From contig NC_014158.1 of the NCBI RefSeq assembly GCF_000092225.1, positions 558,001-622,000 of the forward strand: a DNA stretch of 64,000 bases, given 5' to 3'. Below the pieces are notes generated by a model. That model saw only the letters and a list, made by a program, of their open reading frames with translations. It made no database searches and was not told the origin of the DNA. A program made the translations under genes and the position numbers. The stretch is from Tsukamurella paurometabola DSM 20162. Its GTDB lineage: Bacteria; Actinomycetota; Actinomycetes; Mycobacteriales; Mycobacteriaceae. Numbering within the stretch: position 1 is the stretch's first letter; every line of letters begins with the position of its first letter. This document shows, one piece after another, positions 1-64,000 of the stretch.

Positions 1-572
1 TGGCGCGCGCGAACGCGCAGGAGGCCGCGAACCGCGTCCAGGTGGTCGACAGTTCGGATCCGGTGGATCCGGGTGCGCCCGCCACCGTCGCCGTCCCGAT
101 CCAGCGCCCACAGGTCCAGGAGGACATGTCGACGCGGGCGATTCCGACGCAGCGCCCCGCGCCGCAGGCGCCGCCCAGCCCACCGGCGCATCCAGGTCCG
201 GCTGCGCCGCCGCCGGCCTCTGCGCCGCCGACGTCCGCGTCGCCGGTGGTCCGGCCGAAACAGGCGCCGCCTGCGGCACCGCCGACCGCCGCGTCGCCGG
301 TGGTTCGTCCGGGAGCCGGCCGGGTCGCCCCTCCCGCTCCACAGGCGCCCCGAAGCGGCGACGGTGCGGCCGACGTCCCGTCCGGACCGACCGCGATGCA
401 TCCCGTCGCCACGCGACGGCCCGCGCAGCCGCGGCCTATCCAGCCTCAGCGGCGGCCCGCGGTGAGTAGTCCGACGGCGCCCGAGGCCGACAGTCAGCAG
501 GTCGCGGAGGAGTACGACCACAATCCGCCTACCTCGATGGGTATGGCGCCGCAGCGTCCGCACCAGGACTGA
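1..572 (+). CDS. C-terminal part of a Pro/Ala-rich protein (5' end outside window)
   Basis: The reading frame is open from the first bases of the window to a TGA at 570-572, so this is the tail of a longer protein and no start should be assigned here. The visible ~190 residues are low complexity: Pro, Ala, Arg, Gln and Ser dominate, with the near-repeat SPVVRP occurring twice and recurring TQRP/QRP units. There is no membrane segment or recognisable fold in the tail. Proline-rich tails of this sort occur on actinobacterial cell-envelope, secretion and cytoskeletal proteins, but nothing visible decides the family. It converges on the erm-type gene that ends at 576, leaving only three bases between the two genes. 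Confidence 0.6.
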   Translation, partial: ARANAQEAANRVQVVDSSDPVDPGAPATVAVPIQRPQVQEDMSTRAIPTQRPAPQAPPSPPAHPGPAAPPPASAPPTSASPVVRPKQAPPAAPPTAASPVVRPGAGRVAPPAPQAPRSGDGAADVPSGPTAMHPVATRRPAQPRPIQPQRRPAVSSPTAPEADSQQVAEEYDHNPPTSMGMAPQRPHQD

Positions 573-575
573 TGG

Positions 576-1337
576 TCAGCCGAATCGCGTGAATGCGTCG
601 ACCCACTGGGCGGCGTCGAGGTCGCGAGGCAAGGGGGCGCCCCGCCATCCCTGCGCCGCGACCCAGCGCTCGACGGTGGCACGGTCCCGGCGCGTGATGC
701 CCGCGAGGATCGCGGCGAGTCCGCGCCCGCGGCCGGTGAACACGGCGTGGGCGAACGCGGCATAGGCGCGCCGCGCGCTCCACGGCATCAACGGATCGGG
801 ACGGCGGGTGACGGTCAGTAGGCCGGCATCGACACCCGGCCGTGGAGTGAACGCGGTAGCCGGTAGCCGACGGATCAGACGGAACTCGTACCAGGGCAAC
901 CACTGTGCGGTCATCAGGGTGGAGCCGCCCACGCCGGCGCGACGGCGGGCCACCTCCCATTGCGTGATCAGGACGGCGTCGGTCCAGTGCGGGGCGTGCA
1001 GGAGTTTACGGAGTATCGCGGTAGTGAGGTGGAAGGGCAGGTTCCCGACCACGGTGGCGGGCTCGTCGGGCAGACGGTGGCGCAGGAAGTCGCCGTGGAC
1101 GATGGTGGCGTCGAGCCTCGTGCGGCGCAACGCGTGAACGTATTTCTCGTCGATCTCGACGACGGTGAGCGGTCGCCCGAGGTTCGCGAGGGGAACGGTG
1201 AGTGCGCCTGCGCCCGGGCCGATTTCGAGGATCGGACCGTCGCTCTCGGCGATGATGTTCAGGATCGACGCGATGATGCGCCGGTCGGTGAGGAAGTTCT
1301 GGCCGTGCTCGTGCCGGCCGCCACGGTAGGTGGGCAA
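576..1337 (-). CDS. erm: Erm-family 23S rRNA (adenine-N6) methyltransferase
   Basis: Likely methylates an adenine of 23S rRNA (A2058 in the family), giving macrolide-lincosamide-streptogramin resistance. The 253 residues start with the Erm-type N-terminus (HEHGQNFLTDRR), followed by the SAM loop EIGPGAGALTVPL (about residues 38-50) and the adenine-binding NLPFHL motif (about 99-104), then FTPRPGVDAGLL; these match the mycobacterial Erm(37-41) group rather than KsgA. The start is a TTG at 1335-1337 with GGAGAA 5-10 bases upstream. The gene is preceded by a leader peptide ORF and stacked hairpins, one of which covers the Shine-Dalgarno, so it is probably inducible. The function is family-based; which macrolides it protects against cannot be read from sequence. 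Confidence 0.88.
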   Translation of the reverse strand: MPTYRGGRHEHGQNFLTDRRIIASILNIIAESDGPILEIGPGAGALTVPLANLGRPLTVVEIDEKYVHALRRTRLDATIVHGDFLRHRLPDEPATVVGNLPFHLTTAILRKLLHAPHWTDAVLITQWEVARRRAGVGGSTLMTAQWLPWYEFRLIRRLPATAFTPRPGVDAGLLTVTRRPDPLMPWSARRAYAAFAHAVFTGRGRGLAAILAGITRRDRATVERWVAAQGWRGAPLPRDLDAAQWVDAFTRFG

Positions 1338-1526
1338 GGGGATTCTCCGGGTTCGATCTGACCCGGGCAGCGCTGACCGCCGCCCAGCGGAATGCTGAGG
1401 CGGTGAAGCGGGTTCGGGGTGGAGGGCTTCACCGCGCTAGGCGCGGCCGCGCTCCACCACTGCTACTGCGGCTCCCATGAGCGGAACCTTATGCGGAGAT
1501 ACCGGTGAGGTTCCACCGGATTTCGG
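1338..1526 (-). promoter_or_regulatory. structured erm leader: candidate ribosome-mediated attenuator
   Basis: Transcribed right to left, the leader holds in order: a hairpin with arms 1514-1519/1502-1507 (6 bp), the 13-codon leader ORF 1437-1478, a perfect 9-bp hairpin (1426-1434 with 1401-1409, 16-base loop) immediately after its stop, a second hairpin (1394-1403 with 1380-1388) sharing bases 1401-1403 with the first so both cannot form fully, and a 6-bp hairpin (1361-1366 with 1347-1352) that pairs the first G residues of the erm Shine-Dalgarno GGAGAA. This is the layout of a drug-responsive erm attenuator; that it acts so is inference. Confidence 0.6.
1437..1478 (-). CDS. putative erm leader peptide (13 aa)
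   Basis: ATG at 1476-1478, stop TAG at 1437-1439; product MGAAVAVVERGRA. An AAGG lies eight bases upstream of the ATG. The stop falls two bases before a perfect 9-bp hairpin, and the ORF lies 100 bases upstream of the erm start. Macrolide-stalled ribosomes on short leader peptides induce many erm genes; this peptide has no close match to a known stalling motif that I can recall, apart from a hydrophobic AVAVV stretch before charged residues. Confidence 0.5.
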   Translation of the reverse strand: MGAAVAVVERGRA

Positions 1527-2249
1527 TCAGCCTCGTTGCAACCAGTAGGCCTGGGACTTGATTCGGTCTTTCGTGAGACCGAAGTCCTTCTTCGCGGCTT
1601 TGGTGATCTCGCGCGTCGCCTTCGTCTCCGCGGCGACGAACAGGAAGGCGTCGTGTGGAATCGCGGCCTTGGTCACGGCGGAGACCAGCGTGGCGCCGCG
1701 GCCCTCACGGGGAACCCAGGTGACGTTCTCACTGCGCACCGGCAGGTCGCGCTCGGCGGCGTGCTGGTACTCCAGGAACACCCGGCATGGGGCCGTCGCC
1801 GTGGTGAGAAGCGAGTTGATCGCCGGGATCGACGCGGCGTCGCCGACCAGGATGTACTCCGACGGTGCCGGGTTGTCGGGCACTGCGAGATCGGCGCCCA
1901 TCATGGTGGCGGCGATGCGGTCGCCGGGTTCGGCGTCGCGGGCCCAGCGGGGCGCGGGGCCGTCGTGGATGGCGAACTCGATGGTGAACTCGCTGCCTTC
2001 GGGGTCGATGATGGTGTACCCGCGCTGGGCCAGGGTGCCGTCGTCCTCGTCGGTGGTGGCTTCGCCGTTCTTCGGCACCCACAGTCGCACCCACATCGTC
2101 GGGAACCAGGGGTTCTGGGTCAAGAAGGTGCCACCGTCGAATCGGATGCGGTGATAGTGCTCGCCGACAGCCTCCGTGGAGAGCACGGTGAACACGTAGT
2201 CGTCGGCCCGCATCGCTTTGAGGATCAGGCCCGTCACTCCTCTACCCAT
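1527..2249 (-). CDS. siderophore-interacting FAD-binding reductase (SIP family)
   Basis: Predicted flavin-dependent ferric-siderophore reductase releasing iron in the cytoplasm. The 240 residues have the ferredoxin-reductase-like architecture: a beta-barrel FAD domain with the RxYT-like motif QRGYTIID (around residue 75), then the nucleotide-binding segment YILVGDAASIPAI (around residue 132) and the C-terminal SIP helices ending in KSQAYWLQRG, which is characteristic of the family. The first ATG (2247-2249) abuts an IdeR-like box, so translation may be leaderless from this ATG or may start at GTG 2235-2237, which has AGAGGAG directly upstream. Iron repression is likely. It lies 189 bases upstream of the erm-type gene on the same strand. 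Confidence 0.85.
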   Translation of the reverse strand: MGRGVTGLILKAMRADDYVFTVLSTEAVGEHYHRIRFDGGTFLTQNPWFPTMWVRLWVPKNGEATTDEDDGTLAQRGYTIIDPEGSEFTIEFAIHDGPAPRWARDAEPGDRIAATMMGADLAVPDNPAPSEYILVGDAASIPAINSLLTTATAPCRVFLEYQHAAERDLPVRSENVTWVPREGRGATLVSAVTKAAIPHDAFLFVAAETKATREITKAAKKDFGLTKDRIKSQAYWLQRG

Positions 2250-2268
2250 AAAGCTGAGCCTACCCTAA
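2250..2268 (-). promoter_or_regulatory. IdeR/DtxR iron box
   Basis: Read on the minus strand the 19 bases are TTAGGGTAGGCTCAGCTTT, matching 14 of 19 positions of the IdeR consensus TTAGGTTAGGCTAACCTAA. It touches the ATG of the siderophore-interacting reductase, so bound IdeR would block its promoter or a leaderless transcript start. Confidence 0.7.
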
Positions 2269-2437
2269 TTAACTGGAGGTCGGCGAGCGGATCTTCGCAG
2301 CGCGCGGCGTTGCGGTCGTGAAAGCGTCTGGCAGTGGCCCGGCGGTGGCGCTATGTCTGCGGCCACTCCGCGGGAGATTCGCGATCGGTGCCACGGCGTA
2401 CTCGGTGCGGCGGCCGTGTGGCCGGTGTGGGACTGGG

Positions 2438-2956
2438 CTAACGCTGACGCGCGGTGAGGGACGAGCCGTTCACGCCCGTGAGGGACACGATCAGGATGAC
2501 CACCGGTACGCGGAGGGTGATCAGGTAGAGCGCTTCGCCCCAGTTCGTGCTGTCGATGCCCGGTACGAGTGGGCTGAGAAAGGCTCCGATTACCGCGATC
2601 GCTCCGAAGGCGCTCCAGTACCGGCCGACGGTGTTGCGTGGCACGACGACGAACAGGAGGGCGTAGATCACGCCCGCCACGATGGTCAGTCCGATCGCGA
2701 ACCAGTAGGCCGAGGACGTGAGATTGTGCGTCCACCAATTGCTGGAGACGGCATTGCCTACGACGTTGGCCAACAGGTTCATCACCCACAGCACGCCCAC
2801 GGCGAGCAGGCCGAGCACGAACATGCCGCCGGCGTATCGGGCCCAGACCTCGGGCGGCGGACCGTCGGGTGTGGGCGCCTGCTGGTAGCCCGGCTGCTGC
2901 TGGGTCGGGTACGACTGCTGCTGGTAGCGACGAGTGGGGTCATCAGGATTCGTCAT
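2438..2956 (-). CDS. small multi-pass membrane protein of unknown function
   Basis: Start chosen at the ATG at 2954-2956 (MTNPDDPTRRY), about 172 residues; an upstream in-frame start would add 17 Arg-rich residues unlike the rest. A Gln/Pro/Tyr-rich cytosolic N-terminus of about 35 residues precedes roughly four hydrophobic segments, the first around YAGGMFVLGLLAVGVLWV and the last around VPVVILIVSLTGV. This build (disordered QP-rich head plus a membrane domain) is common among uncharacterised actinobacterial membrane proteins. No catalytic motif is visible. The 2269-2437 stretch downstream, up to the iron box, contains no gene I can support. Confidence 0.6.
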   Translation of the reverse strand: MTNPDDPTRRYQQQSYPTQQQPGYQQAPTPDGPPPEVWARYAGGMFVLGLLAVGVLWVMNLLANVVGNAVSSNWWTHNLTSSAYWFAIGLTIVAGVIYALLFVVVPRNTVGRYWSAFGAIAVIGAFLSPLVPGIDSTNWGEALYLITLRVPVVILIVSLTGVNGSSLTARQR

Positions 2957-3163
2957 GCCGGCGTCCTTCCGCGAGGGGGAAACGGGGACCGCGCCCCGTC
3001 TGCGCACCGGCCGAGGTCTACACCCTGTCCGCAGCTATCAGGCCCGAATGGTAATGCAAGCAATGCCGACGAGCGCCACACTGTTGCGCCAGGACTTGGC
3101 GGGGAGGGGTGCCACCCCATAGGTTTGTTGCTGGCAATTACGAATTTGGAGGATGGAGTCGGA

Positions 3164-4009
3164 ATGGTTCGGGTTGGACGTGTCGTCGCCGCGTCGATGG
3201 CAGCTGCTGCACTGGTGGGCGGTGTGGGGGTGCCGTCCGTATCGGCTGCTCCCGCTCCCGCTCCGGCGCGAGTCGCAGCACCGGTCGTTGCACCGGGTTC
3301 GGAGATCGGGGTCGTACAGGAGCGGCGTGCGGATGGTCGTGTGCTGGCGTCGACCTGCACCGTCGCGTTCGTCGCCGAGCGTCCGGATGGACGCCGCGTC
3401 GCACTGACCGCCGGACACTGCGGTAAGCGGGGGCAGGCCGTGGGCGCCCCGGTTCCCGGTAAGCCCGACGCGCTGGTGCGGGTGGGGACCTTCGCGCAGT
3501 CGTCGAATCCGCCGGCCCGGACGACCCCCGAGGGCTACGTGCTCCCCGAGGATCTGACGGCTCCTGACTGGGGTGTCATCGATCTGCGTCCCACCACGAA
3601 GAGCGCCGCCGAGCGTGGTCCGGTGCGGCCGACTCGTGTGGGTGAGGCCCGCGTGGGCGACCGCGTGTGCCAGCAGGGGGTCACCTCGGGATGGCGCTGC
3701 GGCGTGGTGCGGGTCGTGAGCCCCACCCAGATCAGCACCGACATCACCAGCCGCCCCGGCGACAGTGGTGGCCCGCTGATTCGCCTGTCCGACGGCGCCG
3801 CGCTGGGCATCGTCTCGGGCGGCACCGCCGCTGAGGCCCCGCGCGACGTGCCCCGGATGACCTTCTACTGGAGCCTGCGCGACGCGCTCGCCCAGGGCGG
3901 GGGACTGCGCCTGGTGACCGCGGGTACGCCGGCGGCCCAGCGGGTTTCGTCTCCTGAGGTGCGCGAGGTCATCACCGTCGACGGAACGGTTCCCGTCGGC
4001 GTCTTCTGA
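3164..4009 (+). CDS. secreted chymotrypsin-fold serine protease
   Basis: A 281-residue exported S1-family protease. An N-terminal signal peptide (about residues 1-29, ending SVSAAPA) is followed by an Ala/Pro spacer and a trypsin-like domain with a complete triad: His85 in TAGHCG, Asp135 in APDWGVIDL and Ser201 in RPGDSGGP. Cys65/Cys86 and Cys169/Cys179 are placed to form disulfides, as in alpha-lytic-type proteases. There is no pro-domain, unlike the Streptomyces S1E enzymes, so it resembles the compact secreted proteases of mycolata. GGAGG sits 12 bases upstream of ATG 3164. A strong terminator follows at 4026. Substrate unknown. Confidence 0.85.
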   Translation: MVRVGRVVAASMAAAALVGGVGVPSVSAAPAPAPARVAAPVVAPGSEIGVVQERRADGRVLASTCTVAFVAERPDGRRVALTAGHCGKRGQAVGAPVPGKPDALVRVGTFAQSSNPPARTTPEGYVLPEDLTAPDWGVIDLRPTTKSAAERGPVRPTRVGEARVGDRVCQQGVTSGWRCGVVRVVSPTQISTDITSRPGDSGGPLIRLSDGAALGIVSGGTAAEAPRDVPRMTFYWSLRDALAQGGGLRLVTAGTPAAQRVSSPEVREVITVDGTVPVGVF

Positions 4010-4025
4010 CCCACAATTCTCACCG

Positions 4026-4071
4026 CCACCGGCGCAGTCCACGACTTCCGTGGGCTGCGCCGGTGGTCTTT
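4026..4071 (+). terminator. intrinsic terminator after the serine protease
   Basis: A perfect 12-bp stem (4026-4037 with 4055-4066) whose loop can pair further, followed by TCTTT. Confidence 0.75.
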
Positions 4072-4156
4072 CCTCGGGTTCGCGGTGAGACGGCTCGCAT
4101 CAGCTGGGAGTTCCCTTATTGTTGTGCTATTCGAAACAACAAGGGGGAGGAATGCG

Positions 4157-4525
4157 ATGCATGCGCTGCGTTGGGTCGCGATGATGGGGGCCGCGGTCGC
4201 GGTATCGATGAGCCCGCTCGCCGCGTCGGCGAGTCCGGTGGGTAGCCCGTTCGGCGACGACGAGTGCCGGATGTTCGAGGAGAAGCCCGGATACGAGTGT
4301 CGAGCAGGCACATGGCAACACGACTACGCGCCGCCGCGCGAGGGTAAGGCCTGCTCGATCGGCGACACTGCGCCCGGGCTCCGGTGTCGGGGCGGCCGCT
4401 GGCAGGATCGCAGCACCGGAATCCCGGAGACGGGCGAGAAATGCACCGCGGTCGGTGCGCAACGGGTCGGCATCGGGGGCATGCTCACGTGTACGCACGG
4501 ACCGTTCGGCTTCACGTGGCAGTGA
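4157..4525 (+). CDS. small secreted Cys-containing protein, unknown function
   Basis: ATG at 4157 has a strong GGGGGAGG seven bases upstream; 122 residues follow. Residues 1-26 form a signal peptide (MMGAAVAVSMSPLAASA core). The mature part has eight cysteines or nearly so, in repeated C-x(7-10)-C pairs, including two similar halves: ECRAGTWQH and LRCRGGRWQD. The half-repeats suggest a small disulfide-stabilised duplicated domain. I do not recognise the family. It stands alone between two terminators and is probably monocistronic. Confidence 0.65.
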   Translation: MHALRWVAMMGAAVAVSMSPLAASASPVGSPFGDDECRMFEEKPGYECRAGTWQHDYAPPREGKACSIGDTAPGLRCRGGRWQDRSTGIPETGEKCTAVGAQRVGIGGMLTCTHGPFGFTWQ

Positions 4526-4559
4526 GTGGCACGCACTCCGAATTAGAATCAGCGTGAGC

Positions 4560-4598
4560 GAAAAGTGCCGCCGCCCCGAAGAATCGGGACGGCGGCAC
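4560..4598 (-). terminator. intrinsic terminator of fprA
   Basis: Inverted repeat 4565-4573/4590-4598 with an additional inner CCCGA/TCGGG pair; on the minus strand the stem is followed by TTTT (4561-4564). It also lies 40 bases after the convergent small secreted gene. Confidence 0.8.
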
Positions 4599-4618
4599 CG
4601 TCGTACTGGGGTCCGGAA

Positions 4619-6007
4619 CTAGCTCGGCTGGACCTTACTCGGCTCGGATGCTGCGAGCATATCGTCGCGCTCGACGACCTTCACGCGCTCGCGGCCCTCG
4701 GCCTCGCCCAGGCTGCGCTCGTGCTCGTCGAGGCGGTACCAGCCGTCCCACGTGGTGTAGGGGGTCTCGTGATCGTCGAGCCAATTCGTCACGCCTTCGA
4801 GCGACGGGTCGGCCGGCTGGTTCAGCTTGCCCGCGTGGAAGTCCTCCAGCAGGCAGGCGATGGTCTCGTTGGCGTCGCCCTTGGTGTGGCCGATGAGGCC
4901 GACGGGGCCGCGCTTGATCCAGCCGGTCGTGTAGACGCCGGGAATGTGCTCACCAGCGTCGATGACGCGGCCGGCCTCGTTCGGGATCACGCCGGCCTGA
5001 TCGTCGAAGGGGATCTCGGGCAGGTCGTTCGAGAGGTAGCCGACGGCGCGGTACACGGCGCCCAGCTCCCAGTCGGTGAACTTGCCGGTGCCCTTAACGT
5101 TGCCCGTCCCGTCCAGCTCGGTGCGTTCGGTGCGCAGGCCAACGACCTTGCCGTCCTCGCCGAGGATCTCGACAGGCGACTCGAAGAGATGGATGAACAG
5201 CTTGTGCGGACGGTTGTTCGGCTCGCGGATCGCGTAGTTCTCCAGGATCACGGCCACCTGGTCGGTGATCTTCGATTCACGCCGGGCCTTCGCCGAGCCC
5301 TCGTCGTACTCGATGTCCTCGGGGCTCACGACCACCTCGATGGTCTGCGAGTGGTCCAGCTCCTTGAGCTCGAGCGGGGTGAACTTCACCTGCGCCGGGC
5401 CCCGGCGACCGAAGACGTGCACCTCCGTGGCCTTGTTCTGCTTGAGGCCCTCGTAGACGTTCGGCGGGATCTCGGTGGGGAGCAGCTCGTCGGCCGTCTT
5501 GGCCAGCACGCGAGCCACATCGAGGCCGACGTTGCCCACCCCCAGAACCGCGACCTTCTCGGCTTCCAGCGGCCACTCGCGCGAGAAGTCCGGGTGCCCG
5601 TCGTACCAGGCCACGAATTCGGCGGCACCGTAACTGCCGTCCAGGTCGATGCCGGGGATGTCGAGATTGCGGTCCGCGACGGCACCGGTCGAGAAGATCA
5701 CCGCGTCGTAGTGCTTACGCACCTCGGCCAGCGAGAAGTCCTTGCCGAAGTCGAGGTTGCCGAGCAGCCGGACCTGCGGCTTGTCGAGCACCTTGTGCAG
5801 GGCGGTGATGATGCCCTTGATGCGCGGGTGGTCCGGGGCGACGCCGTAGCGGATCAGGCCGAACGGGGCGGGCATCTTCTCGAAGAGATCGATGCTGACG
5901 CCGGGGTCCTTGGCCTCGTCGGACTTCATGAGTGCGTCGGCCGCGTAGATGCCTGCGGGGCCCGCACCCACGATCGCTACCCGCAACGGGCGGTTCTGTT
6001 CGGTCAT
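4619..6007 (-). CDS. fprA: NADPH-ferredoxin reductase FprA
   Basis: Adrenodoxin-reductase-type flavoenzyme transferring electrons from NADPH to ferredoxins that feed P450s and other redox enzymes in the cytoplasm. ATG 6005-6007 gives 462 residues (MTEQNRPLRVAIVG); the upstream in-frame ATG adds 15 residues without family resemblance. Visible features: FAD dinucleotide loop GAGPAG (14-19), LIRYGVAPDHP typical of the FprA/ADR family, NADP loop GVGNVGLDVARV, FGRRGPAQVKFT, and the C-terminal TTGWIKRGPVGLIGHTKGDA that closes over FAD. Divergent from the 6156 gene across palindromes at 6059-6072 and 6086-6111, and ends in a clear terminator. Confidence 0.93.
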   Translation of the reverse strand: MTEQNRPLRVAIVGAGPAGIYAADALMKSDEAKDPGVSIDLFEKMPAPFGLIRYGVAPDHPRIKGIITALHKVLDKPQVRLLGNLDFGKDFSLAEVRKHYDAVIFSTGAVADRNLDIPGIDLDGSYGAAEFVAWYDGHPDFSREWPLEAEKVAVLGVGNVGLDVARVLAKTADELLPTEIPPNVYEGLKQNKATEVHVFGRRGPAQVKFTPLELKELDHSQTIEVVVSPEDIEYDEGSAKARRESKITDQVAVILENYAIREPNNRPHKLFIHLFESPVEILGEDGKVVGLRTERTELDGTGNVKGTGKFTDWELGAVYRAVGYLSNDLPEIPFDDQAGVIPNEAGRVIDAGEHIPGVYTTGWIKRGPVGLIGHTKGDANETIACLLEDFHAGKLNQPADPSLEGVTNWLDDHETPYTTWDGWYRLDEHERSLGEAEGRERVKVVERDDMLAASEPSKVQPS

Positions 6008-6058
6008 TGAGTGTCGGCTACCTTTGTGTGCAAACCAGCAGTTGATGTCCACACCAGG

Positions 6059-6111
6059 TTAGTGCGGACTAATGGACCGTTCCTAGTGCGGGTGGTCCAT
6101 CCCACCCGCAC
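6059..6111. promoter_or_regulatory. two palindromes in the fprA divergent intergenic region
   Basis: TTAGTGCGGACTAA (6059-6072) has 5-bp arms, and GTGCGGGTGG/CCACCCGCAC (6086-6095 with 6102-6111) is a perfect 10-bp inverted repeat. They lie between fprA and the divergent membrane-anchored gene and may be operators or an RNA hairpin; the binding protein is unknown. Confidence 0.35.
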
Positions 6112-6155
6112 CACCTCTGGAACGTGTTCTAGTAGCAAGAGGGTAGAGGCTTGAC

Positions 6156-6623
6156 GTGACCGCAGACAAGGACACGCCGGACCAGGGCGACGCACGGGGT
6201 ACCACCGCGACTCCTTTCCTGATCGCGCTGGTCATCGCGGTGATCGCCATCGGCGGCATTCTCACCTGGAACTTCATCCGCCCGTCCGAACAGCGGGTTC
6301 CCGATTCCGGACAGATCAGTCAGACCGTGGGCCAGTACTACGGCGCGCTCAACCACGGCCGGTACGCCGATCTGGTCGCCAATACCTGCGCCAAGGATCG
6401 CTCCGCCCCGGACTTCCCGCAGGAAGCCGGCTTCGCCGACGCCCGCAAGGCCGCCGTCGAGCGCGAGGGTGATGCCACGCTGGACGAGAACGGCATTAAG
6501 AACGTGCAGGTCAACGGCGACAGCGCCACCGCAGACCTGGTCATCAAGTACAGCAAGGCGCCCGAGAAGACCGAACAGGCCAAGTTCGTCCGCGAGGACG
6601 GCAAGTGGAAGAAGTGCTCGTGA
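6156..6623 (+). CDS. membrane-anchored protein with NTF2/DUF4878-like extracellular domain
   Basis: 155 residues: a hydrophilic head of about 19 residues, one membrane helix (FLIALVIAVIAIGGILTW, about 21-38), then an extracytoplasmic domain with VGQYYGALNHGRY and a beta-rich C-terminal half (VQVNGDSATADLVIKY, FVREDGKWKKC). The helix-then-sheet order and the closing DGKWK resemble DUF4878/lumazine-binding-like domains common in mycobacterial membrane proteins; this assignment is by pattern only. It overlaps the rhodanese gene by four bases (GTGA), implying translational coupling with sulfur genes. Function unknown. Confidence 0.65.
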   Translation: MTADKDTPDQGDARGTTATPFLIALVIAVIAIGGILTWNFIRPSEQRVPDSGQISQTVGQYYGALNHGRYADLVANTCAKDRSAPDFPQEAGFADARKAAVEREGDATLDENGIKNVQVNGDSATADLVIKYSKAPEKTEQAKFVREDGKWKKCS

Positions 6624-7033
6624 CCTACGCAGGTGACATCACGCCGGCTCAAGCCTGGCAGCTGCTGCACGACGATCCGAACGCCGTCCTCGTCGACTGC
6701 CGCACCGAGGCCGAGTGGAACTACGTCGGCATCCCGGACCTCACGGTGCTACGCCGCGCCGTGGTGCTCGTCGAATGGCAGACCTATCCCGACGGTGCGC
6801 TGAACGCGACTTTCGTCGACGAGCTCCGCCGCAAGGGCGTCACCGACGATGCGCCCGTGGCCTTCCTGTGCCGCTCCGGGCACCGGTCGATCGGCGCCGC
6901 AGAGGCGGCCACGGCGGCGGGCATACAGCGTGCCTTCAATGTGCTCGACGGTTTCGAGGGCGGCCTCGACGCCGAAGGGCACCGCGGGGCCGTGGGCTGG
7001 CGGGCCGAAGGGCTCCCCTGGCGGCAGTTCTAG
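6620..7033 (+). CDS. rhodanese-domain sulfurtransferase (Rv0390-like)
   Basis: Start GTG 6620 overlaps the TGA of the previous gene and gives MTYAGDITPAQAW, the N-terminus of the M. tuberculosis Rv0390 family; 137 residues. The single rhodanese domain has VLVDCRTEAEW, the catalytic Cys in the loop FLCRSGHRSIGAA, and NVLDGFEGGLDAEGHRG near the C-terminus. It probably carries a persulfide on that Cys. It lies nine bases upstream of metZ, the same order as Rv0390-metZ in mycobacteria, so it probably supplies or traffics sulfur for homocysteine synthesis. Confidence 0.85.
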   Translation: MTYAGDITPAQAWQLLHDDPNAVLVDCRTEAEWNYVGIPDLTVLRRAVVLVEWQTYPDGALNATFVDELRRKGVTDDAPVAFLCRSGHRSIGAAEAATAAGIQRAFNVLDGFEGGLDAEGHRGAVGWRAEGLPWRQF

Positions 7034-7042
7034 ACTCGCACC

Positions 7043-8245
7043 ATGACGGAGTTCAACGCCCTTCCCGACGGAGTCCACCCGGAGACGATCGGTGTTCGCG
7101 GCGGGTTGCTGCGCAGCAACCACGAGGAGACCTCCGAGGCGCTGTATCTCAACTCCGGGTACACCTACGACAGCGCCGAGGCCGCCGAGGCGGCGTTCAA
7201 CGGCGACATCGACCGGTTCGTTTACTCCCGTTACGGCAATCCGACGGTGGCAATGTTCCAGGAGCGGCTGCGGCTGCTCGAAGGTGCAGAGGCCTGTTTC
7301 GCGACCGCGTCGGGAATGTCGGCGGTGTTCACTGCGCTCGGCGCGCTGCTGCAGGCCGGCGACCGGCTGGTGGCGGCACGCTCGCTGTTCGGCTCCTGTT
7401 ACGTGGTGTGCAACGAGATCCTGCCGCGCTGGGGAATCGAGACGGTGTTCGTGGATGGCGAGGACCTTGCCCAGTGGGAGGAGGCGCTCAGCGTTCCGGC
7501 CCAGGCCGTGTTCTTCGAGACGCCGGCGAACCCGATGCAGGGTTTGGTGGATGTTCGCGCCGTCGCCGATCTCGCCCATGCGGCGGGCGCCCAGGTGGTG
7601 CTCGATGCCGGCTTCACGCCCGTCGGGTATCAGGACTGTTTCGGACTCGGTGCCGATGTGATCGTGCACTCGTCCACCAAGTCGATGGACGGACAGGGCC
7701 GCGTGATGGGCGGTGCGATCCTCGGTGCGTTCGATTACATCGATGGTCCGGTCAAGCAGCTCATGCGGCATACCGGCCCGGCGATGGCACCGTTCAACGC
7801 CTGGGTTCTGGTGAAGGCGCTGGAGACGCTGGACCTGCGCGCCGAGCGGATCAGTGCGAATGCGCAGAAGGTGGCGGAATTTCTCGACGCCGATCCGCGC
7901 GTATCGAAGGTGCTCTACCCGTTCCTGCCCTCGCACCCGCAGCACGAGCTGGCCACGCGGCAGATGAAGGCCGGCGGTACGGTGATCACCCTGGAACTCG
8001 CGGATTCCGATGTGCGCGGTAAGGATCGGGCCTTCCAGTTCCTCAACCGGCTCCAGGTGATCGACATCTCCAACAACTTCGGCGATGCCAAGTCGCTGAT
8101 CACCCACCCCGCCACCACCACGCACCGGGCAACCGGACCGGAGGGGCGGGCGAAGATCGGCCTCACCGATTCCATGCTGCGCCTGTCGGTGGGGCTGGAG
8201 AACGTGGACGATCTGATCGCCGATCTGGACCGCGCACTGGGCTGA
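7043..8245 (+). CDS. metZ: O-succinylhomoserine sulfhydrylase MetZ
   Basis: PLP enzyme of the Cys/Met metabolism family making homocysteine from O-succinylhomoserine and sulfide. 400 residues, the usual length. Visible motifs: YSRYGNPTVAMFQERL, cofactor-stacking region ATASGMSAVFTALGAL, ETPANPMQGLVDVRAVADLAH, the Schiff-base lysine in VHSSTKSMDGQGRVMGG, and the C-terminal LRLSVGLENVDDLIADL. ATG 7043 sits nine bases after the rhodanese stop, so the two are co-transcribed. The choice of O-succinyl rather than O-acetyl substrate rests on mycobacterial MetZ precedent. Confidence 0.9.
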   Translation: MTEFNALPDGVHPETIGVRGGLLRSNHEETSEALYLNSGYTYDSAEAAEAAFNGDIDRFVYSRYGNPTVAMFQERLRLLEGAEACFATASGMSAVFTALGALLQAGDRLVAARSLFGSCYVVCNEILPRWGIETVFVDGEDLAQWEEALSVPAQAVFFETPANPMQGLVDVRAVADLAHAAGAQVVLDAGFTPVGYQDCFGLGADVIVHSSTKSMDGQGRVMGGAILGAFDYIDGPVKQLMRHTGPAMAPFNAWVLVKALETLDLRAERISANAQKVAEFLDADPRVSKVLYPFLPSHPQHELATRQMKAGGTVITLELADSDVRGKDRAFQFLNRLQVIDISNNFGDAKSLITHPATTTHRATGPEGRAKIGLTDSMLRLSVGLENVDDLIADLDRALG

Positions 8246-8270
8246 TTCTGGGGCGGGTGGTAGCTGCGCG

Positions 8271-8936
8271 TCAGTCGTCGATCGCGTTCCGCCACAGTCG
8301 TACCGCCGGCGCCGACACGGGGGAGCACCAGCCGTTCGGGCGTGCTCCGCTGCCGACGTGAAAGCCGTCGATGCCTGCGGCCCGCAGGCGCGGGAGATGA
8401 TCGATCCGCAGACCGCCGCCGACCAGGATCCGCTGCGGCCCTGGTTCTTCGGTGAGGAGAACGTCGATCCCCGCATCCACTCCGTCGGCGGCGCCCGCGG
8501 TGAGAATCGCGTCCAACCCGGTGAGTCCGGAGATGCTTGCCCGCAGGTCGTCTCGGTTCGAGCAGTGATCGATGGCGCGGTGGAAAGTCCAGGGGGCGCC
8601 GTGGAGCTCGTGCACGATCCGTTCGATCGTCGCAAGGTCTGGGGAACCGTCGGGGGCGAGGAAGCCGAGTACGAACTCGTCGGCGCCCGCGTCGTGCAGC
8701 ATGTTCGCACGGCGGAGCAGTTCATCGACATCGCCCACCGCGAAGCCCGCGCTCAGTCGCAGCATCACGCGCACCGGGATATCCACGGCCCCAAGGACCG
8801 CGGTCACGGTGGGTGCTTCGGGAGTGAGTCCGTCCGCCGCCATATCGGCGACCAGCTCCACCTGATCGGCCCCGCCCTCCTGCGCCGCGACAGCGTCGGC
8901 CGCGGTGAGGGCGATGACTTCGAGGAGTCCGGTCAC
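8271..8936 (-). CDS. cutC: CutC family protein
   Basis: TIM-barrel protein of the CutC family, historically linked to copper homeostasis though the biochemical role is unsettled. Start chosen at GTG 8934-8936 (MTGLLEVIALTAADAVAAQEGG), the normal CutC beginning; ATG 8958-8960 would add eight residues and overlap the upstream gene by 11 bases. Family motifs: GADQVELVADMAADGLTP, RVMLR, GADEFVLGFLAPDG, WTFHRAIDHC and ILTAGAADGVDAGI. 221 residues, near family length. Directly downstream of the DUF222/HNH gene on the same strand. Confidence 0.82.
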   Translation of the reverse strand: MTGLLEVIALTAADAVAAQEGGADQVELVADMAADGLTPEAPTVTAVLGAVDIPVRVMLRLSAGFAVGDVDELLRRANMLHDAGADEFVLGFLAPDGSPDLATIERIVHELHGAPWTFHRAIDHCSNRDDLRASISGLTGLDAILTAGAADGVDAGIDVLLTEEPGPQRILVGGGLRIDHLPRLRAAGIDGFHVGSGARPNGWCSPVSAPAVRLWRNAIDD

Positions 8937-8949
8937 GACGTCAGAGTAC

Positions 8950-10170
8950 TCACGCCGCATGCGGCGGTGCGGTGGATCGGTGGAGATGTCCTGTCGGGGT
9001 GCGGGTTTCGACGGTGTGCCGCCCGCTCGGATCGTCGACGGTGCGGCTGGACCAACCCGCGGCTTCTTTGGCGTAGTTGCACGCGGCGCACAGTCCCTGC
9101 CCGTTGTGCAGGCTGGTGGCGCCACCGTGGGCGTGTGCGGTGATGTGGTCGGTGTGCGCGATCGGGGCGTCGCAGTACGGGGTGCGGCAGTACCGATCCC
9201 GCGCTGCGATCAGCTCCGCCAGCCCGGCTGGGAACAGCCGGGAGCGGGAATCGAGCCCGACGACCGCACCCGAGTCCGGTTGCACGTAGAGGCGTTTGAC
9301 CCATCCGATCGCCTTCTCCGACGCTCTGCCGACGAGGTGCCGGGCGATCTCTGCCGGCAGTGTGCCGCCGCCGGTCAGGTGCGCGATCCCCGACTCCTCA
9401 CCCAGGAGAACGGTGGCGGGCATGGTCAGATTCACCGTGACCGGCACACCGTCCGCGGCGTCGCGGCCGGTGATCCGCGCGAACGCGGTGTCGGCCATGA
9501 TCTGCCCGCGACTGCGTGATTCGCCGGGTGTGCCGAAGACGCTGTCGGCGGCCGTCTTCACCGCTGCGTACAGGCCCACGGCTTGGGCGACCGGCAGCAG
9601 GATCGATACCCGCGCCATGCAGTCCGGTGCCGGACGGATCGTGACCCGACGATCTTTCGCCGCCAGCGCCGCACGGTCGACCGTGGCCTGCGCGTCGAGT
9701 TGATAGGAGACTTCCTTCACCCGATCCTGCAACCGTTTCAGCCCGAGCCCCGACGCCGCGAAACCTTCCCCGCACAGCACGGTATCGGCCTCGCCTTTCA
9801 AGCGTGGTTCCAGATGCGAAACACCGGCGACGATCACCTCCACCGCCTCCGGAGAGATATCTCCATCACGCAATCGGGACAAGGTGGCCGGCAGGTCGCG
9901 TTCGAGGGTCTTCGCCCGCGACAGCATCGCCGTCGCCCGGTGCGGCGAGACCCGCAGCGCGAGCGCCACCTCGGACGCGACACCGGCCTCCCACCGCTCC
10001 TGTGCCACCCCGGCGGCGATCCGCTCACACACCCGAGTGCGCAACAGCTCGACGATCAACCGGTACTGATTGAACACCACCCGCGCCCGCAACCGCTCCA
10101 GTTCACCGAGTCCTGCGATCACCTCGCCACCCGCCGCGCTGGAACTGACGTCTTCTACTTCCATGCTCAC
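8950..10170 (-). CDS. DUF222 / HNH endonuclease-domain protein (13E12-like)
   Basis: 406 residues with the arrangement of the actinobacterial 13E12 repeat family: a helical DUF222 region over roughly residues 20-330 and a C-terminal HNH motif with zinc-type cysteines, CRTPYCDAPIAHTDHI then AHGGATSLHNGQGLCAACN. These genes are multi-copy in mycolata and tend to spread within genomes; activity is not established. Start ATG 10168-10170, with a second ATG two codons later. The promoter region holds one copy of the 45-bp direct repeat also found at 11536, suggesting the second copy marks a lost or moved element. Confidence 0.8.
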   Translation of the reverse strand: MSMEVEDVSSSAAGGEVIAGLGELERLRARVVFNQYRLIVELLRTRVCERIAAGVAQERWEAGVASEVALALRVSPHRATAMLSRAKTLERDLPATLSRLRDGDISPEAVEVIVAGVSHLEPRLKGEADTVLCGEGFAASGLGLKRLQDRVKEVSYQLDAQATVDRAALAAKDRRVTIRPAPDCMARVSILLPVAQAVGLYAAVKTAADSVFGTPGESRSRGQIMADTAFARITGRDAADGVPVTVNLTMPATVLLGEESGIAHLTGGGTLPAEIARHLVGRASEKAIGWVKRLYVQPDSGAVVGLDSRSRLFPAGLAELIAARDRYCRTPYCDAPIAHTDHITAHAHGGATSLHNGQGLCAACNYAKEAAGWSSRTVDDPSGRHTVETRTPTGHLHRSTAPPHAA

Positions 10171-10183
10171 ACACTACGACCAC

Positions 10184-10232
10184 CGACTGACAAGTTTCCC
10201 ACTTGAAACATCAACCTATTCAGCAGTTTTCA
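10184..10232 (+). repeat. direct repeat copy 1 (degenerate parS-like)
   Basis: Aligns with 11536-11583: shared CGACTGACAA, then ACTTGAAACAT, ACC, ATTCAG, and a T-rich end. Only the right half (ACTTGAAACA) of the parS-like palindrome is intact here. It lies just upstream of the DUF222/HNH gene. Confidence 0.6.
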
Positions 10233-10287
10233 GTTCGACCGATCACCCCCGTGGCATGGAGAGGCTTGATCGCTTAGCGTTCATGCC

Positions 10288-10965
10288 ATGCGCTCACAGA
10301 AGGCTGAGAACGTGCGATCCCACACGGAGCGGGCATCGTCGAAGCGCGACCTGGCCGGGATCCAGCGGCCGACAGCGGCGGACATCGCGGAGTTCGACGC
10401 CGCGTGGACGAGGATCCTCGGTGACACTCCCTTGCGTGCGATCGACCTTCGCGGCGTACACAACAGCAGGTGGGTACGGCTGCACAGTCTCCCGGGGAGC
10501 AAGCGCTATGCGGATACTGAGGAGGAGTATGCCGAGCTGCTGCGGCGCTACTTCGCCGTTCTCGACGAGCTACGCGGGGACGAGGAGATCCTGACTGTGG
10601 TGACATGTTCGTTCTCGTTCGCGATGTCGCCGCGCCCCGTCCGCCGCTCGTCGCTGCTGACCGGTTTGCTTCCACGTCCACGCTATTGGCGCAGCGTCTC
10701 GGAGGGCGAGGACGAGGGAGAGGAACAGGCCTGGGCTCACCTGTACGTGCACCGTGTCCACCGACACGCACCGGCCTTGCGGGAACTGTTTCGCGCCGTC
10801 GCCGACGAACGCGCCTTCGACGTCATGGTGACGGACTCGGCCGTCTCTTGGGTCCACCACCCTTACGACGGCGGCTCAGACCTCATCCTGGCGACACCAG
10901 CTGAACGAGATCGAGTGTCCGAGCTGTTCGCGCAGTGGCGCTCGCCCTGGGACCATGGGCTCTAG
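10288..10965 (+). CDS. DUF3885-like protein of unknown function
   Basis: 225 residues. Distinctive segments are VRLHSLPGSKRYADTEEEYAELLRRYFAVLDEL in the first half (about residues 63-95) and a C-terminal VSWVHHPYDGGSDLIL. The combination of a LHSLP..KRY..EEEY block with a terminal HPYDGG block matches proteins I know as DUF3885; this is recalled, not searched. No membrane segment or signal peptide. It is followed after nine bases by a GNAT gene (AGGAGGA overlaps its stop), so the pair forms an operon inside the 45-bp direct repeats. Function unknown. Confidence 0.6.
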   Translation: MRSQKAENVRSHTERASSKRDLAGIQRPTAADIAEFDAAWTRILGDTPLRAIDLRGVHNSRWVRLHSLPGSKRYADTEEEYAELLRRYFAVLDELRGDEEILTVVTCSFSFAMSPRPVRRSSLLTGLLPRPRYWRSVSEGEDEGEEQAWAHLYVHRVHRHAPALRELFRAVADERAFDVMVTDSAVSWVHHPYDGGSDLILATPAERDRVSELFAQWRSPWDHGL

Positions 10966-10974
10966 GAGGAAGTT

Positions 10975-11499
10975 GTGGACGACCTGAACCTGTGCCGCCC
11001 CACCGAGGCCGATGTAGCGGACCTGCATGTCATCGTCTCCGACCCGAGGGTGTGGACCCACTATCCGAGTTTGCGCCCCTCATCGATCGACCAGACCCGG
11101 TCGCTGGTGAACAGGTGGATGATGCAGTGGGAGGTCGACGGCCTCGGCCCCTCGATCGTGCGAAATCGCGATTCGATCATCGGCTACGGCGGATGTGATC
11201 GTCGCCGTGGCGCATTCTGGAACCTCGGATATCGCCTCGCTGCGGACGTGCAGGGGCGAGGTTTGGCCACGATGATTGCGCAAGCGGCGGTCGATGCCGC
11301 GCGACGGCATGACGATTCACTCCCGGTGGTCGCCTACCTCGTCGAACACAATCGTGCCTCCGCGCGGGTGGCGGAGAAGGTCGGCCTGTCGCTCGTCCAC
11401 CGCGCACCGGATGCGGGCAATCCGGACCCGACGGTGATCAGGCTGGTTTTCGCAGACCGTCCTCTGACAGCGGAGGAACTCTCCGCTGTCGTCGAGTGA
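10975..11499 (+). CDS. GNAT-family N-acetyltransferase (RimJ/RimL type)
   Basis: 174-residue acetyl-CoA-dependent acyltransferase. N-terminal LCRPTEADVADLHVIVSDPRVWTHYP is the usual RimJ-like opening; the acetyl-CoA loop is LAADVQGRGLATMIAQAAV (Q/RxxGxG/A at about residues 94-99), followed by VAYLVEHNRASARVAEKVGL, the conserved N.AS.rv.eK.G strand-helix. GTG 10975 has AGGAGGA four bases upstream, at the stop of the preceding gene. Acceptor unknown: ribosomal proteins, antibiotics and small amines are all possible. Confidence 0.82.
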   Translation: MDDLNLCRPTEADVADLHVIVSDPRVWTHYPSLRPSSIDQTRSLVNRWMMQWEVDGLGPSIVRNRDSIIGYGGCDRRRGAFWNLGYRLAADVQGRGLATMIAQAAVDAARRHDDSLPVVAYLVEHNRASARVAEKVGLSLVHRAPDAGNPDPTVIRLVFADRPLTAEELSAVVE

Positions 11500-11535
11500 C
11501 AATAGAGGATGCTCGGAATGCAAGGCCACGAGCGC

Positions 11536-11583
11536 CGACTGACAACTGTTTCACTTGAAACATGGACCAATTCAGTGGCTTTT
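11536..11583 (+). repeat. direct repeat copy 2 with parS-like 16-mer
   Basis: Contains TGTTTCACTTGAAACA at 11547-11562, which differs at one position from the bacterial parS consensus TGTTTCACGTGAAACA. The flanks match copy 1 at 10184. It lies between the GNAT gene and the convergent TetR gene. Confidence 0.55.
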
Positions 11584-11592
11584 GCGTAGACG

Positions 11593-12171
11593 TCAGCGGA
11601 ATACACGGTCGAGGTGATAGCTCGCGATCGCGACGGCCCGGTCGGCGGTGTGATGGCCGAGTAGCACTGCGGTGCTGAGGCCGTTGCACAGGGAGATCAG
11701 CGCGTCGGTCTCTGCCTCCGGGTCGGCATCGGGCGGGAGGTCGGCGGCGCGAAAGGTGTCGAGAACCGTCGACCTCAGTCGCGTGAGCCCGCCAGCGAGG
11801 GGTTCGGCGGCGAGTTCCGTATCCGTCCGCGCCAGTTCGCCGAATGCGGCGCTGACCCGATAGAAGTCTGTGCTCTCCGGATCGGTTGGTAGGGCTTCGG
11901 ATATGAAGGCGTGCAACATCGCTCGCGGATCGGCGGTATTCGACAGCCGTGCACGCCAGCGGGCGTTCGACTGCTCCTCCAGTCGCCGCATGGCGCCGAT
12001 CAGCAACCCGTGCTTGTTCTCAAAGTAGTACTGCACGAGCCGCAGCGACACTCCCGCCTCCGCCGCGACCGCTCGCATCGTCACGGCCTGCAGGCCGTCG
12101 CGTGCAGCGATGCGAGCCACGGCGTCGGTCAGCTCCGAGCGTCGTTCGCCATGGTCGACGGTGCGCGGCAC
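11593..12171 (-). CDS. TetR-family repressor of the adjacent MFS gene
   Basis: 192 residues; N-terminal helix-turn-helix MRAVAAEAGVSLRLVQYYFENKHGLL (about residues 31-56), and a helical ligand domain ending TADRAVAIASYHLDRVFR. It is divergent from the MFS transporter remnant with a 23-bp palindromic operator between them, the standard layout for a drug-efflux repressor controlling itself and the pump. The regulator is intact although the pump is frameshifted. Confidence 0.85.
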   Translation of the reverse strand: MPRTVDHGERRSELTDAVARIAARDGLQAVTMRAVAAEAGVSLRLVQYYFENKHGLLIGAMRRLEEQSNARWRARLSNTADPRAMLHAFISEALPTDPESTDFYRVSAAFGELARTDTELAAEPLAGGLTRLRSTVLDTFRAADLPPDADPEAETDALISLCNGLSTAVLLGHHTADRAVAIASYHLDRVFR

Positions 12172-12194
12172 GAACCCTCCTTTGTTGATATATT

Positions 12195-12217
12195 TGTATC
12201 ACATGCGTAATGATACA
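12195..12217. promoter_or_regulatory. TetR operator between divergent tetR and MFS genes
   Basis: Perfect 7-bp arms TGTATCA (12195-12201) and TGATACA (12211-12217) around a 9-bp spacer, in an AT-rich patch (12181-12220) that also holds likely -10 sequences for both genes. Confidence 0.65.
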
Positions 12218-12238
12218 TCTGACGTATGAAGGAGGGGC

Positions 12239-13583
12239 GTGCGCGGAAGTGTTCTCGTCGCCGTGTGTCTCGCGCAGCTGGTGATCACGCTCGACGTGTC
12301 CGTCGTTAACGTCGCGCTACCGTCCGTGCGCGAGGACCTCGGGCTCACCACGATCACGCAGCAGTGGGTCGTGACCGCGTCCCTACGCCGGCTTTCTGCT
12401 GGTCGGCGGCCGACTCTCCGATGTCCTCGGCGTCCGGGCTGCCTTCGTGACCGGATCCGCGGCGTTCGCAGCGGCGAGCCTGCTCGCAGGCGCTGCGCCG
12501 ACCGCTGAGGTGCTGCTCGTCGGGCGCTGCGCCCAGGGCGCCGCCGCGGCGGTCCTCGCTCCCGCGACGCTCGCCACAATCACGTCGGTCTTCGTCGACG
12601 ATCGGACGCGCACATCGGCCATGGCCTGGTGGAGCGCCATGAGCATTGCTGGTGGCGCCGCCGGGAACGTGCTCGGTGGCTTGCTCACCGAGCACGCCGG
12701 ATGGCGCGCGACGCTGCTGATCAACGTGCCGTTGGGTGTCGTCGCCCTCGTGCTCGCCGTGCGGGCCGTACCGGGCCGGGTGAGCGGCCCGCGCCCCGGT
12801 ATCGACGGAGTGCCTGCCGCGGCGGTCACCGCCGGGCTTTTCGCCCTCGCCTACGCGGTGAGCGCAGCGGGGCAGCGGGAATTCGCCGACGCCGGGGTGG
12901 CTGCGAGCCTCGGCGCGATACTGGTCGGCGCGTTCGTCGTGCGCGACCGGCGCTCTGCGTATCCGCTCGTACCGCGTGAGGTCTTCCTGTCGCGGCCGAT
13001 CCGCTGGGGCAACGCCGGGGTGTTCCTGGCCGGCGCCGCGTTGGTGCCGATGTGGATGTTTCTCAGCCTGCAGATGCAGGAGGTTCTCGGATACACGCCC
13101 TCGCAGGCGGGGCTGGGGTTCCTGCCGCACACACTGATTCAGCTCGCGGTCGGTCTCCGCGTGGCGCCCGCGCTGATGCGTCGGGTCAGCGCACCCGTGT
13201 TGATCGCGACCGGTGCCGCGTCGACGGCGGCCGGGTTCCTGGTCCAGAGTCGCCTCGAATCCGGCGACACCTACCTCGGTGCGGTGTTCGTTCCCGCCGT
13301 CTTCATCGCGGTCGGCGCCGGACTGTTCACGCTCCCGCTGACGAAGGCCGCGGTGGCTTGCGCACCGGCAGGTGCCGTTGGATTGGTGTCGGGAATCATG
13401 AACTGCACCAAACAAGTCGGTGCCGGATTGGGCCTATCCGCGCTCGTCGCGGCGACCGGGTCCATCCCTGGGGATGTGGCTGCCTACCGCCTCGCCTTCC
13501 ACATCATGGCCGCGCTCATCGGCACTGTGGCGATCGGTGCTCTCGCTGCGCGGCGTCGGTCGGTGTTCGCAGGTACCGATTGA
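12239..13583 (+). pseudogene. MFS drug transporter, frameshifted
   Basis: Two overlapping frames rebuild one DHA2-like transporter. Frame one from GTG 12239 (GGAGGGG just upstream) gives membrane helix 1 with LDVSVVNVALPSVREDLGL and QQWVVTA; the continuation LLVGGRLSDVLGVRAAF and the remaining helices are in the next frame, open to 13583. The break lies at about 12375-12395, where the usual Y-S-L-T-YAGF segment is shortened, so a small deletion (net two bases, or eight) fits. The rest looks intact, including a C-terminal GLFTLPLTKAAVA helix. It may be a young pseudogene or a sequencing error; the repressor and operator are preserved. Confidence 0.75.
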
Positions 13584-13627
13584 AAAGTCCATGGACGGGT
13601 GCCATTCGGTTGGCTACTGTGCACCGC

Positions 13628-13696
13628 ATGGTTATGCGCGAACTCCCCGAACTGCGGCAGTGCTACTTCTGCCGCCGGTTCGGTATGTCCGCATAA
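13628..13696 (+). CDS. putative 22-aa Cys-containing leader peptide upstream of rtcB
   Basis: ATG 13628 to TAA 13694-13696; the peptide ends in the stretch QCYFCRRFGMSA, with two Cys codons close together. It sits 101 bases upstream of rtcB with no other gene between. The Shine-Dalgarno is weak. Short Cys-bearing ORFs act as cysteine-sensing attenuators in mycobacteria; a link to rtcB would be unusual, so this could be coincidence. Confidence 0.3.
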   Translation: MVMRELPELRQCYFCRRFGMSA

Positions 13697-13797
13697 CCTG
13701 CGGCACCCCGGGCCGTCGCTCCACCGCCGACCCGGTTCTCACGCGTGACGCGCACGATCGCTCGGGTCGGTGATCATCACACCGAGACGAGAAAGAC

Positions 13798-14964
13798 ATG
13801 GAGAAGATCAGTAAGTCCTTGGTCTCGTGGGCGTCCATCCTGGACGAGAAGACCCGCGAGCAGGCGATCACCACGGCGAAGCTGCCGTTCATCTACCCGC
13901 ACATCGCGTTGATGCCCGACGCCCACCTGGGCAAGGGCGCCACCGTCGGCTCGGTCATCCCGAGCCTCGGCGCCGTCATCCCCGCGGCGGTCGGCGTCGA
14001 CATCGGATGCGGCATGATCGCGGTCCGCACCCAGTTCACGAAGTCCGACCTTCCAGACGACCGCGCGACGGTGCGTGAGGCCATCGAGCGGGCGGTCCCG
14101 CTGTCTCCGGGCCGTTACAACACGAAGGTGGTGGCCACGGCGGAGCCGCGGATCGCGGAGCTGATCGCACTCGCCGAACGCGCGGAGTTCGATCCCGCGC
14201 AGTACGCCGGGAACTGGGCGCTGCAGCTGGGCACCCTCGGCGGCGGAAACCACTTCATCGAGATCAGCCTCGACGAGGACGACACCGTGTGGGCCTTCCT
14301 GCACTCCGGATCCCGTGGCGTGGGCAACAAGATCGCCCAGCAGCACATTGCCGTCGCGACCCGCCTCTGCAGGCAGTGGTGGATCGATCTGCCGGACCCG
14401 GACCTGGCCTACCTGGTCGAAGGCACGCCCGAGTTCCGCAGGTACATCGCCGAGCTGAAGTGGGCGCAGCACTTCGCGCTGCTCAACCGCGAGGAGATGA
14501 TGGACCGGGTGATCCGGCAACTCGGGGAGTGGGTGGGCACGCCCGTCTCCGAGGCCGAGAGGATCAACTGCCACCACAACTTCACCAAGCGGGAGAAGCA
14601 CTTCGGCAAGGAGGTGTGGGTATCGAGGAAGGGGGCGATCGAGGCCGCCGAGGGCAAGCTCGGCCTGATCCCGGGCTCGATGGGTACCGCGTCCTACATC
14701 GTCGAGGGCAGGGGCTTCCCGCCGTCGCTGAACAGCTCACCGCACGGCGCGGGCAGGGAGTACTCCCGGTCCGCGGCGCGCAGGACGTTCACGCACGAGC
14801 AACTGCGGGAGGCCATGGCCGGGATCGAGTTCCGTGATAGCGCGGACTTCGTCGACGAGATCCCGCAGGCGTACAAGCCGATCGACAGGGTGATGACCGA
14901 TGCGGCCGAGCTGGTGACGGTGCGCGCCGTGCTGCGGCAGATCGTCAACGTCAAGGGGCAGTGA
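13798..14964 (+). CDS. rtcB: RtcB-family RNA ligase
   Basis: Joins RNA 2',3'-cyclic phosphate or 3'-phosphate ends to 5'-OH ends using GTP and Mn2+, in RNA repair or tRNA maintenance. 388 residues, the compact bacterial form. Conserved blocks: PDAHLGKGATVGSV, GVDIGCGM (the metal-binding Cys), LGGGNHFIE, HSGSRGVGN, NCHHNF, SRKGAI, PGSMGTASYIV and SSPHGAGREYSR, with the guanylylated His expected in SSPHGAGRE. It has no archease gene next to it. AGACGAGAAAG upstream is a modest ribosome site; a perfect 18-bp terminator follows. Monocistronic. Confidence 0.92.
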   Translation: MEKISKSLVSWASILDEKTREQAITTAKLPFIYPHIALMPDAHLGKGATVGSVIPSLGAVIPAAVGVDIGCGMIAVRTQFTKSDLPDDRATVREAIERAVPLSPGRYNTKVVATAEPRIAELIALAERAEFDPAQYAGNWALQLGTLGGGNHFIEISLDEDDTVWAFLHSGSRGVGNKIAQQHIAVATRLCRQWWIDLPDPDLAYLVEGTPEFRRYIAELKWAQHFALLNREEMMDRVIRQLGEWVGTPVSEAERINCHHNFTKREKHFGKEVWVSRKGAIEAAEGKLGLIPGSMGTASYIVEGRGFPPSLNSSPHGAGREYSRSAARRTFTHEQLREAMAGIEFRDSADFVDEIPQAYKPIDRVMTDAAELVTVRAVLRQIVNVKGQ

Positions 14965-14982
14965 CAACGGCGCTCACGACAT

Positions 14983-15022
14983 CGGGTCGTTCGGGTACCA
15001 GCGGTGGTACCCGAACGACCCG
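14983..15022. terminator. bidirectional terminator between rtcB and HAD gene
   Basis: Perfect 18-bp inverted repeat (14983-15000 with 15005-15022) with a four-base GCGG loop between convergent genes. Confidence 0.8.
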
Positions 15023-15033
15023 AACGTCCTTGA

Positions 15034-15819
15034 CTACGCGGGGAACGGAGTGTCCGTGCCGCCCACCAGATCCGCCACGGAGTCGATGATCCGGGTGGGC
15101 CGGTACGGATACAGCGTCACCGACTCGCGCGACGAGATGCCTGTGAGTACCAGGACGGTTTGGAGGCCCGCCTCCAGACCGCAGACGATGTCGGTGTCCA
15201 TCCGGTCACCGATCATCAACGTGTCCTCCGAATGCGCACCGAGCGCCCGCAGAGCCGAGCGCATCATCAGCGAATTCGGCTTGCCCACGTAATAGGGCGA
15301 CCGGCCGGTGGCCTCGCGAATCAGCGCGGCCACCGCGCCGGTGGCGGGGAGCGAGCCCTCCTTCGACGGCCCCGTTGGGTCCGGATTCGTGGCGATGAAC
15401 CGTGATCCGCGCTCGATCAGCCGGATCGCCGTGGTGATCGCCTCGAAGGAGTAGTTCCGCGTCTCACCGAGGACGACGTAGTCGGGATCGTTCTCGGTGA
15501 GCACGTACCCCACCTCGTGCAGCGCCGTGGTGAGACCTGATTCGCCGACCACGTAGGCCGTTCCGCCCGGCCGCTGCTCCTGCAGGAATTTGGCGGTCGC
15601 CAACGCCGACGTCCAGATCCTTCGCTCGGGGATGTCCAATCCCGTCGCCAGCAGCCGGGCGCGCAGGTCCCGCGGCGTGCGAATCGAGTTGTTGGTCAGC
15701 ACCATGTAGGGCGTGTCGTTCGCGGTGAGTTCCGCGAGGAAGGCGTCCGCTCCCGGGATCAGGTGATCCTCGTGGATCAGGACTCCGTCCATGTCCATCA
15801 GATAGTGCCACTGCTCCAT
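15034..15819 (-). CDS. HAD-IIA family phosphatase (NagD-like)
   Basis: 261-residue HAD hydrolase with the C2B cap of the NagD group. Motif I is [17 protein letters not shown] (nucleophile Asp near residue 9), motif II VLTNNS (about 41-46), motif III lysine in GKPN, motif [18 protein letters not shown]. It probably dephosphorylates nucleotide or sugar phosphates; members remove damaged metabolites. Start ATG 15817-15819. It is 18 bases downstream of dps on the same strand, so read-through is possible. The substrate cannot be deduced. Confidence 0.87.
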
Positions 15820-15837
15820 GGTGCTGAATCTACGCCG

Positions 15838-16311
15838 TTAGGCCTGCTGGGCCTGCCACATCCAGTGCAGCTGCTCCAGGCGTGCGGTGATCGAGATGAG
15901 CAGGTCCTGGGTGACCGGATCGGCGGACTCGGTGGCCTCGATCCGTGAGCGCAGCGCGGCGACCACGGCGGCCAGGTTCTTCACGATCGCACCGACCACG
16001 GCGTCGTCCTGCTGCCAGCCGGCCTCGAAGCCGACGGTGGCGGCGGTCTTCGCGACGGTCTCCGCGCGGCCGTCCGGGCTCACGCCGATGGCGGCGGCGC
16101 GCTCGGCCACCTCGTCGACGAAGGTGCGGGAATCGGTGACCAGCTCGTCCAGCTGCAAGTGCACCGAGCGGAACTGCGATCCGACCACGTTCCAGTGGGC
16201 CTGCTTGGCGATCAGTCCGAGGTCGATCAGGTCGACGAGGGAGCCCTGCAGGGCATCGCCGGCGACCTTCTGCGCCTCGTCGGACAGGGTGCTGGTGATG
16301 GGGTTCGACAT
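15838..16311 (-). CDS. dps: Dps-like ferritin / DNA-protection protein
   Basis: 157-residue mini-ferritin. The ferroxidase-site segments are visible: QAHWNVVGSQFRSVHLQLDELV (about residues 37-58), DEVAERAAAIGVSPDGR, and a C-terminal helix ending LHWMWQAQQA. Members assemble as dodecamers, oxidise Fe2+ with peroxide and may bind DNA. Start ATG 16309-16311 with AAGGAGG eight bases upstream. The short C-terminal tail lacks the long Lys/Arg extension of mycobacterial Dps1, so DNA binding is uncertain. A 13-bp palindrome at 16383 lies in its promoter region. Confidence 0.88.
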   Translation of the reverse strand: MSNPITSTLSDEAQKVAGDALQGSLVDLIDLGLIAKQAHWNVVGSQFRSVHLQLDELVTDSRTFVDEVAERAAAIGVSPDGRAETVAKTAATVGFEAGWQQDDAVVGAIVKNLAAVVAALRSRIEATESADPVTQDLLISITARLEQLHWMWQAQQA

Positions 16312-16382
16312 CGTTACCTCCTTGGTGGGGAATGGATCTCGACGGGCTGTTCACCCGGTACGCACGACATTACCGAGTTAAT

Positions 16383-16395
16383 TGGAACGATTCCA
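16383..16395. promoter_or_regulatory. palindrome upstream of dps
   Basis: TGGAACGATTCCA, a 13-bp near-perfect dyad 72 bases upstream of the dps start. Position fits an operator for a metal or stress regulator, but the motif matches no regulator I can name with confidence. Confidence 0.3.
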
Positions 16396-16444
16396 GAAAA
16401 GGTGAGAAGGCTCACCCCGAGTTTCGCGCGCCGTGATTTCAGCC

Positions 16445-16474
16445 TTGACGGGCGCTGCCCACCCAGTGCATTCT
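16445..16474 (+). promoter_or_regulatory. possible promoter for the SAM-IV riboswitch transcript
   Basis: TTGACG at 16445-16450 followed 18 bases later by CATTCT. The -35 is good, the -10 weak; it ends about ten bases before the riboswitch. Confidence 0.35.
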
Positions 16475-16481
16475 TGCGTCA

Positions 16482-16590
16482 GGTCATGAGTGCCAGCGCG
16501 AAGCCCCGGCTCGCTGGTCGGCAACCCTCCACCGCGGTGGGGTGCTCCGGGTGACGACCTGGCCGCGCCGAACGGGCGCGGCAAGCGCGG
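16482..16590 (+). ncRNA. SAM-IV riboswitch
   Basis: The stretch from GGTCATGAGTGCCAGCG through GCAACCCTCC, GCGGTGGGGTGC and TCCGGGTGACGACC, then a GC hairpin GCCGCGCCGAACGGGCGCGGC, reproduces the SAM-IV core known from actinobacteria, including the P1 pairing GGTCAT/GTGACGACC and the 3' pseudoknot arm GGCAAGCGCGG. SAM-IV senses S-adenosylmethionine and usually turns off downstream sulfur genes. It lies 70 bases upstream of the SufS-like gene. Confidence 0.85.
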
Positions 16591-16658
16591 ATTCGTCGTT
16601 GTCCGGCACTGCCGGTCCTCATCGGGCGACGAGTCCTTGACACGAAGGATGTTTCACG

Positions 16659-17948
16659 ATGACCACGATTCTCGATCGCACCTGCCCGGCTCCGACCCTC
16701 GCCAGCCCCGAGCGGTCTGCGGGCCCACTCGCCTTCGGCCCCATCGCCCGCGTCACGGGCGCCGACGAATTCGTTCCCCTCGCCGACGGGGCGACGGTCC
16801 GTTACGCCAACTTCGACTACGCCGCCAGTGCTCCCGCCCTGGTCGCGGTCCAGGAAGCGGTGGCGACCGCGCTCACGGAGTACGCCAGTGTGCACCGCGG
16901 CGCCGGGTACCTCTCGCAGCGTTCGACGGCGCGGTACGAGGCCGCCCGCGACATCGTTGCCGACTTCATCGGTGCCCGCGGCGACGATCACGTGATCTTC
17001 ACGGGGAACACCACCGATTCACTGAACCTGCTGGCCGCGTGCGTGCCCGGCGAGGTGGTCGTCCTCGACTGCGAGCATCACGCGAACCTATTGCCTTGGA
17101 AGCGGATCGGCGCCCGTGTGGTGTCGGCGCCGCTGTCGATCGAGGGCACCCTGAAGGCCGTCGAGGCCGAGCTCGCGCGCCGCCCGGCCGCCCTCCTCAG
17201 CGTGACCGGCGCGTCGAACGTCACCGGCGAGGTGCTCCCGATCCGCCGGCTCGCCGCGCTGGCCCACCGGCACGGCGCCAGGATCGCGGTGGACGGCGCA
17301 CAGCTGGTGCCGCATCGTCGAATCTCGCTGCGTGACAGCGGTGTCGACTACCTGGCCTTCTCCGGGCACAAGCTGTACGCCCCCTTCGGCTCCGGTGTCC
17401 TCGTGGGGCGCGCCGACTGGTTCGACGAGGCCGAGCCGTACCGCTGCGGCGGCGGCGCCAGCTACGAGGTGATCGGCACCCCGGTCGCCAAGTCGGTGGA
17501 GGTGGCCTGGCACACCGGCCCCGCGCGGCACGAGGCCGGTTCCCCGAACGTGCTGGGCGCCGTCGCGATCGGCGCAGCCTGCGAGGCCATCGCCGCCCTC
17601 GGCGAGTCCGAGATAGCCCGTCACGAGCACTATTTGACCGATCTCCTACTGGGTTCGCTGACCCGCCTCGACGGCGTGCGGCCGCTGCGGATCTGGGCCG
17701 ACTCCACTGATCGCGTGGGCATCGTCGCCTTCACTGTGGACGGGTACACCCCGCGCGAGGTCGCCGAGTTCCTGTCGTCGCGATACGGGATCGGCGTGCG
17801 CGACGGGAAGTTCTGCGCCCATCCCGTGGTTAACCGATTGGGCTGCTACGACGGTGCCGTCCGAGCCAGTCTCGGCCTCGGTACCGCGGAGAACGATGTG
17901 CATCGTCTGGTGCGCGCCCTGGAAGACCTGACCGCTCTGCCGAAGTAG
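16659..17948 (+). CDS. class V aminotransferase-fold cysteine desulfurase-like enzyme (SufS group)
   Basis: 429 residues, PLP enzyme. Visible: NFDYAASAPAL opening, EHHANLLPWKR, AVDGAQLVPHRRISL, the Schiff-base lysine in FSGHKLYAPFGSGVLVG, and GVRDGKFCAHPVVNRLG, which corresponds to the SufS active-site cysteine loop (RxGxHCAxP). It probably releases sulfur from cysteine or a related thiol. It is not in a suf operon; instead it sits under a SAM-IV riboswitch, so it is expected to be produced when SAM/methionine is low. The N-terminal 35 residues are extra compared with SufS. The exact substrate is uncertain. Confidence 0.82.
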   Translation: MTTILDRTCPAPTLASPERSAGPLAFGPIARVTGADEFVPLADGATVRYANFDYAASAPALVAVQEAVATALTEYASVHRGAGYLSQRSTARYEAARDIVADFIGARGDDHVIFTGNTTDSLNLLAACVPGEVVVLDCEHHANLLPWKRIGARVVSAPLSIEGTLKAVEAELARRPAALLSVTGASNVTGEVLPIRRLAALAHRHGARIAVDGAQLVPHRRISLRDSGVDYLAFSGHKLYAPFGSGVLVGRADWFDEAEPYRCGGGASYEVIGTPVAKSVEVAWHTGPARHEAGSPNVLGAVAIGAACEAIAALGESEIARHEHYLTDLLLGSLTRLDGVRPLRIWADSTDRVGIVAFTVDGYTPREVAEFLSSRYGIGVRDGKFCAHPVVNRLGCYDGAVRASLGLGTAENDVHRLVRALEDLTALPK

Positions 17949-17973
17949 AACCCACGAGAACACGGAGTATGCG

Positions 17974-18363
17974 ATGACCGCGACCGCCTCCCGCCCCGCC
18001 CTGGTGATCGTCGTCGACGGCGAACCCGCCGCGACGGAGCTCACCCGGGTACGCGCCGCCGATTTGCGGCTGGCCCAGAAGCAGCGCGACTACCTGCGCG
18101 CGGAGGCGGCGCGGGCCGGGCGGGAACCGGATGCGGTGGCGCTCGAGGTGGACGTGGTGATCGACGAACACGCCGCCCAGGCCCGTGCTAGCTACGCCGG
18201 CCTCGGCGCTACCGCGGACGGTGTGACGTACGTGGGCACCCCGTCGGGCCTGAAATCGCTGATCGAGGACGTGTACGCCGCCGAGGTGGCCGACGCGGTG
18301 GTGCTCCGACCCGTGGGCGGAGATCGGACGCAGCAGCTCATCGCCTCCCTGTTGGCCGCGTAA
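17974..18363 (+). CDS. short protein resembling the C-terminal part of luciferase-like monooxygenases
   Basis: 129 residues beginning at ATG 17974, 25 bases after the desulfurase-like gene and with GGAG upstream, so in the same SAM-IV-controlled operon. RAADLRLAQKQRDYLRAEAARAGREPDAVALEVDVVI and the end VTYVGTPSGLKSLIEDVYAAEVADAVVLRPV look like the last helices and strand of LLM-class flavin monooxygenases (the GTP...L.....A..ADGFVL segment). The N-terminal two-thirds of that barrel, with flavin and substrate sites, is absent. It is either a remnant kept in frame or a small protein that evolved from that region. Function unknown. Confidence 0.55.
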   Translation: MTATASRPALVIVVDGEPAATELTRVRAADLRLAQKQRDYLRAEAARAGREPDAVALEVDVVIDEHAAQARASYAGLGATADGVTYVGTPSGLKSLIEDVYAAEVADAVVLRPVGGDRTQQLIASLLAA

Positions 18364-18390
18364 CCCCAGGTCGGGGGCATACTGGTCGGC

Positions 18391-18882
18391 ATGACGGACG
18401 CCGACCAGAGCTCGTTCTCCCGACGCACCGAGGCGGTCCGCGCTGCTCTCGTCGCGGCGGGCCACCCGGATACTGTGCGCGTCGTGCCCGGCGGCGCCGC
18501 GACCGCCGCCGAGGCTGCCGCGGCACTGGGGTGCGAGGTGGGAGCGATCGCGAACAGCCTGATCTTCCTCGCCGACGGTGCGCCTCTGCTGGTCCTGTCG
18601 AGCGGTCGGCACCGGGTGGACACCGCCGGACTCGCGGAGCGGCTCGGCCACTGCCGGATCTCTCGCGCCACGCCCGACGACGTGGTCGCGGCCACCGGTC
18701 AGGTGATCGGCGGCGTCTCACCGGTCGGGCATCCGTCGGCGTTGCGCACCGTGATCGACGAATCGCTGCGGGACTATCCGGACTTGTACGCGGCGGCGGG
18801 TACCCACGACACTCTCTTCCGCACCGATTTCGATGCGCTTGTGGCCTTGACCGGGGCCGCAATAGTGCGGACATCGGCGTGA
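18391..18882 (+). CDS. YbaK/ProX-type aminoacyl-tRNA editing protein
   Basis: 163 residues with the YbaK/EbsC fold: AAAALGCEVGAIANSLIFLADGAPLLVLSSGRHRVD (about residues 48-84), then GQVIGGVSPVGHPSALRTVIDESL with the conserved GGVSP..G loop, ending VALTGAAIVRTS. Family members deacylate mischarged Cys-tRNA(Pro) or Ala-tRNA(Pro) in trans. ATG 18391 lies 27 bases downstream of the preceding stop, so possibly co-transcribed with the SAM-IV operon, which would couple cysteine supply with Cys-tRNA proofreading; that link is inference. Confidence 0.85.
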   Translation: MTDADQSSFSRRTEAVRAALVAAGHPDTVRVVPGGAATAAEAAAALGCEVGAIANSLIFLADGAPLLVLSSGRHRVDTAGLAERLGHCRISRATPDDVVAATGQVIGGVSPVGHPSALRTVIDESLRDYPDLYAAAGTHDTLFRTDFDALVALTGAAIVRTSA

Positions 18883-18990
18883 TCGGCCGCTTCGCCCGAA
18901 TCGACTACGCGCCTTAGTAGTTGTAGGCTGCACGTAGTTTGGTCCCGTGATCGCAGTACGCGCGATCCAGGAGGATGCTGCGGAGGCGAG

Positions 18991-19464
18991 ATGACCGACG
19001 ACGAACGGGCGGAGCGGATCGAGGACCTGGTCCGCGTGATCGCCGACCTCACCCGGTTGAAGGAGCGACACGCCGCGATGACCCGGCATGCCGTCGCGCC
19101 CGACGGTGTGGAGCTGGCCGCGTACTCGGCACTGTTCGCCCTGGTGAAGGACGGGCCCATGCGCTCCTCGGTGCTCGCGGAGCAGATCCACACCGACCCG
19201 TCCACGGCGAGCCGGTACGTGACCACCCTGACCAACCAGGGCTACGCCGAACGCACCCCCGATCCGTCCGACCGCCGCGCGGCTCTCGTCGCCGCGACCC
19301 AGGCCGGCCGCGACAAGGTGGCGTTCATCCGCGAACAGCGCAACATCCGGCTGCGCCCGCTCCTGCAGGAGTGGAGCGACGAGGAGATCGAGCAGTTCGT
19401 GAAACTGGGCAGCCGTGCCCTCGACCAGTTCGAGCAGGCCCTGCGGCTGCTCCGGGAGGATTAG
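18991..19464 (+). CDS. MarR-family regulator
   Basis: 157 residues with the MarR winged helix: FALVKDGPMRSSVLAEQIHTDPSTASRYVTTLTNQGYAERTPDPSDRRAALV (about residues 51-102), the wing DxSDRRA being diagnostic. ATG 18991 has GGAGG 13 bases upstream (18969-18973) and GGAGGCGAG closer. Its TAG immediately precedes the ATG of the MFS-TGT fusion gene, so it is cotranscribed with, and very likely regulates, that gene. GTAGTT occurs twice, 23 bases apart (18919 and 18935 area), in the promoter region and may be part of its operator. Confidence 0.87.
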   Translation: MTDDERAERIEDLVRVIADLTRLKERHAAMTRHAVAPDGVELAAYSALFALVKDGPMRSSVLAEQIHTDPSTASRYVTTLTNQGYAERTPDPSDRRAALVAATQAGRDKVAFIREQRNIRLRPLLQEWSDEEIEQFVKLGSRALDQFEQALRLLRED

Positions 19465-22400
19465 ATGACGGCGACGACGCTGGAGAACCAATCACCCGAG
19501 CAGGCCGCCGGCGTGCCGAGCGGACCACTGACGCATAAGCAGATCCTCTACATCCTCGCCGGACTCATGACCGGCATGTTCCTGGCAGCACTGGACCAGA
19601 CCATCGTCTCGACGGCGATCCGGACCATCGCCGACGATCTCAGCGGCTACCAGTTGCAGGTCTGGGTGACCACGGCGTACCTGATCACGTCGACCATCGT
19701 GACGCCGCTCTACGGCAAGCTCTCCGACATCTACGGACGCAAGCCGTTCTTCATGTTCGCGATCACGGTCTTCGTGCTCGGGTCACTGCTGTGCAGCTTC
19801 TCCACATCGATGTACGAGCTGGCCGCGTTCCGCGCCGTCCAGGGACTCGGCGCCGGCGGCTTGATGTCGTTGGCGCTCACCATCGTCGGCGATATCGTGC
19901 CGCCGCGCGAACGCGCCCGCTACCAGGGCTACTTCCTCGCGGTGTTCGGCACCAGCTCGGTGCTCGGCCCCGTTCTGGGCGGCGTCTTCTCCGGCGCCGA
20001 CAGCATCCTGGGTATCACCGGCTGGCGCTGGGTGTTCCTGGTGAACGTGCCGATCGGCGTGATTGCGCTGCTCGTGGTGTATCGCGTCCTTCAGCTGCCG
20101 CACACCCGCCGCGAGGGGGTGCGGATCGACTGGGTGGGCGCCTTCATGCTCGCCGTCGGCATCGTGCCGTTGCTGATCGTGGCCGAGCAGGGCCGCGAAT
20201 GGGGTTGGGGCTCGACCAAGTCCATCACCTGCTACGCCGTCGGGGCAGGTGGCGTGCTCGCGTTCATCATCATCGAGAAGATGATGGGCGAGGACGCGAT
20301 CATCCCGCTGCGCATCTTCAGGAACCGGATCTTCGCGCAGGGCGTGCTGATCTCGGTGGTGGTGGGCGCTGCGATGTTCGGCGGGATCTCGCTACTGCCG
20401 CAGTACTTCCAGGTGGTGCGCGGTGCCAGCCCGACGGTGGCCGGTTTCATGATGCTGCCCATGGTGCTGGGACTGATGATGGGCTCGATCCTGGCCGGCC
20501 AGATGATCTCCCGCACGGGGCGCTACCGGATCTACCCGATCATCGGAGCCGTGCTGCTCACCGTGGGCATGTGGGCGCTGCACTACGTGACCGCCGATGT
20601 GCGCCTCGCGGCCGTGATGGCGGGCGCCGCACTCATCGGCTTCGGTCTCGGCAATCTGATGCAGCCGTTGACCCTGGCGATGCAGAACATCCTTCCGCCC
20701 CAGGACATGGGCGTCTCCACCGCCGCCGCCACCTTCTTCCGCCAGATCGGCGGCACACTCGGCGTCGCCGTCTTCCTCTCCGTGCTCTTCTCGGAGATGC
20801 CGAAGAACATGCAGTCGCGACTGACCGATGCCGCGGCTGATCCCGACTACACGGCAGCACTCCAGCGCGCCGCCGCGGGCCACGACGGCCAGGCCGCGCA
20901 GGAGTTCGCGAACAAGCTCGCCGCGCGCGATTCGAGTGCCGTGAGCGGGATCATGTCCGATACCTCGGCCCTGCAGAAGCTCCCGTCGACCCTGGTTCAC
21001 CCGTTCAAGGCCGGCTTCGCCGACTCGATGGACACCGTCTTCCTGGCGGTCACGGTGCTCTCCGCGATCGGTCTGCTCCTGGTGCTGTTCTGGAAGTCGG
21101 TGCCGCTGCGTACCGCACCCGCCATGGAGACGATTGAGGAGGAGGTCGTCGGCGCCGTGCTCGCCGGTGGCCCCGTTGCCGAGCCCGAACCCGCCGCCGC
21201 GGCGGATACGGCGCCCGTCTCCCCGGCTCCCGTCGGCGCCCACCCACCCGGGACGACCGGTGTCGGCACCGCATCGCGCGCGGTCGCGAGGCAGACACGG
21301 GCGCCCGGGCCGCGTACCGTCGAACCCGTGCCGCCCGACGACGACCGCACCGCACCCGTCCGTGTCGATCCGGCGCTCGCCGAGATCGCCGAACTGCGCA
21401 GCCAGAACGCGGAGCTCGCCGCGGAGCTCGCCGAACTGCGCACCGGATACCGCGCGATCGCCGGCCACACCCGGCTGCGTGCCGTCGGCGCCTCCGATCC
21501 CACCGGATTCCGGATCGAGGTGCAGGGCCCGGGCGCCGCGCGCACCGGCACGTTGAGCACCCCGCACGGCGAGATCGCCACGCCCGCCTACCTGCCCGTC
21601 GCCGCTCGTGGCGCCGTTGCCGGCATCACCCCCGAGATGCTCGCCGCGCTCGGTGTGCAGGCCGTCACCGTCGATCTGCACGAGCTGTACCTGCAACCCG
21701 GCACCGCGATGATCGAGGGTGCCGGCGGGATCGGTCGGGCCATGGCGTGGGCCGGTCCGGTCCTCGGCGACACCGGCATCACCGCCGTCGCCGCCGCGAA
21801 GAAGACCCGGGTCACCGACGAGGGCATCGCCTTCCGTAGCCGCCTCGACGGCGGTGCGCATCGCTGGGACCCCGAGGAAGCGGTGCGCGTCGCGCACCGG
21901 ATCGGCGTCGATATCGCGTTCGCCATGGCCGATCCGGTTGCCGCCACCGCACCCCGTGCCCAGCTGGAGGCCGGCGTCAACCGCAGCCAGCAGTGGGCGG
22001 CCCGTGCGCTGGTCGAACACTCGTGGCAGACCGCCGACCGCGGTGACCGGCAGTCCCTGTGGGCCGTCGTCACCGGTGGCGCCGATGCCGGGCTGCGCCG
22101 CGCCGCGGCGCGAGGCCTGCGTCGCCTGTCCGAACAGGATGTGCAGTCGGGCGGGCTCGGGTTCGGCGGCTACCGCATCGATGGAGTGCGGTCGGCGGCG
22201 GCGGAAGCTCTGCAATTGCGTGCTGCCACCGAGGAACTCGACCGGGAACGGCCACGACACCTCGCCACCGTCGCCACCCCCGCGGACCTGTTCGCAGCCA
22301 TCGAGGCCGGTATCGACCTGTTCGACGGAACCGCTGCGGCGGAGGCGGGCCGGGAAGGTCGCGTCTTCACCCGTGACGGTGTCCTGGACCTCACGGACCC

Positions 22401-22653
22401 CCAGCTGCGTGCCGACTTCCGGCCGATCGACCCCGGCGCAGATCGTCGCGGCCCCGCCAACCCGGCCGACGAGTTCACTCGGGCGTACGTCAATCATCTG
22501 TTCGCCGCGAACGAGGGCCTGGCAGTCACGCTGTGCACCCTGCACAACGAGCACTTCTTCGCGACCCTCGCGGCGGACGCCCGGCGTGCACTGACGGACG
22601 GCCGGTACCCGGCCTTCACCGAATCCTTCCTGCGGCGCTTCGCTAAGGTCTAA
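19465..22653 (+). CDS. fusion protein: DHA2 (14-TM) MFS transporter + degenerate tRNA-guanine transglycosylase domain
   Basis: One uninterrupted 1062-residue frame. Residues ~25-550 are an EmrB/QacA-type proton-coupled exporter (LDQTIVSTAIRTIADDL, GKLSDIYGRKP, RAVQGLGAGGL). A Pro/Ala/Thr linker (~555-640) and a short coiled coil (IAELRSQNAELAAELAEL) lead to a TGT barrel from ~682: TPHGEIATPAYLPV, HELYLQPG, FRSRLDGGAHRWDPEEAVR, RPIDP, FTRAYVNHLFAANE, TLHNEHFF. The two catalytic aspartates align with Asp769 (GDTG, normally TDSGG) and Asp954 (LFDG, normally FDCVLPTR), but neighbouring motifs are altered and the three zinc cysteines (CxCxxC, ~990-1000) are absent; only His1027 remains. Base exchange on tRNA is therefore doubtful. 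Controlled with the MarR gene one base upstream. Confidence 0.85.
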   Translation: MTATTLENQSPEQAAGVPSGPLTHKQILYILAGLMTGMFLAALDQTIVSTAIRTIADDLSGYQLQVWVTTAYLITSTIVTPLYGKLSDIYGRKPFFMFAITVFVLGSLLCSFSTSMYELAAFRAVQGLGAGGLMSLALTIVGDIVPPRERARYQGYFLAVFGTSSVLGPVLGGVFSGADSILGITGWRWVFLVNVPIGVIALLVVYRVLQLPHTRREGVRIDWVGAFMLAVGIVPLLIVAEQGREWGWGSTKSITCYAVGAGGVLAFIIIEKMMGEDAIIPLRIFRNRIFAQGVLISVVVGAAMFGGISLLPQYFQVVRGASPTVAGFMMLPMVLGLMMGSILAGQMISRTGRYRIYPIIGAVLLTVGMWALHYVTADVRLAAVMAGAALIGFGLGNLMQPLTLAMQNILPPQDMGVSTAAATFFRQIGGTLGVAVFLSVLFSEMPKNMQSRLTDAAADPDYTAALQRAAAGHDGQAAQEFANKLAARDSSAVSGIMSDTSALQKLPSTLVHPFKAGFADSMDTVFLAVTVLSAIGLLLVLFWKSVPLRTAPAMETIEEEVVGAVLAGGPVAEPEPAAAADTAPVSPAPVGAHPPGTTGVGTASRAVARQTRAPGPRTVEPVPPDDDRTAPVRVDPALAEIAELRSQNAELAAELAELRTGYRAIAGHTRLRAVGASDPTGFRIEVQGPGAARTGTLSTPHGEIATPAYLPVAARGAVAGITPEMLAALGVQAVTVDLHELYLQPGTAMIEGAGGIGRAMAWAGPVLGDTGITAVAAAKKTRVTDEGIAFRSRLDGGAHRWDPEEAVRVAHRIGVDIAFAMADPVAATAPRAQLEAGVNRSQQWAARALVEHSWQTADRGDRQSLWAVVTGGADAGLRRAAARGLRRLSEQDVQSGGLGFGGYRIDGVRSAAAEALQLRAATEELDRERPRHLATVATPADLFAAIEAGIDLFDGTAAAEAGREGRVFTRDGVLDLTDPQLRADFRPIDPGADRRGPANPADEFTRAYVNHLFAANEGLAVTLCTLHNEHFFATLAADARRALTDGRYPAFTESFLRRFAKV

Positions 22654-22689
22654 CCGATTTCGGTCCTTCCACCGTCTGAGGAGACTCCC

Positions 22690-23367
22690 GTGCGCCGCTT
22701 CGATCCGGTCCGTTTCAGTTCCGTCCTCGCCGGCGCCGCCGTCGGCGGCCTCGTCCTGGCGGCGTGCGGCAACGGCGGGGGAGGAGACGCCGCGCCGTCG
22801 TCCACGGCCGATGGTCCGTCGCCGGCCGCGTCGAAGGCGCTGGTACAGGCCGATCTGCCCGAGGGCTTCACCGTGACCACGGTGCCCGCTGACACCGCCC
22901 TGATGAGCTCGTTGCAGGCCGTTCAGCAGATGAAGGACGTGGAGATCACGCCAGCGGGATGCAAGGACAAGAACGTCGCGGCGCAGCAGGAGGTGGCCGA
23001 CACCGTGAAGTTCGGGACCCAGCAGAACGTCGCCCGAGCTCAGCAGGTGGCCTATGGCGTGAACTTCCTGCCCGCCGAAGCCAAGCTCTCCGTCTTCGAG
23101 GCGGCCGGTACCGGTGAATGCGCCGCGGTGCGGCTCGGGGCGGTCGAGCAGACGACGACACGCAAAGACCTCCCGACGGGGACGGGTGCGCAGGGCTTCG
23201 TGCTGGAGTTCGCCCGATCGGTGGGCGATCAGAAGGCCGAGTCCGCGAACGCCTACTTCAGCAAGGGCGGCGTCACCGCGATGGTCTTCGCCAATCCCGG
23301 CGCCGATGGCACCCTCGACCGGACAGGTTTCGAGGACATGGTCAAGCGGGTCGCGGCCAAGCTCTAA
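22690..23367 (+). CDS. lipoprotein of unknown function
   Basis: 225 residues. A lipoprotein signal peptide with lipobox LAAC (Cys near residue 22) is followed by a Gly/Ser/Ala-rich linker and an extracytoplasmic domain with two cysteines placed for a disulfide (AGCKDKN and TGECAAVRLG), FGTQQNVARAQQVAYGVNFLP, and a C-terminal helix FEDMVKRVAAKL. The fold resembles sensor-like domains of mycobacterial lipoproteins (DUF5642-type) only in outline. Start GTG 22690 with GAGGAG eight bases upstream. Followed by a strong terminator. Confidence 0.7.
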   Translation: MRRFDPVRFSSVLAGAAVGGLVLAACGNGGGGDAAPSSTADGPSPAASKALVQADLPEGFTVTTVPADTALMSSLQAVQQMKDVEITPAGCKDKNVAAQQEVADTVKFGTQQNVARAQQVAYGVNFLPAEAKLSVFEAAGTGECAAVRLGAVEQTTTRKDLPTGTGAQGFVLEFARSVGDQKAESANAYFSKGGVTAMVFANPGADGTLDRTGFEDMVKRVAAKL

Positions 23368-23382
23368 CCGCCCACCACACGG

Positions 23383-23420
23383 CGAACGCGGCGGCGAGGT
23401 GATCCTCGCCGCCGCGTTCG
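23383..23420. terminator. bidirectional terminator between lipoprotein and ppa
   Basis: Perfect 17-bp stem (23383-23399 with 23404-23420) and a TGAT loop between convergent genes. Confidence 0.8.
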
Positions 23421-23436
23421 TCGCGTCCGGGTGAAG

Positions 23437-23937
23437 CTAGCTGTCGATGCCCTCGGCGGCCGCCTCGGCGCGGGCGATCGACGCGGCGATCTCCTTCTCC
23501 GCCTCGGCCTTTCCGACCCAGGTCGAACCCTTCACGAACTTGCCGGGCTCGAGATCCTTGTAGTGCACGAAGAAGTGCTCGATCGCATCCAGCTCGAACT
23601 TGTCGATGTGCTCCAGATCCTGGATGGCGTCCCAGCGCGGATCGCCGGCGGGCACCACGAGCACCTTGTCGTCGCCGCCCTTCTCGTCCTCCATCTTGAA
23701 CATGCCGATGGCCCGGCAGTCCACGAGCGACCCGGGGATCACCGATTCCGGCAGCAGGACCAGCGCATCGAGCGGATCGCCGTCCTCGCCCAGGGTGTCC
23801 TCGATGTAGCCGTAGTCGGTGGGGTAGCCGAACGACGTGTACAGGTAGCGGTCCAGCTTGAGACGACCCGACTTGTGATCGACCTCGTACTTGTTCCGCG
23901 AGCCCTTAGCGATCTCGACGGTGACCTCGAATTCCAC
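23437..23937 (-). CDS. ppa: inorganic pyrophosphatase
   Basis: Hydrolyses pyrophosphate to phosphate in the cytosol, driving biosynthetic reactions. Start GTG 23935-23937 ([20 protein letters not shown]) with AAGGGAA upstream, which matches the actinobacterial Ppa N-terminus; the frame extends upstream without family similarity. 166 residues, family I. Metal-binding signature [10 protein letters not shown] (three Asp), [24 protein letters not shown], and [16 protein letters not shown] are present. Divergent from dacB, the order found in M. tuberculosis (Rv3628/Rv3627c). Confidence 0.95.
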
Positions 23938-24050
23938 GCTGTAGTTCCCTTCGCTCAGCGACAACCATGCACGCTGAGGATACCCGTTGTGCACTCGATG
24001 CGACCCGCTCACTCCGCACCCCGCCGCCACGGTGCCGTTAGGGTGGTGCG

Positions 24051-25421
24051 GTGCCACGCTCGCGGATCCGACGAACCCTCGTGCGCCTCGCGGTCACCGT
24101 GATCGTGCTGGCGCTGGTCGTCGTCGGCGTTCTCGCCGCGGCCCTCGGGTACGCCGCGTACCGCGACAGCCGTGACCTCGACGCGCAGGTACCGCCCCGC
24201 CCGGCCGAGCAGGCCTACACTCCGGCGATCGCGCCCGTGGCCGCCACCTCCGCTCCCACCGCGGCGGGAGTGCGCGCACAGATCGCGGCGGCATTGCAGA
24301 ACCCCGACCTCGGCGACTTCACCGGCGTGATCGCCGACGCCGCATCGGGCGGCGTGCTCTGGGAACGCGACGCAGCCCGGCCCCGCACTCCGGCGTCCAC
24401 CACCAAGGTGCTCACAGCGGCCGCCGCGCTGCTCACTCTGCCGGCCGACAAGCGGATCACCACCACCGTGGTCGCCGGCGCACAGCCGGGCGAAGTGGTG
24501 TTCGTGGGCGCGGGCGATCCGACGTTGCGCGCGGGATCCGATTCGATGTTCACCGATGCTCCCAAGATCTCCGATCTGGCCGCACAGCTGCGGCGCGGCG
24601 GTACCAAGATCACCCGTGTGGTGGTGGACACCGCATTGTTCACCGGCCCCGACTTGGCTCGTGGTTGGGAGCGGGCCGATATCGCCGGCGGGGATGTGAC
24701 GCCGATGCAAGCGCTCACCGCAGACGCGGGTCGCATTCGCCCCGGCGAGGACTACTCGCCGCGCGTCCCCGATCCCGCCGTATCGGCGGGGCGCGCGCTC
24801 GCCACCGCGCTGGGTCTGCCGCCCACCGCCGTCTCGACCGGGACCGCTCCGTCGGGTGCGGCGCAACTCGCCTCCGTGCGCAGCGCACCGCTCGATGTGC
24901 GGCTGCGCGACGCCATGATCCACTCGGACAACGTGCTCGCCGAGTCCATCGGGCGCGAGGTCGCCGCTGCGGGCGGCCAGCCGCTGTCCTTCGACGGCAG
25001 CGCCCGCGCCGTGACGGCGGCCCTGCGCAATGCCGGATTCGACCTCACGGGCGTCGAGCTCTCCGATGTCGACGGCCTCTCCACGCTGAACCGCATCTCC
25101 GCGAAGGTGCTCGACGAGATCCTCACCGCCGCAGCCGGGAACGGCAAGCCGCAGCTGCGTCCGCTGCTCGATATGCTGCCCGTCGGCGGCTCCAGCGGAA
25201 CGCTCGCCGACCGGTACGTCACTGCGAACCGGCCCGGTGCCGGATACGTCCGCGCCAAGACCGGCAGCCTCTCCGGCGTCAGTACCCTGTCCGGGTTCGT
25301 CGCCGACCGGGAGGGCTCGATCATCACCTTCACGCTCATGTCCTCCGGAACCCCCGTCGACGTCGCGCGCCCCGCGATGGACGCGGTGACGGCCGCGCTG
25401 CGCGGCTGCGGCTGCCGCTGA
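24051..25421 (+). CDS. dacB: D-alanyl-D-alanine carboxypeptidase/endopeptidase (PBP4, DacB)
   Basis: Penicillin-binding protein trimming peptidoglycan cross-bridges outside the membrane. 456 residues: an N-terminal membrane anchor ([22 protein letters not shown], about 14-35), a Pro/Ala linker, then the PBP4 domain with SxxK in ASTTKVL (about residue 115), SxN in [11 protein letters not shown] and KTG in [14 protein letters not shown] and the GGGD-like insertion mark the class C type 4 family. Start GTG 24051. First gene of a tight operon with the metalloprotease-like gene, tilS, hpt and the amidase. Confidence 0.92.
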
Positions 25422-25427
25422 ATCGCC

Positions 25428-26465
25428 ATGGCCACCCGCCGTCACCGCAGCCCGCAGGTCGACTGGTCGCTCGCGGCCGCCGCCGCGCGACGGCTCGCCG
25501 GTGGTGGACCGGCGACCACCGCGTACACCCGCGACCGCGCCGCAGCCCAGCTCATCGGCTTCGCAGCCGAAGCCGAACGGCACGTGCGTGACGTCACCGG
25601 CCTGGCCACCGGTGCGCGGATACCGGCGGCGCGCACCGTCGACCGCCGGGAGTGGGTCGATGCGGCGGCGCGGTCCATGGCCGCTCTGCTCGACGGCGAT
25701 CACAGCGGCCGCCCCGGTATCGGAGCCCGGATCGCCGGACTGCAGGCCGGCGGCATGCTCGGGTTCGTTTCCGGATCGATTCTCGGACAATACGATCCGT
25801 TCGGCACCTCCGACGGTGAGCTGCTTCTCGTCGTGCCCAACGTGCTGCGTGTCGAACGCGCCCTGGGTCTCGACCCCGATGACTTCCGGATGTGGGTGTG
25901 TCTGCACGAGGTGACCCATCGGGTGCAGTTCGCCGCCAACCCGTGGCTGCGGGATCACATGCGGGACAACGTTGCCGCTCTGACCGGCGACGGAGACAGC
26001 GGCACAGTCGCCGATCTGCTGCACCGGGTGAACGCCGCACTGCGCGGTGGCAAACGGCACGACGGGGTGATCGGGCTACTCCAGATCGCCGCTCCCGCAG
26101 AGCAGTTCGCCGCCATCGAGAACCTCCTGATCCTGGGAACCCTGTTGGAAGGGCACGCCGACCACGTGATGGATGCCGCCGGACCGACGGTGGTGCCCAC
26201 TGTCGCCACCATCCGTGCGGCCTTCGACCGGCGCCGCGCCTCGCCCGCGAATCCGCTGCAGCGGGTGCTGCGTGCCCTCCTCGGCGTGGATGCGAAGATC
26301 GCGCAGTACGTGCGCGGTAAGAAGTTCGTCGATGCCGTGGTGGCCGACGTGGGCATGGACCGGTTCAACACCGTATGGTCCGGTCCCGACACCCTGCCCC
26401 GTGATGAGGAGTTCGACGAACCCGCCCGGTGGATGGCCCGCGTCCTCGGCGCACCGGCCCCGTGA
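25428..26465 (+). CDS. zinc-dependent metalloprotease-like protein (Rv3626c family, DUF2342)
   Basis: 345 residues, conserved in mycolata between dacB and tilS. The zinc signature HEVTH is in WVCLHEVTHRVQFAANPWLRDHM (about residue 158 onward); GHADHVMDAAG further on supplies likely additional ligands. The family is annotated as zinc-dependent metalloprotease or F420-biosynthesis-associated; neither role is proven. ATG 25428 follows the dacB stop by six bases, and the gene end overlaps tilS by four bases. No signal peptide is visible, suggesting a cytosolic location. Confidence 0.82.
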   Translation: MATRRHRSPQVDWSLAAAAARRLAGGGPATTAYTRDRAAAQLIGFAAEAERHVRDVTGLATGARIPAARTVDRREWVDAAARSMAALLDGDHSGRPGIGARIAGLQAGGMLGFVSGSILGQYDPFGTSDGELLLVVPNVLRVERALGLDPDDFRMWVCLHEVTHRVQFAANPWLRDHMRDNVAALTGDGDSGTVADLLHRVNAALRGGKRHDGVIGLLQIAAPAEQFAAIENLLILGTLLEGHADHVMDAAGPTVVPTVATIRAAFDRRRASPANPLQRVLRALLGVDAKIAQYVRGKKFVDAVVADVGMDRFNTVWSGPDTLPRDEEFDEPARWMARVLGAPAP

Positions 26466-27400
26466 GCCGGCCCGGCCCCGCGGCCCTGCAGATCCGCCGC
26501 GCCGTGCAGCACTGGGCGGCACGGTACGGCGCACCGTCGACGGTGGCGGTCGCCGTGTCCGGCGGTCCGGACTCCCTGGCCCTGCTCGCCGGAGCCGTCG
26601 CCGCGGGGCTGGAGCCGGTCGCGCTGGTCGTCGACCACGGTCTGCAGCCGGACTCGGCGGCCACCGCCGCTCGCGCCGCCGGCCAGGCCCGCAGCGCAGG
26701 GGCTCGCCGCGCCGACGTCCTGACCGTGATCGTCGACGCCGCCGGAGGACCGGAGGCCGCGGCCCGGACCGCCCGCTACCGCGCACTCGACGCCCACCGT
26801 GACGGCCTGCCCGTGCTGCTCGGGCACACCCTCGACGATCAGGCCGAAACCGTGCTGCTCGGTCTCGGTCGGGGCTCTGGCGCCCGCTCGCTCGCCGGCA
26901 TGGCGGCCTGGGCCGAGCCCTACGGGCGGCCCCTGCTCGGCGTGCGTCGCGCCGTCACCCGCCAGGCGTGCGCCGAACTCGGCCTCGACCCCTGGGACGA
27001 CCCCCACAACACCGATGCGCGTTACACCCGGGTCCGGCTGCGCCACGAGGTGCTTCCGCTCCTGGAAGAGGTTCTCGGCGGGGGAGTGGCGCAGGCCCTG
27101 GCCCGCACTGCCGCGTCGCTGCGTGACGACAACGACGCACTCGACGCTCTCACTCCCGCGCCGTCGGGCGATGAGCTTCCGGTCGCCGACATCGAACATC
27201 TGCCGCCCGCGCTCCGGCGAAGGGCGTTGCGCGCCTGGCTCGCCGGCCGCGGCGCCCGCGCTCTCACCGCCGCACACCTCGCCGCGGTCGATGCCCTGGT
27301 CAGCGACTGGCACGGCCAGGGACCGGCCGCGGTGCCGGGCGGAAGTGCGGGGCGGCGGCTGCAGGTGCACCGCACAGGTGGCATTCTGAGTGCGTGGTGA
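26462..27400 (+). CDS. tilS: tRNA(Ile)-lysidine synthase TilS
   Basis: Converts C34 of tRNA(Ile) CAU to lysidine with ATP and lysine, so that it reads AUA; essential in most bacteria. Start GTG 26462 overlaps the previous stop (GTGA); 312 residues. The PP-loop [12 protein letters not shown] (about residues 38-49) is intact, followed by [31 protein letters not shown] and [18 protein letters not shown], all TilS signatures. The C-terminal domains are short as in other actinobacteria. Overlaps hpt. Confidence 0.92.
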
Positions 27401-27963
27401 ACGGCACGGGTGAGTTGTACGCGGGAGACATCGCCTCGGTGGTGCTCTCCGAGGAGCAGATCAAGCAGCGGATTGCGGAACTCGCGGCGCAGATCGCGGA
27501 GGAATACGGAGACCGGGAGACCGACCTCCTGCTGATCACCGTGCTCAAGGGCGCGGTCATGTTCGTGACCGACCTGGCCCGGGCGCTACCGGTGCCCACG
27601 CAGCTCGAGTTCATGGCCGTCTCGAGCTACGGTTCGTCGACGTCGAGCTCGGGCGTGGTGCGCATCCTCAAGGACCTCGACCGCGATATCGCCGGCCGTG
27701 ATGTGCTCATCGTCGAGGACATCATCGATTCCGGTCTCACGCTGAGCTGGCTGCTGCGCAACCTCGCGACACGGCAGCCGAACTCGCTCGAAGTGGTCAC
27801 GCTCCTGCGTAAGCCCGACGCCGTGCGGGTGGACGTCGACGTGAAGTGGGTCGGCTTCGACATCCCCAACGAATTCGTCGTCGGCTACGGGCTCGACTAC
27901 GCCGAGCGGTACCGCGATATGCCTTACATCGGCATCCTGGAGCCCAAGGTCTACAGCGAATGA
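27394..27963 (+). CDS. hpt: hypoxanthine-guanine phosphoribosyltransferase
   Basis: Purine salvage enzyme making IMP/GMP from base and PRPP. 189 residues from GTG 27394; GTG 27397 is the next codon and equally possible, both inside the tilS end. PRPP-binding loop [18 protein letters not shown] (about residues 101-118), flexible-loop [11 protein letters not shown], and C-terminal base-binding [25 protein letters not shown] are all typical. Downstream ftsH in mycobacteria follows hpt more closely; here an amidase and a DUF2628 gene intervene. Confidence 0.95.
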
Positions 27964-29270
27964 CCCTGCTCACCGCTGCGGCGACGGCCGACGGGGTACG
28001 CGAGGGCCGGCACACCGCCGTCGAGACGACCCGCGAGGCACTGGCCCGCATCGGTGACGACGAGGTGAACGGCTGGCGGGTGCTCCGTCCCGCGGAAGCG
28101 CTCGCCGAAGCCGCAGCGGTGGACGCGCGCCCCGACCGGTACGCACTGCCGCTGGCGGGTGTGCCGATCGCGATCAAGGACAACGTGGCGGTGTCCGGGC
28201 ACCGGATCCTCGATGGAGTGTCCGCCGAATGCGGCGCCGGACTGCCGGTCGAACGGAGCGATCACCCCGTGGTGAAGCGCCTGCGCGCGGCGGGTGCCGT
28301 GGTGGTCGGCCTCACCCGGGTACCCGAGCTGTGCCTGTGGGCGATGACCGACGATGCGGAGGCCGTGGTCGCCAACCCGCATCGTCCCGGCCGTACCCCG
28401 GGTGGCAGCTCCGGCGGAAGTGCCGCGGTGGTGGCCGCCGGACACGTCGCGCTGGCCCACGGCAACGACGGCCTGGGCTCGCTGCGCGGACCCGCTGCGG
28501 CCGCCGGGATCGTGACGATCAAGCCCGGCCGAGGCGTGGTCCCCGCCGAGCTCGGCCCCACGAATTGGTTCGGCATGGCCGAGAACGGGCCCATGACCCG
28601 GACCGTGGGGGACGCTGCCCTCGGCCTGTCGGTGATGGCCGGACGGCCCGAGCTCGCGCAGATCGGCGAGGGTGCCGGGCTGCGTATCGGCCTCGGACTC
28701 AACCGTCCGACCCCGGCCACCGTCACCTCGCGCACCATCGCAGCGGCGGTGCGCGATGCCACCGCTGTCCTCACGGCTCGGGAGCATTCGGTGCATGAGG
28801 TGCGCGTGCCCTATCCGGCGTCGCCGCTGCCGCTGCTGGCCCGGTGGGTGGCCGCGGCCGCCACCGATGCCGACGATATCGTCGCCCGCGGCGCCACTGC
28901 CGCACTGCTCCAGGCCCGAACCCGCAGGCACGCCGCGCTCGGACGGGTCGTGACGGCACGAGGCCTGGTGCGGCCCGCCGATGCCGCGGCCATCGAATCC
29001 GAGCTGGAGCGGTTCTTCGCGAATGAGCGGATCGACGTCCTGGTGACCCCGACGTTGGCCCGCCGGCCTGCGCAGGCACGCCGGTACAGCGCGTTGCCGT
29101 GGGTGGCCAGCGCAGCCGCGAGCCTGAACTATGCGCCCTATCCGAGCCTGTGGAACCTACTGGGCTGGCCCGCGATGTCGGTGCCCTTCCGCGGTGAGGG
29201 TGTGCAGCTCATCGCACGCCCGGGCGGCGAGGCCGATCTGCTGGCCGTGGCCGCGAAGCTCGAGGCCTGA
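27960..29270 (+). CDS. amidase signature family hydrolase
   Basis: 436 residues; ATG 27960 overlaps the hpt stop (ATGA). The AS-family triad is present: Lys in [10 protein letters not shown], cis-Ser in [16 protein letters not shown] and the nucleophile Ser in [13 protein letters not shown]. It cleaves amide bonds of unknown substrate; the GatA-specific features needed for Glu-tRNA amidation, and gatB/gatC partners, are not seen here. [10 protein letters not shown] is a variant of the usual DTGGSIRIPA. Its coupling to hpt suggests constitutive expression with the salvage operon. No signal peptide. Confidence 0.85.
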
Positions 29271-29273
29271 GCC

Positions 29274-29711
29274 CTACTTCCGGGCCCGCAGCAGCGGAAC
29301 ACCCTCGAACGGATTCCAGCTGGTGCTGCCGTAGGCCACGTGCTGGTAGTACGCCCAGTTCGCGGCCGTGGAATAGAGCACGCCAATAGCGGCGCCGAAC
29401 CCGGCAGCGGGGAACGAGATGTCGAAGGCCAGCTCGATCACGCCGATCAGGGCGCTGATCGCGACGGCGACGCCGAACAGGCTCAGACCCTTGCGCCACG
29501 GTCCCTTGATCGCGAAGTAGATCGGGCCGAAGAAGAACGCCGGACCGTTCGCCGTGAGCCGGAACCGCTCCCCGAAGGACAACTGCTTGAACGCGGCCGC
29601 CCCGTGCGCCGATGCGGAGGGATGGCCATAGGTGTTGTAGAAGTCGAAGCGGCTGTTCCACGTGGGCGACGGTGCGGCCACCGGGGCCTGGGGATACTGG
29701 GGATCGGTCAC
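29274..29711 (-). CDS. DUF2628-type small membrane protein
   Basis: Start chosen at GTG 29709-29711 ([16 protein letters not shown]), 145 residues; the longer frame upstream runs through the ftsH promoter and is Arg-rich noise. After a disordered N-terminus comes [28 protein letters not shown], then [21 protein letters not shown] and two membrane helices, the DUF2628 pattern. A C-terminal region with YYQHVAYG follows. Convergent with the amidase (four-base gap) and divergent from ftsH. Function unknown. Confidence 0.65.
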
Positions 29712-29869
29712 GCGGCGAACCCTATCCGGGCCGAATCGGACATGTTCGCCCAGGGCGCACGGCCGCGCCCGGCGACACGTGCGGGGCGCACGGTAACCTG
29801 GGAAGTCGACCTGCGCGGCTACCCGCGCCCGCCGCTGGAAAAGGACTACGAGCCGCGAGGCGAAGCGAT

Positions 29870-32275
29870 ATGAAACGCAAATCACTCATCCGGACGCTGG
29901 CGATCATCGCCGGCTTCGTGCTCCTGATCTGGGCTTTCACCATGGTCAACAGCAAGGACCGCGACTACACCCCGGTGTCCACCGGGCTGGTCCTCAGTCA
30001 ATTGCAGGCGAACAACGTCACGGACGTGCAGATCGACGACCGCGAGCAGACGCTGCGCGTGACGATCGACAAGCCGATCGACGGGGTCGAGGGCAAGAAA
30101 ATCTTCGCGAAGTACCCGGCGGGCACCTCGCGCGACATCCTCGCCGATGTCCAGGACGCGAAGACGCCCGACGGCAAGCCGCTGCAGGACTACACGACCA
30201 ACGTGACCGCGGAGTCGATCTGGCAGTCGGTGCTGTTCATGCTGCTCCCGATCCTGCTGCTGGTGGGCCTGTTCTTCTTCTTGATGAACCGGATGCAGGG
30301 CGGCGGCCGTGGCGGCGTCATGGGCTTCGGCAAGAGTAAGGCCAAGCAGCTCACCAAGGACATGCCGAAGACCACGTTCGCCGATGTCGCGGGCGCCGAC
30401 GAGGCGGTCGAGGAGCTCTACGAGATCAAGGACTTCCTGCAGAACCCGGCCCGCTATCAGGCACTGGGCGCGAAGATCCCCAAGGGCGTGCTGCTCTACG
30501 GCCCGCCCGGCACCGGTAAGACGCTGCTCGCGCGCGCCGTCGCCGGTGAGGCCGGCGTGCCCTTCTTCACCATCTCCGGTTCGGACTTCGTCGAGATGTT
30601 CGTCGGTGTCGGTGCCTCCCGCGTGCGCGACTTGTTCGAGCAGGCCAAGGAGAACAGCCCCTGCATCATCTTCGTCGACGAGATCGACGCCGTCGGCCGC
30701 CAGCGCGGCGCCGGTATGGGCGGCGGCCATGACGAGCGCGAGCAGACCCTCAACCAGCTGCTCGTCGAGATGGACGGTTTCGGCGATCGCCAAGGCATCA
30801 TCCTGATCGCGGCCACCAACCGCCCCGACATCCTCGACCCGGCGCTGTTGCGCCCCGGCCGCTTCGACCGCCAGATCCCGGTGTCGAATCCGGATATGGC
30901 GGGCCGCAAGGCGATCCTCGAGGTGCACGCCAAGGGCAAGCCGCTCGCCGACGACGTGGATCTGTCCGGGCTGGCCAAGCGCACCCCCGGTATGTCGGGT
31001 GCGGATCTGGCCAATGTGATCAACGAGGCCGCGCTGCTCACCGCCCGCGAGAACGGCTCGCAGATCACGGCGCCGATCCTCGAGGAGTCCGTGGACCGTG
31101 TGGTCGGTGGACCGCGCCGCAAGAACCGGATCATCTCCGAGCACGAGAAGAAGGTCACGGCCTACCACGAGGGCGGGCACACCCTGGCCGCGTGGGCCAC
31201 CGAGGGACTCGACCCGGTGTACAAGGTCACGGTGCTCGCCCGCGGCCGCACCGGCGGTCACGCACTGGCCGTGCCCGAGAACGACAAGGGCATGTACACC
31301 CGCAACGAGATGATCGGACGACTGATCTTCGCGATGGGCGGTCGCGCCGCGGAGGAACTGGTCTTCGCCGAGCCCACCACGGGCGCGTCGAGTGATATCG
31401 ACCAGGCCACCAAGATCGCCCGCGGCATGGTCACCGAGTACGGCATGAGCGCGCGGCTCGGCGCCGTCCGCTACGGCCAGGACGACGGTGACCCGTTCGT
31501 CGGCCGCGGCATCGGCAGTGGGGCGCAGTACTCCGAGGCCGTCGCGAGCCAGATCGACGAGGAGGTGCGCTCGCTGGTCGAGGCCGCGCACACCGAGGCC
31601 TGGGCCATCCTCAACGAGTACCGCGATGTGCTCGACGTGCTCGCAGGGGAGTTGCTGGAGAAGGAGACACTCGTCCGCAAGGATCTCGAGCGGATCTTCG
31701 CCTCGGTCGAGAAGCGCCCGCGGATCACGCAGTTCGACGATTTCGGTACCCGCACGCCGTCGACCAAGCCGCCGATCAAGACGCCCAAGGAGATCGCCAT
31801 CGAGAACGGCGATCCGTGGCCCCCGGTCGATGAGGAGGCCGAGCGGAAGAAGGCCGAGCAGGCCGCGCTCGCCGCGGCGGCGGCACCGTCGGGCCAGAAC
31901 GGCCAGGTCAACGGGCAGGGGCCGCAGGCGCAGCCGTGGCCCGTGCCGGGCGGTCAGCCGGGTTACGGACAGGGCTACGGCCAGCCGGGCTATCAGTGGG
32001 GCGGGCAGTCGCAGGGGTATCCGGGGCCGCAGTATCCGAACCAGCCCTACCCGGGCCAGTCGGGCGGCTACCCGCCGGCCCCGAATCCGTACCCGCAGCC
32101 GGGCCAGTACGGTCAGCCGCCGGCCGGCGGCAGCCGCCCGGACTACGGCGCACCCGCCGGCTGGTCGGCACCCGGGTGGCCCCCGCAGGGGCAGCCCGGA
32201 CAGCAGCCGGGCCAAGCGCCGCAGGGGCAGGACCCGGAGCAGAAGTCGGGTCCGGACCGCTCGAGCGAGAGCTGA
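29870..32275 (+). CDS. ftsH: ATP-dependent zinc metalloprotease FtsH
   Basis: Membrane AAA+ protease that degrades misfolded membrane and regulatory proteins. 801 residues from ATG 29870. Two membrane helices (about 7-25 and 117-137) flank the periplasmic domain; then Walker A GPPGTGKT, Walker [13 protein letters not shown], second-region-of-homology [19 protein letters not shown], and the protease HEGGH in [13 protein letters not shown]. The C-terminal ~110 residues are a Gly/Gln/Pro/Tyr-rich low-complexity tail with repeated PGYGQ/QPGYQ/PYPGQ units, longer than in E. coli but typical of mycolata. First gene of the fol operon; folE begins two bases after its stop. Confidence 0.96.
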
Positions 32276-32276
32276 C

Positions 32277-32873
32277 GTGGCGGCGGGCGACGGGGCGGCG
32301 ATCGCGCCCTTCGACCACGAGCGTGCCGTGGCCGCCGTGCGGGAGCTGCTCATCGCGGTCGGCGAGGATCCCGAACGGGAGGGACTGAAGAAGACTCCCG
32401 AACGCGTGGCCCGCGCCTTCCAGGAGGTCTTCGGCGGCCTGCATACCGACCCTGATTCGGTGCTGGACACCACCTTCGGGGAGGATCACGACGAGCTGGT
32501 GCTGGTCAAGGACATCCCGATGTACTCGACCTGCGAGCATCATCTGGTGTCCTTCCACGGCGTCGCCCACGTGGGCTACCTTCCCGGCCCCAGCGGGCGC
32601 GTCACCGGCCTGAGCAAACTGGCCCGCGTCGTCGATCTGTACGCCAAGCGGCCGCAGGTGCAGGAGCGGCTCACCGCCCAGATCGCCGATGCTGTTGTGC
32701 GCAAACTCGATCCGCGGGGCGTGATCGTGGTGATCGAGGCCGAGCACCTGTGCATGGCCATGCGCGGCATCCGCAAGCCCGGGGCCAGCACCACCACATC
32801 GGCCGTGCGCGGGGCGTTCAAGGACAGCGCCACCTCGCGGGCTGAGGCGCTCGAACTCATCCTGCGCCGGTGA
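32277..32873 (+). CDS. folE: GTP cyclohydrolase I
   Basis: Converts GTP to dihydroneopterin triphosphate, the first step of folate synthesis. GTG 32277 gives 198 residues. Zinc and active-site blocks: [15 protein letters not shown] (Cys and two His), [23 protein letters not shown], and [19 protein letters not shown] with the third zinc Cys. [20 protein letters not shown] is the standard N-terminal helix. It follows ftsH by one base and overlaps folP by four (GTGA). Confidence 0.96.
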
Positions 32874-33742
32874 ACGCCGCCAGCCGTGCCGCGGCACCGC
32901 CGGCCCGGCCCGGCGGGGCCACCCTCATCATGGGCGTGGTCAACGTGACCACCGATTCGTTCTCCGACGGCGGCCGCTACCTCGACCTGGACGCCGCGCT
33001 CGCGCACGCCCGTGAGCTGGTCGCCGAGGGTGCAGCGGTGGTCGACGTGGGGGGCGAATCGACCCGCCCCGGCGCACATCGTGTGCCCGCAGAGGTCGAG
33101 CGCGACCGGGTGGTTCCCGTCATCACCGCGCTCGCCGCCGAGGGGATCGCCGTCTCCGTGGACACCATGCGGGCCTCCGTGGCCGCCGCCGCCCTGGACG
33201 CGGGCGCCGCCATCGTCAACGACGTCTCCGGTGGCCGTGCCGATCCCGCGATGGCGGGTGTGGTCGCCGGCTCGAGCGCCCCGTGGATCCTCATGCACTG
33301 GAGGCCGTCGCCCGGGGCGCCGGGGGCCGACACCTGGAGCGGAATCCACCACGGCGTCACCGACTACACCGATGTGGTCACCGAAGTGCGCGATGAGCTG
33401 CTGCACCAGGCCGATGCCGCGATCGCTGCCGGTATCGCCCCCGAGCGGATCGTGCTCGACCCCGGGCTCGGCTTCGCCAAGAACGGCGATCACAACTGGG
33501 CACTGCTGCGGGGATTGAACACCTTGCAAGACACCGGGTTCCGAGTGCTCGTGGGTGCCTCGCGCAAGCGTTTCCTGGGCGAGCTGCTCGGCGGTCGTGC
33601 TCCGGCCGGTCGCGAGGTGGCGACCGCCGCGATCTCCGCCCTCGCCGCCCGGGAGGGAGTCTGGGGTGTACGGGTACACGACGTCCGGGCCACCGCCGAC
33701 GCCATTGCGGTCGCGCGGGCCTGGAAGAAGGGCGGAATCTGA
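32870..33742 (+). CDS. folP: dihydropteroate synthase
   Basis: Condenses p-aminobenzoate with the pterin pyrophosphate; target of sulfonamides. 290 residues from GTG 32870. TIM-barrel motifs: [15 protein letters not shown] (pterin loop), [31 protein letters not shown] and GASRKRFLG. It overlaps folE by four bases and shares its last base with the folB start. Nothing indicates a resistant or inactive paralog (both key loops are intact). Confidence 0.95.
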
Positions 33743-34125
33743 TGGCCGACCGCATCGAGCTCACCGGACTGCGGGTGCGCGGGAACCACGGTGTCTTCGA
33801 CCACGAGCGCCGCGACGGCCAGGAATTCATCGTCGACCTGGTGCTGTGGCTCGACTCCAGGCCCGCGGCGACCTCCGACGACCTGGCCGACACCGTCGAC
33901 TACGGGGCACTGGCTCAGCTCGCGCACGACATCGTGGCGGGGGAGCCGCGCAACCTCATCGAGACCGTCGCCGCTGAGATCGCCGACGGTATCGCCGCCG
34001 ACCCGCGGGTCTACGCCACCGAGGTCACGGTGCATAAGCCGTCGGCTCCGATCCCGCTGACCTTCGCGGACGTGGCGGTCGTCGCCCGTCGCTCCCGCGC
34101 CGGCGCTCGCGGGGTGCCGCAGTGA
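33742..34125 (+). CDS. folB: dihydroneopterin aldolase
   Basis: Produces 6-hydroxymethyl-dihydropterin from dihydroneopterin. 127 residues, ATG 33742. Family motifs: [25 protein letters not shown], a catalytic Lys in [25 protein letters not shown], and the DTVDYGAL segment with the conserved Tyr. Translationally coupled on both sides: one-base overlap with folP, four-base overlap with folK. Confidence 0.94.
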
Positions 34126-34610
34126 CCCGCGCGGTTCTCTCGATCGGGGCCAACCTCGGTGATGCCGAGACCGCGGTCCGTGGCGCGATCACGGCGCTCG
34201 GCCCGGCGCTGGTGGCGGCGTCGCCGTTGTATCGCACCCCGCCGTGGGGCGGGGTGGAGCAGGACGACTTCATCAACGCCACCGTGCTCGCCGACGATCC
34301 GTCGCGGACCGCCGCCGGCTGGTTGGACTTCGCTCGCGATCAAGAGGCTGCCGCCGACCGGATCCGCGACGTGCGCTGGGGCCCACGCACGCTGGATGTG
34401 GACGTCATCGCGGTCTGGGACGCAGAGGTACCGATCCGCTCCGACGATCCCGAGCTCACCCTGCCGCACCCACGGGCCCATCAGCGGGCGTTCGTGCTGG
34501 TGCCGTGGCGCGCGGTCGACCCCGCGGCCGAGCTACCCGGCCATGGCACCGTCGACGACCTGCTCGCCGCACTGCCCGCCGGCGAGGTCGCAGAGGTGAC
34601 GCCGCTGTGA
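34122..34610 (+). CDS. folK: 6-hydroxymethyl-7,8-dihydropterin pyrophosphokinase
   Basis: Transfers pyrophosphate from ATP to hydroxymethyl-dihydropterin, giving the FolP substrate. 162 residues from GTG 34122. Visible: [48 protein letters not shown] (the HPPK signature with metal-binding Asp pair) and [16 protein letters not shown]. Overlaps the DUF3180 gene by four bases. Confidence 0.94.
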
Positions 34611-35134
34611 GCGCACCGTCGCCCGATCCCCGGGGCCGGTCCGGCGATCCGCAGGGCCCCGGCATGCGCAGCACCGGGTGGATCGAACTGGTGGTGATCG
34701 TGCTGGGCGTCGGTCTCGGTACGTACATCCTGGTCAAGGACCTGGTGCCGCCGATCCCGATCTGGGCGGGCGCCATGCTCTACGGCATCGCCGCCGCAGA
34801 TCTGTGGATCGCGCAGCTCATCCGTTCTCGGTTGGCCAAGGGGCAGGTGGGGATGGGGCCCGGACGCCTGCATCCGATCGCCGTGGCCCGCGCCGTGGCG
34901 CTGGCGAAGGCCTCGGCGTACCTCGGGGCCGTCTCGCTGGGCTTCTTCGGTGGCGCGCTCGCGTTCCTGCTCACCAAGGGCAGTGAGCTGACCGCGACTC
35001 ATGCCGACCGGCCCGGCGCGTGGATCGGCCTGGTGGGCGCGGGGCTGCTGCTGGCCTCGGCGCTGTGGCTCGAACAGTGCTGCCGCACACCGGACGACCC
35101 CGACGAGCAACCCGCCGACACCTCGCCCGCCTGA
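34607..35134 (+). CDS. DUF3180 membrane protein (Rv3605c family)
   Basis: 175 residues from GTG 34607, overlapping the folK stop. Four hydrophobic segments can be seen: IELVVIVLGVGLGTYILV, IPIWAGAMLYGIAAADLW, SAYLGAVSLGFFGGALAFLL and GAWIGLVGAGLLLASALWL. RLHPIAVARAVALAKAS between helices 2 and 3 is the best-conserved DUF3180 segment. Always found behind folK in mycolata; function unknown. Confidence 0.85.
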   Translation: MSAPSPDPRGRSGDPQGPGMRSTGWIELVVIVLGVGLGTYILVKDLVPPIPIWAGAMLYGIAAADLWIAQLIRSRLAKGQVGMGPGRLHPIAVARAVALAKASAYLGAVSLGFFGGALAFLLTKGSELTATHADRPGAWIGLVGAGLLLASALWLEQCCRTPDDPDEQPADTSPA

Positions 35135-35235
35135 GCCTGCCGTTGCTTTTGTGAATGATGGGACGGAAGTCGGCGTATGCGACATTCCGTGATGCATGTG
35201 TCGGATCGTGGCCGGTAAACGGTAGTGTCACGATC

Positions 35236-36381
35236 ATGATGGATCCCGGCAATCGGAAGCGAGCCCCGCGTAGGTCCAACGCCGGTGCCGGGCAGTGGAT
35301 GCTGGGTGCGGTGATCGTGCTGGCCGTGGCCGGTACCGGGATGTGGATCTTCTCCGACGACAAGCGCTGGGGTCTTCTCGCCCTGATACTGCTGGTCTGG
35401 GGTCTGGTGATCGCCGCATTCCTGATCGCTCGCAACGCCCGCGACATCCGCTCGGCGGAGTCGAAGGAGAGCGGTCTCAAGGCGGTCTACGAGCTCCAGC
35501 TCGAGCGCGAGATCTCCGCCCGGCGCGAATACGAACTGCAGCTCGAGCACGACCTGCGCTCCGAGCTGCGGCACGAGTCCAATGAAGAGCTCACAGCACT
35601 CAAGGCAGAGGTGCTCGCGTTGCGCGCCAACCTCGAAGAGCTGTTGGGTCGCGACCTGGGCCCGTCGTACACCGAGCTGTACGCCGCCGCCGAGCAGCGC
35701 GCGATCGACGCCCAGCGCGCCAAGTCCGTGTTCGAAGACGACGACCGATTCCGCGCGCAGCAGGATTTCGCCGGCGTGCCGCCCCCGGTGCCCGACGTCG
35801 ACAGCTACTACGGCGCCGCTTCCGCGGTGAACGACGTCCCGGACTTCCCGGCGGCCGCGGAGCAGCCCGTCGACGCGCCCTCCGCGCCGAACCGGCCTCA
35901 GGAGGACACGCCCACCGCGGTCTTCGAGGCCGTCGTCGACCCGCAGTCGCCGGCCGCTGCGCCGCCGGTCGATGCCGAGCCGGTCGACGTCGAGCACATC
36001 GACCACATCGACGGCGACGAGCCCTTCGTCCCGCTGGCCCCGCAGTCCGGCTACCGCCCGCCCTTCCCTCCGCGCCGGTTCACCCCGGATGCCGCGCAGC
36101 AGCAGCCGCCGCAGTTCGCTCAGTACGCCCCGCCGGAGCGCGCTCCGCAGCAGCCCGCGCCCGCGGACCAGGTGCACAGCATCCCCACCGTGCCGCCCTT
36201 CCCCGCCGCCGAACCCACGCCCGCGGCGCCGCTGCAGGAGACGCGGCCGGAGGACGACGACGTGCACGAGCAGGACAGCACGCGCGGCCAGCACTCCTCG
36301 GGCAGCACCGTGGCCGAGCTGATCGCCCGGATGAACGCCGACACCGAGCGCAGCGGCGGCCGCCGGCGCAAGCCGGAGTGA
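35236..36381 (+). CDS. membrane protein with coiled coil and Pro-rich tail (Rv3604c-like, DUF6779)
   Basis: 381 residues from ATG 35236 (second ATG at 35239). Two adjacent membrane helices (WMLGAVIVLAVAGTGMWIF and WGLLALILLVWGLVIAAFLI) are followed by a long charged helix, SAESKESGLKAVYELQLEREISARREYELQ and on to about residue 155, likely a coiled coil, then a ~220-residue Pro/Ala/Asp-rich disordered tail. It resembles M. tuberculosis Rv3604c in position and build; that family has been annotated as a secreted or membrane Ala/Pro-rich protein. Perhaps a cell-envelope scaffold. It sits between the fol and pan operons. Confidence 0.72.
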   Translation: MMDPGNRKRAPRRSNAGAGQWMLGAVIVLAVAGTGMWIFSDDKRWGLLALILLVWGLVIAAFLIARNARDIRSAESKESGLKAVYELQLEREISARREYELQLEHDLRSELRHESNEELTALKAEVLALRANLEELLGRDLGPSYTELYAAAEQRAIDAQRAKSVFEDDDRFRAQQDFAGVPPPVPDVDSYYGAASAVNDVPDFPAAAEQPVDAPSAPNRPQEDTPTAVFEAVVDPQSPAAAPPVDAEPVDVEHIDHIDGDEPFVPLAPQSGYRPPFPPRRFTPDAAQQQPPQFAQYAPPERAPQQPAPADQVHSIPTVPPFPAAEPTPAAPLQETRPEDDDVHEQDSTRGQHSSGSTVAELIARMNADTERSGGRRRKPE

Positions 36382-36401
36382 TGAACTAGCTCACACGGCA
36401 T

Positions 36402-36423
36402 TGCCCGCGCCGCGCCGCGGGCA
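36402..36423 (+). terminator. hairpin after the coiled-coil membrane gene
   Basis: 8-bp GC stem (36402-36409 with 36416-36423), loop of six, no T-run; possible weak terminator or processing hairpin before the pan operon. Confidence 0.35.
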
Positions 36424-36492
36424 TAACCTTCCACTGACCGTCTGGTACCCGCGCTGCGGGACTGGAACGACCCCTTTGGAGGCTCATCTCCC

Positions 36493-37434
36493 ATGCCCGA
36501 GTTTCAGGACTCGCCTGATCTGTTGGCGGGCATCCCCAATCCCCCCGCGCCGGCCAGGCTCTCCGTCGGCGTGGTGTCCGCGGGCCGGGTCGGAACCGCG
36601 CTGGGAGCCGCATTCGAGCGTGCCGGGCACATCGTCACCGCAACGGCCGCACGGACGCACCGCTCCCGCACCCGTGCCGGACTACGGCTGCCGGAGGCCC
36701 GGATCGAGACGCCCGCGGTGATCGCCGAGAAGGCCGAGCTGCTCATCCTGGCCGTACCCGACACCGACCTTCCCGCCCTGGTCGACGACCTGGCCGTCGC
36801 GATCAATCCCTCGGCGATCGTGCTGCACACCTCCGGCGCCCTCGGCGTGGGCGTGCTCGCCCCGCTCGCCCGCCTCGGCTGCACCACGATCGCCTTCCAC
36901 CCCGCGATGACCTTCGTCGACGATCCCGAGGACACCGCGCGGCTGGCCTCCAGCTGCATCGGGATCACCGCCGCCGACGAAGTGGGTCACGCCGTCGGTC
37001 AGGCCCTCGCACTCGAGATCGGTGCCGAGCCCGTGCGGGTCCCCGAGATCTCGCGTCCGCTGTACCACGCCGCCCTCGCACACGGTGCGAATCACCTGGT
37101 GGCGCTGGTCGACGATGCCGTGCTCGCACTCCGCGCCGCACTCGCCGGCGGGGTGGGTCTCGATACCGTCGGGGGCCCGGAGGCCGGACTCGCCGAACGC
37201 GTCCTCGCTCCGCTGGCACGCGCCGCCCTGGACAACGCCCTCCGCACCGGACCGGCTGCTCTCACGGGTCCCGCCGCTCGCGGTGACGCCGAGGCGGTCG
37301 CCCGCCACCTCGCCGCGCTCGACACCGTCGATCCCCTGATCACCGACGCGTACCGCGGCCAATCCCGGAGGGCAGCAGCCCAGTCCGGTACCTCAGCCAT
37401 GATCGATCCCGTCCTCGAGAAAGAAGACCGATGA
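36493..37434 (+). CDS. Rossmann-fold DUF2520 protein, candidate ketopantoate reductase of the pan operon
   Basis: 313 residues. N-terminal NAD(P)-binding loop [17 protein letters not shown] (about residues 24-40), [39 protein letters not shown], and the helical DUF2520 half [23 protein letters not shown] ending near [23 protein letters not shown]. It overlaps panC (ATGA) and matches Rv3603c in position. DUF2520 proteins include PanG, an alternative ketopantoate reductase described in Francisella; the operon context makes reduction of ketopantoate to pantoate plausible here, but this is inference. Preceded by GGAGG at 36478. Confidence 0.8.
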
Positions 37435-38357
37435 GCGCTCCCACCCGCCCGTACACGCCGGGTCAGCTGACCGTGCACCATGATCCGGCGCAGCTGACCC
37501 GGGTGACCTCGGCGCTGAAGTCGACCGGCCGGCAGATCGCCTTCGTCCCCACCATGGGTGCGCTGCACAACGGCCACCTGGAGCTGGTGCACGCCGCGAA
37601 GCTGACCGGAGCCGTGGTCGTGGTCTCGATCTTCGTGAACCCGTTGCAGTTCGGGGCCGGCGAGGATCTGGACGCCTACCCGCGCACGCTCGATGCCGAT
37701 GTCGAGAAGCTGCGCGCCGCGGGCGTCGAGCTGGTCTTCGCGCCGTCCGCCGCCGCGATGTACCCGAACGGGCCGCGCACCACCATTCATCCCGGTCCGG
37801 CCGGTCAGGGACTCGAGGCCGACAGCCGACCGACGCATTTCGCCGGCATGCTGACCGTGGTGAACAAGCTGCTCAACATCGTCCGCCCGCACACCGCCTA
37901 CTTCGGCGAGAAGGACTACCAGCAGTTGGTCCTGGTGCGACAGATGGTGACCGACCTCGACATGGACGTCAAGATCGTCGGCGTCCCGACGGTGCGCGAA
38001 CCCGATGGCCTGGCCATGAGCTCGCGCAACGTCTACCTCGACGAAGCGCAGCGCGACGCCGCCACGGCACTGTCCGCGGCCCTCCTCGCGGGGGCCTACT
38101 CCGCCCAGGGCGGGGAGACCGCGATCCTGGCCGCCGCCGGCGAGGTGCTCGCCTCCCGCCCCGACGTCCAGGTCGAGTATCTGGAGCTGCGCGCCCCCGA
38201 CCTCGGCCCCGCACCCGCGCACGGCGACGGCCGACTGCTGGTGGCCGCACGGCTCGGTACCACCCGGCTGCTCGACAACGTGGGCGTCGCGATCGGCACC
38301 GGATTCCTCTCGGAGCCCGAGCCCGAGCCGGCGGGAGCGATCGGCGGGGAGGCGTAG
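37431..38357 (+). CDS. panC: pantothenate synthetase
   Basis: Joins pantoate and beta-alanine with ATP to make pantothenate. 308 residues. Nucleotidyltransferase motifs: [14 protein letters not shown] (HIGH-type), [27 protein letters not shown], and the AMSSRNVYL (KMSKS-like) loop. Translationally coupled to the upstream DUF2520 gene and two bases ahead of panD. Confidence 0.95.
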
Positions 38358-38359
38358 AG

Positions 38360-38767
38360 ATGCTGCGCACCATGATGACCAGCAAGATCCACCGCGCCAC
38401 CGTGACCGAAGCGAACCTGCACTACGTGGGCTCGGTGACGGTGGACGCCGATCTCCTCGACGCCGCGAACCTGCTGGAGGGAGAGCAGGTCGCGATCGTC
38501 GACGTGACCAACGGCGCCCGGCTGGAGACCTACACCATCGCCGGTGAGCGAGGCAGCGGAGTGATCGGGATCAACGGTGCCGCAGCGCATCTGGTGAGCC
38601 CCGGCGATATCGTGATCCTCATCGCCTACGGCCAGCTCGACGAGCGGGAGCTGAAGACCTACGCACCGAGTGTGGTGTTCGTCGATGCCGAGAACAAGCC
38701 GGTCGAACTGTCCACCGACGCCGCCCGTGTCCCCGACGGCTACGGCCTCGTGACCGGGCGGATCTAG
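38360..38767 (+). CDS. panD: aspartate 1-decarboxylase precursor
   Basis: Makes beta-alanine from aspartate using a pyruvoyl group formed by self-cleavage. 135 residues; the cleavage site Gly-Ser is in [14 protein letters not shown] (about residues 28-29), with catalytic-site Lys in TSKIHRA and Tyr in [26 protein letters not shown] is the conserved core. It shares one base with coaX (TAGTG). Confidence 0.95.
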
Positions 38768-39624
38768 TGCTGCTGGCGATCGATGCCGGGAACACGTCCG
38801 TCACCGTCGGACTGTTCGCGGCCGGAACCGACGGGGGCGCGGGCGAACTGCTCGGTACCTGGCGGCTGCGCAGCGATCCCCGGATGACCTCCGACGAGCT
38901 CGCCCTGGTGATCCGCGGCTTCCTCACCGGCCCCGGCACCGAGCCCGGCTTCGATCCCGCCGCCGTCACCGGGGTGACCGCGCTGTCCACGGTGCCCGAG
39001 CTGCTGCGTTCGCTGCGCGCCATGGCGCCGCGGTACTACCCGGGCGCCCAGCACGTGATCTTGGAACCCGGTGTGAAGACCGGGGTCCCGCTCCACGTGG
39101 ACAATCCGCGTGAGGTGGGCACCGACCGGGTGGCGAACGCGGCCGGTGCCTTCGAGGTCTGCGGCCGATCCGCCGGAACACCGTGCATCGTGGTCGATTT
39201 CGGTACCTCCACGCGGGTCGACGTGGTCAGCGCCAAGGGGGAGTTCCTCGGCGGCGCCATCGCCCCCGGCGTGGGCAGCGCCCTCGACGCGCTCGCCGAA
39301 CGGACCGTCGCGCTGCGCCGGGTCGAGCTGGTCCCACCTCGCTCGGTGGTCGGAAAGAACACCGTCGAGGCGCTGCAGTCGGGGATCATCTACGGATTCG
39401 CCGGCCTGGTCGACGCGCTGGTCCGCCGTGCCCTCGAGACCGTGCCCGATGCTCGCGTGATCGCCACCGGCGGGTACGACGATGGCGTCGCCGCCGAATG
39501 CGCGACCATCACGGACCGCCGCGCGGACCTCACCCTGCAGGGCTTGCGGGCCGTCTACCTGCGTGAGATCGCCAGCCGGGCCACCCGCGCCGAGCGCAAG
39601 GCCCACCCGCGGGATTCGGTGTAG
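38767..39624 (+). CDS. coaX: type III pantothenate kinase
   Basis: Phosphorylates pantothenate, first step of CoA synthesis. 285 residues from GTG 38767. ASKHA-fold motifs: LLAIDAGNTSVTVGLF (phosphate 1), GTDRVANAAGAFEV, VVDFGTSTRVDVVSAKGEFLGGAIAPGVG and the C-terminal VIATGGYDDGVAAE. The usual DFGTATT reads DFGTSTR here, a small variation in the phosphate-binding loop; mycobacterial CoaX is also considered inactive or secondary next to CoaA, so activity is not assured. Confidence 0.92.
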   Translation: MLLAIDAGNTSVTVGLFAAGTDGGAGELLGTWRLRSDPRMTSDELALVIRGFLTGPGTEPGFDPAAVTGVTALSTVPELLRSLRAMAPRYYPGAQHVILEPGVKTGVPLHVDNPREVGTDRVANAAGAFEVCGRSAGTPCIVVDFGTSTRVDVVSAKGEFLGGAIAPGVGSALDALAERTVALRRVELVPPRSVVGKNTVEALQSGIIYGFAGLVDALVRRALETVPDARVIATGGYDDGVAAECATITDRRADLTLQGLRAVYLREIASRATRAERKAHPRDSV

Positions 39625-39675
39625 TGGTGAGCGCAATTGTTGCCGCGCCGCACGCCGGATGCTAATTTCGCTGTC

Positions 39676-39720
39676 ATGAGCCAGGTGCGCAGCTGCATGG
39701 AGTGTTGTCGGGTCCGCTAG
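39676..39720 (+). CDS. Cys-rich leader peptide (14 aa)
   Basis: ATG 39676 to TAG 39718-39720; peptide MSQVRSCMECCRVR with three Cys codons, two of them adjacent (TGT TGT) just before the end. Two hairpins follow: TCGGGT/ACCCGA (39708-39713 with 39723-39728), overlapping the stop codon, and CGAACGC/GCGTTCG (39743-39749 with 39758-39764) before the next gene. Cys-tract leader ORFs are known in mycobacteria as cysteine-responsive attenuators of sulfur genes, which fits the rhodanese-fold gene 65 bases downstream. Confidence 0.6.
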   Translation: MSQVRSCMECCRVR

Positions 39721-39785
39721 GAACCCGACCCCCTTCCGCTGCCGAACGCCGGTCCGAGCGTTCGCCTCCCGCCTGGAGAATCCCG

Positions 39786-40160
39786 ATGCACCCCGTGCAC
39801 TTCACCCCCGCAGACGACGCCATCCTCGTGGATCTGCGTGACCAGTCCGAACGCAGCCGCGACGGCATCCTGCCCGGCGCCGTCGCCCTCGATGCCGCCG
39901 CCGTGATCGCCCGCCTCGTGCCGGGCCTGTCGACCAGTCTCGCCGCCGCCGGCCCCGATACCCGATGGTTGCTGGTCAGCGGCAACGGCGCCACCGCCGC
40001 CGCGATCGCCACCCGCCTGCGCGATCGTGGAGTGCAGGCGTCCTCCGTGGACGGCGGCTTCCGCGCATTGTCGCTCGGCGTCACCGGTGGTACGGGCACC
40101 GGCACCGGTTCCGAGTCCTACCGCCGCGCCGTCGCGCAGTTCGCCGCGCACGAGGCGTGA
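39786..40160 (+). CDS. rhodanese-fold protein lacking the catalytic cysteine
   Basis: 124 residues from ATG 39786 (CTGGAGAA upstream). The layout is rhodanese-like: ILVDLRDQSERSRDGILPGAVAL, a central strand WLLVSGNGATAAAIATRLRDRGVQASSVDGGFRALS. The active-site loop that should read C-x5-R is SGNGATA, so no persulfide can form there. It may bind, not transfer, sulfur compounds. It is positioned behind a Cys-rich leader peptide and immediately upstream of lysS. Confidence 0.72.
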   Translation: MHPVHFTPADDAILVDLRDQSERSRDGILPGAVALDAAAVIARLVPGLSTSLAAAGPDTRWLLVSGNGATAAAIATRLRDRGVQASSVDGGFRALSLGVTGGTGTGTGSESYRRAVAQFAAHEA

Positions 40161-40194
40161 GGTCGCGCATTCTGCGACGGTAGTATTGCGGTCC

Positions 40195-41991
40195 GTGACC
40201 GTAGCCCCTGTGAATGCGCCCCTGGACGACTGGGTGACCCGCCTCGCCGATGAGGCGGTCGCCTTCGCGGAGCAGAACGACGCCCCGGTGAAGGTGGCAT
40301 CGGGTATCTCCCCGTCGGGGCCGATCCATCTCGGCAACCTGCGCGAGGTGATGGTGCCGCACCTGGTGGCGGACGAACTGCGCCGCCGCGGCCGCACCGT
40401 CGAGCACATCATCTCGTGGGACGACTTCGACCGCTTCCGCAAGGTCCCCACGATCGACGGTGTCGATGAGACCTGGGAGCAGCACATCGGTAAGCCGCTG
40501 ACCCGGGTGCCCGCACCGTACGGATCCGACGCCGCCAACTGGGCGGAGCACTTCCGCCGGGAGTTGGAGACGGCGCTGGTCGAGCTGGGTGTGACCTACC
40601 GCGGGATCAGCCAGACGCAGATGTACTCCTCGGGTGCCTACATCGACCAGGTGCTCCACGCCATGGCCGAGCGTCAGCGGATCGACGCGATTCTGGAGCG
40701 CTACCGAACCCTGGACAAGGCGAAGAAGGGCGGCGTCACGGTCGATCAGCCTGAGGCCGACGCGGAAGCCGCCGACGCCGCATCGGGTTCCGCGGACGAG
40801 GCCGACGGGTCCGGCGATTCCGGTTACTACCCGTATAAGCCGTATTGCTCCGTTTGTGGCACCGATTTCACGACCGTCATCGGATATGACGACGAGTCGA
40901 CCGCTTTGAAATATCAGTGTCGCTGCGGTCACACCGAGACCGTGATCCTCCGCGAACACACTGATGGCAAGCTGGTGTGGAAGGTCGATTGGCCCATGCG
41001 CTGGGCATTCGAGAAGATCACATTCGAGCCTTCGGGTGTGGATCATCAGTCGCCCGGTTCTTCGTTCGCCGTAGGTAAGGATGTGGCGCCGATCTTCGGA
41101 TGGCGGCGCCCCCTCGGGCCGATGTATGCATTCGTCGGAATCCGTGGAATGGCGAAGATGTCGTCCTCGAAGGGCGGAGTGCCGACCGCCGCGATTGCGC
41201 TGCGATACCTCGAGCCGCCGCTGTTACGTTGGCTGTACGGACGCAAGAAGCCCAATCAGTCCTTCGACGTGGCGCTCGATGGAGAACTGCCGCGCACCTA
41301 TGACGAATGGGACGCCCTGACCCGCAAGGTGGCCGGCGACAAGGCACAGCCCGGTGACATCGCCGCCTACGCCCGCGCCGCCTCGGTCGCCGATCCGGTC
41401 GAGGGACAGGTGCGCGCGCTCGCGCTCACACCGCGCACGATGCCCTATCGCACCCTGGCGTCCGTTGTCGACATCACCACCGGCGACGATGAGCAAACCC
41501 TGCGCATCCTCGGTGCCCTGGAACCGGATGAGCCTCTGACCGGCCTGGATGTGCTGCGCCCGCGGCTGGACAAGGCAACCACCTGGGTCGCCGAGCAGAT
41601 GCCGGCGCAGGAACGGACCGTGGTGCGGACCGCGCCCGACACCGATCTGCTGCGCGGATTGACCGACGATGAACGTGCCGCCCTGCGACTACTGCTCGAC
41701 GGTTCCGGCACCCCGGCCCCGGAGGGGCTCGGCCGCCTCGAGGACGATTGGACGCTCGCCGGAATCACGCATCAGGTGTACGGCGTCGCCAAGGTGCAGC
41801 GCGGCCTGGGGGCGGATCAGATCGTCAAGGGGGATAAGGAACTCGGCGCAGCGCAACGCGCATTTTTCGTGCTTCTCTATCGGCTGTTGGTGGGCGGAGA
41901 CACCGGTCCCCGTCTTCCTACCCTGCTGCTTGCGATCGGTGCGAAACGCGTACGAGAACTGGTCGCGAGCGACCGGATTCAACCGAATTAG
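40195..41991 (+). CDS. lysS: class I lysyl-tRNA synthetase
   Basis: Charges tRNA(Lys). 598 residues from GTG 40195. It is the class I form: HIGH-type motif SGPIHLGNLREVM (about residues 41-53), SWDDFDRFRKVP, zinc-like CSVCGTDF...CRCGH cysteines (about 219-240), RGMAKMSSSKGG (KMSKS), and the helical C-terminus. The class II motifs of M. tuberculosis LysS are absent. Residues ~182-206 are an Asp/Glu/Ala-rich insertion (QPEADAEAADAAS). The second half of the gene is visibly less GC-rich than neighbours, hinting at transfer. Occupies the lysS position between coaX and lsr2. Confidence 0.9.
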   Translation: MTVAPVNAPLDDWVTRLADEAVAFAEQNDAPVKVASGISPSGPIHLGNLREVMVPHLVADELRRRGRTVEHIISWDDFDRFRKVPTIDGVDETWEQHIGKPLTRVPAPYGSDAANWAEHFRRELETALVELGVTYRGISQTQMYSSGAYIDQVLHAMAERQRIDAILERYRTLDKAKKGGVTVDQPEADAEAADAASGSADEADGSGDSGYYPYKPYCSVCGTDFTTVIGYDDESTALKYQCRCGHTETVILREHTDGKLVWKVDWPMRWAFEKITFEPSGVDHQSPGSSFAVGKDVAPIFGWRRPLGPMYAFVGIRGMAKMSSSKGGVPTAAIALRYLEPPLLRWLYGRKKPNQSFDVALDGELPRTYDEWDALTRKVAGDKAQPGDIAAYARAASVADPVEGQVRALALTPRTMPYRTLASVVDITTGDDEQTLRILGALEPDEPLTGLDVLRPRLDKATTWVAEQMPAQERTVVRTAPDTDLLRGLTDDERAALRLLLDGSGTPAPEGLGRLEDDWTLAGITHQVYGVAKVQRGLGADQIVKGDKELGAAQRAFFVLLYRLLVGGDTGPRLPTLLLAIGAKRVRELVASDRIQPN

Positions 41992-42069
41992 TCCGCGAAC
42001 CAAATGTAAAATCGTTACAGAATCGCGACAGAAATACCGCTGGGGAATCGCGGTAAACGCGGATCCGTG

Positions 42070-42077
42070 TATAGACT
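42070..42077 (+). promoter_or_regulatory. probable -10 element of lsr2
   Basis: TATAGACT about 54 bases upstream of the lsr2 start in an unusually AT-rich 130-base region (41992-42130); a recognisable -35 is not clear. An imperfect inverted repeat (TAGACTCGT / ACGAGACTA, 42072-42080 and 42108-42116) in the 5' leader could form a hairpin or be an operator. Confidence 0.4.
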
Positions 42078-42130
42078 CGTGTTTCGGGGAGCAATTCCAG
42101 CATTGATACGAGACTAGAAGAGGACTACTC

Positions 42131-42475
42131 ATGGCGCGCAAGGTCACCGTTACGCTTGTCGACGACGTTGACGATACGCAGACCGCCGACGAGACCGTGG
42201 AATTCGGTCTGGACGGCGTCACGTATGAAATCGATCTTTCGGCGAAGAACGCGGCGCAGCTGCGAGAGTCGCTCGATACCTGGATCGCGAGTGCGCGCCG
42301 CAGTGGTGGCCGCAAGCGCGGCGCCCGTGCCGCGTCCGCCCCGCGCGGCCGCACCCCGATCGACCGTTCGCAGAGCGCCGCGATCCGGGACTGGGCTCGC
42401 GGCGCCGGCCTGAAGGTGAACGACCGTGGCCGGATCAGCCAGGACGTGATCGACGCCTACAACGAGGCCAACTAG
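42131..42475 (+). CDS. lsr2: Lsr2 nucleoid-associated protein
   Basis: H-NS-like xenogeneic silencer binding AT-rich DNA and bridging it. 114 residues from ATG 42131 (AAGAGGA upstream). N-terminal dimerisation domain [34 protein letters not shown], then a basic linker with [15 protein letters not shown], and the C-terminal DNA-binding domain with the AT-hook-like RGR in [16 protein letters not shown]. Followed by a 13-bp GC hairpin. It is expected to silence AT-rich foreign DNA such as its own upstream region. Confidence 0.96.
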
Positions 42476-42488
42476 AACTTCCCCGCTT

Positions 42489-42518
42489 CGCCCCGGTGCG
42501 CCGCCGCGCACCGGGGCG
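42489..42518 (+). terminator. terminator after lsr2
   Basis: Perfect 13-bp stem (42489-42501 with 42506-42518), four-base loop, no T-run. Confidence 0.6.
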
Positions 42519-42556
42519 ACGTGCGTTTCACGCGAGTCCGACGCCGATCACGCCCG

Positions 42557-42574
42557 TTTTCGCTCACGGCGGAA
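42557..42574 (+). promoter_or_regulatory. candidate ClgR box upstream of clpC
   Basis: TTTTCGCTCACGGCGGAA fits the corynebacterial ClgR motif WNNWCGCYNANRGCGWWS in all 11 core positions (42561-42571, CGCTCACGGCG); only the outer right positions deviate. ClgR activates clpC and clpP in C. glutamicum and mycobacteria. The rest of 42519-42785 has a short hairpin CGGGCTCCAGCCCG (about 42642-42655) in the leader and no gene I can support. Confidence 0.5.
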
Positions 42575-42785
42575 CGGGGATCAAATCCCGCCGGGGGTGC
42601 GTTTGACCTGGTGTATCCGGAGCTGACGGCGAAGGAGAACGGGCTCCAGCCCGCTCAGGGGGCACGCGCCCCAACCCCGCCGATCAGTGAAGAACTACAG
42701 TGAGAAGACGTCAAGTGCAGACGGCTAGCTACGGGACACGCCGCCAGCTTGTCCCCGTCGTAACCGGGATGTGAGGAAAATGGCC

Positions 42786-45353
<2,568 letters not shown>

Positions 45354-45380
45354 GCATCACCGCGTAAGCACCGCCGAGGG

Positions 45381-45415
45381 GCCCGCCATCCGCAACCGGA
45401 TGGCGGGCTCTTTCG
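45381..45415 (+). terminator. terminator after clpC
   Basis: Perfect 12-bp stem (45381-45392 with 45397-45408), CAAC loop, followed by TCTTTCGT. Confidence 0.8.
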
Positions 45416-45500
45416 TATCGCCGCACCACGGCGTGCGTGATCGCAAAGACGGGCGTACCCTCGGGGTGTCACATTCTCCTCGGGCTGGGTGGAGGTCGAG

Positions 45501-45611
45501 ATGAGCAACCGCACGTTCCGTCAGTCACTGCTGTACTACCTTCGGGTCTTCGTGTCGCTGTGTGCGCTCACGGTGCCGGGCAGCACCGTGGGCTTCGTCC
45601 TCGCGGACTGA
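45501..45611 (+). CDS. possible 36-aa membrane micro-protein
   Basis: ATG 45501 preceded by GGAGG six bases upstream, ending at TGA 45609-45611. After a basic start (MSNRTFRQS) it has a hydrophobic stretch LLYYLRVFVSLCALTVPG and ends GFVLAD; it could be a single-pass membrane peptide or a leader ORF for the dioxygenase gene 78 bases downstream. No homolog is recognised; the good ribosome site is the main support. Confidence 0.4.
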   Translation: MSNRTFRQSLLYYLRVFVSLCALTVPGSTVGFVLAD

Positions 45612-45689
45612 TCGTCCCGGCCGAAAATCGGTCGCGCAGTCGCGGAGGTCGCTGGCACAGTCGGGTGTTCACCGACTGAGAGGACTCCA

Positions 45690-46478
45690 GTGCTCACCGA
45701 CGCGCAGGTCGAGGATTTCATCCGCAACGGATTCGTGCGGCTCGACGGCGCCTTCAGCGCCGCCACTGCGGCGGCCGCCCGCGCGATCCTGTGGGACGAG
45801 CTCACCGCGACTGCGGGCTGCAGGCCCGACGCCCCGTCCACCTGGGTACAGCCCGTGGTGCGGCTCGGCGACCACGGCGAGGAACCGTTCCGCGTCGCGG
45901 CCACCGCACCGGCCATCAGCGAGGCCGCCAACCGATTGGTGGGCAGCGGCCGCTGGCTGCCGCGGGTCTCGCTCGGCACGTTCCCTGTTCGGTTCCCCTC
46001 GGACGAGGATCCGGTGGATACGGGCTGGCACATCGATGCGAGCTTTCCCGGCGAGGATCCCGGCAACTTCCTGCGCTGGCGCGTCAATCACCGCAGCGAC
46101 GGTCGCGCTCTGTTGATGCTGTTCCTGTTCTCGGATACCGGGCCCGACGATGCGCCCACCCGCATCCGCGTCGGATCGCACCTGCGGATGGCGGCGGCGC
46201 TGCAGCGCTACGGCGATACCGGGGTCGAGGTCTTCGGCATGCGCGACGAGTACGAGGCGACAGAGGATCTGCCGGAGGCTCACGCGACTGGTTCCGCCGG
46301 CGATGTCTACCTCTGCCACCCGTTCCTGGTGCACGCGGCGCAACCGCTTCGTCCCGGCCGCGGCCGGGGTCCGCGCTTCCTCGCGCAGCCTCCACTCCTA
46401 CCGCGGTACCGGACCGACCTCGACCGGCGCCGCACCGCGCACACTCCGGTCGAGCGGGCGATCCTGCTCGGCACCTGA
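45690..46478 (+). CDS. phytanoyl-CoA dioxygenase (PhyH) family protein
   Basis: 262-residue Fe(II)/2-oxoglutarate-dependent oxygenase candidate. N-terminal LTDAQVEDFIRNGFVRLDGAFS is the PhyH opening; the metal ligands are His and Asp in GWHIDASFPG (about residues 111-120) and the distal His in CHPFLVHAAQPL (about 208), with RIRVGSH between. RPLRPGRGRGPRF supplies the likely 2-oxoglutarate Arg. GTG 45690 has AGAGGA upstream. Substrate unknown. Next gene on the strand is the HsaB-like reductase, 72 bases on. Confidence 0.8.
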   Translation: MLTDAQVEDFIRNGFVRLDGAFSAATAAAARAILWDELTATAGCRPDAPSTWVQPVVRLGDHGEEPFRVAATAPAISEAANRLVGSGRWLPRVSLGTFPVRFPSDEDPVDTGWHIDASFPGEDPGNFLRWRVNHRSDGRALLMLFLFSDTGPDDAPTRIRVGSHLRMAAALQRYGDTGVEVFGMRDEYEATEDLPEAHATGSAGDVYLCHPFLVHAAQPLRPGRGRGPRFLAQPPLLPRYRTDLDRRRTAHTPVERAILLGT

Positions 46479-46550
46479 CCTCGTCGCGCCGGTGGTGAAC
46501 ATCACGATTCCGCCTGCGGGCGAGAATCGGTGCCGGAGTAGGTTCGTCGT

Positions 46551-47117
46551 ATGACTGTTGCGGGGCCGGACGAGCCGGAATTCGATGCACGCACCTTCCG
46601 TCACGTCATGGGGCAGTTCTGTACCGGCGTCACCATCATCGGCACCACCTCGGCCGACGCGAAGCCGGTGGGATTCGCGTGCCAGTCGTTCGCGGCGCTG
46701 TCACTGGACCCGCCGCTGGTGTTGTTCTGTCCGATGAAGACCTCCCGCACGTGGAAGCACATCGAGGCGTCGAAGACCTTCTCGGTGTCGGTGCTCGGCC
46801 AGGCGCAGGAGTCGGTGAGCGCGGCGTTCGGTCGGCCCGTCGACGACAAGTTCGAGGGCCTCGATTGGAGCCCGTCGCCGCTCGGCAATCCCACCATCGA
46901 CGGCTCGCTCACCTGGATGGATTGCACGCTGGAAAGCGTGCTGGACGGTGGCGATCACCACATCGCGATCGGCCGCGTGCATGCGCTCGGCGATGTCAGC
47001 GAGGAGAAGCCGCTGCTGTTCTATCGCGGCGCCTACCTCTCCACCGAACACCCGCGACTGCACCCCGCCTCCAGCCTGGAGTCGTTCCTCACGTGGGACG
47101 CCGGCGCCTGGCTCTGA
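46551..47117 (+). CDS. HsaB-like flavin reductase component
   Basis: 188-residue NAD(P)H:flavin reductase of the two-component monooxygenase type. The body closely follows HsaB of mycobacterial cholesterol degradation: FRHVMGQFCTGVTIIGT, VGFACQSFAALSLDPPLVLFCP, SRTWKHIEASKTFSVSVL, DDKFEGLDWSPSPLGNPTIDGSL, DCTLESVLDGGDHHIAIGRV and LLFYRGAY. It supplies reduced flavin to an oxygenase; no HsaA, HsaC or HsaD gene is next to it in this window, so its partner is elsewhere, or it serves other oxygenases. ATG 46551. Confidence 0.83.
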   Translation: MTVAGPDEPEFDARTFRHVMGQFCTGVTIIGTTSADAKPVGFACQSFAALSLDPPLVLFCPMKTSRTWKHIEASKTFSVSVLGQAQESVSAAFGRPVDDKFEGLDWSPSPLGNPTIDGSLTWMDCTLESVLDGGDHHIAIGRVHALGDVSEEKPLLFYRGAYLSTEHPRLHPASSLESFLTWDAGAWL

Positions 47118-47215
47118 GCGACCCGCTTCTCTGCGATCGTCTGCATGATTTCGTATCGTTAAACATCAGTGCGCCGTGACCTCATCGCGGTGCCCAGGTG
47201 ACAGCGAGGTGCGCG

Positions 47216-48276
47216 ATGGAGGGCAAGGGCGACGGTGCATTGTCGATCCGGCAGCGCACCCTCGGGGAGATCGCGGCGGCTGCCGATCTCACTGCTGCCG
47301 ATGTGGTCGCGCTCTCCGGCATTTCCCGCTCGACCATCTGGCGGCTGTGGTCCGATGCCGGGTGGCTCGGCAAGATCTCGGGCGCTAACGCGAACCTGCT
47401 TGCGGCAGTCGTGCCGGGAGTCCGGCCTTACGCCGCCCGTGCTGCCGATTCCGTTGCGGTGCAGCGCAGCGCCGAGGTGTGCGAACAAGCCGGGCTCGAG
47501 GTCGATTGGGTGCGGGTCGGCGAAATGGTCGACAACGGTGCCGCGGCACGCGACCTCGTACCGGCCATGACGGCCGCAGTCGCGATGGCGGGAGGGACTC
47601 GAGACGCGGCGCAGGCACTCGCGCGGTGCTGGGGGAAGTCTGCGGACGGTGTTTGTGACGCGATCTTCCGGCCTGCCGATGATGGAGGTGTGTTCGTCGA
47701 TCCCACGGCAGTGCTCCAGGGAGCCGAGCGCATCGTGGACGGGCCGGCAAACGACGAGCCTCGTGCGGTGATCGGGCGCGGGATGGCGTTGCACAGGCTC
47801 ACTCGCAACTGCGGATACGAACACGCTCCGACGGAGCAGCGGAACGGCTTTCCGCTCTCCTCGGCGTTCAAGCACCGCGGCGCGGTAACGGGCGGTTGCT
47901 GATCGGCGATGCGGACGTGCTGTCGCACTATCGTGCACTGCTCGTCCGGGAGCCGTCTTTGCAGTGGGCGGAGATCTGGTCGCTCGCCAGCTATTCCAAA
48001 GACCTGTCCCCGGCAGCCGCCGCGCCCGTGCGGCTGCCGCCCGGACGGCTGCGGGGGACGGCCGAGCAAGTACTCGCCGACCTCGACGCGACACATGCGG
48101 CGTATCAGGAGTACCTGCTGGCGTGTGCCGTACCGCTACTCATCCAGGCCGACCCGCGGTTCGGCAATCGGGAGTCGCAACTCGTGACGGCGGTGTCCGA
48201 GCGTGTCGATTCGATACCGGCGGCGCGTGCGGCGCTGGCTGCGATCCGGCGCTACGGGTACCGATCGAAGAGGTGA
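47216..48276 (+). pseudogene. broken helix-turn-helix-containing gene, unknown family
   Basis: Two frames form one apparent gene. The first (ATG 47216 to stop 47900-47902) has an N-terminal HTH, TLGEIAAAADLTAADVVALSGISRSTIWRLW, and runs to VIGRGMALHRLTRNCGY; the second (to 48276) continues LIGDADVLSHYRALLVREPSLQWAEIW and ends RYGYRSKR. The reading frame must change at about 47850-47890, where the upstream frame becomes SSAFKHRGAVTGGC before its stop and the downstream frame reads PRRGNGRLLIGD. The HTH suggests a transcriptional or recombination regulator, but I cannot assign the family. Probably inactive, or a sequence error. Confidence 0.55.
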
Positions 48277-48292
48277 TCGCGACACGACGCGA

Positions 48293-48344
48293 CGTTCTGT
48301 CGTTCTTACTCGGCGGTGGGCTGATCGCCTTCGGTGCCGCGGAC
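48293..48344 (-). repeat. 52-bp duplicated 3' end of the hdeD-like gene
   Basis: Matches 53771-53822 at 51 of 52 positions, in the same orientation. It encodes, on the minus strand, the final residues VRGTEGDQPTAE and stop of the HdeD-like protein. The copy here is joined abruptly to unrelated coding DNA at 48345. Confidence 0.85.
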
Positions 48345-48740
48345 GCGATGGTTCCGCAGATCCGGCCGGAAGGCGTGGATCAGCTCGGAGTCGATGGTCG
48401 ACGGTGCCGTCCACGTGCCGGACTTCAGGCAGGGGTCCGGGGTTCACCACATTTGCGGTGAGCTCGCTCGACGGGAAGAACTGCAGGAACCGACTGTCCA
48501 GCTGGGAGCGATCGACCAGCGTCTTCTCGATCACCACCGAGTTGTACTGCTCGTAGGTGGTCTCGACGGTCGTGCGATGCGCAGCCTGGCCCCGAATCCG
48601 CCGCCGGCCGAGTGCATGCGGTCGAACTGATCGACGCGGGTGAATCCGGTGGCGGAATCGGACCGCGGGATGGTGCGGACTTCGGTCGGTATGAAGTCGG
48701 CGATGGCCACCTCGAACTCCTGAGATCGCGTGGACGGATG
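48306..48740 (-). pseudogene. degraded coding remnant fused to hdeD-like 3' end
   Basis: On the minus strand a protein can be pieced together across two frame changes: QEFEVAIADFIPTEVRTIP and FTRVDQFDRMHSAGGGFG, then TYEQYNSVVIEKTLVDRSQLDSRFLQFFPS and ELTANVVNPGPLPEV, then ELIHAFRPDLR, after which the duplicated VRGTEGDQPTAE tail supplies the stop. Frame changes are near 48580 and 48400. The N-terminus is missing. I do not recognise the family. The remnant lies three prime of the old-yellow-enzyme gene, marking a rearrangement boundary. Confidence 0.6.
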
Positions 48741-48747
48741 GGTGCGG

Positions 48748-49974
48748 CTACCGCGGAATCGACATCTGCTTGCCGGCGGCCACAGTGATGCGCGAGAGCG
48801 ACTGGGCGAGCGTGCGGATACCGGGTCGCCGCTGCGGTGTATTACCGGCCGCGATCCTATGCAGCTGGTTGTTGTGCCAGGCGAGTTCGAGGTATCCATC
48901 CGCGGGTCGGTATCCCACCCGCGGAGCACTCTTGGGGAGGGCAGGCGCCCGGCCGTTGAGTAGCTGCCGCGGATAGTCGGGCAGGAAGGTCAGGGGGCGA
49001 CCCACTCCGATCACGTCGACTACGCCCCCGGCGAGGATCTCTTCCATGGCGACGGGATTGCGCAGGCCGCCGGTCAGCATGATCGGGACCGTCGATGCGG
49101 CGCGGATCCGCTGCGCGAACTCGAAGAAGTAGCCGCGTCCGTCGGCCCCCGTCTCCTGGCCGGCTGCGACCCCCGTCATGGCGGGCTGCTCGTAGCCGCC
49201 GCCGCTGATCTCCAGCAGATCGATCCCGGCCTCCCCCAGCGCGAGTGCCACGGTGAGCGCCTGATCGGAGTCGAATCCGCCGCGCAGGAAGTCGGTCGAG
49301 TTCAGCTTCACCGAGACGGGGATGCCGGTGCCGACGGCGGCGCGCACCGCGGCGACGGTCTCCAGGAGTGCCCGCATGCGTCGGGTCTCGTCTCCGCCCC
49401 ACTCGTCGTTGCGCTGGTTCGATAGCGGCGAAAGGAACTGGGAGAGCAGATAGCCGTGGGCGGCGTGCACCTGCACGCCGTCGAAGCCGCCCGCGACGGC
49501 CAGTTCGGCGGTCCGGGCGTACTTGGCGATCATGCGGCCGATCTCGCTCGAGGAGAGCTCGCGGGGCTTGCGGATGTTGTATCCGGGCACCGTACTGCGT
49601 CGCGCCGACGGTGCGATGGGCCGCCGGTTGAAAGGCGAGACCGCGACCTTCCCGGGGTGGTTGATCTGGGCCCAGATCTTGGCCTCGGTGCCGTTGGTGG
49701 CCCCCGTCCAGGCACGGATCTGGTCCAGGCCGCGGGCGTCGTCGAGGATCACGTTGCCGGGCTCGGTGAGCGCATCCCGGTCGATCATGATGTTCCCCGA
49801 GAGCAGCAGGCCGGCGCCGCCGCTGGCCCAGACCGCGTACAGGCGGCGGAGTTCGTCGCTCGCGGTGCCATCGCGCTTGGCCAGCTGTTCGCTCATGGCG
49901 GCCTTGGCGATGCGATTGGAGAGGGCCTGCCCGCAGGGCAGCACCAGGGATTCGGACAGGAGGGATTCGGTCAT
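48748..49974 (-). CDS. old-yellow-enzyme family NADH:flavin oxidoreductase
   Basis: 408 residues from ATG 49972-49974. FMN TIM-barrel features: LSNRIAKAAMSEQLA, GLLLSGNIMID, IWAQINHPGKVA, GFDGVQVHAAHGYLLSQFLSPLSNQRNDEWGG (active-site His pair HAAH), VSVKLNSTDFLRGGF and PIMLTGGLRN. Lacks the iron-sulfur and NADH domains of dienoyl-CoA reductase, so it is the single-domain type. It reduces an activated alkene, nature unknown. Last gene of a minus-strand cluster FMO-SDR-ADC-OYE likely regulated by the divergent TetR at 53083. Confidence 0.88.
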   Translation of the reverse strand: MTESLLSESLVLPCGQALSNRIAKAAMSEQLAKRDGTASDELRRLYAVWASGGAGLLLSGNIMIDRDALTEPGNVILDDARGLDQIRAWTGATNGTEAKIWAQINHPGKVAVSPFNRRPIAPSARRSTVPGYNIRKPRELSSSEIGRMIAKYARTAELAVAGGFDGVQVHAAHGYLLSQFLSPLSNQRNDEWGGDETRRMRALLETVAAVRAAVGTGIPVSVKLNSTDFLRGGFDSDQALTVALALGEAGIDLLEISGGGYEQPAMTGVAAGQETGADGRGYFFEFAQRIRAASTVPIMLTGGLRNPVAMEEILAGGVVDVIGVGRPLTFLPDYPRQLLNGRAPALPKSAPRVGYRPADGYLELAWHNNQLHRIAAGNTPQRRPGIRTLAQSLSRITVAAGKQMSIPR

Positions 49975-49979
49975 GATGC

Positions 49980-50744
49980 TCACAGCACTCTCGGTCGCAG
50001 GCGGGTCAGGGAGAACAGGGGAGTCAAGGGGCGCAGCGGAACCGGTGGGATGCCGGCCGACAGATTCACCCGGTGCAGGCGGGCCTCGACGACGGGGCCC
50101 AACCCCATCCGGTCGATGGGATCGCGGTCGGTGCCGCCGATCCGGAAGTCGTCGAGCTGGACCTCCCGGGCCTCGATCGGGTGCTCGCCAGGGGTGAATC
50201 CGACGATCCGGGGAAGCGCGGCACCGAGGGTTCCGGTGACGTTGCGGTGCGGGCGCCCCAGGATCGGGGGAGCGGTCTCGATCACCGCGCCGAGTCGGCC
50301 GCTCATGGTGATCAGGTCGGTGCCGCGGCGCGACGCCGTAGCGGAGATGAAGGGATCGTCGAGGTTCCACTCGATCTCGCCGAGCTTCTTCGGATAGCCC
50401 AACAGCTCGCGACCCAGAATCAGGGCCACATCGTCGTCGAGGATCATCCACGGGCAGTGGATACCGGTGCGCCCGCCGATCGTCTTGATATGTACGAAGA
50501 TTCCGGCCTCGTGTTAGACCGAACCGTAGGTGCAATCGGGGAACCAGGCGGTGAAGACATCGGCACGGCCCGGCGTGACCGCCCGCACGCCCGACGGGAG
50601 CCAGGACTGCATCGTCGGCACGTCGACCTCGACCGTCGCCGTGAAGTAGTGGGCGTCGCGATACAGCATGCCGCGCGGGGGAGCCAGCTTGAGCGCCTGC
50701 CGCAGACTGCCGCGCAGGCCGTACTCGGATCCGCGGCGGTTCAT
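49980..50744 (-). pseudogene. acetoacetate decarboxylase-like gene with an in-frame stop
   Basis: Start ATG 50742-50744 (MNRRGSEYGL) overlaps the SDR stop. The first 76 codons end at an in-frame TAA (50514-50516) just after DCTYGSV; the same frame then continues HEAGIFVHIKTIGG and through WMILDDDVALILGRELLGYPKKLGEI to 49980. The second part carries the family's Schiff-base lysine (GYPKKLGE) and PxxxR loops. The total would be 253 residues, the family length. One base change (a Tyr codon to TAA) explains it. Unless read through, no active decarboxylase is made. Could also be a sequencing error. Confidence 0.8.
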
Positions 50745-51541
50745 CGGAAGTCTCCGTACGCCTTGCGGAGGATCGGGTTGAGAATGGTGCGCGGTGTGTA
50801 CTTGCCACCGAAGTCCTGCAGCTTCGCGGTCGCGCCCGGAACCACCCGGCGGCGTCCCGCGGTGGCGCCGCGCACGGCGGCCTCTGCCGCGGCTGCGGCG
50901 CTGACCCAGGCGAATCCGGGCAGGTGCTGTTCGATGGCGCCGAGATTCGAGACCTCCGCGAACTCGGTGCGCACCGGGCCGGGGGCGAGCAGCGTGCAGG
51001 TGACGCCGCTCCCCGCGAGCTCGCCGTGCAGCGACTCGGAGAGGGTGTTCGCGAACGCCTTGCTGGCCGCATACGTGGCGTTGTTCGGGCTGGGCTGATT
51101 GCCGGCGGTCGAGCCGGTGATCAGGACCACGCCCGAGCCGCGCGCGACCAGGGCGGGCAGTAGGCCGACGAGGATGTCGTGCACCGCGACCACGTTCACT
51201 TCGACTTGCTCACGCTCCCGGTCGGCGTCCAACTCGAGGATACTGCCGTAGGTGGCGAAGCCGGCGTTGAGGCAGAGCCCGCTGATGTCGACCTTGCCCA
51301 GGCGGCGGATCAGCTCGGTGCGCTGTGCCGCGTCCGCCAGGTCGCAGGGCTCGACGTCGGCCTGCACCACGTAGCGGGCGGCTAGACGCTCGGCGAGAGT
51401 GCGCAGTCGGTCCTCGCGCCGGGCGACGAGGATCAGCGAATGTCCGCGGCGGGCGAAGGATTCGGCGAGTGCCTCGCCGATTCCGCTCGAGGCGCCGGTG
51501 ACGACGATCCGGGAATCCGGTGTGGGGTTGGGAAGGCTCAT
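50741..51541 (-). CDS. short-chain dehydrogenase/reductase (classical SDR)
   Basis: 266 residues from ATG 51539-51541 (MSLPNPTPDSRIVVTG). Motifs: TGASSGIGEALAESFARRGH (NADP loop, residues about 16-35), LNAGFATYG, catalytic Ser in LITGSTAGN, and YAASKAF with the YxxxK pair. The ending YTPRTILNPILRKAYGDF resembles mycobacterial ketoacyl/acylglycerone-reductase-like SDRs. Overlaps the ADC-like gene by four bases and the upstream FMO gene by four, so all are coupled. Substrate unknown. Confidence 0.9.
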   Translation of the reverse strand: MSLPNPTPDSRIVVTGASSGIGEALAESFARRGHSLILVARREDRLRTLAERLAARYVVQADVEPCDLADAAQRTELIRRLGKVDISGLCLNAGFATYGSILELDADREREQVEVNVVAVHDILVGLLPALVARGSGVVLITGSTAGNQPSPNNATYAASKAFANTLSESLHGELAGSGVTCTLLAPGPVRTEFAEVSNLGAIEQHLPGFAWVSAAAAAEAAVRGATAGRRRVVPGATAKLQDFGGKYTPRTILNPILRKAYGDFR

Positions 51542-52887
51542 GACGGGATGCTCTCCTTGGGGGTGGAATCGACCGGAGCGGTGGCCGGGGGTGCGGAGGT
51601 GCGAAGGCCGGGGGTCCGCGGGCGGAGCACTGATGCGGCTACCAGCAGCCGAAGCGCCTGGCGTAGTAGTCGGATGCGGCCGAGGATCTCCGCGGAGCCG
51701 GCGAGCATCGATGAGTGCGCCGGAATCCAGCGGGCGACGACATCGGAGAGCGGCTCGGCGAAGTGCGCCTGCGCCGGGATCGCCTCGGCGAGAAACGCCG
51801 AGCCGTGCGAGATGATCCGGCCCGCCCCGGAACGCGGGGCGACAAGTCCCATGAGGTAGATGTTGGCGAACCGGGGCGCGAGCACGTGCTCGATCAGGAG
51901 GGGGTCGCCGTTCTCCCAGACGAACATCGACTCGTCGAGCATGGGGAACCGGGTGTGGAATCCGGTGGCCCACACCACGGTGTCGTAGTCCGCTGAGGTG
52001 CCGTCGGTGAAATGCACGGTGGCACCGTCGAACCGCTCGATTTCGGGTCGCGGCCTGACCTTGCCGTGCTGGAGCGCGTACATCAGTGAGGTGTTGACGG
52101 TGACGTCGCGGGTGAACAGCTTGTGGTCGGGCCGTTTGAGGCCGTACCGCTTGTAGTCGCCGTAGCTCAGGCGCAGCATGACCTTGAATCCCGCCCGCTG
52201 CAGGGGCATCGGCCACCACACGCGGTCGAGTTCGGAGACCGGGATGCCGAACATGGCCTTGGGGATGAACCAGTAACCGCGGCGCATGGAGATATCGGCC
52301 GAGCCGAAGGTCGCCGAGGCCTCCACGGCGATGTCACTGGCCGAGTTGCCCGCGCCCACCACGAGCACTCGGCCGCCCTCGGCGAAGTCGGCGGGCTGCT
52401 TGTAGTCCTTCGAGTGCAGCTGTGTGCCGGTGAACTCGCCGGGGTACTGCGGCAGGTTGCGCTCCCAGTAGTGGCCGTTGGCCACCACCACGGCGCGGTA
52501 GCGCCGCTCCTCGCCGGAGGCGAGGCGGACGAACCAGCCCGCCATGCCGTTCGCGTCGACCGGCCGGACATCGACGACCTCGGTGTCGAATTCGATGTGC
52601 TCTGTGAGTCCGTAGTGGTCGACGTAGGACTGCAGGTAGGCCAGCATCTGGGCCCGGCTGGGGAAGGTCGGGTAGTCGGCGGGCATGGGGAACTCGACGT
52701 ACTGGGTCGACGACTTCGAGCTGATCAGGTGCGTCGAGTCGTAGACGCCGTGCGACCAGTTCCCGCCGATCCGGTCAGTGGCCTCGATCTGGTCGTAGGG
52801 CACCCCGGCCCGCTTCAGGGCACCCGCGACACCGTTGCCGACGTAGCCGGCTCCGATCACGCAGACGCGATCACGTCGATTGTCCAC
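51538..52887 (-). CDS. flavin-containing monooxygenase (FMO/BVMO type)
   Basis: 449 residues from GTG 52885-52887, which has GAGGAG nine bases upstream; the frame can be extended to GTG 52989, but that start lies inside the operator repeats. FAD loop CVIGAGYVGNGVAGAL, NWSHGVYDSTHLISSK, NGHYWERNLPQYPGEFTGTQLHSKDYK (FMO signature FxGxxxHSxxY), NADP loop VVGAGNSASDIAVEA, and ATGFHTRFPML. Hydroxylates or Baeyer-Villiger-oxidises an unknown substrate. First gene of the minus-strand cluster; with SDR, decarboxylase-like and OYE partners it suggests breakdown of a ketone or terpenoid-like compound. Confidence 0.9.
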   Translation of the reverse strand: MDNRRDRVCVIGAGYVGNGVAGALKRAGVPYDQIEATDRIGGNWSHGVYDSTHLISSKSSTQYVEFPMPADYPTFPSRAQMLAYLQSYVDHYGLTEHIEFDTEVVDVRPVDANGMAGWFVRLASGEERRYRAVVVANGHYWERNLPQYPGEFTGTQLHSKDYKQPADFAEGGRVLVVGAGNSASDIAVEASATFGSADISMRRGYWFIPKAMFGIPVSELDRVWWPMPLQRAGFKVMLRLSYGDYKRYGLKRPDHKLFTRDVTVNTSLMYALQHGKVRPRPEIERFDGATVHFTDGTSADYDTVVWATGFHTRFPMLDESMFVWENGDPLLIEHVLAPRFANIYLMGLVAPRSGAGRIISHGSAFLAEAIPAQAHFAEPLSDVVARWIPAHSSMLAGSAEILGRIRLLRQALRLLVAASVLRPRTPGLRTSAPPATAPVDSTPKESIPS

Positions 52888-52989
52888 TGCAACAAGCTCC
52901 TCATCCGATGAACCGAACGGCGTTCGGTCGGATCCGGCGGATCCGGGAGTGGAGTCGCGATGTGAGCTAGGCTCCAAAGTTACATCCAC

Positions 52990-53029
52990 TGTAGCTACAC
53001 AAACTGTAGCTTCGTTCGGTGTAGCTACG
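52990..53029. promoter_or_regulatory. TetR operator: three 15-bp-phased repeats
   Basis: TGTAGCTACA (52990-52999, perfect palindrome), TGTAGCTTCG (53005-53014) and TGTAGCTACG (53020-53029) repeat exactly every 15 bp between the divergent FMO and tetR genes. Weaker matches occur one step further on either side (52975, 53035). Likely binding region for the TetR protein encoded at 53083. Confidence 0.65.
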
Positions 53030-53082
53030 CAAGACGTAGGATTGCTGCGGACTCGACGGTCGACGGATGGAGGGCCGGTGTG

Positions 53083-53706
53083 ATGACGGACGCCGTGAAA
53101 TCAGAGGCCAGGCGCCCGTACGCGCCCCGGATGACGCCCGCGGACCGCCGGGAACAGCTCCTCGATGCGGTACTGCGGGTGGTGGTCGAACGCGGTGTGC
53201 ACAAGGTCTCGATCGAGTCGGTGGCCGAGGCGGCCGGTGTAACTCGGCCGGTGGTGTACAAACACTTCGACGATTCTGCGGCGTTGTTGCGGGCGTCGTT
53301 GGCGCGTGAGGAGGGGCGGGCACTCGCGCAGTGCTATGCAGCGGGAGCGCGGGCGAAGGAACAGGTGGTTGAGCCGGATTTCGTCGTGGCGCTGTACGCA
53401 AATCTGTTGGAGATGTTCGAGGCCTCGCCTGATCTGTGGAGTGCGATTCTGCAGTTGGTCGATAGCGCCACGCCGGAGTTTCGCAGGACTGTGGAGCGTG
53501 GGCGTGACCAGGCCGCTGCAATGGTCGCCGATGTGGTGACGGCGAACACCGACACCGGTGTGGGCGGTGGCGATCCCGAGTTGTACGCCCGGATGATCGT
53601 CGCGCTGGTGATCGAGTCGGGCAGGCTGTTGCTGGCCCGGCCGGACGTGTTCCCCCGCGAACGCCTCGTTCTGGGTGCACGCGAGATGCTCGCCCGGCTC
53701 CGGTAG
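53083..53706 (+). CDS. TetR-family regulator of the FMO cluster
   Basis: 207 residues from ATG 53083 (GGAGGG eleven bases upstream; the preceding GTG is also possible). HTH HKVSIESVAEAAGVTRPVVYKHFDDSAALL (about residues 40-69). C-terminal ligand-binding helices end in VLGAREMLARLR. Divergent from the FMO-SDR-ADC-OYE genes with the phased operator between, so it most likely represses them and itself until an inducer (perhaps a pathway substrate) binds. Confidence 0.88.
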   Translation: MTDAVKSEARRPYAPRMTPADRREQLLDAVLRVVVERGVHKVSIESVAEAAGVTRPVVYKHFDDSAALLRASLAREEGRALAQCYAAGARAKEQVVEPDFVVALYANLLEMFEASPDLWSAILQLVDSATPEFRRTVERGRDQAAAMVADVVTANTDTGVGGGDPELYARMIVALVIESGRLLLARPDVFPRERLVLGAREMLARLR

Positions 53707-53739
53707 CGACCTAGGGCAGCCAAGCGTATCGACACGACA

Positions 53740-53770
53740 CGGCCCCCGCCCTGACGAAGGACGGGGGCCG
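53740..53770. terminator. terminator between tetR and hdeD-like gene
   Basis: CGGCCCCCG (53740-53748) pairs with CGGGGGCCG (53762-53770) around a 13-base loop between convergent genes. Confidence 0.65.
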
Positions 53771-53783
53771 CGTTCTGTCGTTC

Positions 53784-54470
53784 TTACTCGGCGGTGGGCT
53801 GGTCGCCTTCGGTGCCGCGGACCCGGTCCTTCGCGTCCTGGACGCGGCCGGTGACCGCATCGACCTTCTGCGAAACCGCGCCGGTCACATCGTCGACTCC
53901 CTGTCCGACCTGCTTGGCCGTGCTGCGCAGGCGGAACGCGCCGATGATCTCGACGATGCCGATGGCGATTGCGAAGATGCCGGTGACCACCATGAGGATG
54001 ATCATGCTGTCCCACGGGCTGGCGATCAGAACGAATCCGCCGATCAGGGTCAGGATGCCGGCGATGACGGTCCAGGTGCGGTTGGGCAGGTGCTTGCCCG
54101 CGATCCCGGCGGTGATCTGCCAGACCCCGCCGAAGATCCAGCCGATGCCGATGAAGATGCCGAGTACGGCGACCGAGTTGGCGATGTCGTCGCGGAAGCA
54201 GAACGCGCCGAGCACGAGCGACAACGCGCCGCTGATCACGGACAGCCAGCGGTTCTCGGTGTCGCCGATGATGCCGGCGACCACCTGGACGATGCCGCCG
54301 ACGATCAAGAAGATGCCGAACATGATCCCGGCGACCAGAGTGGTCGGGCCGGGCCACACCAGGACGACCACGCCGAACAAGATCGACAGTGCGCCGAGGG
54401 CGAGAAGCGACCACCAGGCTTGTTTGGTCTTGGTTTCAATATCTTCGCGAAGCAACGATTTGGTAGTCAT
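53784..54470 (-). CDS. HdeD-family (DUF308) membrane protein
   Basis: 228 residues; a charged N-terminus (MTTKSLLREDIETKTKQ) followed by six membrane segments arranged as two-helix repeats: WSLLALGALSILFGVVVLVWPG, LVAGIMFGIFLIVGGIVQVV, WLSVISGALSLVLGAFCF and so on, typical of DUF308. The C-terminal ~45 residues are charged and repetitive in Val/Asp (VGQGVDDVTGAVSQKVDAVTGRVQDAKDRV), suggesting an amphipathic tail. Role in acid or membrane stress is known only for E. coli HdeD. Its 3' 52 bases are duplicated at 48293. Confidence 0.83.
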   Translation of the reverse strand: MTTKSLLREDIETKTKQAWWSLLALGALSILFGVVVLVWPGPTTLVAGIMFGIFLIVGGIVQVVAGIIGDTENRWLSVISGALSLVLGAFCFRDDIANSVAVLGIFIGIGWIFGGVWQITAGIAGKHLPNRTWTVIAGILTLIGGFVLIASPWDSMIILMVVTGIFAIAIGIVEIIGAFRLRSTAKQVGQGVDDVTGAVSQKVDAVTGRVQDAKDRVRGTEGDQPTAE

Positions 54471-54550
54471 AACCGGATCCTATGCGATCCCAACAATCGC
54501 GACAAACCGCATCGCCCACGGTGGCGGCCGGACTTCGCTACGGTGCGGAC

Positions 54551-54886
54551 TTACGGTGCGGACTTGGCGGGGAAGTCCAGCACCACGTCGAACTCCAGCA
54601 GATCGGCTCCGGTGGAGACCGGTTTGCGCTCTTCGCCGCCGTTCGGGTCGTGCCGGCCGGCATGCGCCTCGCGCGCGGGGCCCTCGCGCCATGCGGTGAA
54701 GGCGTCCTCGGACTCCCAGTGCGTCACGACGAAGTAGCGATCGTCGCCCTTGACCGGGCGCAACAGCTGGAAGCCGAGGAATCCCGGCGAGTTCTCGACC
54801 GCGTGCGCGCGGGCCGCGAATCGCTTCTCGAGCTCGGGTCCCGCGGCCTCGGGCACGTGGATGGCGTTGATCTTCACTACCGACAT
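54551..54886 (-). CDS. mhuD: MhuD-type heme-degrading monooxygenase
   Basis: 111 residues with the antibiotic-monooxygenase-like fold of M. tuberculosis MhuD (Rv3592), which converts heme to mycobilin and iron. Shared features: VVKINAIHVPEAAGPELEKRF with Asn7, RAHAVENSPGFLGFQLLRPVKGDDRYFVVTHWES (the Trp near residue 66), and His in AREAHAGRH that ligates heme. The C-terminus LEFDVVLDFP also matches. It stands at the same locus as in mycobacteria, next to the alpha/beta hydrolase (Rv3591c) and near mutY. Probably iron-controlled, though no clear IdeR box is visible. Confidence 0.9.
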   Translation of the reverse strand: MSVVKINAIHVPEAAGPELEKRFAARAHAVENSPGFLGFQLLRPVKGDDRYFVVTHWESEDAFTAWREGPAREAHAGRHDPNGGEERKPVSTGADLLEFDVVLDFPAKSAP

Positions 54887-54917
54887 GCCTCCAACATAGC
54901 CCGGTAAGTTGGTGTTC

Positions 54918-55688
54918 GTGGATGAGTGTGTGGGCCTGCGGGATTGGGGCGGTCATGGAGACGGTCGGCCGATCGTGCTCCTGCATGGCCTGATGGGCCG
55001 GGGGCGTACCTGGCGCAGGCAGATCCCGTGGCTGCGCCGGTACGGCCGGGTGTTCACCTTCGATGCGGAGTTCCACCGCGGCACGGGACTCCCGGTGCCC
55101 GGCGGTGACGTCTCCACCGAGCGCTTCGTCGCCGATGTGGCGGAGATCCTTACGGTGCTGGACCAGGGCCCGGCTGTTCTGGTCGGCCACTCGATGGGCG
55201 GGTTGCACGCCTGGTGCACCGCCGCCGAGTATCCCGAACTCGTCGATGCGCTGGTCGTCGAGGACATGTCGCCCGAGTTCACCGGGCAGTCCACGGACAC
55301 CTGGGCCCCGTGGTTCGCCAGCTGGCCGGATCGCTTCGCGACGCAGGGGCAGTGCGAGGAGCTCTTCGGCGCGGTCGCAGGGCGCTACTTCTACGAGGCC
55401 TTCGATGACGGAGTGCTGCACGGCGACCTCGAGACCTTCCGCGCCATCGCCGATCACTGGGGGCTGCGCGATCACTGGGACCAATGGCGCGCGGTAGCGG
55501 TGCCGACCCTGTTGATCGAGGCGGAGTTCTCCGTCGTTCCCTCCGGAGTGGGGGACCGGATGGTGCGCGACTACGCCGGGCCCGACCTGCGGTACGTGCG
55601 GTTCGACGGTGCCGGTCACCTCGCCCACGACGATGCCCCGGACCGCTACCGCGGCGCCGTCGAGGCCTTCCTCTCCGGCCTGGACTAG
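54918..55688 (+). CDS. alpha/beta hydrolase (Rv3591c-like)
   Basis: 256 residues from GTG 54918 (TTG 54909 and GTG 54912 are in-frame alternatives; the ribosome site is weak). HLHG-type oxyanion segment VLLHGLMGRGRTW, nucleophile Ser in VGHSMGGLHAW (GxSxG), and the catalytic His in FDGAGHLAHDDAPDRY near the C-terminus. Probable esterase or lipase-like enzyme with unknown substrate. Its divergence from mhuD and position before the DNA glycosylase reproduce mycobacterial gene order. It is two bases upstream of nei2. Confidence 0.85.
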   Translation: MDECVGLRDWGGHGDGRPIVLLHGLMGRGRTWRRQIPWLRRYGRVFTFDAEFHRGTGLPVPGGDVSTERFVADVAEILTVLDQGPAVLVGHSMGGLHAWCTAAEYPELVDALVVEDMSPEFTGQSTDTWAPWFASWPDRFATQGQCEELFGAVAGRYFYEAFDDGVLHGDLETFRAIADHWGLRDHWDQWRAVAVPTLLIEAEFSVVPSGVGDRMVRDYAGPDLRYVRFDGAGHLAHDDAPDRYRGAVEAFLSGLD

Positions 55689-55690
55689 CG

Positions 55691-56476
55691 GTGCCCGAAG
55701 GCGACACCCTGCACAACCTGGCCGCGCGCCTGCGGCCGGTGCTCGCGGGGCGCGTGCTCACGGGCTGCGACCTGCGGGTGCCTCGGTACGCCACCGTCGA
55801 TCTGACCGGCCGCACCGTCGACGATGTCAGCGCCCGCGGCAAGCACCTGCTGATCGCCGCCGGCGATCTGACGCTGCACAGTCATCTGAAGATGGAGGGG
55901 CAGTGGCATGTGTACCGGCCCGGGGAGCGGTGGCGCAGGCCCGGGCACACCGCCCGTGCGGTGCTCGCCGTGGACGGCGCGCAGGTGGTCGGTTTCTCGC
56001 TCGGCTTTCTGGAGGTCCTCCGCACCGCGGCGGTCGACGATGCTCTCGCGCACCTCGGGCCCGATCCGCTTGGACCGCAATGGGATCCGGAGCGTGCCGC
56101 GGAGAACCTCGCGGCCACACCGGCGCGCCCCGTCGGCCTTGCGCTGCTGGACCAGCGGAACCTGGCCGGGATCGGCAACGTGTACCGCAACGAACTGTGC
56201 TTCGTGCGTGGAGTGCATCCCGCGATGGAGGTCGCGGCGTGCGGTGACCTCCGGGGCTGGGTCGACGATGCCGCGCGTCTGCTGCGAGCGAATGCCGGAC
56301 GGTCGGTGCGGGTGACCACGGGCGTCGACCGGAACGGTCTGCGGGCCTTCGTCTACGACCGCGCCCGGCGCCCCTGCCTGCGGTGCGGGACCGCCATCAG
56401 CGCAGGTTCGCTGGGTGCGGACGGGGAGGCCGAGCGGACCATCTGGTGGTGTCCACGCTGCCAGGACGCCAACTAA
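55691..56476 (+). CDS. nei2: Fpg/Nei-family DNA glycosylase (Nei2-like)
   Basis: Base-excision glycosylase/AP lyase for oxidised bases. GTG 55691 gives 261 residues beginning PEGDTLH, so after Met removal the catalytic Pro1-Glu2 are in place. VPRYATVDLTGRTVDDVSARGKHLLI with the conserved Lys, HLKMEGQW, DQRNLAGIGNVYRNELCF (H2TH region) and a C-terminal zinc finger (CLRCG... WWCPRCQ) follow. The segments match Nei2 of mycobacteria better than MutM. Its stop overlaps the first of two TetR-type operators of the next gene. Confidence 0.9.
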   Translation: MPEGDTLHNLAARLRPVLAGRVLTGCDLRVPRYATVDLTGRTVDDVSARGKHLLIAAGDLTLHSHLKMEGQWHVYRPGERWRRPGHTARAVLAVDGAQVVGFSLGFLEVLRTAAVDDALAHLGPDPLGPQWDPERAAENLAATPARPVGLALLDQRNLAGIGNVYRNELCFVRGVHPAMEVAACGDLRGWVDDAARLLRANAGRSVRVTTGVDRNGLRAFVYDRARRPCLRCGTAISAGSLGADGEAERTIWWCPRCQDAN

Positions 56477-56537
56477 CTAACCGTTTGGTTGACAAGGGTG
56501 CCTGGCCGGCCTATTCTTCCAACTAACCAGTTAGTTG
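56475..56537. promoter_or_regulatory. two TetR-type operators before the SDR/TetR pair
   Basis: CAACTAACCAGTTAGTTG (56520-56537) is a perfect dyad with 8-bp arms; AACTAACCGTTTGGTTG (56475-56491) matches its core at 14 of 17 positions. They bracket the likely promoter of the SDR gene. The nearest candidate binder is the TetR protein encoded two genes on, at 57474. Confidence 0.65.
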
Positions 56538-56554
56538 CATCAAGGGAGAATGAG

Positions 56555-57490
56555 ATGTACCAGGTCAGCGACCAGTCGGGGAAGACTTTCGTGATCACCG
56601 GATCGAACAGCGGAACCGGAAAGGAGGCCGCGAAGCGACTCGCCGCAGCGGGTGCGAAGGTCGTCATGGCGGTCCGCACCCCGGCGAAGGGTGAGGCCGC
56701 ACGCGCGGAGATCCGCGCAGCGGTGCCCGGAGCCGACATCGAGGTGCGGCGCCTCGATCTCGCGGACCTGACGTCCGTCCAGGCGTTCGCGGACGGCATC
56801 CTCGCGGACCGCGTCGCGATCGATGTGCTCGTCAATAACGCGGGTGTGATGACGCCGCCGGAGCGGTTCGAGACGGCAGACGGATTCGAGTTGCAATTCG
56901 GCTCGAACTTTCTGGGCCCGTTCGCCCTGACCAACCTGCTGCTGCCGGTACTCCTCGAGTCGGCGGCGCCGCGAGTGACCACGATGAGTTCGGGGGTGGC
57001 CAACTTCGGCCGCATCGACTTCGCGGATCCGCAGTCCGTGCGGCGCTATTCGCCCGCCCGGGCATACGCGCAGTCCAAGCTGGCCGACCTCTTGTTCGCG
57101 AACCACCTCGCCGCCGTGAGTGATCGACGGCGCTGGGGCCTGCTCAGTGACGCCGCGCACCCCGGCTATACCCAGACCAATCTGCAGACCGCGGGCGCCA
57201 GCCTCGGCAAGGATCGCGAGCGCGAGTCCATCATCACGCGATTCGGCAGCCGGATCCTGCCGTCGCAGCAGCCCGAACAGGGCGCCGAGCCGCTGCTGTT
57301 CGCCGCGAGCGACCCGCAGGCACGCAACGGCGAGTATTACGGCCCGCAGCGGCGATTCGGCCTCGTCGGCCCCACCGGGGTGACGAAGAAGAACTCCCGG
57401 ATGCGGGACGCCGAGGTCGCCGCGAAGCTGTGGAAGTACGCTGCGGAGGTGACCGGAACCGACTTGCCGAGCGATGCCGCCCGCGCCTAG
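56555..57490 (+). CDS. short-chain dehydrogenase/reductase (retinol-dehydrogenase-like SDR)
   Basis: 311 residues from ATG 56555 with GGGAG upstream; the frame extends 22 residues further without support. SDR motifs: [25 protein letters not shown], catalytic Ser in MSSGVANFG and [11 protein letters not shown] (YxxxK). The C-terminal half, with [16 protein letters not shown], is the long form seen in protochlorophyllide-reductase-like SDRs. Overlaps the following tetR gene by 17 bases, making one transcript, and is controlled through the two dyads upstream. Confidence 0.9.
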
Positions 57491-58043
57491 GCAGCAGCGT
57501 GATGCCGCTGCCACCAAGGCCCGCCTGCTCGACGCTGCGACCGCCGAGTTCGCCGAATACGGACTCGCGGGCGCCCGCGTCGACCGGATCGCCACTGCGG
57601 CCGAGGCGAACAAGCAGTTGATCTACGCCTACTTCGGCAATAAGCGCCAGCTCTTCGACGCAGTGATCGAGTTCCGCGTGGCCGATCTGTTGGAGACCGT
57701 GCCGTTCACCGCCGATGACCTCTCGGGCTACGCCGTGCGGTTACGTGCCTTCAATCGAGCACACCCGGAACTGATGCGCCTGGTGCTGTGGCACACGCTC
57801 GAGTGTCCCGGTGAGCTCGCGGAACTGGAGCTGGCGTCCGGGTCGAACGCGAAGAAGATCGCGGCGCTGCAGGCGGCGCAGGACGCCGGAACCGTCACCG
57901 CGGGCACCCCGGCGCCCACGCTGCTCATCGAGATCCTGGCGCTGATCCACGGCGATATCCTCACCGCCGGAGGCGATGTGGCCGCCCTCGCGCTCGACGA
58001 CGCGGCCCTTGCCGCGGCCGTCGAGAAGCTCACGGCACCCTGA
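57474..58043 (+). CDS. TetR-family regulator, autoregulated with the SDR
   Basis: 189 residues from ATG 57474, inside the end of the SDR gene. [48 protein letters not shown] (about 19-63), followed by a helical domain [23 protein letters not shown] typical of TetR_C proteins of the AcrR group. It lacks its own promoter and should be read from the SDR promoter. It most likely binds the CAACTAAC-type dyads at 56475-56537, forming a feedback loop. Confidence 0.85.
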
Positions 58044-58760
58044 TCAGCCGCGCGGGGGCAGCTCGCAGCCGTCGGGACCGCAGGCCGCATCGTCACCGCC
58101 GATCACGGTGAGCGGTTCGGGCCGATCGGCCCACGCCCGGTCGAGGGCCTCGGTGAATACGGAGGGCAGCTGCGCACCGGACACGGCGTATTTGCCGTCG
58201 AAGACGAAGAACGGGACTCCGCCTACGCCGATCCGCGATGCGGTCGCCTCGTCGGCGCGCACCGCGTCGGCGTAGGCGGTCTCATCGTCGAGCACCGCGC
58301 GGGCGGCGGCACCGTCGAACCCGGCGGATTCAGCGATCGCCACGAGCCGGTTCCGGTCTCCGAAAGCGGGTTCCGGAGAGGCGAAGTTGGCGGCGTACAA
58401 CGCGTCCAGCAACTCCTCCTGCCGCCCCAGCTCCAGCGCCCAGTGCAGCAGGCGATGCATATCGAAACTGTTGCCCGCATCGCGGCCGGCCACCTGGTAC
58501 TGCAGCCCCAGCTCCTGCGCCTGTGCGCCGAGTCCGCGCTCGTTCGCGGCGGCCTCGGCCTCGGAGATGCCGTACTTCTTCGCGATCATCGGCACCACCG
58601 GCTCCGAGGAGCCCTCGGCCGCCGACGGATCGAGCTCGAACGATCGGTGGATCACCTGAACGTCACTCGCATGCTCGAAGGTCGCGAGCGCCTTGTCGAA
58701 CCGGGCCTTCCCGATGTAGCAGAAGGGGCAGTTGATATCGGTCCAGACGTCCACTCGCAT
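58044..58760 (-). CDS. DsbA-family oxidoreductase (FrnE-like)
   Basis: 238 residues, thioredoxin fold with helical insertion. Active site CPFC in VDVWTDINCPFCYIGKARF (residues about 11-14), cis-Pro loop GVGGVPFFVFDGKYAVSGAQ, and the FrnE-type HRSFELDPSA. No signal peptide, so it acts in the cytosol, unlike periplasmic DsbA. An extra C-terminal pair of cysteines (DDAACGPDGC) resembles a FrnE-like second redox/metal motif. It converges head to tail with the upstream tetR, whose stop is one base away. Confidence 0.88.
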   Translation of the reverse strand: MRVDVWTDINCPFCYIGKARFDKALATFEHASDVQVIHRSFELDPSAAEGSSEPVVPMIAKKYGISEAEAAANERGLGAQAQELGLQYQVAGRDAGNSFDMHRLLHWALELGRQEELLDALYAANFASPEPAFGDRNRLVAIAESAGFDGAAARAVLDDETAYADAVRADEATASRIGVGGVPFFVFDGKYAVSGAQLPSVFTEALDRAWADRPEPLTVIGGDDAACGPDGCELPPRG

Positions 58761-58805
58761 ACCAGCGTCAACGCCGGGCCACCGCGCGCCATTCCGCCGG
58801 ATGCG

Positions 58806-58970
58806 TCACCAGAGATTCAGCGACGAGGCCAGATAGAGGATCACCAGCAGGGCGCCGACGAGAATCGCCGTGAGCGCCGTGATCGCCGTGACCATCGGGT
58901 CCGGCCACGGGTCCAGGTCGTCCTCCGGATCCGCATTCACACGATCGCCGCTCGTCTTCAGTGGGGACAC
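58806..58970 (-). CDS. small single-pass membrane protein
   Basis: Short frame ending at 58806 with a clear membrane helix, VTAITALTAILVGALLVILYLA, preceded by an acidic stretch (NADPEDDLDPWPDP) and closing SSLNLW. Several starts are possible: GTG 58970 (54 residues, AGGGG overlapping), GTG 58940 (44 residues) or ATG 59030; I show the middle one. Nothing indicates function; small tail-anchored-like proteins of this build are common in actinobacteria. Confidence 0.45.
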   Translation of the reverse strand: MSPLKTSGDRVNADPEDDLDPWPDPMVTAITALTAILVGALLVILYLASSLNLW

Positions 58971-59058
58971 CCCTCGTCGCCTCGTCTCGCTGGTACCAGT
59001 GTCGGTGAGGCAGCCTAGCAATCCGCTCACACGCGGCCCGCGACCGCGAGCCGCCGGA

Positions 59059-59904
59059 CTACACCGGGTAGGTGAAGCCCGTCAGCCGCTCCGAGACGTC
59101 CCACAGCTCGGCCCACTTGGTCTTATCCTTCGACTCCGCGGTGGTCGAGCACTTGCCCACCTTGCCGCGGGTCTGGAACAGCTGGCTCGGGCCCCACCAC
59201 GGGTGCGGATCGAGATCGCGGTCGGTCGCGGCCAGGACGAGGGCCTCCGCAGCCTGCTCGGGTGGGTTCGACAGCAGTGCGACCGCTTGCCGGGCGACCC
59301 GGTCGAGCGGAGTCTCGGTGCGGGTGAACAGACCGGTCGGCGACACACCAGGGTGCACGTAGTAGGCCCGCTTGTCCGAACCCGCCGCCTCGAACCGGCG
59401 TTGCAGCTCGCGCGCGAACATCATGTTCGCGAGCTTGCTCTGGCCGTAGGCCTCGCTGCGAAGGTACTTGCGGTGCTCGTAGTTCGGGTCGTCCATCCGC
59501 CACCGGAAGTTCTGTCGGTGCGCCACCGACGAGACCGCCACGACCCGATCGGTGAGTCGGTCCAGCAGGAGCCCGGTGAGTAGGAAGTGCCCCAGATGAT
59601 TCACCCCGAACTGCATCTCGAAGCCCTGCTTCGTCCGCTTGAGCGGGATGTTCATCAGTCCGGCGTTGTTCACCAGCACGTCGACATCGCCAACGGAATC
59701 GGCGAAGGCACGCACGGAGTCGAGATCGCCCAGGTCCAGTTTCCCGACGGTGATATCGCCGTCGATGCCGTCGGCGATGCGCCGCGCGCCGTCGATGTCC
59801 CGGCAGGCCATCACAACGCGGCCGCCCGTGGCGGCGAGGCGGCGCGTGACGACCTGGCCGAGGCCGCCGTTCGCGCCGGTCACAACATAGGTAGGTGTGG
59901 TCAT
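59059..59904 (-). CDS. short-chain dehydrogenase/reductase
   Basis: 281 residues from ATG 59902-59904. TGANGGLGQVVTRRLAATGG (NADP loop), NNAGLMNIPLKRTKQGFEMQFGVNHLGHFLLTGLLL, catalytic Ser in VAVSSVAHRQNF and YGQSKLANMMFARELQRRF (YxxxK); the HPGVSPTGLF and C-terminal KWAELWDVSERLTGF match the light-dependent-reductase-like SDRs, the same subfamily as the SDR at 56555. It follows the MpaB-family gene by ten bases, so they are cotranscribed. Substrate unknown. Confidence 0.88.
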   Translation of the reverse strand: MTTPTYVVTGANGGLGQVVTRRLAATGGRVVMACRDIDGARRIADGIDGDITVGKLDLGDLDSVRAFADSVGDVDVLVNNAGLMNIPLKRTKQGFEMQFGVNHLGHFLLTGLLLDRLTDRVVAVSSVAHRQNFRWRMDDPNYEHRKYLRSEAYGQSKLANMMFARELQRRFEAAGSDKRAYYVHPGVSPTGLFTRTETPLDRVARQAVALLSNPPEQAAEALVLAATDRDLDPHPWWGPSQLFQTRGKVGKCSTTAESKDKTKWAELWDVSERLTGFTYPV

Positions 59905-59913
59905 GCCGCTATC

Positions 59914-60891
59914 TTACTTCGGAGTAAGGAACGGTGCTTCGCTGCTCGCCACCGAGTGGGTCGCATCAGCGTTGTCGGACGCCGTGCGGCCGTACCGTTC
60001 GCGGGCCTGGGCCGGCGTCACGACGCCCGCGGCGGGTTCTGCTCGCTGTGCGAAGTGCCGCCGGAGGATGGCGCCCGTCATCGGCGCGACCAGGGTGCCC
60101 AGTGCGACGGTGCCGGCGGCGTGGCGAGCGGAGGCTGCTCGCACCGCGAGCCGCACGACCCGCGGATAGGCGGCGTCGGCCATCCGTGGCTGGTCGAAGC
60201 CGCCCATCTCGCGCATCCAGCGGGGCAGCGTGGCGATGGTGGCAGGGGCGATGAGAGAGCCACCGATCCGCAACCGCGCGCCGCGGTCGCGCGGGCGCAA
60301 CAGGTAGTGCATGCCACGTCGAGCGCGTTCGGTCAGCGCCAGGCCCGGCCGGACCCGGTCGAAGTAGGCACGCACCTCATCGCGTGAGGTGGGCACCTCG
60401 GCGGGATCGCAGGTCTGCAACTCGGCAGCGAGCACGCAGTCGCGCCAGTACTGCGCCTCTTCCGTGGGAGTCAGTGGACCGGGGCCGTACGTCTCGTAGC
60501 AGGTGAGCACCGAGTGCCAGCCGGTCACGTGGATCCACAGCTGCGATGCGGGATTATTGGCGCTGTAGCGCTTTCCGGTGATCGGTTCGATTCCGGTGGC
60601 CTTGCGGTGCACATCCATCAGGTGTTCGGACGCCTCGATCGCGGTCTTCGAATCCGCGGTGGCCACGAGCAGGAAGTAGGCGAGTGTCCGGTCGAGTCGG
60701 CCGAACGGGTCGGTGTAGATGCCGGCGGAGTCTGCGACAGCGGCCGTGAGATTGGGATCGAAATGCTCCAGTACCACGGAGCGCTGGAAACCGATCAGTG
60801 CGGTGGGAGACGCCCACACCTTCCAGGTGGGAGATTCTGGGCCGAAGAATCCCTGGTCGGTAACGCGAAGAGGGCCGTCTGAGAGCTTCAT
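59914..60891 (-). CDS. MpaB-family oxygenase (DUF2236, latex-clearing-protein related)
   Basis: 325 residues, mostly helical. Family signatures: a C-terminal RRHFAQRAEPAAGV, HPFD-like DPFGRLDRTLAYFLLVATAD, the heme-related HLMDVHRKATG, WIHVTGWHSVLTCYETYG and GRTASDNAD. Related actinobacterial proteins (Lcp/MpaB') are heme-b oxygenases; heme ligation here is family inference. No signal peptide, in contrast to secreted Lcp. Start ATG 60889-60891 on its own promoter; downstream partner is the SDR at 59059. Confidence 0.83.
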   Translation of the reverse strand: MKLSDGPLRVTDQGFFGPESPTWKVWASPTALIGFQRSVVLEHFDPNLTAAVADSAGIYTDPFGRLDRTLAYFLLVATADSKTAIEASEHLMDVHRKATGIEPITGKRYSANNPASQLWIHVTGWHSVLTCYETYGPGPLTPTEEAQYWRDCVLAAELQTCDPAEVPTSRDEVRAYFDRVRPGLALTERARRGMHYLLRPRDRGARLRIGGSLIAPATIATLPRWMREMGGFDQPRMADAAYPRVVRLAVRAASARHAAGTVALGTLVAPMTGAILRRHFAQRAEPAAGVVTPAQARERYGRTASDNADATHSVASSEAPFLTPK

Positions 60892-60936
60892 GCGGCGAAT
60901 CTATCACCAATTCCTACATCAGTGAATAAAAATGTG

Positions 60937-61848
60937 TCAGGCCTCGCCGGACAGCGCGAACCGGCCGTCATCGGTCTGCTCGATGAGACCGTCGAGTAGG
61001 AGTGAATCCAGCGCCCGGTCACGTTGCGCGGTGTCACGTTCCCAGGCCAGGTCGAGTGCCGCGCGCGGCACGGCACCGTCGGCCGCGCGCAGCACATCGA
61101 GCAGTCGTCCGCGCGCCTGCCGGTCCGTTCCCTCGTACTTCTGGACCTTCCGCGGGGCCACGGTGCCCTCCGGTGCCCCGGCGGCGAGCCACGCGCACCC
61201 CGCGTGCACCGGACACTCGCCGCACCGTGGCGACCGGGCGGTACATACCAGGGCTCCGAGTTCCATCAGCGCTGCGGACAGTCGCGGCCGGCGCTGCGCC
61301 GGAACCGTTTCCAGAACCTCGGTGGCCGCCGCCAGGTCGCGCCGGGCGGACGGCGCCGCTGCGTCGGAGTCGCCCGCAACGGCGCGGGCCAGGACCCGCC
61401 GCACGTTGATGTCGACCACCGGGACGTCCTGTCCGAAGGCGAAACACGCCACCGCCCGTGCGGTGTAGTCGCCGATTCCCGGCAGCGCAAGAAGCTCCTC
61501 GACGGTCTCGGGCACCACCCCGGCGTGCTCTGCCACGATCGCCTGCGCGCATGCGTGTAGCCGCATGGCGCGCCGCGGATAGCCGAGCTTGCCCCACGCC
61601 CGCACGGCGTCTGCGCCGGTCGCGGCAGCGAGATCGGCGGGTGTCGGCCAGCGACGAACCCACTCCCGCCACATCGCTTCCACTCGGACCACCGGCGTCT
61701 GCTGCAGCATCACCTCGCTCATCAGGATCTGCCACGGCGTCACGCCGTCGGCCCGCCACGGGAGGTCTCGTTCAGTTCTGTCGAACCAATGAAGGACCGA
61801 TGTGAAATCCGAATCGATCTTCGGGCCCGGGTCGTGAGAGCGCTGCAC
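60937..61848 (-). CDS. mutY: adenine DNA glycosylase MutY
   Basis: Removes adenine opposite 8-oxoguanine. 303 residues from GTG 61846-61848. HhH region LPGIGDYTARAVACFAFG, catalytic Glu in MSEVMLQQTPV and Asp in VVDINVRRVLAR, and the iron-sulfur cysteines CTARSPRCGECPVHAGC (C-x7-C-x2-C-x5-C-like). The C-terminal domain is short and lacks a full NUDIX-like 8-oxoG reader; the ending LDSLLLDGLIEQTDDGRFALSG is the usual actinobacterial short form. Divergent from the carbonic anhydrase gene (18-base gap). Confidence 0.92.
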   Translation of the reverse strand: MQRSHDPGPKIDSDFTSVLHWFDRTERDLPWRADGVTPWQILMSEVMLQQTPVVRVEAMWREWVRRWPTPADLAAATGADAVRAWGKLGYPRRAMRLHACAQAIVAEHAGVVPETVEELLALPGIGDYTARAVACFAFGQDVPVVDINVRRVLARAVAGDSDAAAPSARRDLAAATEVLETVPAQRRPRLSAALMELGALVCTARSPRCGECPVHAGCAWLAAGAPEGTVAPRKVQKYEGTDRQARGRLLDVLRAADGAVPRAALDLAWERDTAQRDRALDSLLLDGLIEQTDDGRFALSGEA

Positions 61849-61866
61849 ACCAGGCAGTATGGACCC

Positions 61867-62520
61867 ATGCCTACTTCGACACCTCCGGGCGCCTGGCGCG
61901 CCCTCCGCGACGGCAACCGGCGATTCGTGGACGGTAAGTCCATCCACCCGAACCAGGGGCACGCCCGCATCGCCGAGCTGGCCGCCGGCCAGTCGCCCAC
62001 CGCGGTGCTGTTCGGCTGCGGCGACTCCCGCGTGGCGGCCGAGGTGATCTTCGATCAGGGGCTCGGCGATATGTTCGTCGTGCGCACCGCCGGCCACATC
62101 ATCGACTCGGCCGTGCTCGGCTCCATCGAGTACGCGATCGAGGTGCTGAACGTGCCGCTCATCGCGATCCTCGGGCACGACAGCTGTGGCGCCGTCGCCG
62201 CGACCGTGAACTCGATCGACACCGGCACTGTTCCGCCGGGATTCATCCGTGACATCGTCGAGCGGCTCACCCCGTCGATCCTGGCGGGCCGCCGCGAAGG
62301 CCTCACCGAGGTCAACGAATTCACCGCACAGCACGTGCAGGAAACCGCGCAGCTGCTCCAGGAGCGCTCCCGCATCATCGCCGACCACGTGGCCGACGGC
62401 CGTGTCGCGATCGTGGGCCTGACCTACGAGCTGGCCGAGGGCAAGGTGCACCTGCGCAGCGTGGTCGGCGATATCGGCGAGGCGCCGACGACTCCCTTCC
62501 AGGCCGTCGACGCGTCCTGA
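61867..62520 (+). CDS. canB: beta-carbonic anhydrase
   Basis: Interconverts CO2 and bicarbonate in the cytosol, supplying carboxylases. 217 residues from ATG 61867. Zinc ligands: Cys-Asp-Ser-Arg in FGCGDSRVAAEVIFDQ, and His plus Cys in ILGHDSCGAV; this is the type seen in Rv3588c. LGSIEYAIEVLNVPLI precedes the second ligand pair. Gene order mutY-canB is conserved with mycobacteria. Confidence 0.93.
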   Translation: MPTSTPPGAWRALRDGNRRFVDGKSIHPNQGHARIAELAAGQSPTAVLFGCGDSRVAAEVIFDQGLGDMFVVRTAGHIIDSAVLGSIEYAIEVLNVPLIAILGHDSCGAVAATVNSIDTGTVPPGFIRDIVERLTPSILAGRREGLTEVNEFTAQHVQETAQLLQERSRIIADHVADGRVAIVGLTYELAEGKVHLRSVVGDIGEAPTTPFQAVDAS

Positions 62521-62580
62521 GTTCTCGACACGCCGCCGCAGGTCAGCGGCCCAAGGCCGGACAAACGATACCGTTGAACC

Positions 62581-63375
62581 GTGCTTGAACCCAACGGACC
62601 CCTGCCGCCCGAGATCTACTGGCGCCGCCGCGTACTGGCGGCGGCCCTCGCGGCGCTGGCGGTCCTCGTAGTGGTGCTGCTGATCGTCTTCGTCGGCGGA
62701 GGCAAGGACTCATCCGAGCCCGCTGCGGCCGATTCGTCGTCGGCCACGCAGACGGACCTGCCGTCCTCGCAGCCGCCGTCGAGCGGCGAATCAGGCGCAC
62801 CCGGAGGCGGATCCGCCGCGGGGCAGAGCGGTGCCCCGCAGTCCGGCGCGTCCCCATCCGGTGCCCCGCAGTCGGGCGCCCAGTCCTCCGGTGCGCCGCA
62901 GTCCGGTGGCGGCGTGCCCACGCCGGGCGCCGTGGTCGCCGGTGGGCCGTGTCCGGATACCAACATCTCCGTGGTCGTCGCTGCCGATAAGCCCTCGTAC
63001 GCGGTGGGTGAGCAGCCGACCTTCGAAGCCACGGTCACCAATGCCGGGTCGGTGCCCTGCTCCCGCGATATCGGGACCGGGCAGCAGCAGTTGGCCGTGC
63101 TCACCCTGGACGGTTCGAAGCAGCTGTGGTCGAACTTCGATTGCACCTTCCAGCCCGAGATCAAGAACGAGGTGCTGCAGCCGGGCCAGCAGATCCGGTA
63201 CAAGCTGCAGTGGGCCGGCACCACCTCGGCGCCCGGCTGCCAGGCGCAGCGCGTGCCCGTCGCCCCCGGCGCCTACCAGGTGGTCGCCCAGTTCGGCGCC
63301 AAGCGCAGCGCACCCGTCACCTTCAACGTGACCAAACCGGCTCCGCCGGCGCCCGTTCCCGCCCCCGGGGGTTAG
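62581..63375 (+). CDS. membrane-anchored protein with Ser/Gly-rich linker (Rv3587c-like)
   Basis: 264 residues from GTG 62581: a short cytosolic head, one helix (RRVLAAALAALAVLVVVLLIVFV, about 16-38), then a ~75-residue linker of near repeats (SGAPQSG, GAPQSGA), and an extracellular domain with four cysteines, GPCPDTNISVVVAADKPSYAVGEQPTFEATVTNAGSVPC and a beta-rich immunoglobulin-like ending FGAKRSAPVTFNV. The layout matches Rv3587c of mycobacteria. Possibly an envelope adhesin-like or binding protein; function unknown. It ends four bases before disA. Confidence 0.75.
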   Translation: MLEPNGPLPPEIYWRRRVLAAALAALAVLVVVLLIVFVGGGKDSSEPAAADSSSATQTDLPSSQPPSSGESGAPGGGSAAGQSGAPQSGASPSGAPQSGAQSSGAPQSGGGVPTPGAVVAGGPCPDTNISVVVAADKPSYAVGEQPTFEATVTNAGSVPCSRDIGTGQQQLAVLTLDGSKQLWSNFDCTFQPEIKNEVLQPGQQIRYKLQWAGTTSAPGCQAQRVPVAPGAYQVVAQFGAKRSAPVTFNVTKPAPPAPVPAPGG

Positions 63376-64000
63376 TACCGTTCCACCGAGAGCTCGGACA
63401 GTCGCGAGAGCCCCTCGCGCACTTGGCGCGCCCACACCGCTCCGATGCCGGGTACGCCCTGCAGATCGGCGGCCGACGCTGCCAGGAGGGTCTGTAGCGA
63501 GCCGAAAGCGGCGACCAGCGCTTCGATCTGGTGGCGCTGTAGCCGTGGAATCGAGCCCAGCAGGCGATAGCCTCGTGGCGACACCGGCTGATCCTGCGCC
63601 TCCACGGTGTCCGAAAAGCCGAGGGCAGCAGCCACTGTCGACGCGGTGAGGAGGTCCGCATCGCTGAGCCCATCGATGCGGGCGACCACCTCGCCTACAT
63701 CGGCGTCGCCGGGCAGGTAATCCCGCAGTACCGGGTCGCGCAGCGAGACCGCTTCGCCCAGAAGATCTTCGAGTTGCAACGCGATCTGCCGGCCCGATGT
63801 GCCCAACTCCAGGACCGATTGCTCGATCTCGATGGCCAGCCGCCGCACCAATTCCAATCGCTGCACCACGTGCGCCACTTCGCGCACCGCGACCACGTCC
63901 TCGATCTCCGCTCGCGAGAGCTCACCGAGCACCTCGTCCAGCCGGTGCCGATACCGCTCCAGCGTGGCGATCGCCAGGTTCGCCCGCGACAGGATCGGCG
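63372..64000 (-). CDS. disA: DNA integrity scanning protein DisA (3' part; start outside window)
   Basis: The last ~209 codons of disA; the frame is open to the window edge. DisA makes cyclic di-AMP from ATP and slides on DNA; the diadenylate cyclase domain with DGA and RHR motifs lies upstream, outside the window. Visible here: the linker SRANLAIATLERYRHRLDEV, the helical bundle EIEDVVAVREVAHVVQRLELV, and the C-terminal helix-hairpin-helix DNA-binding segment LQGVPGIGAVWARQVREGLSRL. Locus matches Rv3586. The 3' end overlaps the membrane-anchored gene by four bases on the opposite strand. Confidence 0.92.
   Translation of the reverse strand, partial: PILSRANLAIATLERYRHRLDEVLGELSRAEIEDVVAVREVAHVVQRLELVRRLAIEIEQSVLELGTSGRQIALQLEDLLGEAVSLRDPVLRDYLPGDADVGEVVARIDGLSDADLLTASTVAAALGFSDTVEAQDQPVSPRGYRLLGSIPRLQRHQIEALVAAFGSLQTLLAASAADLQGVPGIGAVWARQVREGLSRLSELSVERY

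Follow-up and report, generated by a model that had tools for sequence, protein, structure and literature searches.

A coil and TGT-barrel module shared by transporter fusions of Tsukamurella, with an altered base pocket in its copy on a DHA2-type exporter

Why should a drug exporter carry a tRNA-guanine transglycosylase (TGT) barrel at its C-terminus? The question is raised by a gene in the window analysed here, a stretch of 64,000 nucleotides from Tsukamurella paurometabola DSM 20162, in which the original prediction had read an MFS exporter and a TGT as one unbroken frame, joined by a Pro/Ala linker and a coil. The frame of 1062 amino acids is indeed free of internal stops, and its parts lie where that reading would have them, with the barrel behind the coil:

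18991..19464, + strand: MarR-family regulator (Pfam MarR, 42.1 bits)
19465..22653, + strand: complete MFS-linker-coil-TGT fusion gene (ATG start, 1062 codons plus stop, 0 internal stops)
19465..21135, + strand: DHA2-type MFS exporter part (from profile matches, hydropathy and unfused relatives)
21136..21378, + strand: Pro/Ala-rich linker under weak constraint
21379..21510, + strand: coil segment of 44 residues (residues 639-682), with four heptads, Asn at one a position and then a TRL...DP stretch; common to the transporter-TGT fusions of the genus
21511..22650, + strand: TGT barrel whose base pocket is altered (aromatic at 106 missing, D156A, Q203T; D102, D280 and H349 kept)

The combination had been thought new, with no described example, and this part of the prediction does not stand. 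Tpau_0550 (MFS-TGT) and Tpau_4044 (MMPL-TGT) of Tsukamurella have been named as candidate transporters of queuosine precursors (Quaiyum et al. 2024, PMC11130926), and Tpau_0550 is, we infer, the gene at 19465..22653, so the MFS-TGT fusion itself is already in print. Tpau_0550 is not among the candidates tested in Table 1 of that paper, and the words paralog, degenerate, zinc and coiled do not occur in its main text; the pocket loss, the shared coil and the further fusion types reported below are, as far as that text goes, not described there.

A frameshift or assembly artefact can be ruled out, since the junction is unbroken in related genomes. Fifteen of the 16 Tsukamurella genomes have an orthologue of the fusion, and 14 of the 15 encode its MFS and TGT parts in a single uninterrupted frame; the exception, with a broken frame, comes from a genome (G009) that is 83% complete and whose MMPL-TGT gene likewise gives a short frame. 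Judged from the codons available, separate translation of the TGT part is unlikely: no start-like codon between the MFS part and the coil is common to all 13 orthologues compared, and the only one common to 13/13 is M760, inside the barrel. A GTG column in the linker, common to 10/13 orthologues and absent from the window gene, leaves separate translation some slight room.

The exporter assignment holds as well. Pfam MFS_1 matches residues 34-433 of the fusion protein (172.6 bits), and the MFS part scores above the cut-off of TIGR00711 (DHA2), with 277.3 against 230.2 bits, as DHA2 exporters do; OtrB and Tcr3, its best NCBIfam matches and nearest by score, lie far under their own cut-offs. A simple hydropathy script gave 13 hydrophobic windows, against the 14 membrane helices of a DHA2 exporter. 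What distinguishes the fusion protein from DHA2 exporters is the C-terminal linker, coil and barrel that it adds. Of 114 genomes sampled from other genera, 66 have an unfused full-length MFS relative with 53-69% identity, and a MarR relative adjoins the unfused orthologue in 23/23 loci examined (L205-L227) and the fusion in 15/15. The MarR partner in the window had been placed one base upstream; the partner is there, but its TAG stop directly abuts the ATG of the fusion gene, with 0 bases between.

The fusion is not a lone oddity, because a more canonical TGT is also present in the genome as a separate gene, itself fused to an MMPL transporter, and because the same coil-TGT module occurs on at least five transporter types in Tsukamurella, two MMPL and three MFS. 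In class A (MMPL-TGT) the TGT is present in 16/16 genomes, with the MMPL seen in the same frame in 14; class B, the MFS-TGT of the window, is in 15/16 genomes, 14 times as one frame. In class C the transporter is a second MMPL, which forms a branch of its own; its TGT is present in 8/16 genomes, with the MMPL in the same frame in seven and one cut by a contig edge. Other MFS fusions to a TGT, which the prediction had proposed to look for, are class D (an LfrA/QepA-like MFS, 1/16 genomes) and class E (an EmrB-like MFS, 1/16 genomes), the latter with a probable second member, a membrane-like frame (L230) that reaches a contig edge with the coil as its last part. In the TGT tree, L093 and class C sit on long branches that join it only weakly (48/12). 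In other genera, four long frames with a TGT (G178, 1066 aa; G288, 879 aa; G106, 735 aa; G041, 712 aa) were rejected as further fusions: none contains a membrane-like window, and the text upstream, judged by eye, is Arg-rich and out of frame; among the frames listed, 0/36 family tgt frames had three or more membrane-like windows.

The coil is the common denominator of these proteins. It is present in 16/16 Tsukamurella genomes, with 41 strong matches (at least 77 bits), 40 of them in frames with a TGT and one at a contig edge. Among 385 genomes of other genera it was represented only by one 26-bit fragment, an absence that is not absolute because 18 first-look candidates per genome were scored. 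Its register is clear (a/d mean hydropathy 2.26, next best 0.35), the core Asn at one a position is found in 40/40 copies, and two g-e' charge pairs recur, E(g2) in 38/40 with R(e7) in 39/40 and E(g16) in 39/40 with R(e21) in 40/40; the third possible pair (g9, e14) is mostly Gln-Ala and uncharged. Since the register, the core Asn and the two charge pairs are common to them, the coils could, judging by sequence, pair both with their own kind and with one another.

As to the barrel, it was predicted to be of complete length, and PF01702 covers residues 692-1060 at profile positions 3-356 of 357 (272.9 bits with the whole protein, 276.8 bits with the TGT part alone). It aligns nearly full length with bacterial Tgt (Z. 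mobilis TGT, PDB 1enu and others; 31% identity over 350 positions), with D102, D280 and H349 kept. The catalytic Asp pair, D769 (= D102) and D954 (= D280) in the fusion protein, is retained as predicted, in 14/14 class B copies, two further sequences (L083 and L078) being shown apart from these 14. The active-site motifs had also been called altered, and they are: the stacking aromatic at 106 is lost, with no F, Y or W within eight residues after DTG in any of the 14, residues 105-107 being a gap in the MAFFT alignment and partly substituted in the HMMER alignment, with no aromatic either way. D156 and Q203, which we take to be base-pocket residues, are replaced in 14/14 copies (D156A; Q203T/A), whereas F106, D156 and Q203 are present in 36/36 free-standing family TGTs; the reference chain of the residue comparison carries Ala at 156, being from a crystallised variant, and the other chain and all 36 family TGTs have Asp. 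The scores against TIGR00430, the Tgt equivalog, fall below its cut-off of 306.75 (227.7 bits for the whole protein, 231.6 for the TGT part). On these residues, the class B barrel appears to be no working tRNA-guanine transglycosylase.

The zinc site, by comparison, is a poor guide. The cysteines of CxCxxC...H are gone from the class B barrel and the His is kept, as predicted, so that it differs from bacterial Tgt here too, but the reading of this loss as a sign of degeneracy has to be dropped: the cysteines are missing as well from 14/36 free-standing family TGTs and from the MMPL-fused TGT of the same genome, all with intact catalytic motifs, and their loss is thus not decisive for Tgt membership.

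One explanation of a barrel in this state is a harmless passenger, fused by the loss of a stop codon and now drifting, and the neighbourhood offers it a route, with an MMPL gene immediately preceding tgt in several other genera and the two in one frame in class A of Tsukamurella. Median dN/dS values speak to it directly. They are 0.044 for the coil against 0.084 for the TGT in class A, 0.116 against 0.207 in class B and 0.095 against 0.329 in class C, with 0.596 for the linker (72 pairs); these are crude pairwise Nei-Gojobori estimates, the coil has just 44 codons, and class B is represented by 13 copies, L083, L078 and L082 (frame broken) being left out. Constraint on the barrel weakens in the order A, B, C, as drift might have it, but selection is purifying in all three (classes D and E have too few copies), which rules out a decaying TGT domain, and the same coil-TGT unit sits on at least five transporters. 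We regard a passenger as very unlikely.

Within classes A, B and C alike the coil is thus under tighter constraint than the barrel. The class B barrel has nonetheless settled on a consensus of its own, 63 of its 165 invariant columns differing from that of the family, and it stands behind an exporter with a MarR regulator; together with its purifying selection (0.207), this suits a sensor, in which the altered barrel would bind another cytosolic small ligand, purine-like or the export substrate, and gate the exporter. The pocket residues differ among classes B, C and E, on different transporters, and the coil is the more constant part, which makes a sensor rather unlikely. A new enzyme, using the kept Asp pair to exchange the base of a small molecule destined for export or to cleave its glycosidic bond, would explain why D102 and D280 persist in all 14 class B copies and in L083; it is quite improbable given that the aromatic at 106 is missing and that the pair is not constant across the module (E102 in L078, N102 in L093, E280 in 7/8 of class C).

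The published context suggests another role, in which the MFS would import queuine or preQ1 and pass it to the attached TGT. Besides the fusion itself, a Bartonella MFS was shown to transport preQ0/preQ1 (PMC11130926), and Tsukamurella probably salvages these compounds, QueA being found in 0/16 of its genomes by a search whose control was positive in 9/14. The QueC search gave a 20.7-22.4-bit match in 15/16 genomes (14/16 over the cut-off of 22), confined to positions 5-60 of 210 in frames of 656-1255 aa and tentatively read as another protein; Qng1 was found in 0/16 genomes and likewise in none of the control genomes, which makes the former count uninformative. Set against import, however, are the lost base-binding residues of class B, the place of the MFS part within the DHA2 exporter subfamily, a separate gene of QPTR, the known Q-precursor importer family, in 16/16 genomes, and unfused MFS orthologues in G026, G032, G042 and G057, four genomes that gave no TGT match. 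A Corynebacterium propinquum MMPL did not complement, with expression problems not excluded by the authors (PMC11130926). Transport of queuosine precursors by the fusion thus seems unlikely. Transporter-TGT fusions had served as association evidence for such transport (PMC11130926); for Tpau_0550 this argument loses force if the class B barrel is unable to hold the base.

We tentatively favour, as our leading reading, a coil-TGT module that these transporters share for assembly or docking, in the manner of the non-catalytic QTRT2, and that is neither a Q importer nor a working TGT. As originally predicted, a TGT-like domain tethered to the membrane and changed in its role remains the best account of the sequence, minus its unprecedented status, and without its key base-binding residues the class B barrel probably now serves for attachment or sensing. 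The DHA2-type exporter would carry the portable module on the cytosolic side, by the usual topology; coils pairing with their own kind or with one another would gather transporters, perhaps around the MMPL protein that carries the still active-looking TGT. The candidate partner of the class B barrel is the class A TGT, present in 16/16 genomes. A bolder and rather doubtful extension is that a single coil code governs the pairing of the tails of at least five transporters; MFS exporters and MMPL would then form mixed assemblies around the sole TGT still modifying tRNA, and export might thereby be coupled to translation or to the supply of queuine.

Eukaryotic QTRT2 offers the nearest parallel, being a non-catalytic TGT paralogue that pairs with active QTRT1, with its zinc domain kept, Cys in place of D102 and D280 changed to E (PMC6165067). 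Class B is likewise a TGT paralogue with an altered active site beside an intact paralogue in the same genome, and class C has the same D280 to E change in 7/8 copies. In contrast to QTRT2, class B keeps both Asp residues, has no zinc cysteines and forms part of an exporter fusion; a purely structural role would not require D102 and D280, which all 14 copies retain.

The known TGT dimer interface comprises helix 326-345 and loop-helix 46-62, with F92 as a hot spot. Class B keeps 14/20 family-consensus residues of the helix, only 2/17 of the loop-helix, and has Ala for F92 in 14/14 copies, while class C keeps 7/20 residues of the helix; because of these changes TGT-type dimerisation is not clearly supported.

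Should the class B barrel indeed be unable to hold the base, the coil-TGT tail on several transporter families would let one test whether an enzyme of RNA modification has been recruited to membrane transporters for assembly or sensing. The motif-intact family TGTs without zinc cysteines are a second testable point, and worth testing because a zinc domain is regarded as a defining feature of TGTs (PMC6165067). A search of the genome contigs with the TGT part also returned 16 distant TGT loci, at 27-36% identity.

The coil-TGT module, a coiled coil followed by a tRNA-guanine transglycosylase (TGT) barrel, sits on at least five transporter types in Tsukamurella, among them the MFS protein encoded in the window:

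18991-19464, + strand: MarR gene, its stop directly abutting the start codon of the fusion gene
19465-22653, + strand: MFS-TGT fusion gene, a single open frame of 1062 codons

The uninterrupted frame of the original prediction was thus confirmed, with Pfam placing MFS_1 at residues 34-433 and TGT (PF01702, almost the whole profile covered) at residues 692-1060; the predicted MarR gene is present, but without the one-base gap described. The MFS part scores above the NCBIfam cut-off for TIGR00711 (DHA2 exporter), with OtrB and Tcr3 as top-scoring models, both sub-threshold, and the TGT part falls under the Tgt equivalog cut-off (227.7 vs 306.75 bits). From genome identity we infer that the gene is Tpau_0550. 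The combination had been thought to be undescribed; however, the fusions Tpau_0550 (MFS-TGT) and Tpau_4044 (MMPL-TGT) are both named in the available text of PMC11130926, as candidate queuosine-precursor transporters. The tested transporters in Table 1 of that paper include an MFS from Bartonella and an MMPL from Corynebacterium, and neither of the two Tsukamurella genes. Locus-tag and further literature searches of open-licence PMC papers found no other description of Tpau_0550.

Transporter types carrying the module in 16 Tsukamurella genomes (LfrA, QepA and OtrB denote the best-scoring models, each below its own cut-off)
Class A: MMPL with motif-intact TGT; TGT in 16/16 genomes, MMPL in-frame in 14 (exceptions: genome G009, short frame; G011, cut by contig edge)
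Class B: OtrB-like MFS (window gene); 15/16 genomes, one frame in 14
Class C: second MMPL; TGT in 8/16 genomes, MMPL in-frame in 7 (1 partial), 1 cut by contig edge
Class D: LfrA/QepA-like MFS; 1/16 genomes (locus L083, G006)
Class E: EmrB-like MFS; 1/16 genomes (L093, G010), probably a second (L230)

Other MFS-TGT fusions therefore exist: in L083 and L093 the module is joined to MFS exporters from subfamilies different from that of the window protein. L230, probably a class E copy in a second genome, is a frame with 11 membrane-like windows whose final segment, at a contig edge, is the coil. In G009, which is 83% complete, both the MFS-TGT (L082) and the MMPL-TGT (L103) have short frames, likely as a result of assembly indels. 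PF01702 matches in the class C loci L095-L102 are split in two pieces.

In all classes the barrel is preceded by a 44-residue segment whose opening 28 residues make up four heptads (40 copies), with a mean a/d hydropathy of 2.26 in the best register vs 0.35 in the next. One a position is Asn in 40/40 copies, and the g/e' positions hold two nearly invariant E-R pairs and a third that is mostly Gln-Ala; an Asn in the core together with g-e' pairing is a classic signature of parallel two-stranded coils. Searching the 16 Tsukamurella genomes with the coil gave 41 strong matches, 40 in TGT-holding frames and one at a contig edge, while 385 genomes of other genera (18 candidates per genome scored) yielded a single 26-bit fragment (G162). 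The coil is more constrained than the barrel in each of classes A, B and C: median dN/dS across 13 class B orthologues was 0.116 for the coil (77 pairs) and 0.207 for the barrel (78 pairs), alongside 0.164 for the MFS (78 pairs) and 0.596 for the linker (72 pairs), and the coil and barrel values were 0.044 vs 0.084 in class A (12 copies) and 0.095 vs 0.329 in class C (8 copies).

As predicted, the catalytic aspartates D102 and D280 (Z. mobilis TGT numbering) are kept in 14/14 class B copies, as is H349; all 14 also carry D156A, Q203T or A, N70D, S103T, C281G and K52A. D156 and Q203 of TGT have roles in base binding. In no class B copy do the 8 positions following D102-T-G include an aromatic, which means that the stacking residue 106 is missing under any alignment; roles of D102, D280 and Y106 are given in the available text of PMC6165067. 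In 36/36 free-standing TGTs of the family, residues 102-107 (F at 106), 156 and 203 are kept. Copies on other transporters differ at position 102 (E102 in L078, N102 in L093), and 7/8 class C copies have E280, a D280-to-Glu exchange which the same source describes for QTRT2, the non-catalytic subunit of eukaryotic TGT. The zinc cysteines are indeed gone from the window protein, but this is not peculiar to the fusion: they are also missing from the class A TGT and from 14/36 free-standing TGTs (L147, L148, L150, L152-L162) whose catalytic motifs are intact (DSGGFQ, FDE, DTFDC). Their loss therefore probably predates fusion, and this family possibly has zinc-free TGTs.

Since what the copies have in common is the coil and barrel scaffold and not the active site, we prefer a reading in which the module may act as an assembly or docking part; class A would be the enzyme, and classes B-E its non-catalytic companions. 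Against this stands the known TGT dimer interface, with its hot spot of F92/W326/Y330/H333 (available text of PMC5395182), just one half of which is retained in class B: helix 326-345 keeps 14/20 residues, loop-helix 46-62 keeps 2/17, and F92 is Ala. The class C helix keeps 7/20. The strongest rival to assembly or docking is a sensor role for the class B barrel.

A 100/100 branch separates all Tsukamurella TGT copies from the 36 free-standing TGTs of other genera. The separate canonical tgt sought in the T. paurometabola genome proved to be a more canonical TGT (384 bits) that is not free-standing: it follows an MMPL transporter (solved relatives MmpL3, MmpL5 and MmpL4) within one frame of 1424 residues. 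Class A probably arose by the joining of two neighbour genes, MMPL and tgt: in 8/36 loci of other genera (L148, L149, L151, L153, L157, L161, L162 and L175, from six genera) tgt is immediately preceded by a co-oriented MMPL gene. Among the other 28, MMPL is further upstream in 4 and on the opposite strand in 2, with none seen in the sequence stretch around the remaining 22/36. The available text of PMC11130926 also lists MMPL as one of the candidates identified because they cluster with Q salvage genes. In a quick tree with long branches flagged, the class A MMPL falls among tgt-linked MMPLs and that of class C forms a separate deep branch.

Of 114 genomes sampled from other genera, 66 hold full-length relatives of the window MFS (53-69% identity; 67 rows, with 11 candidates scored in each genome). 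The 23 examined in detail end 6-83 residues past the MFS match, each is adjoined by a MarR relative, and searching these loci for the coil produced no score over 4 bits. In four genomes that have a relative of the MFS (G026, G032, G042 and G057) there was no TGT match; thus neither the exporter nor its regulator necessarily depends on TGT. Across the family, 19/301 genomes are without a TGT match. Of these, 12 belong to genus g30, in which further members do have TGT, a patchy distribution.

QueA was found in 0/16 Tsukamurella genomes (the control in 9/14). QueC searches returned a 20.7-22.4-bit match in 15/16, formally above cut-off in 14, which we read as another protein given its short coverage (∼56/210 positions) inside much longer frames. 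The known Q-precursor importer family QPTR is present in 16/16 genomes. Tsukamurella therefore seems to salvage, with a dedicated importer.
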